Below are positions 1-64,000 of a stretch of 64,000 nt of DNA, one piece after another. Within the stretch, counting starts at the first letter, position 1. Each line of letters starts with the position of its first letter. The DNA comes from Siphonodentalium dalli. Lineage: Eukaryota; Mollusca; Scaphopoda; Gadilida; Siphonodentaliidae. Location: NCBI GenBank assembly GCA_032622095.1, contig CP136065.1:213756151-213820150 (forward strand). The letters run 5' to 3'. The position numbers and the translations under genes were made by a program. Under the pieces are notes generated by a model. The model was not told where the DNA came from. It made no database searches and saw only the letters and a program-made list of their open reading frames with translations.

Positions 1-356
1 GTCTGAGCTTTTATTCCTACATTTTTGGGTCAATTTTGTTAAAACTTGGCACAGATATTTAGTACCATGGGAACCTGTGCACCTGCGTTTATGACGTATG
101 TCCGACATTTTTTGATGGAGTTATCCCCCTTTTTCGACTTAGAAAATTTTCGCAACATGTATAATTTTGTCCGAGCTTTTATTCCTACATTTTTGGGTCA
201 ATTTTTAAAAAACTTGGCACTGATATTTAGTACCATGGGAACCTGTGCACCTGCGTTTATGATGTCTGTCTGACATTTTTTTATGGAGTTATCCCCCTTT
301 TTCGACTTAGAAATGTTTTCGCAACATGCATAATTTTGTCCAAGCTTTTATTCGAT
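1..356. repeat. Tandem repeat, period about 168 bp, just over two copies
   Basis: The block starting GAGCTTTTATTCCTAC near position 5 recurs near 173 and, partly, near 340. Each unit carries TACCATGGGAACCTGTGCAC and a TTATCCCCCTTTTTCGAC segment. The array runs off the left edge of the window, so its full size is unknown. The short open frames here are repeats of one another and are not genes. Confidence 0.85.
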
Positions 357-418
357 CAATAAATTTAGGATTAGAGTTAGGGGTTATGGTTAGTGGTTAG
401 GTTTAGGGTTAGGGTTAC
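357..418 (+). repeat. Degenerate telomere-like (TTAGGG)n stretch
   Basis: The segment holds variants of TTAGGG such as TTAGGA, TTAGAG, TTAGGGG and TTAGTGG, and ends in two perfect TTAGGG units. It is only about 60 bp long and heavily mutated, so it looks like an interstitial telomere-like patch rather than a chromosome end. Confidence 0.6.
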
Positions 419-2105
419 CTGTTGAGATAATTTCAGTGCCAAATATATGGTAATGGCTACTTCATTCAAACAACATTTTGAATACAGGGGGTATTACTTA
501 GTCCCATCTGGGACAAGCCCATCTCTAGTTTATTTTGTACCACATGGTCGCATAAATTTGAGGATTATAATGTTCTATCTCAAACTGACAATGGGAAATA
601 ATGGCTGTCAACGTGTTTGGGTGGAAAGAGTGTTTTTTCTCTTATATGAGATAATCTTAATTATAGCAGAACTCTTTGGTTAAAATAATACAGAAAATGA
701 CATAATGTGCAAGTTTTGTACTTTCTAATGATTTAAAAACCTAAGAACCACGCTTTAGCACTTGCAAAAAAAGCTAAATTGTTCAGCAAAGTGTTTTTCT
801 CCAAACACATGTCAATTAATTACAAGAATAATACTGGCATTTAAAGCAAGACAATTTAAACAGATTAGTTTTTCATTTTCTGGGACAAAATGAAAAGAAC
901 ATATGGTGAAAATAAAGCAGACATATACGGAAACCAGGTGGTAAACAAAAACAAAACAAAAATGGATATAGAACAGTATAGCACCGATGCGACGATGTGA
1001 CAACAATGGTATGATATGTCATTTTCAAGGTAGCTAGACCATATATATAAACATATAATGTGAATCGGTGCTATCAATGCCATTCATATCGGTTGGTCAA
1101 TGGCTCACTTTTGTGGAACTCTGTGTTTCGCTGTCAGCACATAGAGATGTACGGTATTTGCACCCAGTCGGTGGTCAATTGTGAGTTCCACACAACAGTG
1201 GCTTGGTCAGATTGAACAATGTGTGATTGCCGTATCGTACGCAGTTGTCATATCTTGCGCCAAATTCTGACACTCGCAAGATTGCTTGTATTGAGACGGC
1301 TTTGGACCACTCATATGTCGATGGATCTTATCAGCATGATTAATCCTGATGTCCCTGCATTGCATTTTTCGGATTGCATCCTCCTTCATGAAATATATTT
1401 GAGCAGAAGTGTTTGATATTTTAGATTTCACCAAGTCGATCAGTCACTATCTAATTTCTCAAATGAGATATTTTCCCCAAATAAATAAATTCCATACTTT
1501 CGAGTATTAATTGGTTTTGAAACAGAACATTTATCAATTCTATATTTTTCAGGAGCTGAGAAATGATGGAAGGTGAGCCCTTCAAAGACTTTTAACGTTT
1601 TGAATCATGGTCCTCTTCAACAAGAGTAAGGCTTAGCTGATATTCTCCATTCTAATGCAGTATGATGAATTTGAATTGAAATGTTTTAATTATGAATCAT
1701 GTTTTATATCTGATGTTGATGCTTCTATAATGCAAATGATATGTTTACACCAGTGACTCAAACAAAATGCCCAGCAGAGTGTTTTGAGTAAATTTTGAAA
1801 ATATGCATGCATGCATATGGTTGTTCCTAAGGATACCAATGTTAAGGGAAAAAATAAGATTTTATTAAAAAAAACACAAAGTTATTGGTACAGTATGAAT
1901 ATGGCCTCACTTGTAATTTTAATGGTCATGGATCGATGGAGACCCAAAGCAACTGAAAACTTGTGGCTTCAATGAATATGTTTCCTAACAAGTTAGACTT
2001 CACGAAGCCCTTTGTTTGACTAATGTTTGTCAAATTGGAGTCGTCGCAGCAGTAAGCTCAGTACACAACTAATTAATATAATTAAAATATATTGATTTTC
2101 CTAAT
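419..2105. other. AT-rich sequence, no gene recognised
   Basis: Only short open frames are present (the longest about 78 codons at 447-683). They show no recognisable domain, no protein-like composition and no splice-bounded neighbours. No repeat structure stands out except a small ATGCATGCATGCAT run near 1803. Confidence 0.5.
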
Positions 2106-2109
2106 TGGC

Positions 2110-2755
2110 AAATTTGTGAATCTCTAATTGCCCTTAAGCACAAAAAGAGAAGATCTAATTGCGCTTAAATGCAATAAGGAAATGTATAATTGCGCCTAAG
2201 CAAATATTTTATTGCGTTTAAGAGCAATAAGGCATATCTTATTGATCTTAAGCACAAAAAGGAATCTCCAATATCACTTTAAAAGTGCAATAAGGAATAT
2301 TATTATTGCGCTAAAGTCAAATCAAAATCTTCCTTACTACGCTTACTAGTAAGTACAATTAGCCACATTAAATAAACGCTAATTCAAATGGTGTAGTACA
2401 TATACAATGTATAGTGCAATGGGTGGAGTTTATTTGTGACCTGGTGGCTGTCCACGTGTAAAGGCCTATTCGGATTCTACTATTTGCACAGAGGGGTGAT
2501 CTCATGATGGGGATATTAATTGCGCTTAAGCGAAATAAGTATGAGGAGCCACAGATGTAATTGCAATGTCTTATTTCACTTAAGCTCAATAAGGAGTCCC
2601 TAATTGTGCTTAAGCGCAATAAAGAAAATTCTAATTGAGCTTAAGCACAATAAGAGAAGATCTTATTGCTCTCATAAGATCAATAAGGAATCTCTAATTA
2701 CGTTTAAGCGCAATAAGGAATATTCTTATTGTACTTAAGTGCAATTCCGTCTACA
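2110..2755. repeat. Palindromic minisatellite, AATTGCGCTTAAGCGCAATAA-type units
   Basis: About fifteen units of 28-45 bp, each built on TTGCGCTTAAGCGCAA or a mutated form, are separated by short spacers such as GGAATCTCT. Each unit is an inverted repeat centred on CTTAAG, so the array is a string of small hairpins. Substitutions often hit one arm only (GCGCTTAAGCACAA, GTGCTTAAGCGCAA). About 170 bp at roughly 2345-2515 has no units. No coding potential is seen. Confidence 0.8.
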
Positions 2756-3674
2756 GTTAACTCGGCAAAACAGTCGGCTAACAGCAATAATTGTAAATTG
2801 AAATAATCAAACCGCATATAACAAAAAGGAAACCTACTGCATGCTTTTGACTGAACACATTATATAATTCGTGGGTAATTGTACATGCAAATATCACTTT
2901 TCCAATCGGTATTTGCTTGTACCCGTTCATGATATTTCTCGTTTTCAGTCAAAAACCATAGTTATCCTCTCGTATCATCGTTGATTATATGCCCTCCTAA
3001 TCAATATATCGATCGCTCAGCACAATTTCAAAGAGTCTGAATGCATGCCCCTTTAATACTTTCATCATCATTTTGAAGACAAAAGCTAAGGGCCGTCATA
3101 TGGAGACATTTATCGTTAGAAAAACTGGATGTTTCTAGTTGAAATCTAAAGAGCATTTCTCGGGCGACAATTGAACTTACTCGGGCGACAACTGAACATA
3201 CAGGGCAGGAATCGGAGCGAAAACATAAATCACCGATTACAGCATTTTGCTGGCTTTTTAAGAAAAAAAATTATAGGGGAACATGTCCCGGTTGAAGCTA
3301 GAGGTAAACAATTAACATAATATGTTATTAAACATGCATTATATCTGTGTTTTTAAGTTTTTCGGCTGGTATATTTGAAATATGCTCAATCGACAAGCGG
3401 AAAAACTCACAACGGAATTGGCATTTGCTCGGGCGGAATGATATTTCGAGGAGCGGATCCTCCACAGTACCCTGACCATGTGGAAAATATTCAGGATTTC
3501 TGGACCTGAATGATGCTAAATTGGATACCCCCAGTATATTTTGTAAACAGGTGCATGTCCAATATGTGTTAACATACACTCAAGAGACATACTGACATAC
3601 TGAGTCAATTTCAATGTCATTTTTTTATGCCCATTTTGAAAAAAAAACAGAACGTATTATGTTATTGGTTCTTC
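2756..3674. other. Non-coding, no feature recognised
   Basis: No open frame with protein-like content is visible on either strand (the longest is 83 codons on the minus strand at 3328-3579). No tandem or inverted structure stands out. Confidence 0.4.
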
Positions 3675-4015
3675 CTTCCGCCTGTCTGTCTGTCCGTTCG
3701 CTTTTTTTTCGTTTCAGATGATAACTTTAATTTGTCTAAGCAAATGGAATGAAATTTGGTATATTGGTTTACTAACACAAAATACAGATCATGTTTGAAT
3801 TTGGGTTTTGCCCACCAATTTTCACCAGAGTTACGGCCCTTTTTGTTAGAATTTGTACTCAATTTTCATTTCTGGATGATAACTTCGGTAAATCTGAACT
3901 GAATGGAATGAAATAAGGTATGTGAGTTTACTAGCCCAAAATACAGATCAAGTTCCACCCGCTATTTTTTGCCAGAGTTGTGGTCCTTATTTCTTCACTC
4001 AGAGCTTTCTGATTA
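3675..4015 (+). mobile_element. Pearl/HINE-like element fragment: CTGT head plus two core repeats
   Basis: A (CTGT)n stretch at about 3682-3696 is followed by two diverged copies of a 165-bp block. Each copy contains GATGATAACTT, a GGAATGAAAT segment and ACAAAATACAGATCA or CCCAAAATACAGATCA, ending near CCAGAGTT. A microsatellite head followed by tandem cores is the arrangement of pearl-type elements in bivalves. No hairpin-CTAG end is visible, so the copy is probably truncated on the right. Confidence 0.55.
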
Positions 4016-5035
4016 TTAGATGTCACATTTCTAAATTGCTTTTAAAATGGATAAAGACTTTATCATAACGTTATACAATTAACACATTCAACATAGAAAA
4101 TGAATTTCTTCCTCATGATGTACAGATATGTGGGTTACTATTTTCAAGTTGAATGAAATGGAAATAGGTCAATCAAAGGGAACTCTTATTATATGAAAAC
4201 AAATTATGTTCAATATTTTTTTCTGATATACAACTTCACTGAAGTATAGAAAATAACCATCAATTTTCAGTTTATGATTTGCTGTTCCAAATCTTGACAT
4301 TCTTGTTAAATACCATATTTACATAAAAGTTTATCGGATAATTAATAATGAACATAATTTGATACTCTGAAATTGACAGCGATTTGTAACAGAAGCAAGC
4401 ATAATTCCAGGCCTCAAAATGCAATGATGTTTTGAAAAAGTTAATACATTTCATTGTACTGCACTTAGGTCTTAACAATTTAAGAAATACTGGGATCAAT
4501 GACCAAATTACATGTATACATTGTTGTCTCTTCTTTCTCAGCTTGAATGCTGTTGTTGAATAATACAATACTTTGATGAAGTAATAAAATCCTCTTTCTT
4601 ATTATACTGTTGTTAGATTGTCTTCATTATTCGATCAAAACTAATACATGTAATACCCGTTTCGGATCATGATATGATAGTATATACTACCATGACATGT
4701 ATCAGGTACGTATATATGGATTTTCGTTAAAATCAGGATGGGTGGGGGTGATGTATATACAGATGTGAATATAAGGATATGGATTATAAATAAGGGCAGC
4801 CAAACACGTTACAAGTGAAAGTGTCCCAGTGCCTTATATTGACCTGATGTGCCATGCACTTACTAACTGAGCTGCCAGGGGGGTCCCTTAGGCTATATAT
4901 CTGTATGATGAATGTTTATGTCATAGTACAATACAAAGCCACTTGATTTTAGAGTTATCTATCTTCGTCCACAATTTGGTCGGTTTGACAAATACTTTCC
5001 AGGCAGAAAAATGTACGTATCTCAAGAAATAACAG
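4016..5035. other. Non-coding; contains one possible SINE remnant
   Basis: The largest open frame (98 codons, minus, 4272-4568) has no recognisable domain and biased low-complexity composition. Apart from the tRNA-like stretch at 4811-4891, nothing is recognised. Confidence 0.4.
4811..4891 (-). mobile_element. Possible tRNA-derived SINE remnant
   Basis: On the minus strand a segment reads TGGCAGCTCAGTTAGTAAG, which resembles the D-arm/A-box of tRNA-derived SINEs. A weak B-box-like AGGTCAATATAAG lies about 30 bases downstream. No complete cloverleaf can be folded by eye, so it is more likely a SINE head than a functional tRNA gene. Confidence 0.35.
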
Positions 5036-5155
5036 AATTCAAATATCGATATCTGATCACTCTGAGCTTTGATGAGTGGGTTCCTTGACTGGAATCAGAT
5101 ATGTTTTATCCCCGAAGCCAAAGAAATAGTAATTTAGAGGTGTTTAATCGGATCA
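5036..5155 (-). mobile_element. Truncated copy of the AGGTACTCAATCCGAT MITE family
   Basis: The segment matches the right arm of the elements at 7493-7972 and 13161-13616: ATCGATATCTGATCACTCTG, then CCCCGAAGCCAAAGAAATAG, then ATCGGAT. The terminal GAGTACCT and its TTAA are missing, so this is one arm of an old, truncated copy. Confidence 0.65.
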
Positions 5156-5529
5156 TCATCGTTAATAATAACACTTCATTGTGGCTACAGCCTACAGGTG
5201 TACTATGATCTGCAAACACACTGAATTGTGGGAGGCATTTTTTTCACATTTATTCCTTATTATTTAATAATAACAGTTTATTTGTGCATCAGCACACTCA
5301 GATGATATACACTGAATCGTAAATAATTTGTGATGAAGCTCAAATCATTTTTGATGAAGCGCAAGTAACTAACACCAACTGACTTAACTCAAAGTATTAG
5401 AGTAAGAGTCCATCTCATATATGGTATGGTGGAGTCTTAAGCCTATATTTGAGTGATCTATTCTGGTCAAAGTCAATTTGAGTTCAGGTGGAATCACTGG
5501 GATTCACTGCATATTCATATTGATTTGCA

Positions 5530-5690
5530 TATCAGCCCAAATAAATTATGCTTAAGAGTAAATATGATTTATTTGCGCTTCAACAAAAATGATTTGCGCT
5601 TCATGGGTAAATGATTTGCGCTTCAGCATAAATATTTGCACTTATGTCAGCCAACATGACCCCTATTATTTGCACTTCAGTAAATTAATG
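5530..5690. repeat. Short tandem repeat with ATTTGCGCTTCA core
   Basis: Four to six units containing ATTTGCGCTTCA, or the variants ATTTGCACTTCAG and TTTGCACTTATG, occur at spacings of about 25-30 bp. The unit shares TTGCGCTT with the palindromic minisatellite at 2110-2755 but lacks the second, inverted arm. Confidence 0.55.
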
Positions 5691-5739
5691 TTTCAATGAA
5701 ACTGCAGTTCAACTTGGAGAGAGGTTCCATAAGAAGTTC

Positions 5740-6980
5740 CTTAAGAAAAATACTATTGTAAAAATACCATTCTAAAATATAACATGGTAATTTGGACAAC
5801 TGTACACCCGTACTATGTATTACCATGTAAACACTCCAAATAGTACTCTATTAAAAATATACTTGTAATAATGTACAAGTTTTACTATATTAAATACACT
5901 TCTACTACAGTATTACCAGTTACTATTGTGTTATTGTATTTATGAAGATTCTGACAATTGTTTACTATAGTATTACTACAGTATTACTTTATTGTTTTAC
6001 TACAGAAATAATATAGTAAAACTATAGTATTAATATGGTAAAACTATAGTGATACTTATCGATGGTAGCTTTTAGAAGCCTTAACATTTGAGACAAAACA
6101 GTGGAGGTCATGAATGGCATATGTGATTACCTATGGGGTGAAACACTGCTTGACTTAGCCGAATTAGTTACAACAATATTCTTGCCTCATTCTATTAATT
6201 TGAGTATATCAACAGGTACTCAATAGATTTGTACTGATTAACTAACGAAACGTGATTTTCTTCTCGAAAAAGAGACAGGAAACACATGAGTTATGTAATA
6301 TGATATTGTGAAATAGTATGGTAAAACTATAGTGATACTAATCAGTACTATTGAAATATTATATTTTTACTAGAGTAATACTATGTGATGTTTTGGGATT
6401 TTGAAGACCACCCCCATCATTTTGATGGTCCCAATATCATATTAACAATGGTATTTCTTCAAAAGTTGCTTTGGTGATCAACATCAGTTTTACAATTATA
6501 AAAGAGGAATTTGTTTGTAGTATTACCGCACCATACTATAGTAAAAATCCCAGGAGTACTGTGCTTGCTGCTTATTATTATGTCATATTGTATATAGTTA
6601 TACTGTAGTATACTATGCCATGGGACACAATAGTATTACCACAACATACTATACTAAAAATCACAGTAGTACTATGATTGATGCATAGCATTCATAGTGT
6701 ACTATAGTATAATACATGTATAGGTATATTGTAGTGCACTTGTATACCATCATTGGTTACTATAGCATTACCACAACATAATATAGTAAAAGTCCCAGGA
6801 GTACTATGATTGATGCATAGTATTTCATACTGTATTATAGTTAACTGTAGTGTTCTATGTTCTACCATATATGGCTTTGTTGCTAAAATGACGTTAAACC
6901 CAAATCAATCAATCTACCATAGTAATACCACTTTATACCATAGTATTATTACGCAAATACTATTGTATATTTTCATAAGG
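5740..6980. repeat. Diverged AT-rich tandem array with CTATAGTATTAC motifs
   Basis: ACTATAGTAAAA, ATAGTATTACCACAACATAC and CAGGAGTACTATGATTGATG recur at irregular intervals of about 110-135 bp. The motifs occur in both orientations (CTATAGTATTAC and TAGTAAAACTATAG), so many local hairpins are possible. About 300 bp of other sequence (6060-6300) interrupts the array. No coding potential is seen. Confidence 0.65.
6872..6915 (+). mobile_element. Possible SINE 3' tail
   Basis: GCTAAAATGACGTTAAACCC followed by (AATC)n resembles the conserved 3' end of abundant bivalve tRNA-derived SINEs. The tRNA-like head is not visible upstream, where the AT-rich array continues, so this would be a 5'-truncated insertion. 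Confidence 0.4.
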
Positions 6981-7492
6981 GGCTTGAGATCAATTGCATG
7001 AAAATTATGGCTATATGCCATGTTGAGGATTTAGTCATGCTAAAACAAAATTCCAAGATGACTTCAGTTATACTGTGTTTGGTGGATTCGCAGTACATTG
7101 GTTGAAAATGACAATGCATATAGTCCGGGAGCTGATAGTGTAACCCTGATCACCAATGATTTAACCTCACCACACTAATTTTCTTCCTTATTTGAAAGGG
7201 CTAAGTAATACTAGATTATCAACATGAAGAGATATATATAAAGTAAAATCCAAGATGGTTGCTGACGGCTATCTGGTCCAGTGAAATTCAAAAACATTTG
7301 AAAGCTTCCATCTAGTAGATCGAAATCAAGATTAAAATGAAGTTTGGTGATGGTTGGATAAGGGAAGTGGACTGTATGGTGTGCCAAAGGGTTTTGTCAT
7401 GCAAAGAGTAAAATTCAAGATGGCTGCCAGTAGACATGTTTTATGCCGAATGACCCCAAAATGACTGTAACCCATCTACATTTCAATGTTAA

Positions 7493-7972
7493 AGGTACTC
7501 AATCCGATCAGAGGGTCCCCATCTCAACAGATTCCAACAACAACAATCCGATCAGCGGGTCCTATATTACTATTTCTTTGGCTTTTGGGGTAACAAATAT
7601 TTGATTCGAGTTGAGGAACCCATCAAACAAAGCTCAGAGTTGTTAGATATTGACTTTTGAAATTTGTTATTTTCTCGAGATGAGTACTAATAATTGCCTT
7701 CAACTTCGTAATCTGCTCGAGATGTGTACACCAAAACACTATTCAAACAGACAAGGATGGATAACTCTAAAATCAAGTGGTAATAATAACGCAATTTTGA
7801 CTGTGTTCTGGGACAGAAAGTATTCCCGATAATAAAAAATAATAGATTTCTAAAATCGATATCTAAAACATCTGAGCTTTGATGGGTGGCTTCCTCGACT
7901 CGAATCAAATATTTTTGACCCCCGAAGCCATTGAAATAGTAATTCAGAGGAGTTTTATCGGAATGAGTACCT
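7493..7972. mobile_element. TTAA-flanked (piggyBac-type) MITE with TIR AGGTACTCAATCCGAT
   Basis: The ends are AGGTACTCAATCCGAT and (inverted) ATCGGAATGAGTACCT. TTAA lies at both junctions (7489-7492 and 7973-7976). The arms extend inward: CTATTTCTTTGGCTTTTGGG on the left matches CCCGAAGCCATTGAAATAG on the right. It sits inside one unit of the surrounding array: with one TTAA retained, the flanks rejoin as the usual CAATGTTAACAACCATGAC of that array. No transposase is encoded; it is non-autonomous. Confidence 0.85.
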
Positions 7973-8939
7973 TTAACAACCATGACAAATTTCATGATGA
8001 TCCGAACAAAGGTACGACCTGTAGCCCGTACCAAAGTATTTAGTCATGCAAAGAATAAAATCCAAGATGAATGCCAGCGGCCATATTTTATGACCGAACT
8101 ACCCCAAAAAGATTCGATCTCATCTACATGTCATTGTCAACATCCGTAACGAATTTCATGATGATCCGACCAAAGGTACGACCCGTAGCCTGTGCCATTC
8201 AGGATTCAGTGATGCAAAGAGTAAAATCCAATTACCGAATGACTCCAAAATGACACATTCCCATCTATATGTCAATATTAACATAAATTACAAATATCAT
8301 GATGATCAGACAAACAGTATGGCCTGTAACCCATGATAATGGATTGAATTTTGAAATCCAAAATGGCCGCTGGCAGCCAGGTTTTTTTTGCCGAATAACC
8401 CCAAAATGACTCATTTCCCATTTACATGTCAATGTTAACTGTGCCAAAGGATTTTGTCATACAAAGAGTAAAATACAAGATGGTTACCAGCAGCAATGTT
8501 TTATGGCCGCATGACCCCAAAATGACTAGTTCCCATCTACATCTCAATATTATCATCCACGACAAATTTCATGTTGATCAGACAAACAGTATGGCCTGTA
8601 GCCCGTGCTAATGGATTGAATTTTGAAATCCAAGATGGCCACTGACGGGCATGTTTTTTGGCCAAATGACCCCAAAATGACTCCCATCTACATGTCAATG
8701 TCAACAGCCATGACAAGCGAAAGGATTTAGTTATGCAAAGAGTAAAATCCAAGATGGATGCTGGCGGCCATGTTTTTTTTAAACCGAACTACCCCAAAAT
8801 TACTCGTTCCCATCTACATATCAATATTAACATCCACAACAAATTTCATGATGATCTGACGAACAGCACGAAATGTAGCCCGTGCTAATGGATTGAAATT
8901 GAAATCCAAGATGACTGCCAGCGGCCATCTTTTTTTCTG

Positions 8940-10550
8940 AATGACCCCAAAATGACTCGTTCCCATATACATGTCAATGTCAACAGCTGTGACAAATTTC
9001 ATAATGATCCGACCAAAGGTATTACGTGTAGCCTGTATTGTTGACGCTTCACACAAACGCACACACAGACGACGGATACAAAGCCATTACAAAGTAAAGT
9101 TGAGCTAAAAATATATACATTTGTATACATTGACAAGATTTTCTCACTATAATTTGCATCCTTCTGAAAAACGGCGTCCATGCTGGACGCCATCCCATCC
9201 TGCCTGGTGATTGTACAGACACGTTTTGTTTCGTACTAACATTGCTTAAAAATTGAGGGACTAATAAAGAAGAAGGGGTGAAGTTGAATCACGGGGGTGC
9301 AGGGGTACCCTATCAGCTCCCGGACTAATATTGCTTTAATTTTGGTCCAATTAACATTCACAGAATGCTACTCAGAAATATGCTCAGAATGCTTCTCAAG
9401 CTTCTACATTTTCAAAAAAATTCCCGGACCCCCACCTGCGAGAAGGGTCTACACGACCCCTCTCGCGCACTCCCTAAAGCCTAGCGGCGCTATTTTCCTT
9501 TTCATTATCTATTCCGCCCGAAAAAAATGCATTTTTAAACCTGAATATATCATTTTGTGTGAAAAGTTTTGTGTGAAAATTAATACTGTAACAGCCGGTT
9601 AAATGCTACGACCTGTAGTCTAGCTGTGCCAAAGGATTTAGCCACACAAAGAGCAAAATCCACCAGCGGCAATGTTTTATGGTCGAATGACTCCAAAATG
9701 ACTCGTTCCCATCTACATATCAATATTAACATCCACGACAAATTTCATGATCAGATGAACACTCAGGCCTGTAGTCTGTGCTAATGGATTGAATTTTGAA
9801 AACCAAGATGGCCGCTGGCCGCCATCTTTTTTTGTTGAATGACCCCAAAATGACTCGTTCCCATCTACATAGCAATGTCAACAGCTGTGACAAATTTCAT
9901 AATGATCCGACCAAAGGTATTACCTGTAGCCTGTATTGTTGACGCTTCACACAAACGCACACACAGACGACGGATACCAAGCCATTACAAAGTAAAGTTG
10001 AGCTAAAAATATATACATTTGTATACATTAACAAGATTTTCTCACTATAATTTGCATCCTTCTGAAAAACGGCGTCCATGTTGGACGCCATCACATCCTG
10101 CCTGGTGATTGTACAGACACGTTTTGTTTCGTACTAACATTACTTAAAAATTGAGGGACTAATAAAGAAGAAAATTAGTGGGGTGAAGTTGAATCACGGG
10201 GGTGCAGGGGTACCCTATCAGCTCCCGGACTAATATTGCTTTAATTTTGGTCCAAATAACATTCGCAAAATGCTACTCAGAAATATGCTCAGAATGCTTC
10301 TCAAGCTTCTACATTTTCAAAAAAATTCCCGGGGGAGACCCCCCGGACCCCCACCTGCGAGAAGGGTCTACACGACCCCTCTCGCGCACTCCCTAAAGCC
10401 TAGCGGCGCTATATTTTTTTTTTATTCTTTTCCGCCCGAAAAAAAAGAAGTATTTTTTAACCTGAGTATATCATTTTGTGTGAAAAGTTTTGTGTGAAAA
10501 TTAATACTAGTTGTAACAGCCGGTTGTAATGCTACGACCTGTAGTCTGTG
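8940..10550. repeat. Tandem duplication of a 905-bp composite block
   Basis: 8940-9640 and 9843-10550 are near-identical, including GACGCTTCACACAAACGCAC, a predicted open frame of 64-65 codons on the minus strand, the GGGGTACCCTATCAGCTCCC segment and CCTAGCGGCGCTAT. The second copy contains extra bases around a GGGGGAGACCCCCC palindrome (about 10332-10345) that are absent from the first. The duplication is younger than the surrounding monomers. Confidence 0.8.
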
Positions 10551-11235
10551 CCAAAGGATTTAGCCATACAAAGAGCAAAATCCACCATCGGCAATGTTTT
10601 ATGGTCGAATGACCCCAAAATGACTCGTTCCCATCTACATGTCAATATTAACATCCACGACAAATTTCATGATCAGACGAACACTCAGGATTGAATTTTG
10701 AAAACCAATATGGCCGCTGGCCGCCATGTTTTTTGTCGAATGACCCCAAAACGACTCGTTCACATCTACATGTAAATGTAATCAGCCATGACAAATTTCA
10801 TAATCATCAACCCAATGGTACGGCCTGTAGCCCGTGCTTATGTATTTACATTGTTTAATACTGAAAACCGAGATGGCCGACGGCGGTCATGCTCTTTTGC
10901 CGATTGACGCCAAAATGACTCGTTCTCATCTTCATGGCAATGTCAACATCCATGACAAATTTCATTATTATCAGACAAATGGTATATACGGCATGGCTGT
11001 AGCCTGTGCCATTGGATTGAATTGTGAAATCCAAGATGACGGCTGTTGGCCATGTTTTTTTTTCGATTTACCCCAAAATGACGGATTTCTCATCTACATG
11101 TCAATGTCAACAACCATGACAAATTTTATAATGATCCGACCAAAGGTGAGACCTGTAGTCCATATATATGTAATGGAAATTGTTGACGAACACACAGACG
11201 ACGGATATGAACCCATGGCAATAGCTCAAACTTGA

Positions 11236-11770
11236 CAAGTCAAGTTGAACTTTTAAACAATCCATATATATTGACCAATACGTTGACCTCTCACAGGTAT
11301 ATACGCCACTGAATATGCAATAGGCTGTATAACACTGGAAGCTGAAATAAGTATATATAACTGCGTATGTCAGTCTTATCACACATTCTCTGTTGATAGT
11401 TAGGGGGATCCACTGAGATAACTGCGAATTGTGATTTAATATAAATAAATATTATTCATATTTTCAAAACTAGACCAAAACGATAGTGAAACTTTGCAAT
11501 TCAACGACATTAGAAGCCGTCAAACTTGTGAAGCGACGATCATACGATCCAAGATGGCGGTCCGGACCGCCCGGTTTAGAATGTATATAGGACGCTCAAT
11601 AAGTATATTTACGTAGCGTATTGAGCATGACATCAGTCTGATCCACTCAAATACCCTATATATATGTGGCGTATTTGAACCACAAATACCTTATGTATAT
11701 ATTGATATGCTATGCGTATCGGGTGCATTATTCCACTAAATCCTCAAATGGGTCAAATGTCCAAAACTGT
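11236..11770. other. Non-coding, no feature recognised
   Basis: No supported open frame or repeat is visible. A short AAGATGGCGGTCCGGACCGCC palindrome-bearing segment lies near 11552. Near 11600-11700 the words AGTATATTTACG, GCGTATTGAGC and GCGTATTTGA recur loosely. Confidence 0.35.
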
Positions 11771-11774
11771 GGTA

Positions 11775-11966
11775 ATAATAGTAATAACATGATTTCATCG
11801 GGCATTATGGTTTATTAACGGCACTCTGGAATGAGTAACAGCCCTCGGGCCTATTAGCGTCCCTCGACTTCGTCTCGGGCCTCTAATAGGCCCTTGGGCT
11901 GTTAATCATTCCAGCCGGGCCGTTAATAAACCATAACGCCCTCAAAAATCATATTATTGTTATAAT
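11775..11966. mobile_element. Foldback MITE
   Basis: Two arms of about 85 bp are inverted repeats: GGCATTATGGTTTATTAACG on the left pairs with CGTTAATAAACCATAACGCC on the right. Pairing continues through TGGAATGAGTAACAGCCC and CCTATTAG, with the turn near 11858-11880. The structure can form one long imperfect hairpin. No open frame is present. Confidence 0.8.
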
Positions 11967-12024
11967 GTCAATGGAGCTATGGGCATATCTCGCAGAACAA
12001 CACATTTCGGGTTTCACGCGATGC

Positions 12025-12300
12025 GTGAAACTATAATATATCGATATAAAAGCCGAGTGCGTCTGTTTATGTATCTGTGTGTTTATCTGTCACGATTGTG
12101 GCGTATTTAACAGTATATGACCCTCATGTTCGATTACGCCCAAATTTTGACCATGTCCTGTGGCACATCTTAGAATGTGACACGCAAACTTGCAGGCCAA
12201 TCGACAAGCACGACCTGAGATATAACCCGTTTCCCAAAGGTTATCGATCAAAGCAATATTTTCACTGATGTAATGGGTTTCTCCGAAGACGAATGTGGTT
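12025..12300 (+). mobile_element. Possible HINE-type element head
   Basis: ACTATAATATATCGATATAA followed by a degenerate CTGTNTATGTATCTGTGTG stretch resembles the heads of the microsatellite-bearing elements at 13727, 18225 and (inverted) 47790. It is preceded by the near-palindrome GTTTCACGCGATGCGTGAAAC. No hairpin-CTAG end is seen downstream, so the assignment rests on the head alone. Confidence 0.35.
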
Positions 12301-12489
12301 TCAGCTGCGCCCGTCATAAAAAAAACACCAGAGCCAAATTCCGGACAATTAGCTCTACGCGTCGTTTGCTGGTTTTTTTCTTCATATGATTATCAGCGAT
12401 TTAGCGGTGCAGTGGTGACAATATTTTCCTGCAACCATTCGTCATCCTGCATCACCGGTCACCCGCTATCCTGCAATTACCCGTCAGCC

Positions 12490-12810
12490 GCCATGTTTGA
12501 CCTCAGACAACTTAAAGCGGGATAAATGAGCAACACAGAGCGTTCGTTATAAGCCTAGAATATATGTAGGGACATTGGCAAAGATATGTTAATACGACAC
12601 GGCCTTTGGCCTCAGATGAACGTAATACAAAAATATAAAGGGGGACTAATACATTTCATGATCAATAAAGAGCATTTATCATCAGCACAGAAGATATGAC
12701 GGGAAACATGGTGCACAGAGGTAACATGACACGGGGAATGACACATGATTCATGTAAGTACCGTTGACCTCAGATGACTTAAAGAGACACTAATGACTAT
12801 TCGATATCTG
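12490..12810. repeat. Tandem units shared with 59280-60320
   Basis: Three diverged units contain GACCTCAGATGACTTAAAG, a GACACTAATGA or ACTAATACATTTC segment and CAATAAAGAGC. The same words recur at 59430-59560 and 60030-60320 (CCGATGACGTAATGAGGCAC, CAATAAAGAGCGTGTATTA). The period is about 120-130 bp. Confidence 0.6.
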
Positions 12811-13156
12811 CTATTCATAGTATATCACATGTTTACCAACGTCCCAAATAATAACCGGCGTGTCCATTGTAAAGCGCACTATCGCACTACAAACGCCCCT
12901 TTTGCTGAAAATCCCCTGTAGCTCTCTGTAGCGGAATTCTACACCTAAGTGCTATATTTAAGTTAGACAGCTAATAATATGGACGGCAATTCGGTTAACA
13001 AATACGTAAAATTAAATTCAGTAGGTATAGAGCTTAGTATTCTTCGGGGGATATAATAAACGACCTCATAATTACTACAAATATTATGGTGTGGTTCGAA
13101 TATACCCAAGTAGCGCCATCCACACCAGTGATGGGAGTCGGGGAAGGGACGCAACA
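12811..13156. other. Non-coding, no feature recognised
   Basis: No repeat or protein-like open frame is visible in this 345-bp stretch. Confidence 0.35.
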
Positions 13157-13160
13157 TTAA

Positions 13161-13616
13161 AGGTACTCAATCCGATTAAACACCCGTAAATTACTATTTC
13201 TTTGGCTTCGGGCCAAGTTCGGGGGTAAAAAATGTCTGATTCGAGTCGAGGAACCAAACCATCAAAGCTCAGAGTGATCAGATATCGATTTTTGAAGTTT
13301 GTGTTATTTCAATTGTTTGTGGACCAGAAACACGACGTCAAATATATGGTCTCGGTGAAAATCGCGGATGAAGATGGATAACTCTAAATACAAGTGGTAA
13401 TACAGCCAAATTTCGTGAATACTCAAGTGATAATACGGCCATATTTCGTTGAAACAATTATGATAAATAACACGTTTTGGGGAATTTGATACCATAGTTG
13501 ACAGTGGTTATCATTATTTTGTTGCAATTAATCGATTCTGACAAATAAAGCATATTTTGAAGAAATGCTGTTGTTGTATCTTGATATTATGGGGACCCAC
13601 TAATCGGATTGAGTAC
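13161..13616. mobile_element. Second TTAA-type MITE of the AGGTACTCAATCCGAT family
   Basis: The left end is AGGTACTCAATCCGATTAAA, preceded by TTAA at 13157-13160. The right end is TAATCGGATTGAGTACTT followed by TTGA, a one-base decay of TTAA. The left arm shares CTATTTCTTTGGCTTCGGG with the copy at 7493. The interior between the arms (about 13310-13560) differs from that copy and contains a tandem CAAGTGGTAATA / CAAGTGATAATA word. Confidence 0.75.
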
Positions 13617-13726
13617 TTTTGAAGTGTTGCGAAACACTCTGGTAAGGTGATCAAATAGATATGGTAAAGAATATTGCTCAAAGTAATAATTTTTTTTACG
13701 AATATTAATCAAAGTTGACAACACGC

Positions 13727-13761
13727 ACCGTCAGTCTTATATCTATATCTATATTTGCGAA

Positions 13762-13792
<31 letters not shown>

Positions 13793-14315
13793 GTTCTATA
13801 GAAATTCACAGGGGACCATCTAGATGATGCCAAAGGGGTCGACAAAAAAGGGGGGGGGGGGCAGAAAAAAAAATTGTCGCCGATTGCCACCAAACTTATA
13901 TATAATCATCCCCATAATATGAGGAAACTAATGGCGTGCTTTAAATATGGCAAAAGTCGCGCCGTTCGCATCAGGGGTGCCCGGAATGGGGGGGGGGCGA
14001 TTTTTTTTCTGTCGCCGATTGCCACGAAACTTACATATAATCATCCCCATGATATGAAGAATCCAACGGTGTGGTTTAAATATGTCAACAGTGGCGTCGT
14101 TTGAGTCAGGGGTGAACGGAAGGGGAGAGGGGCACCAAAATTGATAAAACTAAATTTAGCGCCGATTTCCACCAAATTGATATATATATTCTTCTTCATG
14201 ATACAAGGAATCTAATTGTGCGATTTAACAACGCCAAATTGTTGTTTTTGGATGAGAGATTGGGAGGGGGTGGGCACTAAATTTGATAATAAGTCGCCGA
14301 TTGCCACCACACTTA
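13727..14315 (+). mobile_element. Pearl/HINE-like element: CTGT head and tandem cores, cut by the gap
   Basis: The head TATATCTATATCTATATTTG leads into (TGTC)n at 13762-13792, then TTCTATAGAAATTCACAGGG and a poly-G run (13851-13862). Core units of about 130-140 bp follow, each containing CGCCGATTGCCACCAAACTT, a CATCCCCAT(G/A)ATATGA segment and TTTAAATATG. The units run into the N gap. The same family occurs inverted at 50830-52195, including the identical TAGATGATGCCAAAGGGGTC/GACCCCTTTGGCATCATCTA junction. Confidence 0.75.
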
Positions 14316-14415
14316 NNNNNNNNNNNNNNNNNNNNNNNNNNNNNNNNNNNNNNNNNNNNNNNNNNNNNNNNNNNNNNNNNNNNNNNNNNNNNNNNNNNNN
14401 NNNNNNNNNNNNNNN
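14316..14415. other. Assembly gap (100 N)
   Basis: Exactly 100 N characters, the usual placeholder for a gap of unknown size. It separates the pearl-like core from the 173-bp satellite, so the outer junction of the left satellite array is not visible and the true array may be longer than shown. Confidence 0.98.
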
Positions 14416-17400
14416 CCCTAGAGGTATTTCACTGTCAAAAAATTACCCCGCCAGCCTATTATACGCGGCCACAAATTGGGCGTAAGTAGAGCCTGGAACC
14501 AAACGGACCCTAAAATGTTGCTAAATTCCAGGTTGTGATAGATCTATTTCATTGATGGCCTCTTTTAAGATGTATTCGTCCATAGCCACCCTAGAGGCAT
14601 TTCACTGTCAAAAAATTACCCGGCCAGCCCATTATACGCGGCCACAAATTGGGCGTAAGTAGAGCCTGGGACCAAACGGACCCTAAAATGTTGCGAAATT
14701 TCAGGTTGTGAGAGATCTATGTCATTAATGGACCCTTTTGAGATGTATTCGTCCATAGCCACCCTAGAGGCATTTCACTGTCAAAAAATTACCCGGCCAG
14801 CCCATTATACGCGGCCACAAATTGGGCGTAAGTAGAGCCTGGAACCAAACGGACCCTAAAATGTTGCTAAATTCCAGGTTGTGATAGATCTATTTCATTG
14901 ATGGCCCCTTTTAAGATGTATTCGTCCATAGCCACCCTAGAGGCATTTCACTGTCAAAAAATTACCCGGCCAGCCCATTATACGCGGCCACAAATTGGGC
15001 GTAAGTAGAGCCTGGAACCAAACGGACCCTAAAATGTTGCGAAATTTCAGGTTGTGAGAGATCTATGTCATTAATGGCCCCTTTTAAGATGTATTCGTCC
15101 ATAGCCACCCTAGAGGCATTTCACTGTCAAAAAAGTACCCGGCCAGCCCATTATACACGGCCACAAATTGGATATAAGTAGAGCCTGGAACCAAACGGAC
15201 CATAAAATGTGTGCGAAATTCCACATTGTGAGAGATCTATGTCATTAATGGCCCCTTTTAAGATGTATTCGTCCATAGCCACCCTAGAGGCATTTCACTG
15301 TTAAAAAATTACCCGGCCAGCCCATTATACGCGGCCACAAATTGGGCGTAAGTAGAGCCTGGGACCAAACGGACCCTAAAATGTTGCGAAATTTCAGGTT
15401 GTGAGAGATCTATGTCATTAATGGACCCTTTTGAGATGTATTCGTCCATAGCCACCCTAGAGGCATTTCACTGTCCAAAAATTACCCGGCCAGCCCATTA
15501 TACGCGGCCACAAATTGGGCGTAAGTAGAGCCTGGAACCAAACGGACCCTAAAATGTTGCTAAATTCCAGGTTGTGATAGATCTATTTCATTGATGGCCC
15601 CTTTTAAGATGTATTCGTCCATAGCCACCCTAGAGGCATTTCACTGTCAAAAAATTACCCGGCCAGCCCATTATACGCGGCCACAAATTGGGCGTAAGTA
15701 GAGCCTGGAACCAAACGGACCATAAACTGTGTTCGAAATTCCACATTGTGAGAGATCTATGTCATTAATGGCCCCTTTTAAGATGTATTCGTCCATAGCC
15801 ACCCTAGAGGCATTTCACTGTCAAAAAATTACCCGGCCAGCCCATTATACGCGGCCACAAATTGGGCGTAAGTAGAGCCTGGAACCAAACGGACCATAAA
15901 ATGTTGCTAAATTCCAGGTTGTGATAGATCTATTTCATTGATGGCCCCTTTTAAGATGTATTCGTCCATAGCCACTCTAGAGGCATTTCACTGTCAAAAA
16001 AATTACCCGGCCAGCCCATTATACGCGGCCACAAATTGGGCGTAAGTAGAGCCTGGAACCAAACGGACCCTAAAATGTTGCGAAATTTCAGGTTGTGAGA
16101 GATCTATGTCATTAATGGCCCCTTTTAAGATGTATTCGTCCATAGCCACCCTAGAGGCATTTCACTGTCAAAAAAGTACCCGGCCAGCCCATTATACACG
16201 GCCACAAATTGGGCATAAGTAGAGCCTGGAACCAAACGGACCATAAAATGTGTGCGAAATTCCACATTGTGAGAGATCTATGTCATTAATGGCCCCTTTT
16301 AAGATGTATTCGTCCATAGCCACCCTAGAGGCATTTCACTGTTAAAAAATTACCCGGCCAGCCCATTATACGCGGCCACAAATTGGGCGTAAGTAGAGCC
16401 TGGGACCAAACGGACCCTAAAATGTTGCGAAATTTCAGGTTGTGAGAGATCTATGTCATTAATGGACCCTTTTGAGATGTATTCGTCCATAGCCACCCTA
16501 GAGGCATTTCACTGTCAAAAAATTACCCGGCCAGCCCATTATACGCGGCCACAAATTGGGCGTAAGTAGAGCCTGGAACCAAACGGACCCTAAAATGTTG
16601 CTAAATTCCAGGTTGTGATAGATCTATTTCATTGATGGCCCCTTTTAAGATGTATTCGTCCATAGCCACCCTAGAGGCATTTCACTGTCAAAAAATTACC
16701 CGGCCAGCCCTTTATACGCGGCCACAAATTGGGCGTAAGTAGAGCCTGGAACCAAACATACCATAAAATGTTGCAAAATTCCACATTGTGAGAGATCTAT
16801 GTCAATAATGGCCCCTTTTAAGATGTATTCGTCCAAAGCCACCCTAGAGGCATTTCACTGTCAAAAAATTACCCGGCCAGCCCATTATACGCGGCCACTA
16901 ATTGGGCGTAAGTAGAGCCTGGAACCAAACGGACCCTAAAATGTTGCTAAATTCCAGGTTGTGATAGATCTATTTCATTGATGGCCCCTTTTAAGATGTA
17001 TTCGTCCATAGCCACCCTAGAGGCATTTCACTGTCAAAAAATTACCCGGCCAGCCCATTATACGCGGCCACAAATTGGGCGTAAGTAGAGCCTGGGACCA
17101 AACGGACCCTAAAATGTTGCGAAATTTCAGGTTGTGAGAGATCTATGTCATTAATGGACCCTTTTGAGATGTTTTCGTCCATAGCCACCCTAGAGGCATT
17201 TCACAGTCAAAAAATTACCCGGCCAGCCCATTATACGCGGCCACAAATTGGGCGTAAGTAGAGCCTGGAACCAAACGGACCCTAAAATGTTGCGAAATTT
17301 CAGGGTGTGAGAGATCTATGTCATTAATGGCCTAATTTAAGATGTATTCATCCATAGCAACCCTAGAGGCATTTCACTGTCAAAAAATTACCCGGCCAAC

Positions 17401-17451
17401 CCATTATACCCGGCCACAAATTGGGCGTAAGTAGAGCCTGGAACCAAACGG
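14416..17451 (-). repeat. 173-bp satellite, left array, about 17.5 copies
   Basis: ACCCTAGAGGCATTTCACTG recurs at 14588, 14761, 14934 and so on, giving an exact period of 173 bp. The monomer also contains ATTACCCGGCCAGCCCATTA, ACAAATTGGGCGTAAGTAG, GAACCAAACGGACC and ATGTATTCGTCCATAGCC. Several subtypes alternate, for example TTGCGAAATTTCAGGTTGTG, TTGCTAAATTCCAGGTTGTG and TGCGAAATTCCACATTGTG. Orientation is opposite to the large array at 19898-29748. The array ends at GAACCAAACGGA and gives way abruptly to HINE core repeats. Short open frames inside are not genes. Confidence 0.97.
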
Positions 17452-18054
17452 ATCTAAGAATAAATTTGTCCAGGGAGTTTTTTGGACGGGTTAAATCGTG
17501 ACCCCACCTGACCTTGACATTCAAAAAGGTCAATTCAAGGTCAAATCGGGTAAAACTGGAGGATTTCGACGAAATGTTATACCTACCTAGGGCCACTTTT
17601 GTCAATTGAGTGTTTTGGACGAATCACATCGTGACCATGACCTGACATTGACCCTCAAAATGAACAATTCAATGTCAAATCGCGAATTTTGACGGGATTT
17701 CGACGAAATTTGATACCTAGGGTTACTTTCGTCAGAGGAGTGTTTTGAACAGGGTCAAATCGTGACCCCTACCTGATCTTGACCTTCAAAATGGTCAAAT
17801 CAAGGTCAAATCGGGTAAAAACCGGACGGATTTCGACGGCTACTTTGTCGGGTACTTTTGTCCGGGGAGTGTTTTGGACGGGTCAAATCGTGACCCCGAC
17901 ATGACATTGATCGTCACAATGGTCAGTTCAAGGTCAAATCTGGTAAAACGGAGGGATTTCAACAAAAATTCAATGATCAATTCAAGGTCAAATCGCGCAT
18001 TTTGCCGGAAAGCAGATGGGAAACAGCCCGGACAAAGTCCGGTCAACCAGCTAG
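17452..18054 (+). mobile_element. HINE core repeats with Helitron-type 3' end
   Basis: About four units of 120-160 bp contain TTTTGGACGGGTCAAATCGTGA, CCTGACCTTGACCTTCAAAA and GGTCAAATCGGGTAAAAC. The right end carries a perfect 6-bp stem (CCGGAC at 18028-18033, GTCCGG at 18037-18042), then eight bases and CTAG at 18051-18054 followed by T. Hairpin plus CTRR before T is the hallmark of Helitron 3' ends. The head is not visible; upstream is the satellite array. Confidence 0.75.
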
Positions 18055-18224
18055 TTATATATAAATGGGCTCAAGCTTGTTTTTTGTCTCATCCAGATAA
18101 CACTCAGTCGCATGATAGTGCACTCAAATATGTTTTTATTTTTCATTTTAATCACAGTTATCGATCATACATGTATATGTAAATGAAATCTAGTTTTACT
18201 CTGTTAAATGGCATACACAACAAT

Positions 18225-18586
18225 GCAATATACTATATTTTTTGGGACTTCTGTCTGTCTGTGTGTCTGTGTGTGTTAGCTATGGTTGGGAAAACTGCCA
18301 AACGGATTTTGACGAAATTTGCTAACTAGGGGTAATTTTGGTCAGGGAGTGTTTTGGTGGGTCAAATCGTGATCCCGTCCTGACCTTGACCTTCAAAAAG
18401 GGTAAAACGGGCGGATTTCGGTGAAATTTGATACCTATATGTACTTTTGGACGGGAGTCTTTTAGACGGGTCAAATCGTGACCCCGACCTGACCTTGACC
18501 TTCAAAATGATCAATTCAAGGTCAATTCGCCCAATTCACCGAAAAACAGGGAGAACAGCCCGCACGAATTCGGGTCCACCAGCTAG
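18225..18586 (+). mobile_element. Complete short HINE/pearl-like element
   Basis: It starts with an AT-rich head (ATATACTATATTTTTTGGGA), then a CTGT/GTGT microsatellite at 18251-18276. Two core units of the same family as 17452-18054 follow. It ends with a weak CCCG...CGGG hairpin (18559-18574) and CTAG at 18583-18586 before T. At about 360 bp it has head, core and tail in one unit, so it serves as the reference for the family in this window. Confidence 0.75.
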
Positions 18587-18589
18587 TAT

Positions 18590-19895
18590 AATATATAAAA
18601 TAATAAATACAACGATGTCATTCAATCAAATTTATTCATAAACATTTGTGATATTATATTCTAGACGCTGTAGTCATTGTGGTGGTCCTCTTGGCACTTG
18701 AACGGACCAAGAACGGCGTATGTTTACAGTCCAATAATGGTCGCTGTTAGAACTGACCAGATTTTATTATCTGATACAAATTCTGGTATCTGTTAACAGT
18801 AACCACTATTGTTCGTTAACTAAACAACCTCACGTTTTGAGACCCGAACATATTCGAAATGTAATCAATATTGAGCGATAGAAGCATTTCTGGACATGGG
18901 TCTTCATATCTAATATGCCCAATGGCGATGACGTGCCACGCCGGTATTGACCATATTGTTATTTTTTTATGCATACATAAATCATTTATATTCAAAATAA
19001 TGTTTCTTTCATTCATTCTGACGGTGGTCGTCCATGTCGGTGCCAACATCACATTGAGATAAGTTCTCCAAATAACATCCAAATATGTAACCACTGGTTC
19101 CCTGCGAATAGCAGTATACATAACATGTCTACACGGCAGTCACCAGTGTGTAGTGTGTACGACCTATTGCAAATATTGTTCTTGATTCAAACCCAAAAAC
19201 GGACACGGAAGGCGGTGTGTGCTTAATAGAGGCAGTCATTTTATGTGACCAAATCCACAACAGAATACGAACATTGGACAAGTTTTCTACCGCGAATTAT
19301 TCGATTTTTATCGAAATGGCTTATCACCTGATCTGTCCAGAATTGTTTATTTTTTAAAGGGTTTCTTATTGTAATCAGTATTTCTAGTATTATTTAATTA
19401 TTAGAAGTCTTATTTCTAAGTCACGGCCATATTTGATCCATTCAGCCCCTTCCGCGCATTCAGCGCCACGTGGCAAAGTTCTGAGGTAGCATTCCATATA
19501 TGGAGCTTTTAAATATTCATGAATTCCATTAAAGGGGTACTGTACGCCAATTTCAATAAATTCCCGGTAACAATTGCGATCTAATATCAATATTATATTT
19601 TTAAATAACGTATTTGAGTCGACGATGTCTATAGTGAAAACGTTCCGGTTAACAGTCTACCATAAAAGTCAAATTGAATTATTTAATATAAATGAATTTA
19701 TGGCTGGAGTCATAAAATGGCGAATTATGCCATTACGAGTTACCGTTCTTGAAATCTCACATGTTGGGTGTCTGTTATCGACGGCCGTTTGCGACGAACA
19801 TTATTGAGTTGCGAACAAAACATGTTGCATGCAAAAGGAAGTCCCGCTATAACCAATTTGGAAAAAAAGAGAAGAAACAAGATTCATAAATAATT
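18590..19895. other. Unique spacer between the two opposed satellite arrays
   Basis: No tandem structure and no supported gene. Open frames of 63-101 codons (18816-19121 minus, 19574-19807 plus) show no domain or splice context. This is the single-copy-looking part of the 2.4 kb separating the inverted arrays. Confidence 0.45.
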
Positions 19896-19897
19896 TT

Positions 19898-22800
19898 AGG
19901 GTCCGTTTGGTTCCAGGATCTACTTACGCCCAATTTGTGGCCGCGTATAATGGGCTGGCCGGGTAATTTTTTTACAGTGAAATGCCTCTAGGGTGGCTAT
20001 GGACGAATACATCTCAAAAGGGGCCATTAATGACATAGATCTCTCACAACCTGAAATTTCGCAACATTTTAGGGTCCGTTTGGTTCCAGGCTCTACTTAC
20101 GCCCAATTTGTGGCCGCGTATAATGGGATGGCCAGGTACATTTTGACAGAGATTTGCTTCTAGGGTGGCTATGGACGAATACATCTTAAAATGGACCCCC
20201 AATGACATAGTTCTCTCACAATGTGGAATTTCGCAACAAGTTTAGGGTCCGTTTCGTTCCAGGATCTACTTACGCCCAATTTGTGGCCGCATATAATGGG
20301 TTGGCCGGGTAATTTTTTGACAGTGAAATGCCTCTAGGGTGGCTATGGACGATTACATCTTAAAAGGGCCATTAATGACATAGATCTCTCACAATGTGGA
20401 ATTTTGCAACATTTTATGGTCCGTTTGGTTCCAGGCTCTACTTACGCCCAATTTGTGGCTGGGTATAATAGGTTGGCCGGGTAATATTTTGACAGTGAAG
20501 TGCCTCTAGGGTGGCTATGGACGAATACATCTTAAAAAGGGCCATTAATGACATATATCTCTCACAACCTGAAATTTTGCAACATTTTATGGTCAGTTTG
20601 GTTCCAGGCTCTACTTACGCCCAATTTGTGGCCGCGTATAATGGGCTGGCCGGGTAATTTTTTGACAGTGAAATGCATCTAGGGCGGCTATGGACGAATA
20701 CATCTTAAAAGGGACCCCCAATGACATAGTTCTCTCACAATGTGGAATTTCGCAACATTTTAGGGTCAGTTTGGTTCCAGGATCTACTTACGCCCAATTT
20801 GTGGCCGCGTATAATGGGTTGGCCGGGTAATTTTTTGACAGTGAAATGCCACTAGGGTGGCTATGGACGAATACATCTTAAAAGGGGCCATTAATGACAT
20901 AGATCTCTCACAATGTGGAATTTCGCACACATTTTATGGTCCGTTTGGTTCCAGGCTCTACTTACGCCCAATTTGTGGCCGCGTATAATGGGCAGGCAGG
21001 GTAATTTTTTGACAGTGAAATGCCTCTAGGGTGGCTATGGATGAATACTTCTCAAAAGGGGCCATTAATGACATAAATCTCTCACAACCTGAAATTTCGC
21101 AACATTTTAGGGTCCGTTTGGTTCCAGGTTCTACTTACGCCCAATTTGTGGCCGTGTATAATGGTCTGGCCGGGTACTTTTTTGACAGTGAAATGCCTCT
21201 AGGGTGGCTATGGACGAATACATCTTAAAAGGGGCCATTAATGACATAGATCTCTCACAACCTGAAATTTCGCAACATTTTAGGGTCCGTTTGGTTCCAG
21301 GCTCTACTTACGCCCAATTTGTGGCCGCGTATAATGGGATGGCCAGGTACATTTTGACAGAGATTTGCTTCTAGGGTGGCTATGGACGAATACATCTTAA
21401 AATGGACCCCCAATGACATAGTTCTCTCACAATGTGGAATTTCGCAACAAGTTTAGGGTCCGTTTCGTTCCAGGATCTACTTACGCCCAATTTGTGGCCG
21501 CATATAATGGGTTGGCCGGGTAATTTTTTGACAGTGAAATGCCTCTAGGGTGGCTATGGACGATTACATCTTAAAAGGGCCATTAATGACATAGATCTCT
21601 CACAATGTGGAATTTTGCAACATTTTATGGTCCGTTTGGTTCCAGGCTCTACTTACGCCCAATTTGTGGCTGGGTATAATAGGTTGGCCGGGTAATATTT
21701 TGACAGTGAAGTGCCTCTAGGGTGGCTATGGACGAATACATCTTAAAAAGGGCCATTAATGACATATATCTCTCACAACCTGAAATTTTGCAACATTTTA
21801 TGGTCAGTTTGGTTCCAGGCTCTACTTACGCCCAATTTGTGGCCGCGTATAATGGGCTGGCCGGGTAATTTTTTGACAGTGAAATGCATCTAGGGCGGCT
21901 ATGGACGAATACATCTTAAAAGGGACCCCCAATGACATAGTTCTCTCACAATGTGGAATTTCGCAACATTTTAGGGTCAGTTTGGTTCCAGGATCTACTT
22001 ACGCCCAATTTGTGGCCGCGTATAATGGGTTGGCCGGGTAATTTTTTGACAGTGAAATGCCACTAGGGTGGCTATGGACGAATACATCTTAAAAGGGGCC
22101 ATTAATGACATAGATCTCTCACAATGTGGAATTTCGCACACATTTTATGGTCCGTTTGGTTCCAGGCTCTACTTACGCCCAATTTGTGGCCGCGTATAAT
22201 GGGCAGGCAGCGTAATTTTTTGACAGTGAAATGCCTCTAGGGTGGCTATGGATGAATACTTCTCAAAAGGGGCCATTAATGACATAAATCTCTCACAACC
22301 TGAAATTTCGCAACATTTTAGGGTCCGTTTGGTTCCAGGTTCTACTTACGCCCAATTTGTGGCCGTGTATAATGGTCTGGCCGGGTACTTTTTTGACAGT
22401 GAAATGCCTCTAGGGTGGCTATGGACGAATACATCTTAAAAGGGACCCCCAATGACATAGGTCTCTCACAATGTGGAATTTCGCACACATTGTATGGTCC
22501 GTTTGGTTCCAGGCTCTACTTACGCCCAATTTGTGGCCGCGTATAATGGGCTGGCCGGGTAATTTTTTGACAGTGAAATTCCTCTAGGGTGGCTATGGAC
22601 GAATACATCTTAAAAGGGGCCATCAATGAAATAGATCTATCACAACCTGGAATTTAGCAACATTTTAGGGTCCGTTTGGTTCCAGGCTCTACTTACGCCC
22701 AATTTGTGGCCGCGTATAATGGGCTGGCCGGGTAATTTTTTGACAGTGAAATGCCTCTAGGGTGGCTATGGACGAATACATCTCAAAAGGGTCCATTAAT

Positions 22801-25800
22801 GACATTGATCTCTCACAACGTGAAATTTCGCAACAGTTTACGGTCCGTTTGTTTCCAGGCTCTACTTACGCCCAATTTGTGGCCGCGTATAATGGGCTGG
22901 CCGGGTAATGTTTTGACAGTGAAATGCCTCTAGGGTGGCTATGGACGAATACATCTTAAAAGGGGTCATCAATGAAATAGATATATCACAACCTGGAATT
23001 TAGCAACATTTTAGGGTCCGTTTGGTTCCAGGCTCTACTTACGCCCAATTTGTGGCCGCGTATAATGGGCTGGCCGGGTAATGTTTTGACAGTGAAATGC
23101 ATCTAGGGTGGCTATGGACGAATACATCTTAAAAGGGGCCATTAATGACATAGATCTCTCACAATGTGGAATTTCGCACACATTTTATGGTCCGTTTGGT
23201 TCCAGGCTCTACTTATGCCCAATTTGTGGCCGTGCATAATGGGCTGGCCGGGTACTTTTTTGACAGTGAAATGCCTCTAGGGTGGCTATGGACGAATACA
23301 TCTTAAAAGGCGCCATTAATGACATAGATCTCACACAACCTGAAATTTCGCAACATTTTAGGGTCCGTTTGGTTCCAGGCTCTACTTACGCCCAATTTGT
23401 GGCCGCGTATAATGGGCTGGCCGGGTAATTTTTTGACAGTGAAATGCCTCTAGGGTGGCTATGGACGAATACATCTCAAAAGGGTCCATTAATGACATAG
23501 ATCTCTCACAACCTGAAATTTCGCAACATTTTAGGGTCCGTTTGGTCCCAGGCTCTACTTACGCCCAATTTGTGGCCGCGTATAATGGGCTGGCCGGGTA
23601 ATTTTTTGACAGTGAAATGCCTCTAGGGTGGCTATGGACGAATACATCTTAAAAGGGGCCATCAATGAAATAGATCTATCACAACCTGGAATTTAGCAAC
23701 TTTTTAGGGTCCGTTTGGTTCCAGGCTCTACTTACGCCCAATTTGTGGCCGCGTATAATGGGCTGGCCGGGTAATTTTTTGACAGTGAAATGCCTCTAGG
23801 GTGGATATGGACGAATACATCTTAAAAGCGGCCATTAATGACAAAAATCTCTCACAATGTGGAATTTCGAACACATTTTATGGTCCGTTTGGTTCCAGGC
23901 TCTACTTACGCCCAATTTGTGGCCGCGTATAATGGGCTGGCCGGGTAATTTTTTGACACTAAAATGCCTCTAGGGTGGCTATGGACGAATACATCTTAAA
24001 GGGGACCCCCAATGACATAGTTCTCTCACAATGTGGAAATTCGCAACATTTTAGGGTCCGTTTGGTTCCAGGATCTACTTACGCCCAATTTGTGGCCGCG
24101 TATAATGGGATGGCCAGGTAAAATTTGACAGAGATTTGCTTCTAGGGTGGCTTTGGACGAATACATCTTAAAAGGGACCCCCAATGACATAGTTCTCTCA
24201 CAATGTGGAATTTCGCAATAATTTTAGGGTCCGTTTGGTTCCAGGATCTACTTACGCCCAATTTGTGGCCGCGTATAATGGGTTGGCCGGGTAATTTTTT
24301 GACAGTGAAATGCCTCTAGGGTGGCTATGGACGAATACATCTTACAAGGGGCCATTAATGACATAGATCTCTCACAATGTGGAATTTTGCAACATTTTAA
24401 GGTATGTTTGGTTCCAGGCTCTACTTACGCCCAATTTGTGGCCGCGTATAATGGGCTGGCCGGGTAATTTTTTGACAGTGAAATGCCTCTAGGGTGGCTA
24501 TGGACGAATACATCTTAAAAGGGGCCATTAATGACATAGATCTCTCACAACCTGAAATTTCGCAACATTTTAGGGTCCGTTTGGTTCCAGGCTCTACTTA
24601 CGCCCAATTTGTGGCCGCGTATAATGGGCTGGCCGGGTAATTTTTTGACAGTGAAATGCCTCTAGGGTGGCTATGGACGAATACATCTTAAAAGGGGCCA
24701 TCAATGAAATAGATCTATCACAACCTGGAATTTAGCAACATTTTAGGGTCCGTTTGGTTCCAGGCTCTACTTACGCCTAATTTGTGGCCGCGTATAATGG
24801 GCTGGCCGGGTAATTTTTTGACAGTGAAATGCCTCTAGGGTGGCTATGGACGAATACATCTTAAAAGGGTCCATTAATGACATAGATCTCTCACAACCTG
24901 AAATTTCGCAACATTTTAGGGTCCGTTTGGTCCCAGGCTCTACTTACGCCCAATTTGTGGCCGCGTATAATGGGATGGCCAGGTACATTTTGACAGAGAT
25001 TTGCTTCTAGGGTGGCTATGGACGAATACATCTTAAAAGGGACCCCCAATGACATAGGTCTCTCACAATGTGGAATTTCGCAACAATTTTAGGGTCCGTT
25101 TGGTTCCAGGATCTACTTACGCCCAATTTGTGGCCGTGTATAATGGGCTGGCCGGGTAATTTTTTGACAGTGAAATGTCTCTAGGGTGGCTATGGACGTA
25201 TACATCTCAAAAGGGTCCATTAATGACATAGATCTCTCACAACCTGAAATTTCGCAACATTTTAGGGTCCGTTTGGTCCCAGGCTCTACTTACGCCCAAT
25301 TTGTGGCCGCGTATAATGGGCTGGCCGGGTAATTTTTTGACAGTGAAATGCCTCTAGGGTGGCTATGGACGAATACATCTTAAAAGGGGCCATCAATGAA
25401 ATAGATCTATCACAACCTGGAATTTAGCAACATTTTATGGTCCGTTTGGTTCCAGGCTCTACTTACGCCCAATTTGTGGCCGCGTATAATGGGCTGGCCG
25501 GGTAATTTTTTGACAGTGAAATGCCTCTAGGGTGGCTATGGACGAATACATCTTAAAAGGGGCCATTAATGACATAGATCTCTCACAATGTGGAATTTCG
25601 CACACATTTTATGGTCCGTTTGGTTCCAGGCTCTACTTATGCCCAATTTGTGGCCGTGCATAATGGGCTGGCCGGGTACTTTTTTGACAGTGAAATGCCT
25701 CTAGGGTGGCTATGGACGAATACATCTTAAAAGGCGCCATTAATGACATAGATCTCACACAACCTGAAATTTCGCAACATTTTAGGGTCCGTTTGGTTCC

Positions 25801-28800
25801 AGGCTCTACTTACGCCCAATTTGTGGCCGCGTATAATGGGCTGGCCGGGTAATTTTTTGACAGTGAAATGCCTCTAGGGTGGCTATGGACGAATACATCT
25901 CAAAAGGGTCCATTAATGACATAGATCTCTCACAACCTGAAATTTCGCAACATTTTAGGGTCCGTTTGGTCCCAGGCTCTACTTACGCCCAATTTGTGGC
26001 CGCGTATAATGGGCTGGCCGGGTAATTTTTTGACAGTGAAATGCCTCTAGGGTGGCTATGGACGAATACATCTTAAAAGGGGCCATCAATGAAATAGATC
26101 TATCACAACCTGGAATTTAGCAACTTTTTAGGGTCCGTTTGGTTCCAGGCTCTACTTACGCCCAATTTGTGGCCGCGTATAATGGGCTGGCCGGGTAATT
26201 TTTTGACAGTGAAATGCCTCTAGGGTGGATATGGACGAATACATCTTAAAAGCGGCCATTAATGACAAAAATCTCTCACAATGTGGAATTTCGAACACAT
26301 TTTATGGTCCGTTTGGTTCCAGGCTCTACTTACGCCCAATTTGTGGCCGCGTATAATGGGCTGGCCGGGTAATTTTTTGACACTAAAATGCCTCTAGGGT
26401 GGCTATGGACGAATACATCTTAAAGGGGACCCCCAATGACATAGTTCTCTCACAATGTGGAAATTCGCAACATTTTAGGGTCCGTTTGGTTCCAGGATCT
26501 ACTTACGCCCAATTTGTGGCCGCGTATAATGGGATGGCCAGGTAAAATTTGACAGAGATTTGCTTCTAGGGTGGCTTTGGACGAATACATCTTAAAAGGG
26601 ACCCCCAATGACATAGTTCTCTCACAATGTGGAATTTCGCAATAATTTTAGGGTCCGTTTGGTTCCAGGATCTACTTACGCCCAATTTGTGGCCGCGTAT
26701 AATGGGTTGGCCGGGTAATTTTTTGACAGTGAAATGCCTCTAGGGTGGCTATGGACGAATACATCTTACAAGGGGCCATTAATGACATAGATCTCTCACA
26801 ATGTGGAATTTTGCAACATTTTAAGGTATGTTTGGTTCCAGGCTCTACTTACGCCCAATTTGTGGCCGCGTATAATGGGCTGGCCGGGTAATTTTTTGAC
26901 AGTGAAATGCCTCTAGGGTGGCTATGGACGAATACATCTTAAAAGGGGCCATTAATGACATAGATCTCTCACAACCTGAAATTTCGCAACATTTTAGGGT
27001 CCGTTTGGTTCCAGGCTCTACTTACGCCCAATTTGTGGCCGCGTATAATGGGCTGGCCGGGTAATTTTTTGACAGTGAAATGCCTCTAGGGTGGCTATGG
27101 ACGAATACATCTTAAAAGGGGCCATCAATGAAATAGATCTATCACAACCTGGAATTTAGCAACATTTTAGGGTCCGTTTGGTTCCAGGCTCTACTTACGC
27201 CTAATTTGTGGCCGCGTATAATGGGCTGGCCGGGTAATTTTTTGACAGTGAAATGCCTCTAGGGTGGCTATGGACGAATACATCTCAAAAGGGTCCATTA
27301 ATGACATAGATCTCTCACAACCTGAAATTTCGCAACATTTTAGGGTCCGTTTGGTCCCAGGCTCTACTTACGCCCAATTTGTGGCCGCGTATAATGGGCT
27401 GGCCGGGTAATGTTTTGACAGTGAAATGCCTCTAGGGTGGCTATGGACGAATACATCTTAAAAGGGGCCATCAATGAAATAGATATATCACAACCTGGAA
27501 TTTGGCAACATTTTAGGGTCCGTTTGGTTCCAGGCTCTACTTACGCCCAATTTGTGGCCGCGTATAATGGGCTGGCCGGGTAATGTTTTGACAGTGAAAT
27601 GCATCTAGGGTGGCTATGGACGAATACATCTTAAAAGGGGCCATTAATGACATAGATCTCTCACAATGTGGAATTTCGCACACATTTTATGGTCCGTTTG
27701 GTTCCAGGCTCTACTTACGCCCAATTTGTGGCCGCGTATAATGGGCTGGCCGGGTAATTTTTTTACAGTGAAATGCCTCTAGGGTGGCTATGGACGAATA
27801 CATCTTAAAAGGGGCCATTAATGACATAGATCTCTCACAACCTGAAATTTCGCAACATTTTAGGGTCCGTTTGGTTCCAGGCTCTACTTACGCCCAATTT
27901 GTGGCCGCGTATAATGGGCTGGCCGGGTACTTTTTTGACAGTGAAATGCCTCTAGGGTGGCTATGGACGAATACATCTTAAAAGGGGCCATCAATGAAAT
28001 AGATATATCACAACCTGGAATTTAGCAACATTTTAGGGTCCGTTTGGTTCCAGGCTCTACTTACGCCCAATTTGTGGCCGCGTATAATGGGCTGGCCGGG
28101 TAATGTTTTGACAGTGAAATGCATCTAGGGTGGCTATGGACGAATACATCTTAAAAGGGGCCATCAATGAAATAGATCTCTCACAATGTGGAATTTCGCA
28201 CACATTGTATGGTCCGTTTGGTTCCAGGCTCTACTTACGCCCAATTTGTGGCCGCGTATAATGGGCTGGCCGGGTAATTTTTTGACAGTGAAATTCCTCT
28301 AGGGTGGCTATGGACGAATACATCTTAAAAGGGGCCATCAATGAAATAGATCTATCACAACCTGGAATTTAGCAACATTTTAGGGTCCGTTTGGTTCCAG
28401 GCTCTACTTACGCCCAATTTGTGGCCGCGTATAATGGGCTGGCCGGGTAATTTTTTGACAGTGAAATGCCTCTAGGGTGGCTATGGACGAATACATCTCA
28501 AAAGGGTCCATTAATGACATTGATCTCTCACAACGTGAAATTTCGCAACAGTTTACGGTCCGTTTGTTTCCAGGCTCTACTTACGCCCAATTTGTGGCCG
28601 CGTATAATGGGCTGGCCGGGTAATGTTTTGACAGTGAAATGCCTCTAGGGTGGCTATGGACGAATACATCTTAAAAGGGGTCATCAATGAAATAGATATA
28701 TCACAACCTGGAATTTAGCAACATTTTAGGGTCCGTTTGGTTCCAGGCTCTACTTACGCCCAATTTGTGGCCGCGTATAATGGGCTGGCCGGGTAATGTT

Positions 28801-29748
28801 TTGACAGTGAAATGCATCTAGGGTGGCTATGGACGAATACATCTTAAAAGGGGCCATTAATGACATAGATCTCTCACAATGTGGAATTTCGCACACATTT
28901 TATGGTCCGTTTGGTTCCAGGCTCTACTTACGCCCAATTTGTGGCCGCGTATAATGGGCGGGCCGGGTACTTTTTTGACAGTGAAATGCCTCTAGGGTGG
29001 CTATGGACGAATACATCTTAAAATGGGCCATCAATGAAATAGATATATCACAACCTGGAATTTAGCAACATTTTAGGGTCCGTTTGGTTCCAGGCTCTAC
29101 TTACGCCCAATTTGTGGCCGCGTATATTGGGCTGGCCGGGTAATGTTTTGACAGTGAAATGCATCTAGGGTGGCTATGGACGAATACATCTTAAAAGGGG
29201 CCATCAATGAAATAGATCTCTCACAATGTGGAATTTCGCACACATTTTATGGTCCGTTTGGTTCCAGGCTCTACTTACGCCCAATTTGTGGCCGCGTATA
29301 ATGGGCTGGCCGGGTAATTTTTTGACAGTGAAATTCCTCTAGGGTGGCTATGGACGAATACATCTTAAAAGGGGCCATCAATGAAATAGATCTATCACAA
29401 CCTGGAATTTAGCAACATTTTAGGGTCCGTTTGGTTCCAGGCTCTACTTACGCCCAATTTGTGGCCGCGTATAATGGGCTGGCCGGGTAATTTTTTGACA
29501 GTGAAATGCCTCTAGGATGGCTATGGACGAATACATCTCAAAAGGGTCCATTAATGACATTGATCTCTCACAACGTGAAATTTCGCAACAGTTTACGGTC
29601 CGTTTGTTTCCAGGCTCTACTTACGCCCAATTTGTGGCCGCGTATAATGGGCTGGCGGGGTAATTTTTTGACAGAGATTTGCCTCTAGGGTGGCTATGGA
29701 CGAATACATCTCAAAAGGGGCCATCAATGACATAGATATCTCACAATC
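19898..29748 (+). repeat. 173-bp satellite, right array, about 57 copies with higher-order structure
   Basis: The monomer is the reverse complement of that at 14416-17451: TAGGGTCCGTTTGGTTCCAG, CTACTTACGCCCAATTTGTG, GCCGCGTATAATGGGCTGG and GGGTGGCTATGGACGAATAC. At least four monomer subtypes occur, marked by CACAACCTGAAATTTCGC, CACAATGTGGAATTTCGCAC, ATCAATGAAATAGATCTATC, and CCCCCAATGACATAG with GGGATGGCCAGG. Longer periods are superimposed: 1,211 bp (7 monomers) near 20000-22440, and about 2,424 bp (14 monomers) near 23100-27900. Open frames of 60-65 codons recur identically at these periods; because 173 is not a multiple of 3 they cannot form a long reading frame and are not genes. Confidence 0.97.
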
Positions 29749-29754
29749 CGAGGC

Positions 29755-29850
29755 TGAATTTGAATAAGGAGCCCAATAAGGAACAAGGAACAAGGAACTA
29801 AAAAGATTTGAATAAGGAGCCGAATAAGGAACAAGGAACAAGGAACTAAA
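29755..29850 (+). repeat. 48-bp tandem repeat at the outer edge of the satellite
   Basis: Two copies of a 48-bp unit (TTTGAATAAGGAGCC...) each contain a doubled GGAACAAGGAACAAGG. The repeat begins where the last satellite monomer breaks off after ATCTCACAA. Confidence 0.8.
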
Positions 29851-29879
29851 TTCTTGGAGCTGAACCTTATACCAAATAT

Positions 29880-30200
29880 AAAAACCTTATCTTGAATAGT
29901 GCTTAGTTGTCATCCAGACAACTCAATACTTATAATATATGAGTCGAAAAGGAGCACAACTCCACCAACCTTCGAATCGTGACCAAATTCTAACTTGAGC
30001 TGCTTCTCTAATTTCAATCATATAAATGTAGAAACTAGTATATTGGATATTGCTCAAGTTGTCACCCAGGCACACAAAAATTGTGATTTCTGAGTCTAAA
30101 AATGTGCATAACTGCATCAAAATTCATCGTACCGTGACCAAATTCTCACTTGACCAGCGTCCTTTAAAATGTGAACCACATACCGAACATAAAGACACTT
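29880..30200. repeat. Two-copy tandem repeat, period about 151 bp
   Basis: GTTGTCATCCAG near 29908 and GTTGTCACCCAG near 30059 begin two diverged units. Both contain ATGAGTCGAAAAGGAGCACAACT or TGAGTCTAAAAATGTGCATAACT, and CGTGACCAAATTCTNACTTGA. The unit style is like the cores of the pearl-type elements, but no head or tail is seen. The 137-codon open frame at 30050-30463 overlaps the second unit and is unlikely to be a gene. Confidence 0.7.
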
Positions 30201-32140
30201 CTGTTAAAAATTCCTCAATTTCGAACTGGACACAATTAAGAATTGGACTGTATAATCAAACTCCATACAGCGCCCTCTACGCTATCGCTGCGATATATCA
30301 CTGCCACAATGAGTGTACTTTGCAGACGATAAATCTATGTTTACATATCGTCGCAGAACTGTATTTACTACTATTTAGTCACCTATTATCTTGTTTTGAC
30401 CACAATTTTTTTTTTAAGTTTGCAATAATGGTAATTCTTTCGGTATTGATAAGAACAATATGAACTGAGCCAGACATAGACAATTTTAATCCTAAAACAT
30501 AAGAACTAAAAACACGTAAGAATTCCTTACCAATTAATGTCATTATGGCAGTGGTATCTCAGCGGAGCGATGGGAGATAACTCTGCCTGGAGTTTGCTGT
30601 ATAATATGATGTTCATCATTGGATAGATGGGACCTCCGACCTTGGATTTCTGCGACCTACTGATATAATGAAAAGCCGAGTGATTGAACATAACATGCTA
30701 ATTATATTACAAAACAAGTAGTCATCTTTGTGATAACATTTTATTTCTGGATTACAGTTTTATGTCACATGGGATTGTAATGCGCTCCACTGTCCTTCCC
30801 TCCGAATCTGCACTGCACTTCTTTACGTTATGGTATGCAGTGCACTGCTTAACATCATGGTAATATACATGGGTCTCATATTTACTAGTATATATATGGC
30901 GCATAAGGGCAGTGCAAGTTGGGGTGGCGGAACAACGAGTGCATTACAAGCCCCTGCATGTGTTGCTGCCATTTGCGAAGATTACATGTATTTTGTCAGT
31001 GTGCTCTTCAATTACTTGCTATTGGTTAATGGAACAGACTGCAGATGGAAAATTATATAATTAAAACAGCTAGAGACTGTGCGACTATTTGGTCATCTAG
31101 CAAGGACTTGACGCCAAGTGAGAAATTACGCCGCTCTCTTACACTTCTTCGATGCATATACACATGTACTATATATGGATGTATATGCTGAACCTTATTT
31201 GACAAGTTTAATTAATAAGTGTTGTGTGATTATCTGAGATTGCTGAGATTGAGCTCACATGCTTATTGACATTTCATTCGGATGGTTATTTAAAATATTT
31301 CACACCATTTGGCTGTCTTTTCCGGCTATATATTGTCACCGTATTTCATCAAATTTTAGGGTGGGTTACCAATTGCCCTTGGAAAACAAACACAAATTAT
31401 GTAAGTAATATTACTGAAGTTATGATTCGGACAATTTGGATGTCGCATGAAAATGCTCACCGTATAACTGAAGCTATCTTTAACCAGCAAATTAAAAAGG
31501 GGCATAATTTCGTCAAACATGATCAGAGCGGACGCACATTCGAACATAATTCCGTCGTAAACCGGACAGATATGCGAAATTTCCCGTTATATAAATCTGA
31601 GTAATTTACATGACAAGCATGAATGGAATTAGATAACTTTCACCTAATCCGGACACCAAATTATATAATGTATACAGTATGTAATACATACAAATGGTTG
31701 GATGGGCCCAGTTAAAACTTCACCACAACTTTCTCACATATACGAAACAGGGACGTGCTAGAGGATCTTCGTTCTGTGGTGGCCACCGTGAAAATTTCAA
31801 CTGACCCCACCCACCCCGTGCACAAGTAAAATGTTTCAAACTGACACCCCTAAGGTTGACAAATTACCAACTGATGGCAAAAGTAGAACGTTTGTCTACA
31901 AACAACATATTCTCCACTAATTACTGGTTTTAAATTCAAACAATGAGAACAATTTCACCGTACATGTGATTTTAACTTTCCAAATGTGTTAGGCATCCCG
32001 AACGCCACACCCGCCACTCCCGACCCCTGTCACTATATCCCCGGTAGCCAAATTTAGAACTCCTGCAAAAACTTTTAATATTATTCAAGTTATGATGCAG
32101 AAAACAAATTCTCTGATGGACTGAAAGACGGACGGAAACA
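30201..32140. other. Non-coding upstream of the lectin gene
   Basis: No supported gene. GGGAGATAACTC at about 30572-30583 is a word that is very common in bivalve interspersed repeats, so a short repeat may lie at 30540-30660. Open frames at 30830-31060 and 31266-31604 show no domain. Confidence 0.4.
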
Positions 32141-32147
32141 ACTTACT

Positions 32148-32155
32148 TATATATA
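32148..32155 (+). promoter_or_regulatory. Possible TATA box of the C-type lectin gene
   Basis: TATATATA lies about 34-41 bases before the ATG at 32189. A start site 30 bases downstream would leave only a very short 5' leader, and AT-rich runs are frequent here, so this is a weak call; the true promoter could be farther upstream with a non-coding exon. Confidence 0.25.
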
Positions 32156-32188
32156 GAGACTACAACTACATGAGACACACAACCAACC

Positions 32189-32429
32189 ATGTGGATGGCA
32201 TACATGTATATAATTTATGTTATTGTATTCGTCACAGGTTCGCCACTGGATAAAGGTTATGATCTGTTTGGTGAAATCGGCTCACAATTTTATGCTATGC
32301 TATTAGCTGACCAGAAAAATCATTTTGACGCAACATCAGCATGTGAAAATATGAACGCTCACCTTATCAAGATCGAGAACGAGGCCATGTGGAACACAAG
32401 CAAACAAATCATGATTGGCAATAACATGA
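32189..32429 (+). CDS. Secreted C-type lectin, exon 1 (signal peptide and first half of the CTLD)
   Basis: Exon 1 encodes residues 1-80 plus one base. Residues 1-17 form a hydrophobic signal peptide (MYIIYVIVFVTG core), so the product should be secreted. From about residue 33 the C-type lectin-like fold begins: aromatic strand, alpha-1 helix with Cys52 (SACENMNAHLIKIE), then a second helix and an N-T-S glycosylation sequon at Asn69. The exon ends at a consensus donor (GA|GTGAGT, intron from 32430) in phase 1, which matches the acceptor at 41585/41586. Spliced to exon 2 it gives a complete protein of 162 residues, the usual size of simple single-CTLD molluscan lectins. Family knowledge suggests carbohydrate binding or innate recognition; ligand and specificity are unknown. 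The intervening 9.2-kb intron holds a whole transposon. Confidence 0.85.
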
Positions 32430-34456
32430 GTGAGTATATATATAGAATCTGCTTATGTTGTATGTATACTGCATGTTATTCGACCAGCAACGTGGCCAAC
32501 CGTGAACGGGTCATAATCTTTTGGCTGTCAAACACCAATAGCCCAACTTGACACTGTAGCTCCCCGCCACCAAGGAATCGGCCAAAGAGCCACACAACGC
32601 CGAGGAAAAACAGTTGTTCCAGGTGGCGATTTTGCATTAAAAACGTCCCGGCGCAATGATGGAAAGAATGCTATTTCGTCGTTCGTGTATTGTATACATG
32701 TAGTTCAAAAGTAATGACATAATTCTATTTGGAGGAGTGTGGTAGAGTGTTTTGCTGGGAACGCTATTTTTGTATAGTACTATTGGTGATGATACCACAT
32801 CCCTTTGTCGTACGCCGGATTATGTGTGTTTTTGGAGCTGTATACGGATTTCGGCTCTGTCGTTCGCCTGTTTCCAAAATGCAAAACTTCAAACGATCCA
32901 ATGCCCAGAATTCGGTCATTGTACTGCATAATTGCCTCATGCTTGCGCTTTTGAAATCGATACATATATATTAACTGATAAGCTCACTGCAATACCATAA
33001 TTTTCCCTACGCCAAATAATACGGCAATTATAAATAGCGTGGACCTATATTATCTCCGCGACTCTTGGATGGCGATCTGACCGAATGGCTAAAGTGCTCC
33101 GCGATGTACACTAAATATTAAGAAGAAACATATCGCTGTTATTGGTTTAAATTGCAATGTCTGTTTTCCAAAATATTCCTTATTGTTAAATTCTCAAGTT
33201 ACGCTAAAAGCCTGGATTTTTATGTCCCTTGAAATCCGGAAGGGATAAGGGGTGGTATTCTTGGTATTTTTCACACGGACATGTAGGTGTAACATGATTT
33301 CTAAGAACGGAAATATCTCGGTGTCACGAATTAGGTCGTCAAGCCAAGCAAACTGACTGGCTGTCACATTTACGAGACAAGTGTGCTCATCTGAAGAAAA
33401 AAACATGCATATCAAGTATATCACTGTATATATTGGATCAAACACCAACTTCAACTTTTTATGCAGTCTTTCATAACATGTACACATATACTGTATATTA
33501 GCTAATTAGTAATATTCAATTTATATTCAATTGGATATTATACTTATATCACGTGATATGACGTGCCATTGGAAGAACCATCGGGACTTCCGTAGTGCAA
33601 TTGCTGCACGGATCGATGCCCATATTATACTCCAAAGATCAAATATTAAATATACTACTATAACAGTAACATTTCTGGATAGAATAGCATGAACATGTCG
33701 TAGCTACTCCGAACAAGGTCTACTTTACGACATTATACAATAAAAAACTATTCCCAAAAAAAATAATTTATAAATCTAGAGTAGCGAACTGAGGAGTGAC
33801 GTCGGTCGTTTCATTTCCACGATACACTTATATAATGCCTATATAATATGTAAGGGACTAAAGTTCGAGACTGCACCTAGCACTATCTACGAACCATCTT
33901 AACCATAATATGTCATTGCTGGAGTGAACACAGTTGTTAGTGAAACGATTGACATTCCGTATTGTAGCCAAGTGCCCGAAGCCGCCTCGAGAGTTTGAAC
34001 ATAACACGTGGCTTAAATGACAACTTTATCAATGAGATTTGCGGATTATATCTTGTAATAAATAGTTTAATGCATAGCTGACTGTTATTTCATAGGATTC
34101 ATGTACTTATGGGTGAGAAAACTTTAGTAAAAATTACCGATCAATGGGACACATCTTCCCATTCTAAATCTCTATAGTTTCAAGTGCTGCATTGAAAGTA
34201 CGGAAGTGCATGACCGTGACCGATTTACCCGTGGATTAGGTAGTATTAGAACCCCGGCCCATGACGGCGAGCGCATCTTGCGACTTAAAGTCCGACATCA
34301 ATACCACACGGCCGCTGTATTCCGACGTCGCACATATGACAATATATGCACATTTTAAGGTCTCTATTGTGTATTATACATAGCAGATATGGCACATTAA
34401 CATGTTATATATACGTCACCGAAACACGCCGAGCGTTGCTCTTTGAACATGTCTGT
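32430..34456 (+). other. Lectin intron, 5' part
   Basis: Begins with the donor GTGAGT and runs to the left terminal repeat of the inserted transposon. Open frames at 32729-32974 and 33194-33487 have no recognisable domain. The full intron is 32430-41585. No additional lectin-like exon is visible, and none is needed because the exon phases and the fold join directly. Confidence 0.6.
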
Positions 34457-34605
34457 AGTCCAGGCACATTAGACATAAAAATGAGAAAGTAAGGAAAAAA
34501 ATCGGAGAAAGCTGATTTTTTTATATGTTTCCGGGACACACATTGCGGATAAAGTGTGAAAAGTCCCCGCGAATCCGAGTTGAGCTTTTTTAGTTATAGC
34601 GTTTT
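34457..34605 (+). repeat. Left terminal inverted repeat of the transposon
   Basis: Three blocks are shared, inverted, with 40390-40547: AGTCCAGGCACATTAG (terminal), AAAAAAATCGGAGAAAGCTG followed by ATTTTTT (about 34493-34521), and AATCCGAGTTGAGCTTTTTT (about 34571-34590). The spacers between blocks differ in sequence, so the arms match in blocks and not along their whole length. Confidence 0.8.
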
Positions 34606-35462
34606 TTATATGAAAAAAAAAATTGAAAAAAAAATTCGACCCAGCTCCATATTTCTCATTCTTATTCGCCTTAGTAGGGTGAGAATCATAAATATCGTGC
34701 TGAATTATATTGAGAATACATATCCCCAACAGAAAATGCCAACTTTGTACCAATCCTCACACTCAATGGTGAAATATTCACGAAAATGTACAAAATTACG
34801 AAAAAAAATTTAATTGTTTTCATACACACAACGGTACACAACGTCCATTAAATCAAATCTACGACTACTTTGGGAGTTAAATTATATATCAAAAATTGCA
34901 GAAAAGCAGTGGCTTTATAATGATATATAACAATAGTCATTTATTCCATAATGAACTGGTGAAACGTGTGAAATATTAACCATACCCCCTAAACTCAAAT
35001 TCAAACGGCATCGACTTTTCTCATTCAATTTCCTGATGAAAGTCGTTCAAGGCTATTTTGCATCAAAAAGAGCGTTGTTCGCCTACACTCAAGATGCATT
35101 GGCATGTAATGTGTGCACGCCCTTTATAAACAAATTTGTTACGACAACGCTCTTTAATTCCGCATTCCAGGTCTGTCCATTGCACAATTTGCTCTGTTCA
35201 GTATTGGACACTCCGCATTTGATGCCTAGATATTGAAACCAATGATCCCTTGATAGATACATATGTAATTTTGCCTGTTGTTGATTATTAGAGTCTTGTG
35301 TTATTTGTAGAACTGATCAGTTATGTTGTTGGCATATCACTTAGCGTTACCTGTTGATACCTTACGGTGACAACGAAGCAGGTCCGCACATTGATATCTG
35401 TTCTGTGGTATTGTACTTGAGTTTATTGTGTCTATCATCTTTTTTCTGTTGTGACTTTGGCA

Positions 35463-36596
35463 ATGGATAAATGTATCAAATGTAACGATGAGTTGACCGG
35501 CTCGTCCGGAATAACTACACTTGGTGAGCGGGGTATAGAAAAGTTGGTTGCTGTAAGCGTCGAGCTTGGCGATAATCTTTTTGCCGGTTCGAAGAAACCC
35601 ACAGTTGGTGAGAAAATTCACAGATTCTGCTACAAGAATTATACACGGGAAAGTTCTGTAAGAAAAAGTAAGAGAATGTCTCTAGATGCAGCTGAATCTG
35701 ACGAAGCTGGTCCATCTATGACAAAAAAATTGCGCTCTGATCAAGATGCTTTCAATTTTAAACTCCATTGTCTGTTCTGTGGAGAATCCGCCGACAAACA
35801 AACTCATATACCCGTTCAACGTAGAAGAGAAGTCCACACCGTTGAAACATTGACTCTTGTTGATAGTATCAGAACCCGTTGTTTGAAACGTAGTGATGAA
35901 TGGGGTGAGTCTGTACTTACTCGGATCGGTCGTGCTATCGATATAGTGGCCGAGGAAGGTCGGTATCACCATGATTGCTGGACAGGATTTGTCAGAGATA
36001 AGCCTGAGCGAACTCTTTCACGGGGTAGGCCTGTTGCAGACAAGAAAGCACTTGCATTCCATGAATTGTGTACCTTTATGGAGAACAGCGATGAGTGTCA
36101 GTTTTCCTTGAGCGAATTGGCAGAGACGTTTGAATCGTATCTTGGTGACGAAGTCGGTTACACAATTAAACATCTTAAAACCAAACTGCTTGAGCATTTC
36201 GGTAGTAGAATCTCTATTACAACACTGAGGTCCCTAAAAAATGTTGTCACATTCAGAGATTCATCAGACAAAATACTATATGATTCGTGGTACTCAGACA
36301 AATGTACCAATGAAACTGATGAACGTATGCGCATCGTCAAGAAAGCATCGGCTATAGTCCGCGATGATATTCGGTCAACCATTTACGAGTGTGACGTTTA
36401 TCCCAAACCCGATTCGTTATCTGTATCTAGTGATCTACTACCCGATACACTCCAAACCTTGTTACAAGGGATTGTTGCTCCGTCGCAGCGTGGGCAAAAC
36501 ATCCAAGCCAACCAGAGACGCGTGACAGCCATAGGTCAGTCTCTAATAAGTTCTTGTCGGCCCGTTCATTCTTGTCACCAGTATTATTGTCGGTAG
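35463..36596 (+). pseudogene. Transposon gene, segment A: N-terminal Cys/His clusters
   Basis: The ATG at 35463 is the first in frame; the frame stays open to a TAG at 36594-36596 (377 codons). It has CxxC at residues 4-7, an FCYKNYT segment, a second CxxC in LHCLFCGE (35763-35786) and an HHDCWTGF segment (35967-35990), suggesting two zinc-binding modules. A basic RKSKR stretch could be a nuclear signal. The frame is lost near 36555: protein-like sequence continues in another frame (segment B), and one missing base in the CGGCCCGTT region would explain the shift. No domain name can be given for this part. The style matches the N-termini of uncharacterised multicopy invertebrate proteins that end in nuclease and CXC modules. 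Confidence 0.7.
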
Positions 36597-37442
36597 CAGT
36601 TTACATACATAGGAAATTCGCATCTCGGGAATTGATCGACATTCTGAATGGACTAATGTTCTCTTCTAGCTACCGGGAAGTTCAACAATACGTTCATTCT
36701 GTCATGATAAGCAAAGGTCCGTCGCCTAGACTTGCGAACTTCACACAATTCGTTTTCGATAACGCCGATTGTAATGTGCGCACGCTAGATGGCAAGAATA
36801 CTTTCCATAGTATGGGAGGCATCGCCTGTATAACTCCAAGCAGAGATCACACAGAAGAGTCTCCGATAAAACGACTAACTGGTGATCATTCGAATATTGG
36901 CTCTGGTGAATTCGGGTACATCCCTTTGAAAGGTTACAGTAAACCAAGCAAATCGGGTCTTGACGAAATTGTGATGAAGGATTTATCAACATTGGGTGAA
37001 TCTGATCCGAAAAATTTGAAACTCGCAAAAACAGTCGACAGTCTTTGGTCTTTGACGCATGTACTGAGAGTACCTTGCCCATCTTGGGCTGGATATATGC
37101 ACATTGTCACATCATCAGATGATTATGAAACAAGTGATGTCGAGATACTTCCCTTTATTAATTTTGATCCATCCAACCCGAGCACAATTTACACTGCTCT
37201 CATGTTTGCACAAACTGAATGTGAGAAACAGGGACTGAACGTTTGTCCAGTGACGTTTGACCAACCACTTTATATCAAAGCAGTGGAGATTGTGTCTTCG
37301 TCAGATAAGTTGACAAAAGTTTTCGTTAGACTCGGCGGCTTCCATATGATTATGTCATATTTAGGGGCAATTGGTTCGATCATGGCTGGTAGCGGCTTGG
37401 ATGAACTTTGGAGGACTGTTTATGCTGGTGGGTCAATCCATC
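36554..37442 (+). pseudogene. Transposon gene, segment B: central region before the insertion
   Basis: This frame overlaps the end of segment A by about 40 bases and continues the same protein after a one-base frameshift. It encodes about 296 residues with no recognised domain, including FASRELIDILNGL at the start, VTFDQPLYIKAVEIV, and RLGGFHMIMSYLGAIGSIM near the end. The FHM-x4-LG-x-IG pattern is typical of this uncharacterised family in my recollection. The frame is ended artificially by the inserted retroelement tail at 37443-37577; the expected continuation starts again in segment C at 37578. Confidence 0.65.
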
Positions 37443-37577
37443 ATTAGGATAGGATAGGATAGGATATTTTATTTCAATATACATATAATAATTAATACAT
37501 AATACATTTGACAAATATTGTAATGTATATTCGAGGGGGTGGCATAGTCAGGCTAGACTGTCTTACTGTCACCCCCT
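37443..37577 (-). mobile_element. 5'-truncated retroelement tail (LINE or SINE) with (ATCCT)n end
   Basis: Read on the minus strand, the insert runs from GGGGGTGACAGTAAGACAG to TTGAAATAAAATA and ends in (TATCC)n. A 3' region with an AATAAA-like word and a pentanucleotide tail is typical of non-LTR retrotransposon insertions. It interrupts the transposon gene between codons that would otherwise be adjacent. The target duplication cannot be defined confidently because of the repeat tail. Confidence 0.6.
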
Positions 37578-38546
37578 TTGATCAGTGGTCATGCATATTC
37601 AAGAGCAGTTCGTGCCCATTTGCTAACACAAATTGCCATTACAAAACTTGTGTTTGAAGAAAGCCGAACACTAGATAACATAGACTGCACAGAAGTCAAT
37701 GAAATATTCTGTGGACTTGCCAGAGGTGACTGTACAACAGCTGACGCTGTCAATCAAGAAAGTGTCAACCATCTACTGTCAAAATTACACGAACTGCTCC
37801 AGAATGCGTCCGTAGGACGCACAGGAAAGCTTTGGGTACAATACTACGAGCAAATAGGTCTTCTCCAGTTGTTCTTGAGAGCAGAGCGCACAGGCGACTG
37901 GGAACTCCACACATATTGTGTTCGCAATATGATTCCAGTATTTCACGCAGGTGGTCATTTTGCATACGCAAAAAGTTCTCATCTCTATTTGCAGCAGATG
38001 AATGAGCTAACAGAAATAATGCAACAGGATGATTTGAAGTTGTTCACTGAGAAAGGTTACTTTACCATAAGGCGCTCAGATAAATTCTGGGACGGGATAT
38101 ATTCTGATCAGACCATAGAGCAGTGTTTAATGAGAATGTTCAAGCTCCCTGGTGGTCTCACACATGGCAGGGGAATAACCGATAGCACTGTTGCGAAATG
38201 GGTACATGGACTACCTCTTTGCCTTCCGATATGTAATGCTCTCGAAAATTTTGTTAATGTTCACACTGGTCATGGCGAACAACATCGGGATCTCCGTCAA
38301 AGTTCACAATTGACTGATGCCAATGATATCACCAAATTATTGAACTGGCTCAGAGTGCATTCCCCCTTTCAGATTAGAGATCCACTACAATTAGTCTCTA
38401 TAGCGACCGGGTTTGTGGCCGACGAAACTGTGAACTGTGACCAAGTTCGCAAAATTGGTGAATGTTGCGTATCGAATGTTGTAAGCAAAACGTTCAACAG
38501 CATCAAACTACGACGTGTTGACACTGTGAAGTCAAATGGCAAATAG
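37578..38546 (+). pseudogene. Transposon gene, segment C: central region after the insertion
   Basis: About 320 residues resume directly after the retroelement tail (MISGHAYSRAVRAHLL region; the first codon here is TTG, so this is not a start). Notable stretches are HFAYAKSSHLYLQQM, GYFTIRRSDKFWDGIYSD and GGLTHGRGITDSTVAKW, which recur in uncharacterised multicopy invertebrate proteins. The run of Asp, Arg, His and Trp residues could include catalytic positions, but I cannot map them to a DDE triad. The frame ends at TAG 38544-38546 and overlaps segment D by 11 bases in a different frame, consistent with a single extra base near 38535. Confidence 0.65.
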
Positions 38547-39921
38547 CATCAAAGTCCGTGGAAGTAAGGTAGTGATTGACCCCACAATTCTGTTCAACCG
38601 CATCACATGTGTTATTCAGTCACAAGCAGAGATGGAAGAGTATCTCAAATATGAACTCGCCCCGAAACCAACAGCATTGTTTGATTCTGCTGGAATGAGG
38701 AAGACACAGAAAAGCACGCTCGGTAAGATCCTCAAAACATACGGTTCCGAGCAAACTAAAATCCCAGAACATTCTCTGTTTGTTGTAGATGGTGGATTTT
38801 TATTGAGGGCAGTTGTATGGCCTAAACAGTCGTCATATAAGGACATATGTACATCATATTCCAATTATCTAGTGAGACATTTTGGGGCGAACGTCGTGGT
38901 TGTTTTTGATGGTTATGCTTAAGCCCGTAGATCTAAAAACAGGTATTCCATTGATATCAATATCTCACCCGAGTTACCAGCCACCACACCCCAATCCGAT
39001 TTCCTTGCAAATGCCAAGAACAAAACCCAACTGATCGATCTTCTAATGCAGGAGCTATCTGCTATCAATATTCAGTCCAAGCAGGCCGAGGCTGATGCTG
39101 ATGTACTGATAGCCGAAACTGCACTTGACATCGCTCAAGATGACAACAATGTTGTCGTTGTGGGAACAGACACAGACTTGTTAGTCATTCTTACCTCTCG
39201 AGTTCAACCGGGATGTAATATTCACATGATGTATTCCATTACCCAAAACTTACTAGTTTCAGTTAGTGAAATAGCAACCAAAATGGGTGACCATAGAAGC
39301 AACCTCCTTGTAGCACATTCTATAAGTGGTTTTGACACTACTTCTGCACTCTTTCGAGTTGGTAAGAAGAAAGTATTCAGTACAATTGTCTCCGATGTTA
39401 CTAGCGACTCACAACAGTATGTCAACACAATTTTGGCGGATGACAGTACACCAAGTGCAGTAGCCGCTGCCGGGGAACAACTTCTCCTGATCTTATACGG
39501 GAGTAAAACTGTTTCCTCTCTCGACCAATATAGATATGTCACTTACAAGCGTTATGTTGCAAAATCTAAACTGAATAAACCCATCGACCTAGCCTCACTC
39601 CCACCAAGCAGCGATGCTGCACAACAACATGTCTACGGATGTTATCTCCAGGTCCAACAATGGCTGGGCACTTCGCTTCCTCCGACGGATTGGGGGTGGT
39701 CGCTAGACAATGGACTTCTTGTACCGACTGCAGCCACAAAGCCATGTGCCCCCGATAACCTACTGAATCTGATCAGTTGTGGTTGCAAGAGTGCTTGTAC
39801 AAAAAGGTGTGGGTGTAAGAAGGCAGGACTCTCTTGCTCAGGTTTGTGTAATTGCAGTTCGGATTCTTGTAACAACCACAGAAACACTGTCCTGTCGGAA
39901 ATTTCTGAGTTCGATGAATAA
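38536..39921 (+). pseudogene. Transposon gene, segments D and E: FEN1/XPG-like nuclease plus CXC motif
   Basis: Segments D (38536-38922) and E (to 39921) share one frame, separated only by a TAA at 38920-38922. The acidic residues expected of a PIN-fold 5' nuclease are present: Asp in VVDGG (38788), Asp in VFDGY (38908), Glu and two Asp in EADAD (39088-39102), two Asp in GTDTDLLV (39169-39177), and Asp in GFDTT (39334) before a GKKK stretch resembling the FEN1/XPG DNA-binding turn. The last 50 residues hold a cysteine motif at 39778-39855, CxCx3Cx3CxCx6Cx3CxC, like tesmin/TSO1 CXC domains that bind DNA. I infer a DNA-binding nuclease, perhaps acting in transposition. The stop makes this copy inactive unless read through. 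Confidence 0.7.
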
Positions 39922-40389
39922 TATGTATATAGGTCATGTCATTTCTGTATATAGCGTTGATAATAGTCAATGTAACTTAATCCATGTTGATTGATTTGTA
40001 CATCGAAAATAGTTGAGTTCTCATGCTGACGAATTTTATGCCAAAAGGGGAACTCGGCCAGAAGCAGAGGGGGTCTTCCATAATGTCTATTTTGTAAGCA
40101 ATGATAAAAGTCTTCAAATGGTGGTGGATTTTTTATCGTCTGTCCAACTAACATCCCGTTCTGTGCTACGACCCTTTGGGCAAATCCGTTAGGAAAATCG
40201 TAATTTTTTGCGTAAATCCGATACTTTTTTGTGAATTTTCAATAATTTTTCGCAGAAATTGTCACAGAATGCACATTTTCCTCTAGGTAAATGTATATTA
40301 GACATTATGTAGCTCGAAATACGCGTAAACAAAAAATACAGTTGGATCAATTCGAGGTTACAAAGTTCGTGCGATTTATTTTGATTTTT

Positions 40390-40547
40390 TTCAAACGCGT
40401 TTTCGAAAAAAGGCTGTAGAAAAAAAAGCTCAACTCGGATTTTAGGAGACTTTTGTCTAATCGTTCAGTGACATGTACTCGACATTCCCTGAAAAAATCA
40501 GCTTTCTCCGATTTTTTTCCCTAGTGAAACCTAATGTGCCTGGACTA
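40390..40547 (-). repeat. Right terminal inverted repeat of the transposon
   Basis: On the minus strand from 40546: AGTCCAGGCACATTAG, then AAAAAAATCGGAGAAAGCTG, then AATCCGAGTTGAGCTTTTTT, in the same order as the left end. It lies about 470 bases beyond the stop codon of segment E. Confidence 0.8.
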
Positions 40548-40728
40548 TGGGACTATACAACACACAAGGCGCATATTTTTAGTGAAATTTTTTAGACAGT
40601 CAATTTTTTTGGGGATTGGGTGGGAAGCATTCTCAGTTTACTCAATATATATAATTTATGTAACATTTTTTTTTTTTTGCGTTATTATCTAAGGTAATCA
40701 TTGCAAACTTTTTGTTGATATTTTGCTT

Positions 40729-41180
40729 GGTTGAATCCTACCCTTATTCCATTCAATAAACCCATTATATTAATTCTGATATTAAACATCCGGTTTGTCG
40801 TCTATTTACATTCCGTACGCTATGTCTCAAAATACTATCGCTTCCAATATTTTTCCAACAAGCTATAATGAATGGAGAGTTTGAAAGTTAGGTCATTAAA
40901 TCTACGCCTTTAAATACACAAAGGAGTCTTTATTTATCTGGGACTATTTCTTTACGCGGACAAACAACACATAGTTTCGTGAAACGTCATCGCATGCCTT
41001 ATAGAACCCGGTGTTAGTTTCTCGTCCCATTTGTTGATTTATGTATGTTTTGTCGAGGTTTTGGATCATGTAATAAATAGAATCTACAACTCATCCTCAT
41101 TTTATAGCGGCATTTACAAAACCTTTGCAATTGGCGAGGTCCAGACCTAATTTACTGGAGTCGTTTTGTAAATTTCGCTA
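40729..41180 (-). mobile_element. Interspersed repeat, inverted copy of 54296-54830
   Basis: Minus-strand words shared with 54300-54820 include TACAAAAC/CCGCTATAAA arms, ACAAATGGGACG(A/C)GAAACTAAC, GCATGCGATGACGTTTCACG, ATAGACGACAAACC and GAATGGGTTTATTGAATGGA. The right part (41090-41175) is a decayed foldback whose perfect counterpart is at 54303-54424. It is non-coding and lies in the lectin intron just right of the transposon. Confidence 0.7.
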
Positions 41181-41585
41181 TAAACTGGGTCTCGTTGTAC
41201 ATCCTCTATATATTAATTAATAAAGACTCCCGTTTGTGGTATCTTTCCTGTTTGCTTATTATCGATTACTTCGGTGCGAATGAAGTACTTAAGCTGTACG
41301 TGTGTAAATCAGATATCGTATTCTGCGAAAAGGTACAACCGGTGTTGTTGATGTTTTCGGCCATTAAAGTTGAATGCTACATTCTTCAAACCGGTGTAGC
41401 GGCTGCACGAATTGTAAAACTATAAGTTTGAAGTATTAGAATAATCATAAAATGATTAATATGTTTTTAATATATCTGGAAGTATATGCATTGTTGATCA
41501 GGTTTTGTTTTGAGAACATTTTGAAACCATCATGTGCGAACGGCCTTAACCTCTATACATGCACGCGCGTCGTTTATGTTTTCAG
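41181..41585 (+). other. Lectin intron, 3' part, with acceptor
   Basis: No repeat or gene is recognised up to the acceptor TTTATGTTTTCAG, which ends at 41585. The open frame 41195-41425 has no domain. Confidence 0.5.
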
Positions 41586-41833
41586 CACAAATGTGGATTG
41601 ATGGGAGAAGAAGGATAAACTCTACCGTGGTAGGAGATTATGTGCACTCGGATGGAACACCAATGGCATACCTCTCACCAGACCACGGCTTGTATTGGCC
41701 GCAAGATCACGTGGCTTGCATGGACCAAAACTTTAAAGGAGAGAACCAGCTCAACCCAGACGGATACGAATTCGTCGATCGACCAGAGAGCAACACATAC
41801 AGCTTCATCTGTCAGATTGGTTACATGTTCTGA
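41586..41833 (+). CDS. Secreted C-type lectin, exon 2 (second half of the CTLD)
   Basis: The exon follows a strong acceptor and enters in phase 1, completing the split codon from exon 1. It encodes residues 81-162 with the conserved beta-strand MWIDG (84-87), an N-S-T sequon at 92, SDGTPMAYL, the DHVAC cysteine at 125 and the terminal FICQIG with Cys156, followed by TGA at 41831-41833. Cys52 and Cys156 are placed to form the canonical long disulfide. The usual partner of Cys125 is absent (a GYEFVDRP segment replaces the W-x-D-x-x-C region), leaving it unpaired. There is no EPN or QPD motif, so classic calcium-dependent mannose or galactose binding is not predicted. No other lectin exon is seen. 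Confidence 0.87.
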
Positions 41834-42203
41834 ACAGAAACCATGTGATTTCGACTTATATCTGGTTCAATAGAAATAAGAGGTGTGGCTGTCCTACTGG
41901 GTTATAGGGATACCAAAGCAGTGCATGTTGACTACATATGGGGTGTAGATATATAAAATTAACTATGGACACATTTCGCATCATGGACTACTACTGATAA
42001 GAATTACAAATTTGGTACCACATCACTTGAATTTGAGTTATTTATGTCATATGTCGTTTTACTATAATTACTATTGAGCACATCCCGACCATCCACTATG
42101 AGGAAAACATGTAAGTTTATCAAAATTATAACGTCAACCGTCTGTTCTCCAGGGCAGTAAACGACGATACGCATAGCGTCGTGTATCTTCATCGTTTACG
42201 CCC

Positions 42204-42209
42204 AATAAA
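42204..42209 (+). terminator. Candidate polyadenylation signal of the lectin gene
   Basis: AATAAA lies 371 bases after the lectin stop, followed within 20 bases by a T-rich stretch (TTCTTATTGATATT). An earlier AATAGA variant at about 41870 is an alternative. Confidence 0.4.
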
Positions 42210-43340
42210 CCACTTCTTATTGATATTAAGTATAATATTTATGTTTTCAACATCCACCATACTTGTGTTTTTTTTAAATATTTGTCAAACTATATACCGT
42301 GTGCCGATGCTGTTAAGTTAAGTTAGCTATATAAAGAATAAGTTGTATTGAAAAAACATGAATACTCAGTTGCTTAACAGCCTCCGCTCACGGTATAATG
42401 GTCGGAATTTGTTTTATGTATACATGTATTCATTACGCCTTCTCTTTGTACCACCTGATGTGGTGGCTAAAAGAATGAATAAACTATTATTGGCTATCAT
42501 TATGCCTGATTCAAATAGCACCATGATTCATAAACAATATACCTGATTAGTCTGCGGTTGTTTGTTTTTTAATTTTACATTAAAAAAAACATTCAAATTG
42601 AAATTAAATTATTTCAATTCAATATTTAAAATACTAGCGCCATTAGAGCATCCGCCCGGGCACTCCGAGACACCACACCAAATTTTGTTGAAATCGGTCC
42701 AGGAGTCTGGGAGGGAAATATATATAGATAGATACACCGGAGATCATATAATACATTCTTTTCGCCTTTAATTGCGAAAATTATGACAAGTGTGATAACC
42801 TACATTTCTTGATTACTTTCCCCGCCACAAAAATGGCAGCAGCGCCGAGTGATCAGGCGTGCCTAAAAATGTACATGGAAACTGTTCGATACTTCTTACC
42901 ATTTAAAATAAAATTTCGCATTTATAGTTCCTTCGGGTATGACTGTATTAACAACTAGATGCTAATATTCAGTTCACAAGTAACCAGACAAATCAACAAA
43001 ATGGAACATTTGCAAAGAAATGAAACACGGAAATTAAAACTAACAAGGGTTTGTGCCACCGCGGTCGAATATCAATCCCACATGAAACTACAGTTGTCCG
43101 GTGCCACGCGATGCGTGATCAGTCGCAACAACCCAATCAAAAAAGCTGAATTTCCGAGCGACGTGATCAATCGATAAGCACAGGTTTTGAGTGAGGGTGT
43201 CTCTTTCAACTGCATGTGTCTTTTTAGTCGGACACAGTCTCAGTGTCGTAAGCTCGTTATTCTTAAAACTCTACTTTTGGCGGTTCTCTTGTGAATGACG
43301 GATTAAATTATAAGAAATAACTCTTGTTTCGATTAAGGTA
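42210..43340. other. Non-coding; contains a small HINE-type element
   Basis: Apart from the element at 42634-42755, no gene is supported. The frame at 42959-43177 (72 codons) has basic, low-complexity content and contains the GCCACGCGATGCGTGA word also seen near 12028. Confidence 0.4.
42634..42755 (-). mobile_element. Short HINE-like element with CTAG end
   Basis: On the minus strand it ends GCCCGGGC...GGCGCTAG before T, that is CTAG at 42634-42637 with a short GC-rich stem near 42655. Its other side carries GATAGATACACC. The interior has CCAAATTTTGTTGAAATCGG, which resembles the core sequences of the family at 47029-47800 (TTTCATCGAAATTGGC). The small size makes this a tentative call. Confidence 0.45.
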
Positions 43341-43345
43341 ATGAG

Positions 43346-43431
43346 TTTTAACCGAAAAGTTTGAAGATATTTCTTTTTATAACTGCGCTACGCGCTTAAT
43401 ATCATTTATCTTCAAACTTTTCGGTTATAAC
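43346..43431. mobile_element. Small foldback element
   Basis: AACCGAAAAGTTTGAAGATA is inverted as TATCTTCAAACTTTTCGGTT about 40 bp later. GCGCTACGCGC sits in the turn. The perfect stem is about 20 bp. No open frame. Confidence 0.7.
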
Positions 43432-43924
43432 GAACCAAAGCCGGACGCTTTGGTCGTATATAGACTATATCTGATTTTGTGACGTCACCAATTATTATCT
43501 AACACGACACTACTGTTTTGAATTTTTGCGAGCACGTTTGTCGCACAGTAGATCGGTGCGGATAAAGCATTAACGTCGTAATCTGAAATTGAGGGGAGTT
43601 ACTATCGGAATTATGCACAGTGAAGTTCATTCGTAGCCGCGGTTTACATTTTATTGAGAACATAAATATAACATTTTGGACTGTCAAATATTTGCTATGG
43701 AGTGGCCTAAAATATAAATGTCGCGTGCAATGGGAAAAGCTCAATAACTCTGGCTGGGCTGGGGACAATACTGGAATCGAAATCGAAATTCGTGATGTAA
43801 GCAAACGTTATTATATCGCGTTTAAATTATTATATATAATATCACCGAGTACAGTATACGTGAATCTGATAAACCTCAGATATCCTTCTATTTTCATGAA
43901 TCGACAAGAAACACATAAGATATG

Positions 43925-44063
43925 AACGGCGGTTTCAATGTGGTCATGGGATTTTGACCGCGAGAAAAAATCAGCAAACTGCATGAACCCCGAAGGGGTT
44001 CATGCGGAGTTTGCTGATTTTTTAACGCGGTCAAAACCCATGACCACGTTGAATCCGCCGTTT
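43925..44063. mobile_element. Near-perfect foldback MITE, about 139 bp
   Basis: Arms of about 66 bp pair over almost their entire length: ACGGCGGTTTCAATGTGGTC with GACCACGTTGAATCCGCCGT, then AAAAAATCAGCAAACT with its complement, ending in a CATGAACCCCGAAGGGGTTCATG turn. Few mismatches remain, which suggests a recent insertion or a structure kept intact. Confidence 0.85.
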
Positions 44064-46695
44064 ATTATTTATATTTATATACTTAAATTCATTATGAACT
44101 AGGATTGTATGTCTTTCCCACTATTTATTCATCTATTTAAACGAACGCATGGAGTTCAGTTCAGACAGTTCGAATCCTTGTTTTTTGGAAAACCAAACAT
44201 TTTGAGAATCCATTCATAGAGAACGGAAAAAACGCAATTTAACAGTAAAGTATACACATATGACAAGATGTCTTGTTTATATAGTAGGCCTACCGGTAAC
44301 TAATGTAGACGTGTTGATTTCAAGAATGATTAATATCTGAAACTAACAATTAAGTTTCGGCTGCGGATAAGAAATCGACAACACGCCGTTCTACCATAAT
44401 GATATATTTGTCAGGTTCGGGGGAATATTTGTAGCGGCAAGGAAAATGATAAAACCCTATTGACTAGCGCGGTTTGTTTTAACATCAACGCTCAGTAACA
44501 CAGAGCAACAACACTGATTATAGACCGAACCAAATTTCTTGCCAAATCCGGACGTACTAGATACTCAAACAGTCGGTAATGTCCGACAATCCCCGGTGAT
44601 TTCCGGGACCAATGTGTTCACAAACCTATGAACGAAATTGGAAGTGACGTCACGTTACGTTCATATGTTTATGAACGCATTGAATAAGGGGGCGTGTCTA
44701 CCGTAACGCTATGGGGAAATCGGAAGAGATATCAGGTGTATGTAAATATATAAAATGCATTCAGGTTATCGCAAATTCGGCCGATGGTGAAAGCTACATG
44801 ATGACGTTGCTCGTCGAGTTTCGTTGAAATCGACATGATGACATTTTTATGAATGACATGGACATGATGAAATCGACAAGCTTCTTAGTATAGTACATAT
44901 ATCTCACTCGGATTGCGCACACATGCAGCGTCTATAGTATAATGGTTAAGTTCAGTACAATACCCCATCTAGACAACAGCAAACAGTCTTGACTCTTGAA
45001 TACTTTCAGTTTTATGTTGGTAGTTTATATTCTATAATAGTTTTTTTCAAAAGGAATGGCTTTTAAAAGTTTTTATTTATGTTTTAAGTCAGATTCGGTG
45101 AGTTCGTAGTCTGTTTGCATTGTGGATTTCTGATTTCTCACATGCCTTGATGTGTGATATGATTGACCTAATTTATGCACGAAATTGCTATAGAACCCAC
45201 TCCGTCAGTGAACCCTTGTGCATGTATGGAGTGTTATATAACATAATTACACCACGATGTAAGGCCTAAGTTAATCTTATTTGATGGGAATACGCATCTA
45301 TGAAGTTATTTTTATGATTAAAAAGACATATATCCTAGCTTGTGCATGTGTTTTAGCTGTGGTTCGTTAATTACGCTAGGTCATATTAACTGCATGACCT
45401 TAATCGAAATAAGAGTCATTTCTTAAATATTCTGATTTTACAACAAAATGGTTGTTTGAATATAGGTAATTTAACTCTGAAAGTATGCACATATATCAAA
45501 ATTAGAGTGAACTGAGAATTTGCATTGCAGCAGCGATCGGCCCGGTCGCTGATTGACAACCGTGGAAAGGTCCATTGATTGTCAGGACGATTTATACCAG
45601 TTTTGATCTTTCATTCAATAGTCATCAAACACACGTTAATAAACAGTCGCCAATGCACTTGGATATTTTCCACATACCCGAGTAACACTCGCTATATACT
45701 AATATAAGAAACTCAGTTGGATTCTGGTTGAAAATGCCCAACAGTTCGAAGAAATTTGGTACGACTCACTGCGAGTTTGAAATTATTAACCCTAAAATTG
45801 AGAGTTTTACTTGTGCTTCGTAAGATTCTCATGTTTCAAAGCGACGAATTATTTGGTTGCCACTGCGACATAGCAATTAATGGCAATATGGCGACTACAT
45901 GATGTATTAGTGAGTTGTATTCACGAAGAGAAACCGTAATCGTAACTACGGAGTACGGATAATTATGGCAAAACGACAACTAACTGAAAGAACACAAATT
46001 ATAATGACGGAGTTTTCCGATAAAATGGCCGCCCGCGACGTGTTTTGTTTTGTTCTGATTTTGTTTTGTTTTTTTTGTATTTTACTTGCAATTTAACAAT
46101 GTTTTACTCAACTAAACAACCGTCGCTTTTAACAATTAAACAGCTCATGTTATACAACACAAACACCAGTTCGTCAGTGTTGATCTTTATGCGCAGGACA
46201 ATATATTATTCCCGTAACTTGAAAAACGTTGTATTTAATCAGCTGCATGTGCACGAATTTTAGGACACATCAAACAACTGCACATGATTGTGTCTAAACC
46301 CGGAAGTGAAGGAAATTTCACAAGCAATGAATTCAATTATCTTCTTAAACGATGTTCAGGTATTTCCAAATCCAGACGTTTCGTGCTATTATTGAACATT
46401 CTTCCGTGGGGGAAATGCACAAACTGAATCCAAGTCCAGTTAAAAATCATTGTGACACTTGCAGTCGACCTTTTGTGGAAAAACCACAGAACTGTAGCTT
46501 ATATCACATGTAGCGTCACTCTGCATATAATCTGATGATTTCATCAAAGCAACATATATCTATACTGGCAAACACAGTTTGGACATGTGACATTTTCTGC
46601 AACATCCAACTTCTCGCAAAAAGCGAAAGCACTTGGTGGCGTCTACAAAATGGCCGATTTCAGGAAATCTCAGGCCTATCGGTCCGATTCCTAAA
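44064..46695. other. 2.6 kb without recognised genes
   Basis: No protein-like open frame, tandem array or long inverted repeat is visible. GAACGTAACGTGACG-type words at about 44640-44675 form a small imperfect palindrome around TGACGTCACGTTACG. Confidence 0.4.
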
Positions 46696-46699
46696 TTAC

Positions 46700-46800
46700 C
46701 TTACTTGTATTTAAATTCGCGCAGTACTATTTTTCGCGCACCCATTGGTGCGCGAATTTAAAACTGAGCGAAAAATAGTACTACTCATAAGTTACTTAGG
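46700..46800. mobile_element. Foldback repeat, copy 1
   Basis: CCTTACTTGTATTTAAATTC and GCGCAGTACTATTTTTCGC are inverted within the element as GCGAAAAATAGTACT and GCGCGAATTTAAA. The same words recur inverted at 48129-48228. Confidence 0.65.
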
Positions 46801-47028
46801 GAAAATAAAAAGGTGTAATTTAGATAGATATAATATACACTGATATGTACACATGGGCAACCAATCAATCTCAACGCCATCAATCATACGTACATGTATA
46901 AAGCAATAAATCATGGTTAGATGTCGAAATGCTTCTAAGAAATTCAAATATTCTTGAATGAATGGGCACAAAAGAACGTCTCCGTATTCACGACCCTGCA
47001 TGTCTTCAAGTGTCTGTTATATATAATA

Positions 47029-47750
47029 CTAGAAGGTGACCCGACTTCGTCCGGGCTTTGACCTTGAATTGTCAAACACCAACACCCCAAACATGATGGA
47101 AATCGGCCCAGCGGATACCGGGAAATCGGCCCAGCGGATACCGAGATACCCTATGCATCAAATTTCGTCCGTAAAAATCCGCCAGTTTAACCCGATTTGA
47201 TTTCCACTGAAGTATATAAACGCGCCTCATATACACACGCTCATTAATTATCAAGTTTCAACGTAAAGATAAATTACCATCGGTGCCCGAGATATCGCCA
47301 AGACGTCTGAAACAGTCAAATGCATCGGCCGGTTATGAGTTAACGTGATCTAACTTTATGACCTCTAACGACGTCATAGAAGTTACGCATTGTTTTTACC
47401 CTGATAGAAGATCGTACCACTTCTTCTTAATAATTGAGGCAGATAACTAAAACGGATACATACATATTATATATCGTTGGAAAGAGGAAACACGAAAGAT
47501 TCTCATAGTGTCATTATTATGACTGGCATGTTATTATTCGCGCTGTTTCGAATCGATTTGTAAGCACCGAACTGAAATATATTAGCGCAAAACGGCGTAA
47601 AAACAGATTTGACCTCGGCACGTGAAAAGTTGACCTCGCACGGACAAATTAATAGGCCTATGTTAGTCCTGACCCGAAAATACCCCCACATACCAAGTTT
47701 CATCGAAATTGGCTCAGCCGTATTTGAGTCCATCGATTACTGACAGACAG

Positions 47751-47785
<35 letters not shown>

Positions 47786-47800
47786 TCTTTCAAAATATAT
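47029..47800 (-). mobile_element. HINE/pearl-like element with Helitron-type end
   Basis: On the minus strand the element ends with a CCCG...CGGG stem (47040-47055) and CTAG at 47029-47032, before T. At the other side there is TACTGACAGACAGATACAC and an (AC)n run at 47752-47782, then TATATAATAGATATA. Head microsatellite and hairpin-CTAG tail therefore sit at opposite ends, as in the complete copy at 18225-18586. The interior has CCAACACCCCAAACATGATGG and two GGAAATCGGCCCAGCGGATA-type copies. The 60-76 codon open frames are not genes. Confidence 0.75.
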
Positions 47801-48128
47801 AATAGATATACATTTAAAGAACACAACCATACAAGAGTTGATTTGATGGTCTAAAATCAGCAACCTACGTGTATATAGATATGTGGTTGTGGTTTTACTT
47901 CTTTCGAGTTCAATTCCATCATGTCCATATATATTTATTAAATATCAGAATTCTTACTGGTCCATATATACATATACATAAGCACGTACCCGTCGTCACA
48001 ACAAACGTATTACGCAGTTGTGTTCTATTCGATGAAAGTTTTCTTCGAGACGGTCTTTGATGTACACACGTATCTTATCTTCAGGGCTAATTAAGACTGA
48101 AACAAGACTTTCACGAAAAATATTTGTC

Positions 48129-48228
48129 ATTTTTGAATTTGCGCAGCCGGGTGCGCCAATTCAAAGTGCGCCAATTCAAAACTGAGCGAAATATAGTACT
48201 GCGCGAATTTAAATACGAGTAAGGTATA
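48129..48228. mobile_element. Foldback repeat, copy 2 (inverted relative to 46700)
   Basis: GCGCGAATTTAAATACGAGT and AAATATAGTACTGCGCG match the copy at 46700 in reverse. GTGCGCCAATTCAAA is present twice in tandem, unlike copy 1. Confidence 0.65.
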
Positions 48229-48309
48229 CCCAACCCATCGTCAAAGGTCAAAGTTCTGAAGTAGCATCCGTTTGTAAACAGTCGTCGGACAATGCTAGCA
48301 GATTTTGTT

Positions 48310-48720
48310 TACAATTATAACAGTATTTTAGTTATTGTGAGAGCAAGTACGGTTTTTAAAATACAAAAGAAATTTAAATGATATATATAATCCATGCAAC
48401 TCGCGAAACCTAGTTATCGTTTATTTCAGGTTGACTTTTCAATTAGTTTTCCGAAGTTGTCACTCCTGCGATTCGCACAAAGTTGTCATTATTTTTATTT
48501 TGTAAATTCCCCGACTGGATCCATGTCAACTAAAAATATATGCTACTTATCAACTATGACTTCCGGTGACCAATGGAGGATTCACCGCGAGCATGTGATT
48601 TCACTTATGACTATCTACTCCCGACCAGTTCTAATTATATTTACATCTATAACAGTATTTTAGTTATATCAAGTTGACTTTTAATTAGTTTTGCAGTTGT
48701 CACACCTGCGATTCGGCACC
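48310..48720. repeat. Partial duplication bordering the 48.7-kb element
   Basis: ATAACAGTATTTTAGTTAT and GTTGACTTTTCAATTAGTTTT followed by GTTGTCACNCCTGCGATTCG occur at 48316-48478 and again at 48650-48715, the second with a shorter spacer. The 89-codon frame at 48394-48663 spans both and is probably not a gene. Confidence 0.55.
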
Positions 48721-48721
48721 A

Positions 48722-49401
48722 CATTGGCTGCGGACACACGTGCCACATCAGCGATGGCATAGTAGGTGTGACAATTTATTATGGTGGAGTTTGGTGACTA
48801 TTGGTCCGTCATAATTCTGTGCCATAGCTAGCCATGTTGCCCGCTGAGTTTCCGCCCAATGAGTCGACTGGACCAATTAACCCATTGCGTTTCACCAATG
48901 TTGATATCTACTCATTACGTTTTACTACATTGTATTTTCTGCGATATATAACTGCTTGATCGATCATCCAGAATTGTGTTTTACCGTGATAATCCCTCAT
49001 CCACTCACATATCATGCACGTTGTACGTTGTATTGATATGATCTCAATTAATGTTTATCTACTTATGTTAATTTATGTTAGTATTAAGACAGTTCCCCAA
49101 TTGCGTTTTTTATTTTGCGACTTTTAGTTCTATGCGCATAATTCTGCTAACATTATCATGAAGCTGTTGCGGAACTGTTTGAGGAAATACATCTGAGAGA
49201 AAGTACCAAAACAAGAACAAGGCTGATTATAACGAACTTTGGAAGACTCATTGTGCGAATATGCAGCGGGCGACACGAGTCACACGACCAGCTATGGCAT
49301 ATTAAGTGTGACCGACCAATTGTCACCAAACTCCACCATTATAAATGGTCACACCTACTATGCCATCGCTACTGTGGCACGTGTGTCCGTAGCCATTGTT
49401 A
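48722..49401. mobile_element. Non-autonomous element with 120-130-bp terminal inverted repeats
   Basis: The left arm (48722-48845) contains CATTGGCTGCGGACACACGT, GATGGCATAGTAGGTGTGAC and TGGTGGAGTTTGGTGAC. The right arm (49260-49401) holds the same words inverted (GTCACACCTACTATGCCATC, ACGTGTGTCCGTAGCCATTG). The interior of about 410 bp has no open frame of interest. Confidence 0.75.
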
Positions 49402-49461
49402 TTATTTGTATTTGGTATGAACAGTATTTTATTCTCAATAACAAGTGTGTATATAGATAGA

Positions 49462-50810
49462 CTAGCAGGGTTACCCGGCGTTGCCCAGGTTAATGTATGC
49501 TGTGGACATTTGTTGGGAATAGAGAATGCTCTTGCTTAAAGTATTATACGTTTTCTCATAAATTGTATATTCAAATATAGTTATTACAGTCATGGAATAT
49601 AAGTAGTGGCTCACCTTGTCAATTGTCATTGTGTTTATCGCGATTAATCCGTTCCACCAATAATGAAGTATTTATTTATTTACAACTACGTATACATTAG
49701 ACGTTATAATATGATACATGAACATCATAAACACATTAGTTCGATAAAAGATGATAATTTGGTTTTACATATTGAGATGTATCAATCAATCTAGTGGGTT
49801 GGACTAAGATCTCGAGGACACCTGGTTATCATATCTCCATGAAGATACAGATGTTTCAAAGAAACTTCCAGGTGCTATATATTGACTAAATATTCTTAGT
49901 TTAAACGAAATGTTGCTGTGCATATATATCAGCTACATGTGCCAGGCACAGAGCGAGATTTTGAGTTGTTTATGTCAGTCGATGAGTCTGTTCTAAAACC
50001 CTTGTCAGATGTCAGTATTGGTAGGATTCTGAAAAGTCTTGTGTTACTAACTGCATTTTCTTGTATATCAGAAGAAACTATATTTGACTGCATGAACACT
50101 GTTACCACTATTTTTGAACAGTCCTCCATATCTCTTGACAAATTGTCACTTTTTGTGGAAACTGTATTGAATGGAACAGACTCAATTTTGTTATTATATA
50201 TATGCAATCATCTGACGGTTCGATGTCTCTCAGTTTGCACGAATATATGTATCTCTTCAATAGAATGATAAATATACGTTTAATGCTTCTTCTAGTTATC
50301 TCTTTTTGCTAGCTCATTGTGTGAATGCCTTGATTGCCATTCCCATATAAATATGACTGTTAAGAAGATATAATTGTTCAAGTGACTTATGTGGGTCACC
50401 ATATGTCGAGATTGTGAAATGTGAACGCCCAACTACTTAAAATGATATGGAGATGGCCTGGTGACTGTATATAACTTATATGTGGATATCGGCGAATAGC
50501 AATCTTATCAATGATAGTGCATATCCGCTCGCCATCTGTGACGCAAACGACACCAAATGTGATTTAACGCCATATTGCGAAAGTGATTATGTATTCGTTT
50601 GGTGGAAATCAGCGACAAACTATTTCACCATATTTTTAAAATTTCCCCTCCCACCAACAGCGTCATTTTAGAAAATTTCAACCTGCACCATTATCTTCCT
50701 TGTAAAAAGTTACCCCTCTTAGAACGCCTTGGTGCCATCTCGATTGTACCGCGTGAAGTTATATATAGAACGCACACAGACAGACAAAAAGACAGACAGA
50801 CAGCACGATT
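49462..50810 (-). mobile_element. HINE-like element, CTAG tail at left, microsatellite at right
   Basis: The minus strand ends CCTGGGCAACGCCGGGTAAC CCTG CTAG before T (CTAG at 49462-49465), with a CCCGGCG-type stem, a common Helitron-like terminus. The corresponding head is (ACAG)n at about 50770-50803. The 1.35-kb span is longer than the other copies and may be two elements. An open frame of 116 codons at 49918-50268 has no recognised domain. Part of it (49909-50025) repeats, inverted, at 54931-55105, so it is likely repeat-derived. Confidence 0.5.
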
Positions 50811-50829
50811 TTATTTCTTGTATCATTTG

Positions 50830-52195
50830 AGAAGAACGTGTCTGAATTTGATGGTAATCGGTACTAAAAATATTTTGTATCAGTTTTGGTGACCCTCCCG
50901 TCCATATTTCGGACTCAAGTTACACACACTAAGACTCATTAGCGATTAGAGATGCATATATATGAAATTGGTGAAAATTGGCGAGTATACAAATTCCTAT
51001 CAAATTTAAGGTCCCCATATCTCTCACCCATAGGGCACCAAGTTGGTGTATCTAAATCACACGATAAGATTCCTCGTATCACGGAGAAGAATATGTATCA
51101 ATCTGGTGGAAATCGGCACAAAACATATAAATATAATTTGTTGTGTCCCTCTCATCTCTATATACCACTGACTCGAATGGCCCAACTTGTGACATCCTTA
51201 AACCACACGATTACACTCCTGATATCATGGAGATGATTGTTTATAAGTTTAGTGATAATCGGAAACTAAAATATTTTTTTTATCAAATTTGGTGCCAATC
51301 CATCCCCTCTCCATCTCTCACCCAAACAGCATCACTATGGCGTCTTTAAATCACGATTAGATTAATCGTATCATGGATAAGAAGGATAAGAACGTGTATC
51401 AATTTGGTGGAAGTTGGCGCTAAAAATAGTTTTGCATCAATTTTGGTGCCCCTGTCCCTTTCAATGCAACCCTGACTTGAATGAGGCCACATTTGACAGA
51501 TAAAAGCCACACAATTAGACTCCTCATACCATGGGGATGATTTTGTATAAGTCTGGTGGCAATCGGCGACTTATTATCAAATTTAGTGCCCACCCCTCCC
51601 AATATCTCATCCAAAAACAACAATTTGGCGTTGTTAAATCGCACAATTAGATTCATTGTATCATGAAGAAGAATATATATCAATTTGGTGGAAATCGGCG
51701 CTAAAATTAGTTTTATCAATTTTGGTGCCCCTCTCCCATTCCGTTCATCCCTGACTCAAATGACGCCACTTTTGACATATTTAAAGCACACCGTTGGATT
51801 CTTCATATCATGGGGATGATTATATGTAAGTTTCGTGGCAATGGGCGACAGAAAAAATGATCTGCCTACCCCCCCCCCCCCCCTTCCGGGCACCCCTGAC
51901 GCGAACGGCGTGACTTTTGTCATATTTAAACCACGCCATTAGATTCCTCATATTATAGGATTGATTATATATAAGTTTGGTGGCAATCGGCGACAAATAT
52001 GTTTTCTGCCCCTCCCCCGTTTCTGCCCCTGACAACAACGGCGTCACTTTAGAAAATTCTAACCCCGACCATTATCTTTCTCGTAAAAGCTACCCTTAGT
52101 AGACCCCTTTGGCATCATCTAGATGGTCCCCTGTGAATTTCTATAGAACACAGACAGACAGACAGACAGACATTCGCAAATATAGATATAGATAA
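50830..52195 (-). mobile_element. Pearl/HINE-like tandem-core element, inverted relative to 13727-14315
   Basis: Units of about 135-170 bp contain TTTGGTGGCAATCGGCGAC, a CATGGGGATGATT segment and CACGCCATTAGATTCCTCAT. They lead into a C-homopolymer (about 51871-51883), GACCCCTTTGGCATCATCTA, TTCTATAGAACACAGACAG, (CAGA)n at 52150-52169 and an AT-rich end. These match the element next to the assembly gap in reverse order. The left, hairpin-CTAG end is not visible. Confidence 0.75.
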
Positions 52196-52634
52196 TTTGA
52201 CATTCAGCACATGTGTTACAAAATGTTAGCACGTGTGTCCCAGCATAAATGAGATGAGAAAGGGATACGATGGGACATATTAGCTACGGAACCGCTGGCA
52301 TTTCATTTATGGCCACGCTATCCTAAACATAAAAATACTCGCACATGAAACGAGTGTATGTTCTTCGCAGAATAATATTCGAAAAATAAATAACTAGGAC
52401 TTATAGGGCGGATAACATGATTAAAACGTATACCAGACTTTGACCATATATACGATTTTTTATCTAATCCAAACGTGTACCCGTAGTATAGCCCGTGTGA
52501 CCCATCGTTTCAAGTAAAATATACATGTATGTTATGCATGTCGCGATGACAGCATTCCCATGTGAATGACGCGATGTTATCAAATATATAGTGTGAATAT
52601 AAATGTAGTAAATGGAACATCCACAGTGGCTTGG
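52196..52634. other. Non-coding, no feature recognised
   Basis: No gene or repeat is visible between the pearl-like element and the TTTAT microsatellite. Confidence 0.4.
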
Positions 52635-52808
52635 TCTTTATTATTATTTATTTATTTACTTTATTTTATTTATTTTATTTATTTTATTTATTTTATTTAT
52701 TTTATTTATTTTATTTATTTTATTTATTTTATTTATTTTATTTATTTTATTTTATTCTATTTTATTCTATTCTATTTTATTCTATTTATTTATTTTATTT
52801 TATTTTTT
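52635..52808 (+). repeat. (TTTAT)n microsatellite
   Basis: About 170 bp of TTTATTTTAT repeats with TTCTA variants at the right. It creates long open frames in three phases (up to 103 codons, rich in Phe, Ile, Leu and Tyr), which are artefacts of the repeat. Confidence 0.95.
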
Positions 52809-53190
52809 CTCGTTCTTCCAAATAATTCACTGACATGCGATATGATACAACTATTTGTAGTACATTCAATCATTTAGAACATATCGCAATCGACACATTA
52901 AAACGACATTATTATAACTATTTATTTCCTCTCACACTAATTAGTTTCATGACATAAATTATGGATATGGATATGCCTAGAATTCAGTTAATATGTTAAT
53001 ATTACATACACTATTATATAATTATTGTACTTGTTATATATAATGTTGCCATGTTTTTGTATTTGAATATGTAAATATCACATACCTATGTATTGGTTTA
53101 TTGAGATTATAGAATTGTATTGACATTTCGACTGTCATCTCATCAAAGCTCCAATTTGTTTCAAAAATGCTGCAGATCTAATCTTAATGT
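52809..53190. other. Non-coding, no feature recognised
   Basis: AT-rich sequence with no gene or repeat visible. Confidence 0.35.
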
Positions 53191-53194
53191 TTAA

Positions 53195-53586
53195 CCCTTT
53201 ACCCAACAGAACGGCCCTGTGCCAATGCATTCTCTTATATATGCGAGTCGACCATAGGTCGCCTCGCATATATAAGAGAATACATTGGCTTAACACATTA
53301 ATAATTATAAAATTGTTAAAGAATGTAAGAAAAAATGGTAAAAAGTGTTAAAAAAAGATTTTGTTTAGGCCAATGCATTCTCTTATATATGCGAGGCGAC
53401 CTATGGTCGACTCGCATATATAAGAGAATGCATTGGCACAGGGCATAACTGTAACCATCACAATGTGGTCAATGAGCCGGTTCCAATGATATCCATATTT
53501 GTATGGTTTTATTGAGACAGACCCAAGATAATTTAGGCTGTTGCAGCTTTATTTGGCAGTTTTTGGCCGGTTTGTTGGGTAAAGGG
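53195..53586. mobile_element. piggyBac-type MITE carrying two hairpins
   Basis: The ends are CCCTTTACCCAACA and TGTTGGGTAAAGGG, each bordered by TTAA (53191-53194 and 53587-53590). Terminal CCC and TTAA targets are characteristic of piggyBac-type elements. Inside, at 53219-53289 and 53371-53441, are two 71-bp hairpins (GCCAATGCATTCTCTTATAT arms) identical in type to those of the MITEs at 55725, 56766 and 59561. Here the outer TIR of that family (ATGTGACCCGCC) is absent, so the hairpin pair appears nested in, or captured by, a different element. Confidence 0.8.
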
Positions 53587-53590
53587 TTAA

Positions 53591-54295
53591 CCAAAGCATG
53601 GCATCCAGTGATATGTTTATAAAAAAAAAATAATTGGTACCAACCAAATCTGACTTTGTGTGCATGTACAGACGTAACAGTCACATAATTTCCTTTAAGG
53701 ATAATTCGAAAGGAAATGTTCTGTTGAGATACCCACATTTTATGGTACCAAAACGTATCTAATTAATGTTTCCAAAGAGGGGATTTGTTTTGTAATCTCA
53801 ACTGCACCAAAACGTAAACAGCTGGATTTAAAACTGACTGTATTGTCTTGTTTATACAGTGGGCCAGATTCACTCAACCACCCTAGCACACAGTTTATCA
53901 CATAGGGTATCTAACATTTGCTAAGATTGTTTTTAGTCGCCAATATCCACAAAGTTATATATAGTAATTCTCCATAATTCGTTCTAATGAGTTTTTGGCG
54001 TTAAAATTTCGCAACCTCGACACACGGTGACCGAATTAGTCACTTGAACAGTTATATCTTCTCGACTGTCATATTTATATGGAGACGGGAATCAGGGCAT
54101 TCATATAATGCGCTAGCAAAAACAAGATACATAGAAGAAAGCGTTAAAAGTGTATTCATCATTCTACTTATTAAAGATAAACATAAATTCTTGCAAAGCG
54201 ATGAACCTTGAACCGTCAGAAGATGGCATGTTAGAATGGCTCATGCATTATAACACAATTAAGTCTGTCCCTTTCAAGATATTTTCCACGCAAAA
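53591..54295. other. Non-coding, no feature recognised
   Basis: No gene is supported. A few words such as GCGAGATTTT are shared with neighbouring repeats only weakly. Confidence 0.35.
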
Positions 54296-54830
54296 AAGAA
54301 ATAGAGGATCTACAACAAGTCCCCAGTTTATAGCGGAATTTACAAAACTAGTCCAGTAAATTAGGTCTAATTTACTGGACGAGTTTTGTAATTTCCGCTA
54401 TAAACTGGGGACGAGTTGTAGATTCTATTCATTACGTGATCCAAAACATCGACAAAACATACTTAAATCAACAAATGGGACGCGAAACTAACATCGGCTT
54501 CTATAAGGCATGCGATGACGTTTCACGTAACTATTCGTTGTTTGCCCGCGTAAAGACATAGTCCCAGGTAAATAAAGACTCTTTGGCGCATTTAATGGCG
54601 TATATTCGATGACATAACTGTTCAAACTCTTCATTCATGAAAGTTTGTTGGAAAAATATTGGAAGCCATAGTAATTTGAGACGTAGAGTACGCAATGTTA
54701 ATAGACGACAAACCAGAAGTCAAAGGTCACCTGGCACTATTTCCTGTTATTAAACGAATCACAATTTATAGAATGGGTTTATTGAATGGAATAAGGGTAG
54801 GATCATGTAATAAAACAAGTTTTCAAGAGA
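54296..54830 (+). mobile_element. Interspersed repeat with perfect foldback head
   Basis: 54303-54424 is a foldback: CTACAACAAGTCCCCAGTTT and TAGCGGAATTTACAAAACTA on the left pair with the inverted ATTTCCGCTATAAACTGGGG and GAGTTGTAG on the right, with the turn at TAAATTAGGTCTAATTTA. To the right, sequence to about 54820 matches 40729-41090 in reverse (GCATGCGATGACGTTTCACG, GAATGGGTTTATTGAATGGA). Two inverted copies in the window define the family; no coding capacity. Confidence 0.7.
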
Positions 54831-54930
54831 GATGGAAGTGTATAGAAGGCCTGTTCACAAATAGTAGTCGAAGTCAAACATTGTTTATTCTGAGAAAAAA
54901 GAGAACACATTCAGTGGCTTCTCATGATCC

Positions 54931-55105
54931 TCCAATACTGGCATCTGACAAGGGTACATCTGACAAGGGTACCTCTGACAAGGGTACCTCTGCCCGATAC
55001 AGAGGATTTCTTTGATATTTTTTAGAACAGAATCATAGCCTAAAATAAACAACGTAAAATCTCGCTCTCTATCGGACACATGTATAGATGATATATAGCA
55101 ACATT
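54931..55105 (-). repeat. Inverted copy of 49909-50025 with a tandem 15-bp motif
   Basis: On the minus strand GAAATGTTGCTATATATCA, GAGCGAGATTTTACGTTGTT and ATTCTGTTCTAAAA match 49909-49998. TCTGACAAGGGTACC occurs three times at a 15-bp spacing, with a fourth partial copy, at 54943-55000; only one equivalent (CCCTTGTCAGATG) is present at 50001. Confidence 0.65.
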
Positions 55106-55724
55106 TCTTTTAAATAGAGAATAATCACGGGGTCGCACCTGCCACCTGAGAACTGGTTCGCATTCAGTTTTGGACACGGCGCGCATTCGCCAATGTCACG
55201 ATGCGCTCTTGCATTTTCACGAGAAACGGACAAGACATTGCAGAAAATGACAGCATTTCTGACGTTATCATCAGGATCACTATATATTTGTGACCGTCCA
55301 TCAATAGCTATTTCTATGGATAACAATACTAGCCATTGATGTTATCAATGTTCGTCGACCAAACTTCGAAATATCGAACCGATCAGCAAGATTTGTTGAT
55401 TATATTCCCAATGTCTGTTTTTAAATGCTATGTTCGCTAAAAAAGCAGACTTTCCCAGCTGATTTTCGGTAATATTTCATTGAGACGATTCCTGCTTGTC
55501 CTATAATCCGATATGAAATGTCAGATATTCCAAAGGTATTCGCACCATATGCATCTTTTATTTGCAAATCAAGCATGCCCCAGTGCGCATTTTCGGATGC
55601 TAATGTTCGCATTTTTCAAAATTTGATAGGCCCAGTGCGCATTTTAATAGCTCTAGCAGCCGTAACGGGTGACACGTCTTGGAATCATGCGGAATGTTTC
55701 AATATGTGTCTTACCTGAGTATAT
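55106..55724. other. Non-coding, no feature recognised
   Basis: Contains a short two-copy word, CCCAGTGCGCATTTT with CGGATGCTAATGTTCGCATTT, at 55580-55650. No gene is supported. Confidence 0.35.
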
Positions 55725-56180
55725 ATGTGACCCGCCATATCAAATCCAGTCGTAAGTCGATTTTTTTACCCTGTGCCAATGCATTCTCTTATGTATGCGA
55801 GTCGACCATATGTCACCTCGCATATATAAGAGAATGCATTGGCCTAACAATTTTTTACAATTTTAATAATTTTTTCTTGTATTCGTTAACAATTTTATAA
55901 TTTCACCCATACAGAGCCCCAGACAAACATGAGCAGACGACACTCTTCTATATGCCTCTATATATGTGTGGGGCTCCCTGCAGAGTAATGGATGTTTTTT
56001 ATTTTATGTCCTAAAAATTGTAAGAAACATTTATTAAAAAAAATGATAAAAGATTGTTAGGCCAATGCATTCTCTTATATATGCGAGGCGACCTATGGTC
56101 GACTCGCATATATAAGAGAATGCATTGGCACAGGGTTAAAAAAATCCCGACTTACGACTGGATTTGATATGGCGGGTCAT
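55725..56180 (+). mobile_element. Double-hairpin MITE, copy 1
   Basis: The terminal inverted repeats are ATGTGACCCGCCATATCAAA then TCCAGTCGTAAGTCG, inverted at the right end to 56180. Just inside each end is a hairpin: 55775-55843 and 56063-56128, both with GCCAATGCATTCTCTTATNT arms and a small inner stem CGACC-ATA-GGTCG or its decayed form. The centre holds GAGCCCCAGACAAACATGAG and GTGGGGCTCCCTGCAG. Open frames here are shadows of the repeat. Confidence 0.88.
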
Positions 56181-56765
56181 ATATATATATATATTCCGAT
56201 CGATTGTGGACATATTATTGTTACTAAGCGGATGCCATGCACCTCATGCATTTAGTGTTCGTATAATATACTACCTATTGCGTGCAGAGTGAGTGTATTT
56301 GTTCGGCACATATCAAGCCTCTTTATATCCAGAATATATAACCACAATTATGGCCCGTGGCGTTAGAACATTGTCCTGAAGATTCACTGATAGGGACGGC
56401 AATACCAGTAAGAGGTAACAACTTGGGTTTTCTTGAGCTTGAGTTGTGTGTATTAATCCTATGTCGAGGTGTACAGTTTCATACATGTTAGATATATCCA
56501 CCTTCCTGTAGATAATGTTAAAATATGTTTAACTATATTAAAATGGCTCATACCTGACGAACAGCAATTCCTTTCTTGCTTATTTTTTAGAGTAAATTCA
56601 GTTGTTCCTATTGGCAACATTTATATTGTTCATCCGAGTCTGTAGTATCTTCAGTATGCATGAGAGCGCAGACCGCACCTTGTTTTATATTTGCTGGCGC
56701 ATAAATCACAAAGAAAGAGACACTATCGGCTCAGTGCCTCGTTTTATGGTTTTATTTTAGCGCAT
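56181..56765. other. Non-coding, no feature recognised
   Basis: Spacer between two MITE copies; no gene or repeat is seen. Confidence 0.35.
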
Positions 56766-57217
56766 ATGTGACCCGCCATATCAAATCCAGTCGTAAGTCG
56801 GGATTGTTTTACCCTGTGTCAATTCATTCTCTTATATATGCGAGTCGACCATAGGTCGCCTCGCATATATAAGAGAATGCATTGGCCTAACAATTTTAAT
56901 AATTGTTTCTTGTATTCTTTAACAATTTTATAATTTCACCCATACAGAGCCCCAGACAAACATGAGCAGACGACACTCTTCTATATGCTTCTATATATGT
57001 GTGGGGCTCCCTGCAGGGTAATGGATGTTTTTTTTATTTTACGTCCTAAAAATTGTAAGAAACATTTATTTAAAAAAAATTATGAAAAATTGTTAGGCCA
57101 ATGCATTCTCTTATATATGCAAGGCGACCTATGGTCGACTCGCATATATAAGAGAATGCATTGGCACAGGGTAAAAAAATCCCGACTTACGACTGAATTT
57201 GATATGGCGGGTCACAT
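56766..57217 (+). mobile_element. Double-hairpin MITE, copy 2
   Basis: It has the same terminal repeats and centre as copy 1, in the same orientation. The hairpins are at about 56815-56886 and 57097-57167. Flanks read CATATG-like at both junctions (GCGCATATGTG, CACATATGCC), so a short AT-rich target duplication is possible but ambiguous. Confidence 0.88.
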
Positions 57218-59275
57218 ATGCCTCTCGTACCGAACTGTTTATAAATTGGTCACATGCATGACTTGGGGGTTCGTGTGCCTTCTTATGTCGGTTTAAGTCG
57301 CTGCTTATTGTAGTTTCATTTCTCGCATGGAAACTCGGTTGCATATATTGTGGCTAGGCACATGGGTTCGGTCGGGTGGGAGTGCTGGTAGCCAGAGGAG
57401 GGGCGTTTGTTTCAGTTGATAGGTTCATCAATATTTCAGAATTATCCATATAAATCGACGATACTTCCACCCAGAGTAAAATTTGAAAAGAAGATAAATA
57501 CAAGTTTAGGTCAAATAACCTCTTAAATAGAAATGAAATTTATCACTAGTGGTGTTGCTGTTAATGTAGTACAACTAGCAATAGGAAATGTGTCAAAATG
57601 AGTGCGAAGAATGTGTTTACTGATGCCAAATCTGCGGCTAAATGATAAGGCATCGGCTCGGAACTGGGGCATTATATCGGATGCGAACAAAAATGACATA
57701 AGATCAGAGGGGCACCGTAGCATTTTCGACTCTTTAAAAGAGGCGTCTCTTGTGGCTTAGGCATGAAATATGATCAAGACCGGTGGTCTAAGAGTGAGGA
57801 ATTATAAGAAACTCGCTGTACGCCCAAAAATAAACACACGTGGTTGGTATGTAAATATCATAAATAATATTTATGAAGTCGTTTGACAACTTATTATGTT
57901 GAAATCGAGATATTAATCGTCTGGTCTACCGTGATATAATGCCATAATCCATTTAGTAGTGCCACAATAGACGAAAGGAATGAAATGAACTGGGTCAAGT
58001 CCGGGGCGAATCTGGAAGTGAAATGTTTTCACTTTAAATATTATAAAACACACTTTTGGCGACAAAATGCAACACACAGCGGCGACTACCAAACAACGAA
58101 GACAACATGCTATCCTGTGAGAAACGATGTTGTTTCAGTTTACGAAAAATCGTTAAAATTCGCGGTCACTGTGAGTAAATATTTACGTCGGCCGCCATCT
58201 TGGATTCAATTCCATTTGAAGAACAAAGAAGTTAAATTCCGGTAAATAGTGTTATTTCAACTTGAAGATGACCCGTGTGTTCTCAAAGGTGATTCAGTTT
58301 GATTTGAAGTTTGATCACGTTATCATTTAGAAACACAAAAATTACCATAGCTAAGTCAAACAAATGCGCATAACTCCGTCAAATGTATTTTAAAAGGTCA
58401 GCTGACATTTCGAGACCTTAGACAATTTCCTATAGATATTTGCAGCTGCTGCTAAGCGGAACATATTTACCAGATTATGACCTGGACACGTCATTGACTG
58501 CCAATCTCTCCATTGGTATCGCCTGCTGTTTTTAAAAACCACGTGACGTACACTGCCATCATTTTATTTATGGAAATGTGGTTCAAATATATGTGAGAGC
58601 ACTCAGAGTAGGTGTTTGAGGCATTCTGTGTCAATCGAACATGTATAGGGAAATACAGTCTACTGTAAATTTCGCAGAACAACGCTTAAACCTATGCACA
58701 GGGGTGTGTCGTTAAAACGAATAAAATATATATCTAAAAATGTATAAATCTAAACTAAGTGTCCCACTTTAAAACCCGCTTCGTGATACATACATGCGTA
58801 TGCGTGTATAGCAAAGCGGTTTTTAAAGTGGCGCGCTCGGTTCAAATTTATATGTTTTTAATTTAAATTTCACTTGTTTTAAAGATACGCCCCTGGGCTA
58901 CGGTGTAGGGAAATATATACGGTGTACATGGGTGTACTGTTTATGTCACTGTATATTATACTGGTGGCCACTATGCTGTCGGTATTTCAACATAAGATTT
59001 ACAGCCTATAATTTACAATAATTAAAAATAACATAGCTGCACATTTGGTCATGTGAAAATGTGGTGGAATGGCTGGGGACTATCGGGTTGTCAGCATTGT
59101 CTGACTAATTTAAAGGTTTAAGATGTCTGCTTTATAATGTTTACTTTAATAATTACACATAAATTCAGAAATTTGGCTGATTTCAGACATTCAGAATTTT
59201 TTTACTCCAGTGCAGGGGAAAGAATACTATCCAATTAGGTATACAGTTGTGAATTGACCCGTTGAGTACCATTGG
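57218..59275. other. 2 kb without recognised genes; one hairpin
   Basis: 58764-58831 is an inverted repeat (CCACTTTAAAACCCGCTT with AAGCGGTTTTTAAAGTGG). Open frames at 57523-57723 (minus) and 57985-58245 have no recognised domain. The word GCCGCCATCTTGGATTCAAT near 58192 resembles the GATGGCCGC words of the 7-11 kb array. Confidence 0.4.
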
Positions 59276-59279
59276 ATTG

Positions 59280-60320
59280 TTGTTGTTGATTATAAAGAGG
59301 AACTTAACAATAATCTTATCCTATATGACCAATGGAGTGCGTTTCTTATCAGCTTAAACTATACATTGGAAAATTGGCACACGTGGGTCATCTGACCAGG
59401 GTTATATAATGGGATATACGACTTTGGCGGAGCCTTTGATGACTTAAATGGGACTAATCAATTTATATTAACATATGTAATCAATGAAGAGCGTATATTA
59501 TCATCTCAAAAGATGTGTTGGAAAATTGGCACGAAGGGGTAATTTCCACGGGGAGTGCACATGTGACCCGCCATATCAAATCCAGTCGTAAGTCGGGATT
59601 TTTTTTACCCTGTGCCAATGCATTCTCTTATATATGCGAGTCGGCCATAGGTCGCATCGCATATATAAGAGAATGCATTGGCCTAACAATTTTTTATCAT
59701 TTTTTTTAAATAAATGTTTCTTACAATTTTTAGGACATAAAATAAAAAAAACATCCATTACCCTGCAGGGAGCCCCACACATATATAGAAGCATATATAA
59801 GAGTTTCGTCTGCTCATGTTTGTCTGGGGCTCTGTATGAGTGAAATTATAAAATTGTTAAAGAATACAAGAAAAAATTATTAAAATTGTAAAAAATTGTT
59901 AGGCCAATGCATTCTCTTATATATGCGAGGCGACCTATGGTCGACTCGCATAAATAAGAGAATGCATTGGCACAGGGTAAAAAGAAATCCCGACTTACGA
60001 CTGGTTTTGATATGGCGGGACACACATGTCATGGAATAGGTGCCGTTGATCTCCGATGACGTAATGAGGCACTAATAATTATCAATAAAGAGCGTGTATT
60101 ATCAACTTATAAGATAGAGTAACTTTATTCGGAAAGCGTCACGCAATAGTTGATGTTTACGTCATGTGACTAATAAATAATTTAAATGACTAATAATTAT
60201 CAATAACGAGCGTTTCTTATTAGCTTAAAAGATAGAGGTAACTTTGTCCGGAGAGTGTCATGCAATAGGTGGTGTTTATCGGGGCACTAATAATTTACTC
60301 ATTAGTTACCAGAGTTAGTA
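59280..60320. repeat. Diverged tandem repeat, period about 120 bp, split by a MITE
   Basis: Units contain CTAATAATTATCAATAA, GAGCGTNTNTTATCANCTNA, AAAGATAGAG and GTCATGCAATAGGTG. Copies lie at 59280-59560 and 60030-60320, and the family recurs at 12490-12810. Copy 3 of the double-hairpin MITE is inserted between GTGC and CATGGAATAGG of one unit, so the array is older than that insertion. Confidence 0.65.
59561..60027 (-). mobile_element. Double-hairpin MITE, copy 3 (inverted)
   Basis: The outer repeats are ATGTGACCCGCCATATCAAA and, decayed, TTTGATATGGCGGGACACAC. The hairpins are at 59614-59682 and 59902-59970. The centre (CTGCAGGGAGCCCCACACAT, CTCATGTTTGTCTGGGGCTC) is the reverse complement of that in copies 1 and 2, so this copy inserted in the opposite orientation. 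Confidence 0.88.
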
Positions 60321-60339
60321 TTAAATATAAGCTAAGCAG

Positions 60340-60945
60340 ACCTCTTGCGAAGAATGCATATTAAGGGTTACTATGAACTAGTTATGCCACTGGATCAGCC
60401 CCTATTTGACTTGGTGGTCCAATTTAACAAATATGAATTCCTTCAACAAATGATCCCCCATACCAAATATAAGCTAAATTGGCCAAATGGTTCCTGCGAA
60501 GAAAACTTTTTAAAGAATTACTATGGAGGGAAATAGGGATATAAGATGTTTTAACATTTACTATGGAGCGAGGAACTGGGTTATGTCACTGGCCTCGCAC
60601 CTATTTGACATGGTGACCATATTTGAACAAATATGAATCCCAGTCACCAAAGGCCCCTCTCCATATTAAATTTCAGCTATATAAGATGGATCTTGTGAAG
60701 AAGAAGTTTTAAGAATTATTATTCAGGGAATGCATGGCCTCGCCAGTTTTCGACCTGGTGACCATATTTTATAAAAGCCTGAATGCCAGTCACCGGAGGA
60801 CCCTCCATGTTAGACGTAAGCTAAATATACCTCATGGTTCTTCCAAAGACGTTTCAATACTTACTAAAGAGGGATCAGGTATGCCCCTGGTCTCGTCCCT
60901 ATTTAACCCGCTGACCCTATTTGAACAAATGCCTTTGTGAACACC
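60340..60945. repeat. Diverged tandem repeat, period about 190 bp, three units
   Basis: Each unit has TATTTGACNTGGTGACCATA, AACAAATATGAAT and CAAATATAAGCTAAAT followed by GGTTCNTGCGAAGAA, then ATTACTATGGAGGGA or similar. The frames at 60345-60536 and 60734-60940 are translations of these units in different phases, not genes. Confidence 0.65.
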
Positions 60946-61359
60946 CACAACCATTCATCGTTAATCCGGCAACGGTATAATCTTTGCAGCAATACCATTG
61001 CAGGTTACAGTGGTGCCTGACACTTTCTGACATACATTTTCTTGCTGGCCGATGTGAACATACCATTTGTGATAGCATTATGTAGATATGGTGTTGAAAT
61101 TGACATATCTATAACTGAGTTCATCCACGTAAACATTATAAATGCACGATTTGTGAAAATGATAAAGTATCAATCATATGTAATTTTCTCTGGAATCCTT
61201 ACAGAAGAAATCGGTTCTGCCAAACATGTACCCGAAGTTCTGTTGCATTTTAAAATAGAAGATAATCAATTTATATGGCTCAGAGATCTTACACACTGTT
61301 GACTAATATTGTCCTGATGATTATCCCAGAAAATAGACAAGCATCAGTCATTCAAGTAG
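60946..61359. other. Region downstream of the TRIM-like gene
   Basis: No gene is recognised; the 86-codon frame at 61042-61302 has no domain. It should include the 3' untranslated region of the minus-strand gene, but no clear AATAAA on that strand was located. Confidence 0.4.
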
Positions 61360-62210
61360 TTATGGATCGCATACAAACACAATAATGTTCCCTGATGGTG
61401 AACGGGAGCTCACAACCAGTTTCCTCGATTGAGCGTCGTATGATAAATGGTACGGCTCCACTATGCCATCCTTTTCATCGAGTACAGTTTTCTTGTACCT
61501 TCCATGGCTATCCAGCTCGATCACAGAATTAGAACCCCAGCACGCCACGAACACAGATTCCCCGACAACACATAGACGGCGTGGTCGGTTAAGCGATGTA
61601 TTCCTCACCTTGGTGCTCACTTTAAGGTCCGCGGAGAAAACAATTATTCTGTTCGTATTGTTATCTGACACCAAAATGTTATCTCCACCAGATGCCATAG
61701 TCATGCCCCAGGGTGATGTGAATTGGTATGATGATTCGTGAGTTACATGTCCGGTGTCCGACATTCGACACACACACACATCGTCGTCATAAGGGAATGT
61801 GACAATAAGGTCATGGTCTGTACAGACGATGCTACCACATCTATCGTTTGTTGGAATCTCACGCAGAAGATGTAGATCCCCCAGCCGGTAAACTCTAATA
61901 GTCCGATCAGCAGCAGCAGCAAAACCTCCTCCTGTCTAAAGGAAATGTCATAGATCTCGGTTTTTGTCTTCTCGGTTACTAATGTTCGCCCGGTTTCGTC
62001 TACCTTGGATATTATTTCAGGATCTCGTGTTGCAATAAGTACACATAGTCCGGCCAACGAGCGGGCAAAACAAACAACTGGATCAGATCCCTCATGACAG
62101 ATCCTGGTAAGCTCTCTAAACGAATCCGGTGCAAGATTATCCCGTCCTGTCCCAGAAGATGTTATATGAACATCGTTGTTGCCATGATCTGCCTCAGCCT
62201 TGGAACATAC
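61360..62210 (-). CDS. TRIM-like gene, exon 2: NHL-type beta-propeller (one frameshift)
   Basis: The exon follows a minus-strand acceptor (TTTTATGCACAG, ending at 62211) in phase 0 and runs to TAA at 61360-61362. It encodes a beta-propeller of the NHL type: PWGMTMASGGDNILVSDNNT followed by a RIIVFS strand, and later RPRRLCVVGESVFVACW and SNSVIELDSHGRYKK, which repeat the P-x-G/L ... V-x-D ... I/V-x-F pattern. The reading frame breaks near 61925-61934 in a GGAGGAGG stretch. One missing G restores continuity, and the exon length (851) is one short of a multiple of three. It may be a sequencing error, an allele or early decay. NHL propellers in TRIM proteins bind RNA or protein partners; the ligand here is unknown. 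Confidence 0.8.
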
Positions 62211-62695
62211 CTGTGCATAAAAAACGATAAAAATATCTCATATCTCATTTTTCGGTTCTCGGGCATGAACATCTGGAGTTGCTCGTATTAATAAGTATAT
62301 AAGATGCATCACTCTTGTCGTTTCGATCTTGAAATGTCAAGGGCCAGGTCACAAACAGGTAGTTACAATTCAGTTCATCTGATGCATGGACTGCCCAACA
62401 ACTAGTGACTCATTATTATAAGGTTACTGTTTGACAGTCTATGCCCCTGATGGCTGACAATGATATTAATATAGTAAAATTAACATAAAAGCAAAATCTA
62501 ACTGGCAAAAGAATATTATGAAAAAGCAATAAAGACACCACATGTGTATGTCAAATATGGGGAAATGGCTAATATATAATATAAGCGTCATACTTTTTGC
62601 CAAATCCCTTTCTCTAAAATAATTGTCTTTATATATTATACAATTTTGTTAATTCGTGTGCATGATTTAGAGAAAGAAATACGTTTACACCATAC
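62211..62695 (-). other. Intron of the TRIM-like gene
   Basis: 485 bp bounded by CAG|GTATGG (donor at 62695-62694) and GCACAG|GT (acceptor at 62212-62211), phase 0. It contains no other recognised feature. Confidence 0.8.
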
Positions 62696-63406
62696 CTGCG
62701 CAGGTGAGACATTCGACGTTTTAGCGCAGCCTTCTGGAGATTTTCCTATAGAGTCACACAAAGCGTTTAGCTGGTTAGTCAGTTGTTGACTGATGTCTGG
62801 CTCATTCTGGATTGGTACAGAGAAGTGACCCTCTTTACTGCAATATTCGTACGGTTGCATCTGCGCTAGACCGTCGCGCAGTTTCGTCACCTGCATGTTT
62901 AGTTTAACTAGATCAACGGGGCCTCCAGATGATTTGTGCTCTGAGTCAGTTTTGTCCTCAATTCTAACTTTTTCACTAAGCTCTGCTATCAAGACTTCTA
63001 ATTCCTCGCTCTTGTGTAGTTGTTCCTTTATAGTATCCTTTCGATTGTCAATTAATGAACGGATTTTTTCGATGCTCTGTTGCTGAAATTTCTCGATTAT
63101 CGTTTGCAGTTGTCCACATAATTCGGTCACGTGATCAACGGCTTCGTCACACTGGTGTTGTGCATCATCGAACTGGTCACGTGATGTTGTCTTGGTGTGT
63201 TTACAACTCTTCAAGGCGTCATGCATTTTGGCAGTCAACGTCTCCAGCTCCTGTTGCAAATGACCTGCAGCGTAATCTATGTTCGATATTGAACAGTCTG
63301 GATAGGTTTTCTGGTGGCACGATGGGCAGCAATAGAGACCATGGTGTAAGCATAAACCTTGACCAATATCATTGTGTAAGATGCACTCTCTCTTTTTCGA
63401 AGACAT
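62696..63406 (-). CDS. TRIM-like gene, exon 1: B-box and coiled coil
   Basis: The start is placed at 63406 (MSSKKRECIL), just after a possible acceptor CCCTTCCAG ending at 63419. An upstream ATG at 63478 would add 24 residues without a recognised domain. Residues 8-38 form a B-box zinc finger: C8-x2-H11, C19-x2-H22, C26/C27-x2-C30 and H31, C38, with the last ligands shifted from the usual H-x2-H/C. Residues about 48-160 are charged heptads predicted to be coiled coil (LQQELETLTAKMHDALK, VTELCGQLQTIIEKF). The exon is exactly 237 codons and ends after Gln at a consensus donor. No RING finger is seen, so it is a RING-less TRIM-like protein of about 520 residues, of the TRIM2/3/71-like class expanded in molluscs. 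E3 ligase activity is not predicted from what is here. Confidence 0.82.
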
Positions 63407-64000
63407 CGCTTGTTGCTTCTGGAAGGGAAATATTGTTAGTTCAACAAAACCACGAATTGTGACTATACTTCGGTCCATAAGTGGTAGTTTCGTTCGTGTA
63501 GTTAAGGGCTGTCTTAAAAGATCTTGGGTTTTCGCTTGAGTTCTAGTTTTGATCTCTATATGCTGTATTAATTGTACATGTATACTTAAGTCTCGATATT
63601 GAAATGTATCATTCAGGTAAAATGTACTGCTAAATCCTTATTTTCTGTAACGTGGGATACAAACAAATGAAATTAGATAATTTCAACATGATCAAAAAGC
63701 AAAGATAGCCGTTCTCATATATATACGAGGTAAATTTTTGGAATACTTGCATATACAAGAGAATGCACTGGCACGTGATATGTAATGCTGCACCAGCGTA
63801 GCTCCCGTCATGGAATGGGTAACGTCAGCATATCCAACGAAACAGACTGTGTTTGTTGATGTGACGAAATCGACAAGCTGTTGGACCGGACGTAGACCAA
63901 GAGCAAACGCTAGTTAAATGGCCCTGATAGCATGGAGGGTATCACCCCCCCCCCCCCTTTCGGTACGCGGGATTCAGGGTGTTTTGAAGCCGTACGCGGG
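63407..64000. other. Right edge: 5' flank of the TRIM-like gene and a decayed hairpin
   Basis: 63712-63772 (CCGTTCTCATATATATACGAGG and ATACAAGAGAATGCACTGGCAC) is a mutated remnant of the GCCAATGCATTCTC hairpin family. A C-homopolymer lies at about 63945-63957, and GGTACGCGGG / CCGTACGCGGG words end the window. No promoter element is called. Confidence 0.45.

Follow-up and report, generated by a model that had tools for sequence, protein, structure and literature searches.

DNA transposons of the Academ superfamily, reportedly described by Kapitonov and Jurka, include the AcademX lineage, which is said to have been named by Kojima. AcademX elements carry a DDD/E transposase and a nuclease of the XPG type. 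In other superfamilies, target duplications are TTAA (Kolobok) or 8 bp (hAT). Excerpts of the published account of Academ describe 3- or 4-bp target duplications in AcademX, which has a nuclease where AcademH has a helicase, and 9–10-bp duplications in AcademH; the type of enzyme is suggested there to be linked to duplication length (PMC10045372). A passage of another report concerns the "RecQ Helicase in Academ" (PMC3627910), and curated bivalve Academ elements are given a mean length of 5565 bp (PMC10294476, in part). KolobokE, KolobokD and KolobokP, as excerpted, are DDD/E transposons with an added nuclease of other types (PMC9587614).

We identified a 6092-bp element (Table 1) in a 64-kb window (the whole stretch of DNA that was analysed) of the genome of Siphonodentalium dalli (2.23 Gb). 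With a probability of about 0.82, it is a disrupted copy of an autonomous, very young DNA transposon of the cut-and-paste kind, whose best placement is AcademX-like within the Academ superfamily, an assignment drawn from the published description of traits rather than from Academ protein sequences. As predicted, inverted repeats in three blocks flank a single intronless gene. The right end lies where the original prediction had it, and the left end extends one base beyond the predicted 34457. Feature tests found both the terminal inverted repeats and an element size of about 5–6 kb, and an Rfam scan of the window gave no match at gathering scores.

Table 1. Positions in the window of the element, its inverted repeats and the features of its gene.
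Feature	Position	Strand	Evidence
Whole element	34456..40547	+	Both ends recur in 25/26 other fetched loci
Left terminal inverted repeat, TAGTCCAGGCACATTAG	34456..34472	+	17 bp, 100% match to 40531-40547
Second inverted block, left	34490..34521	+	32 bp, 97% complementary to 40492-40523
Third inverted block, left	34559..34607	+	49 bp, 82% complementary to 40406-40454
Single gene, broken	35463..39921	+	Pieces 35463-36596, 36554-37447, 37578-38546, 38536-38922, 39046-39921
Cys/His-rich stretch near the N terminus (HCLFC ... HHDC), possibly a zinc-binding domain	35767..35980	+	Read from the sequence; L058-L060 share the cysteines
First candidate catalytic Asp (FDNAD), aa 433 of 1453-aa frame	36758..36760	+	ADNVDHN in other families
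Second candidate catalytic Asp (TFDQ), aa 600	37259..37261	+	Conserved in relatives
133-bp inserted repeat interrupting the gene (edges approximate)	37445..37577	+	Comparison with other copies
Candidate catalytic Glu (RAERTGDW), aa 764	37884..37886	+	Conserved in relatives
FEN/XPG-like PIN acidic residues	38798..39336	+	VVDGG 38798, VFDGY 38908, EADAD 39088-39102, GTDTD 39169-39177, G(C/F)DTT 39334
In-frame TAA	38920..38922	+	Created by 27-bp deletion at 38920, private to window copy
C-terminal CXC-type cysteine array	39778..39870	+	Also in L043, L048, L059
Third inverted block, right	40406..40454	+	Pairs with 34559-34607
Second inverted block, right	40492..40523	+	Pairs with 34490-34521
Right terminal inverted repeat	40531..40547	+	17 bp, pairs with 34456-34472

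Each end has at least 27 full-length matches in the same genome (window included, among 40 scored), and both ends recur together in 25 of the 26 other loci fetched; the remaining locus (L042) lacked the left end within the stretch fetched. Other copies share the gene as well as both ends, as expected of the predicted multicopy transposon with one intronless gene. The 26 copies with both ends, a set that includes the window copy, have target duplications of exactly 3 bp (18 copies) or exactly 4 bp (4 copies), with sequences such as CAG, CTG and ATA. Their flanks agree at 3 bp in 19 cases, against 2.0 on average when the pairings are shuffled. No 3–4-bp duplication surrounds L030, L039 or the window copy; the flanks of the last read CTG on the left and TGG on the right, with no duplication longer than 2 bp. 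Furthermore, uninterrupted empty sites with one copy of the duplication were recovered for 9 of the 21 whole sites queried, six of them checked base by base (L028, L031, L032, L035, L040 and L041) and three from coordinates only (L023, with a 4-bp duplication, L024 and L025). Thus, the searches proposed with the original prediction, for copies sharing both ends and the gene and for target duplications and empty sites, all gave positive results. Other repeats in the genome have in common with the element only about 125–175 bp of one end.

Most copies are nearly identical. The 22 of the 26 copies that measure 5.9–6.15 kb (5964–6079 bp in the 21 other than the window copy) carry 4–18 substitutions, or 0.07–0.30% from the commonest base, and the burst is therefore recent. 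An open frame of 1444–1455 amino acids is intact in 10 of the 26 copies, and it encodes 1453 amino acids in six copies other than that of the window. The window copy has 10 substitutions relative to the others, and its reading frames are broken, as had been noted, by deletions of 1 bp (near 36563), 8 bp (near 38533) and 27 bp and by the 133-bp insertion (near 37444). Diverged relatives, which we selected by their GGFH motif, are also multicopy, and of three whose whole length was read, two have inverted repeats out to their very ends. As relatives were chosen with the GGFH motif, its presence is not independent evidence. These are not the single-copy host homologues without repeats that the original prediction had named as a contrary outcome.

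The central region of the protein contains three candidate catalytic residues (D433, D600 and E764), a triad retained across families that are 33–39% alike and in four full-length proteins with 38–39% identity to L038 in this region. Among the relatives sampled, the second aspartate is present in 9 of 10, the glutamate in 9 of 10 and the first aspartate in 6 of the 7 whose sequence extends to that position. L049 is without the second aspartate and has an aspartate in place of the glutamate. This residue pattern suggests that the central region is probably a cut-and-paste transposase joined to a flap-nuclease-like part in one large protein. Searches of Pfam, NCBIfam and PDB matched no known family model to the region, and the RNase-H fold that the original prediction proposed to look for there had no match in Pfam or PDB. 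Nor was a KDZ transposase listed in general Pfam scans. AlphaFold models of the window pieces, built without alignments, were unusable (pLDDT 33 and 35). When contigs of IMG/VR and GTDB were scanned with the D-D-E alignment, no relatives could be confirmed, and a PHROGs search with the central region returned one chance-level match (E 0.31).

FEN1 nucleases have acidic motifs in a characteristic order, and the FEN/XPG-type residues and C-terminal cysteine array recognised in the original prediction are indeed present. The order of the acidic motifs is identical in L038, L043, L058, L059 and L060. All the motifs named at the outset occur in the window, and one of them, GFDTT, is a change specific to this copy (L018, L038, L043 and L058–L060 have GCDTT). 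Profile searches for a PIN fold gave weak matches. The PIN region of L038 matched the NCBIfam flap endonuclease Xni (E 3.5e-4) and the 5'-3' exonuclease family PF02739 (E 0.0013), both under the curated cut-off, and for L058–L060 neither Pfam nor NCBIfam gave a flap-nuclease match. A sugar isomerase family (PF02502) matched L059 (E 5.8e-4) and L060 (E 0.0033) about as well, and PIN scores of such size are therefore weak. Against PDB, the PIN profile had only two matches: 2qip (E 0.8), which we take to be an NYN/PIN-type protein, and Exonuclease 1 (3qea; E 1.5). An XPG_I (PF00867) search of the element's own genome did not match its copies, and the PIN region found nothing in PHROGs and no match in a phage tblastn search.

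The N-terminal Cys/His stretch and the CXC array had no significant Pfam match. The protein is under purifying selection at amino acids 319–1453 between two related families (L043 and L038), with pS of 0.68–0.79 and pN of 0.13–0.22 in every one of the five regions compared, among them PIN and CXC; the N-terminal region of this comparison covers 52 codons only.

These features are consistent with a mechanism in which the N-terminal Cys/His domain, the C-terminal CXC array or both would bind the ends of the element. The D433-D600-E764 domain, possibly an RNase-H-type DDE domain with a large insertion, would cut the 3' ends and join them to a target staggered by 3–4 bp, and the FEN/XPG-like PIN domain could process the other strand. 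For example, TnsA cuts the non-transferred 5' strand for Tn7, and by analogy the PIN domain may make this cut at excision. Alternatively, once the strands have been transferred, it may remove 5' flaps from the gap under repair, a role proposed for FEN1 at retroviral gaps.

The original prediction saw here no recognised transposase and a transposon class in its own right. With D-D-E candidates in the centre, and with a nuclease-like part and 3–4-bp duplications as in AcademX, that view is not supported. A related reading, that of a separate, unnamed superfamily resembling AcademX only in its nuclease and 3–4-bp duplications, draws on the lack of a known family model for the central region and on a likeness to AcademX by description, not by sequence. 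We consider it unlikely, as the nuclease-like domain, the 3 or 4 bp and the size of about 6 kb fit what excerpts of the Academ literature report (PMC10045372, PMC10294476). Bolder and rather improbable is the proposal that the transposon is currently mobile, that one polypeptide combines a DDE-type transposase with a FEN-type flap nuclease required to process the second strand or flaps, and that the family might form its own superfamily outside Academ.

Could the FEN-like PIN domain itself catalyze transposition, with the central region as a structural part? The acidic residues kept in all five proteins compared, the purifying selection on the PIN region and the failure of every search to recognise the centre as a transposase would agree with this. 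However, acidic residues arranged as D..D..E are invariant in the central domain, which is also the better conserved, with a mean column identity of 64% (four sequences) versus 51% for PIN (five, the sets differing by L043). Furthermore, PIN nucleases are hydrolases for which we know of no strand-transfer activity. We regard PIN catalysis as highly improbable. The probability is close to nil that the copies represent either a host gene family with many members or a gene caught by chance between unrelated MITE ends, a reading to which the repeats sharing only one end lend some color. Ends and gene travel as one unit and have both duplications and empty sites; the empty sites refute both versions, and the recurrence of the paired ends, with 19 3-bp agreements against 2.0, rules out the chance MITE pair that had been raised at the outset.

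The AcademX-like family, with near-identical copies, 10 of 26 full-length frames and empty sites, would be a practical subject for studying the role of the nuclease and for asking why a transposon of the DDE type should encode a flap nuclease of its own. The protein resembles FEN1, EXO1, XPG and bacterial Xni in acidic motif order and weak profile matches; unlike these repair enzymes, it is part of a transposon protein and scores under the cut-offs. The hAT superfamily was ruled out by duplications of 3–4 rather than 8 bp, and Kolobok by variable 3–4-bp duplications (CAG, CTG, ATA and others) rather than TTAA. KolobokE, KolobokD and KolobokP are similar to the proposed architecture, as DDD/E transposons carrying an additional nuclease, but of other types in the excerpted description (PMC9587614). 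AcademH belongs to the same superfamily and also has an extra DNA-processing enzyme (PMC10045372, PMC3627910, both in part), but its helicase and 9–10-bp duplications contrast with the nuclease-like part and 3–4 bp here; it was ruled out on duplication length and on the lack of any helicase hit when the L038 protein was scanned against Pfam. AcademX, as excerpted, shares the 3–4-bp duplications and the size of about 6 kb and encodes a nuclease (PMC10045372, PMC10294476), for which the FEN/XPG-like part is the candidate counterpart here; the S. dalli element is set apart from it by its young copies and perhaps by its C-terminal CXC array.

A search of the Siphonodentalium dalli genome (2.23 Gb, 9 contigs) for copies of the element, with the best 40 candidates scored for each end, returned, for the left 244 bp, at least 27 full-length matches (94–100%) and, for the right 248 bp, at least 27 (95–100%), the window being included in both. 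We fetched 26 loci besides the window, leaving out, for example, a left end at C3:218227091 and split matches on contigs C6 and C8. Both ends are present in the window and in 25 of these 26 loci; L042 has no left end within the fetched stretch and was excluded from the copy counts (n = 26 with the window). Most copies (22/26) are 5964–6092 bp long, with L021, L030 and L037 exceeding this length and L041 falling below it. The 22 copies of ~6 kb each carry 4–18 differences from the commonest base (0.07–0.30%) and differ pairwise by a mean of 0.23–0.44%, the closest pair by at least 0.13%. An open frame of 1444–1455 aa is kept in 10 of the 26 copies and is exactly 1453 aa long in six. The low divergence and the open frames fit a very recent burst of copies.

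The target duplication is exactly 3 bp in 18 of the 26 copies and exactly 4 bp in four; it is ambiguous in L033, which sits within a GA repeat, and comparison of the flanks found no duplication of at least 3 bp for the window copy, L030 or L039. A 3-bp flank match occurs in 19/26 pairs, versus a mean of 2.0 under shuffled pairings. In raw counts, the 18 duplication triplets never have G first or C in the middle. Empty sites were sought for 21 whole sites with joined flanks plus one duplication copy, in two queries between which L027 was divided. They were found at nine sites (L023, L024, L025, L028, L031, L032, L035, L040 and L041), where other repeat copies match the whole joined stretch (~140 bp), the best match at each being 96–100%. 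The other 12 are not negatives, because only the best 40 candidates per query were scored. Six empty sites were aligned base by base; five are gapless, and that of L028 has a single 2-base gap ~16 bases off the junction, inside a TG run. L040 and L041 (G000:C5:194544030-194555620) are two copies in opposite orientation whose target sites lie ~180 bp apart within one repeat, which is empty ~60 kb away and elsewhere. The duplications and empty sites thus establish that the element was mobile in the past and that its ends are exactly defined. The target site of L023 also occurs unfilled at G000:C1:214580510-214580650, ~5 kb away from the insertion, which suggests that the flank was duplicated locally.

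In the window copy, two more inverted blocks lie inside the terminal repeats, and the single gene between the repeats is broken and reads as five pieces. Compared with the other copies, the window copy has lost 1 bp near 36563, 8 bp near 38533 and 27 bp at 38920, has gained 133 bp near 37444 and carries 10 substitutions. The insert is a high-copy repeat (30 of 40 scored matches are full-length, 131 bp, and identical, window copy included) and by eye resembles a reversed retroposon 3' end. Elsewhere in the window, the minus-strand open frame looks, also by eye, like a TRIM/B-box type protein.

Features located in the window
Feature	Position	Strand	Description
Element	34456-40547	+	6092 bp; perfect 17-bp inverted repeats TAGTCCAGGCACATTAG at edges
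133-bp insert	37445-37577		opens with TAGGA repeats
Open frame	62636-63478	-	280 aa; Cys/His-rich start

The protein has an N-terminal Cys/His stretch, followed by a central region with, in order, FDN/ADN (D433), TFDQ (D600), LGGFH and RAERTGDW (E764), and then by VVDGG, VFDGY, (E)xDAD, DTD, GCDTT and a CXC-type array. The nuclease-like motifs of the original prediction are present in the window, but its GFDTT is a change in the window copy; L018, L038, L043 and L058–L060 read GCDTT. Ten relatives were compared for the candidate D-D-E residues, counting the matching frame for L051. The second Asp and the Glu are each kept in 9/10, L049 deviating at both, and the first Asp in 6/7 relatives reaching that position, with a gap in L043. 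GGFH is no independent evidence, since the relatives were chosen by it. In four full-length proteins the D-D-E spacings are 167–173 and 164–229 residues, so any DDE domain would contain a large insertion. The DDE domain of hAT-like transposases likewise has a large insertion. Between L038, a copy of the window's family, and the relative L043, pS is 0.68–0.79 (near saturation) and pN 0.13–0.22 across five regions, the N-terminal one of 52 codons only. These substitution counts show selection on each region, the putative nuclease and CXC parts included. The CXC array is present in L043, L048 and L059 and may be dispensable, because L058 and L060 either lack it or cannot be read at that point.

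Relatives are numerous in this genome. A degenerate pattern based on GGFHxxMS[F/Y]xG gave 226 genome matches (~100 places listed), versus zero for the reversed pattern, and ten of ten stretches picked for differing GGFH versions encode relatives (29–76% identity in matched pieces). With one relative as query, 61 candidates were scored and yielded 71 matches, of which several have open frames of 1494–1585 aa. L058, L059 and L060, read full-length, are diverged families that keep open frames of 1494–1575 aa, suggesting that several lineages were recently active. L059 starts TAGTCTGGCTGT and has a 3-bp duplication, TAG; L058 starts TAGTGTGGTCGT and is flanked by TAT on both sides. By their end sequences, the window's family, L058 and L059 have a terminal TAGT in common. 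Other repeats (L061–L064) match ~125–175 bp at one end only (78–85%), and therefore related families or non-autonomous elements exist.

With the FEN1 motif order as yardstick, the order of motifs argues moderately for a PIN/FEN domain, and the profile matches argue for it weakly. L038 matched the NCBIfam flap endonuclease Xni (E 3.5e-4) and PF02739 (E 0.0013), and the PDB profile matches were 2qip (E 0.8) and Exonuclease 1 (E 1.5). Profile searches gave no flap-nuclease match for L058–L060; L059 matched a YacP-like NYN (E 0.052), and a sugar isomerase match appeared for L059 (E 5.8e-4) and L060 (0.0033). An XPG_I profile search of the genome did not match the element copies. Neither profile nor PDB searches gave a match supporting DDE in the central region, and a DDE domain is suggested only by the conserved acidic residues. 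AlphaFold models made without an alignment (pLDDT 32.8 and 34.8) were uninformative on fold.

The element would most likely move by cut-and-paste, with a central DDE-type domain cutting at a 3–4-bp stagger. The FEN-like domain would process either the 5' strand that is not transferred or the flaps left after integration, and the Cys-rich parts would bind DNA. We infer this assignment of strand cuts to individual domains and the DNA binding; the ends, duplication, empty site and conservation are observed. The nuclease of AcademX elements is XPG-like. Academ elements occur in bivalves, with a curated mean length of 5565 bp, according to an extract of PMC10294476. Placed by traits compared with the published description rather than by sequence homology, the element is most likely an AcademX, the Academ lineage that an extract of PMC10045372 describes as encoding a nuclease and having 3- or 4-bp duplications.
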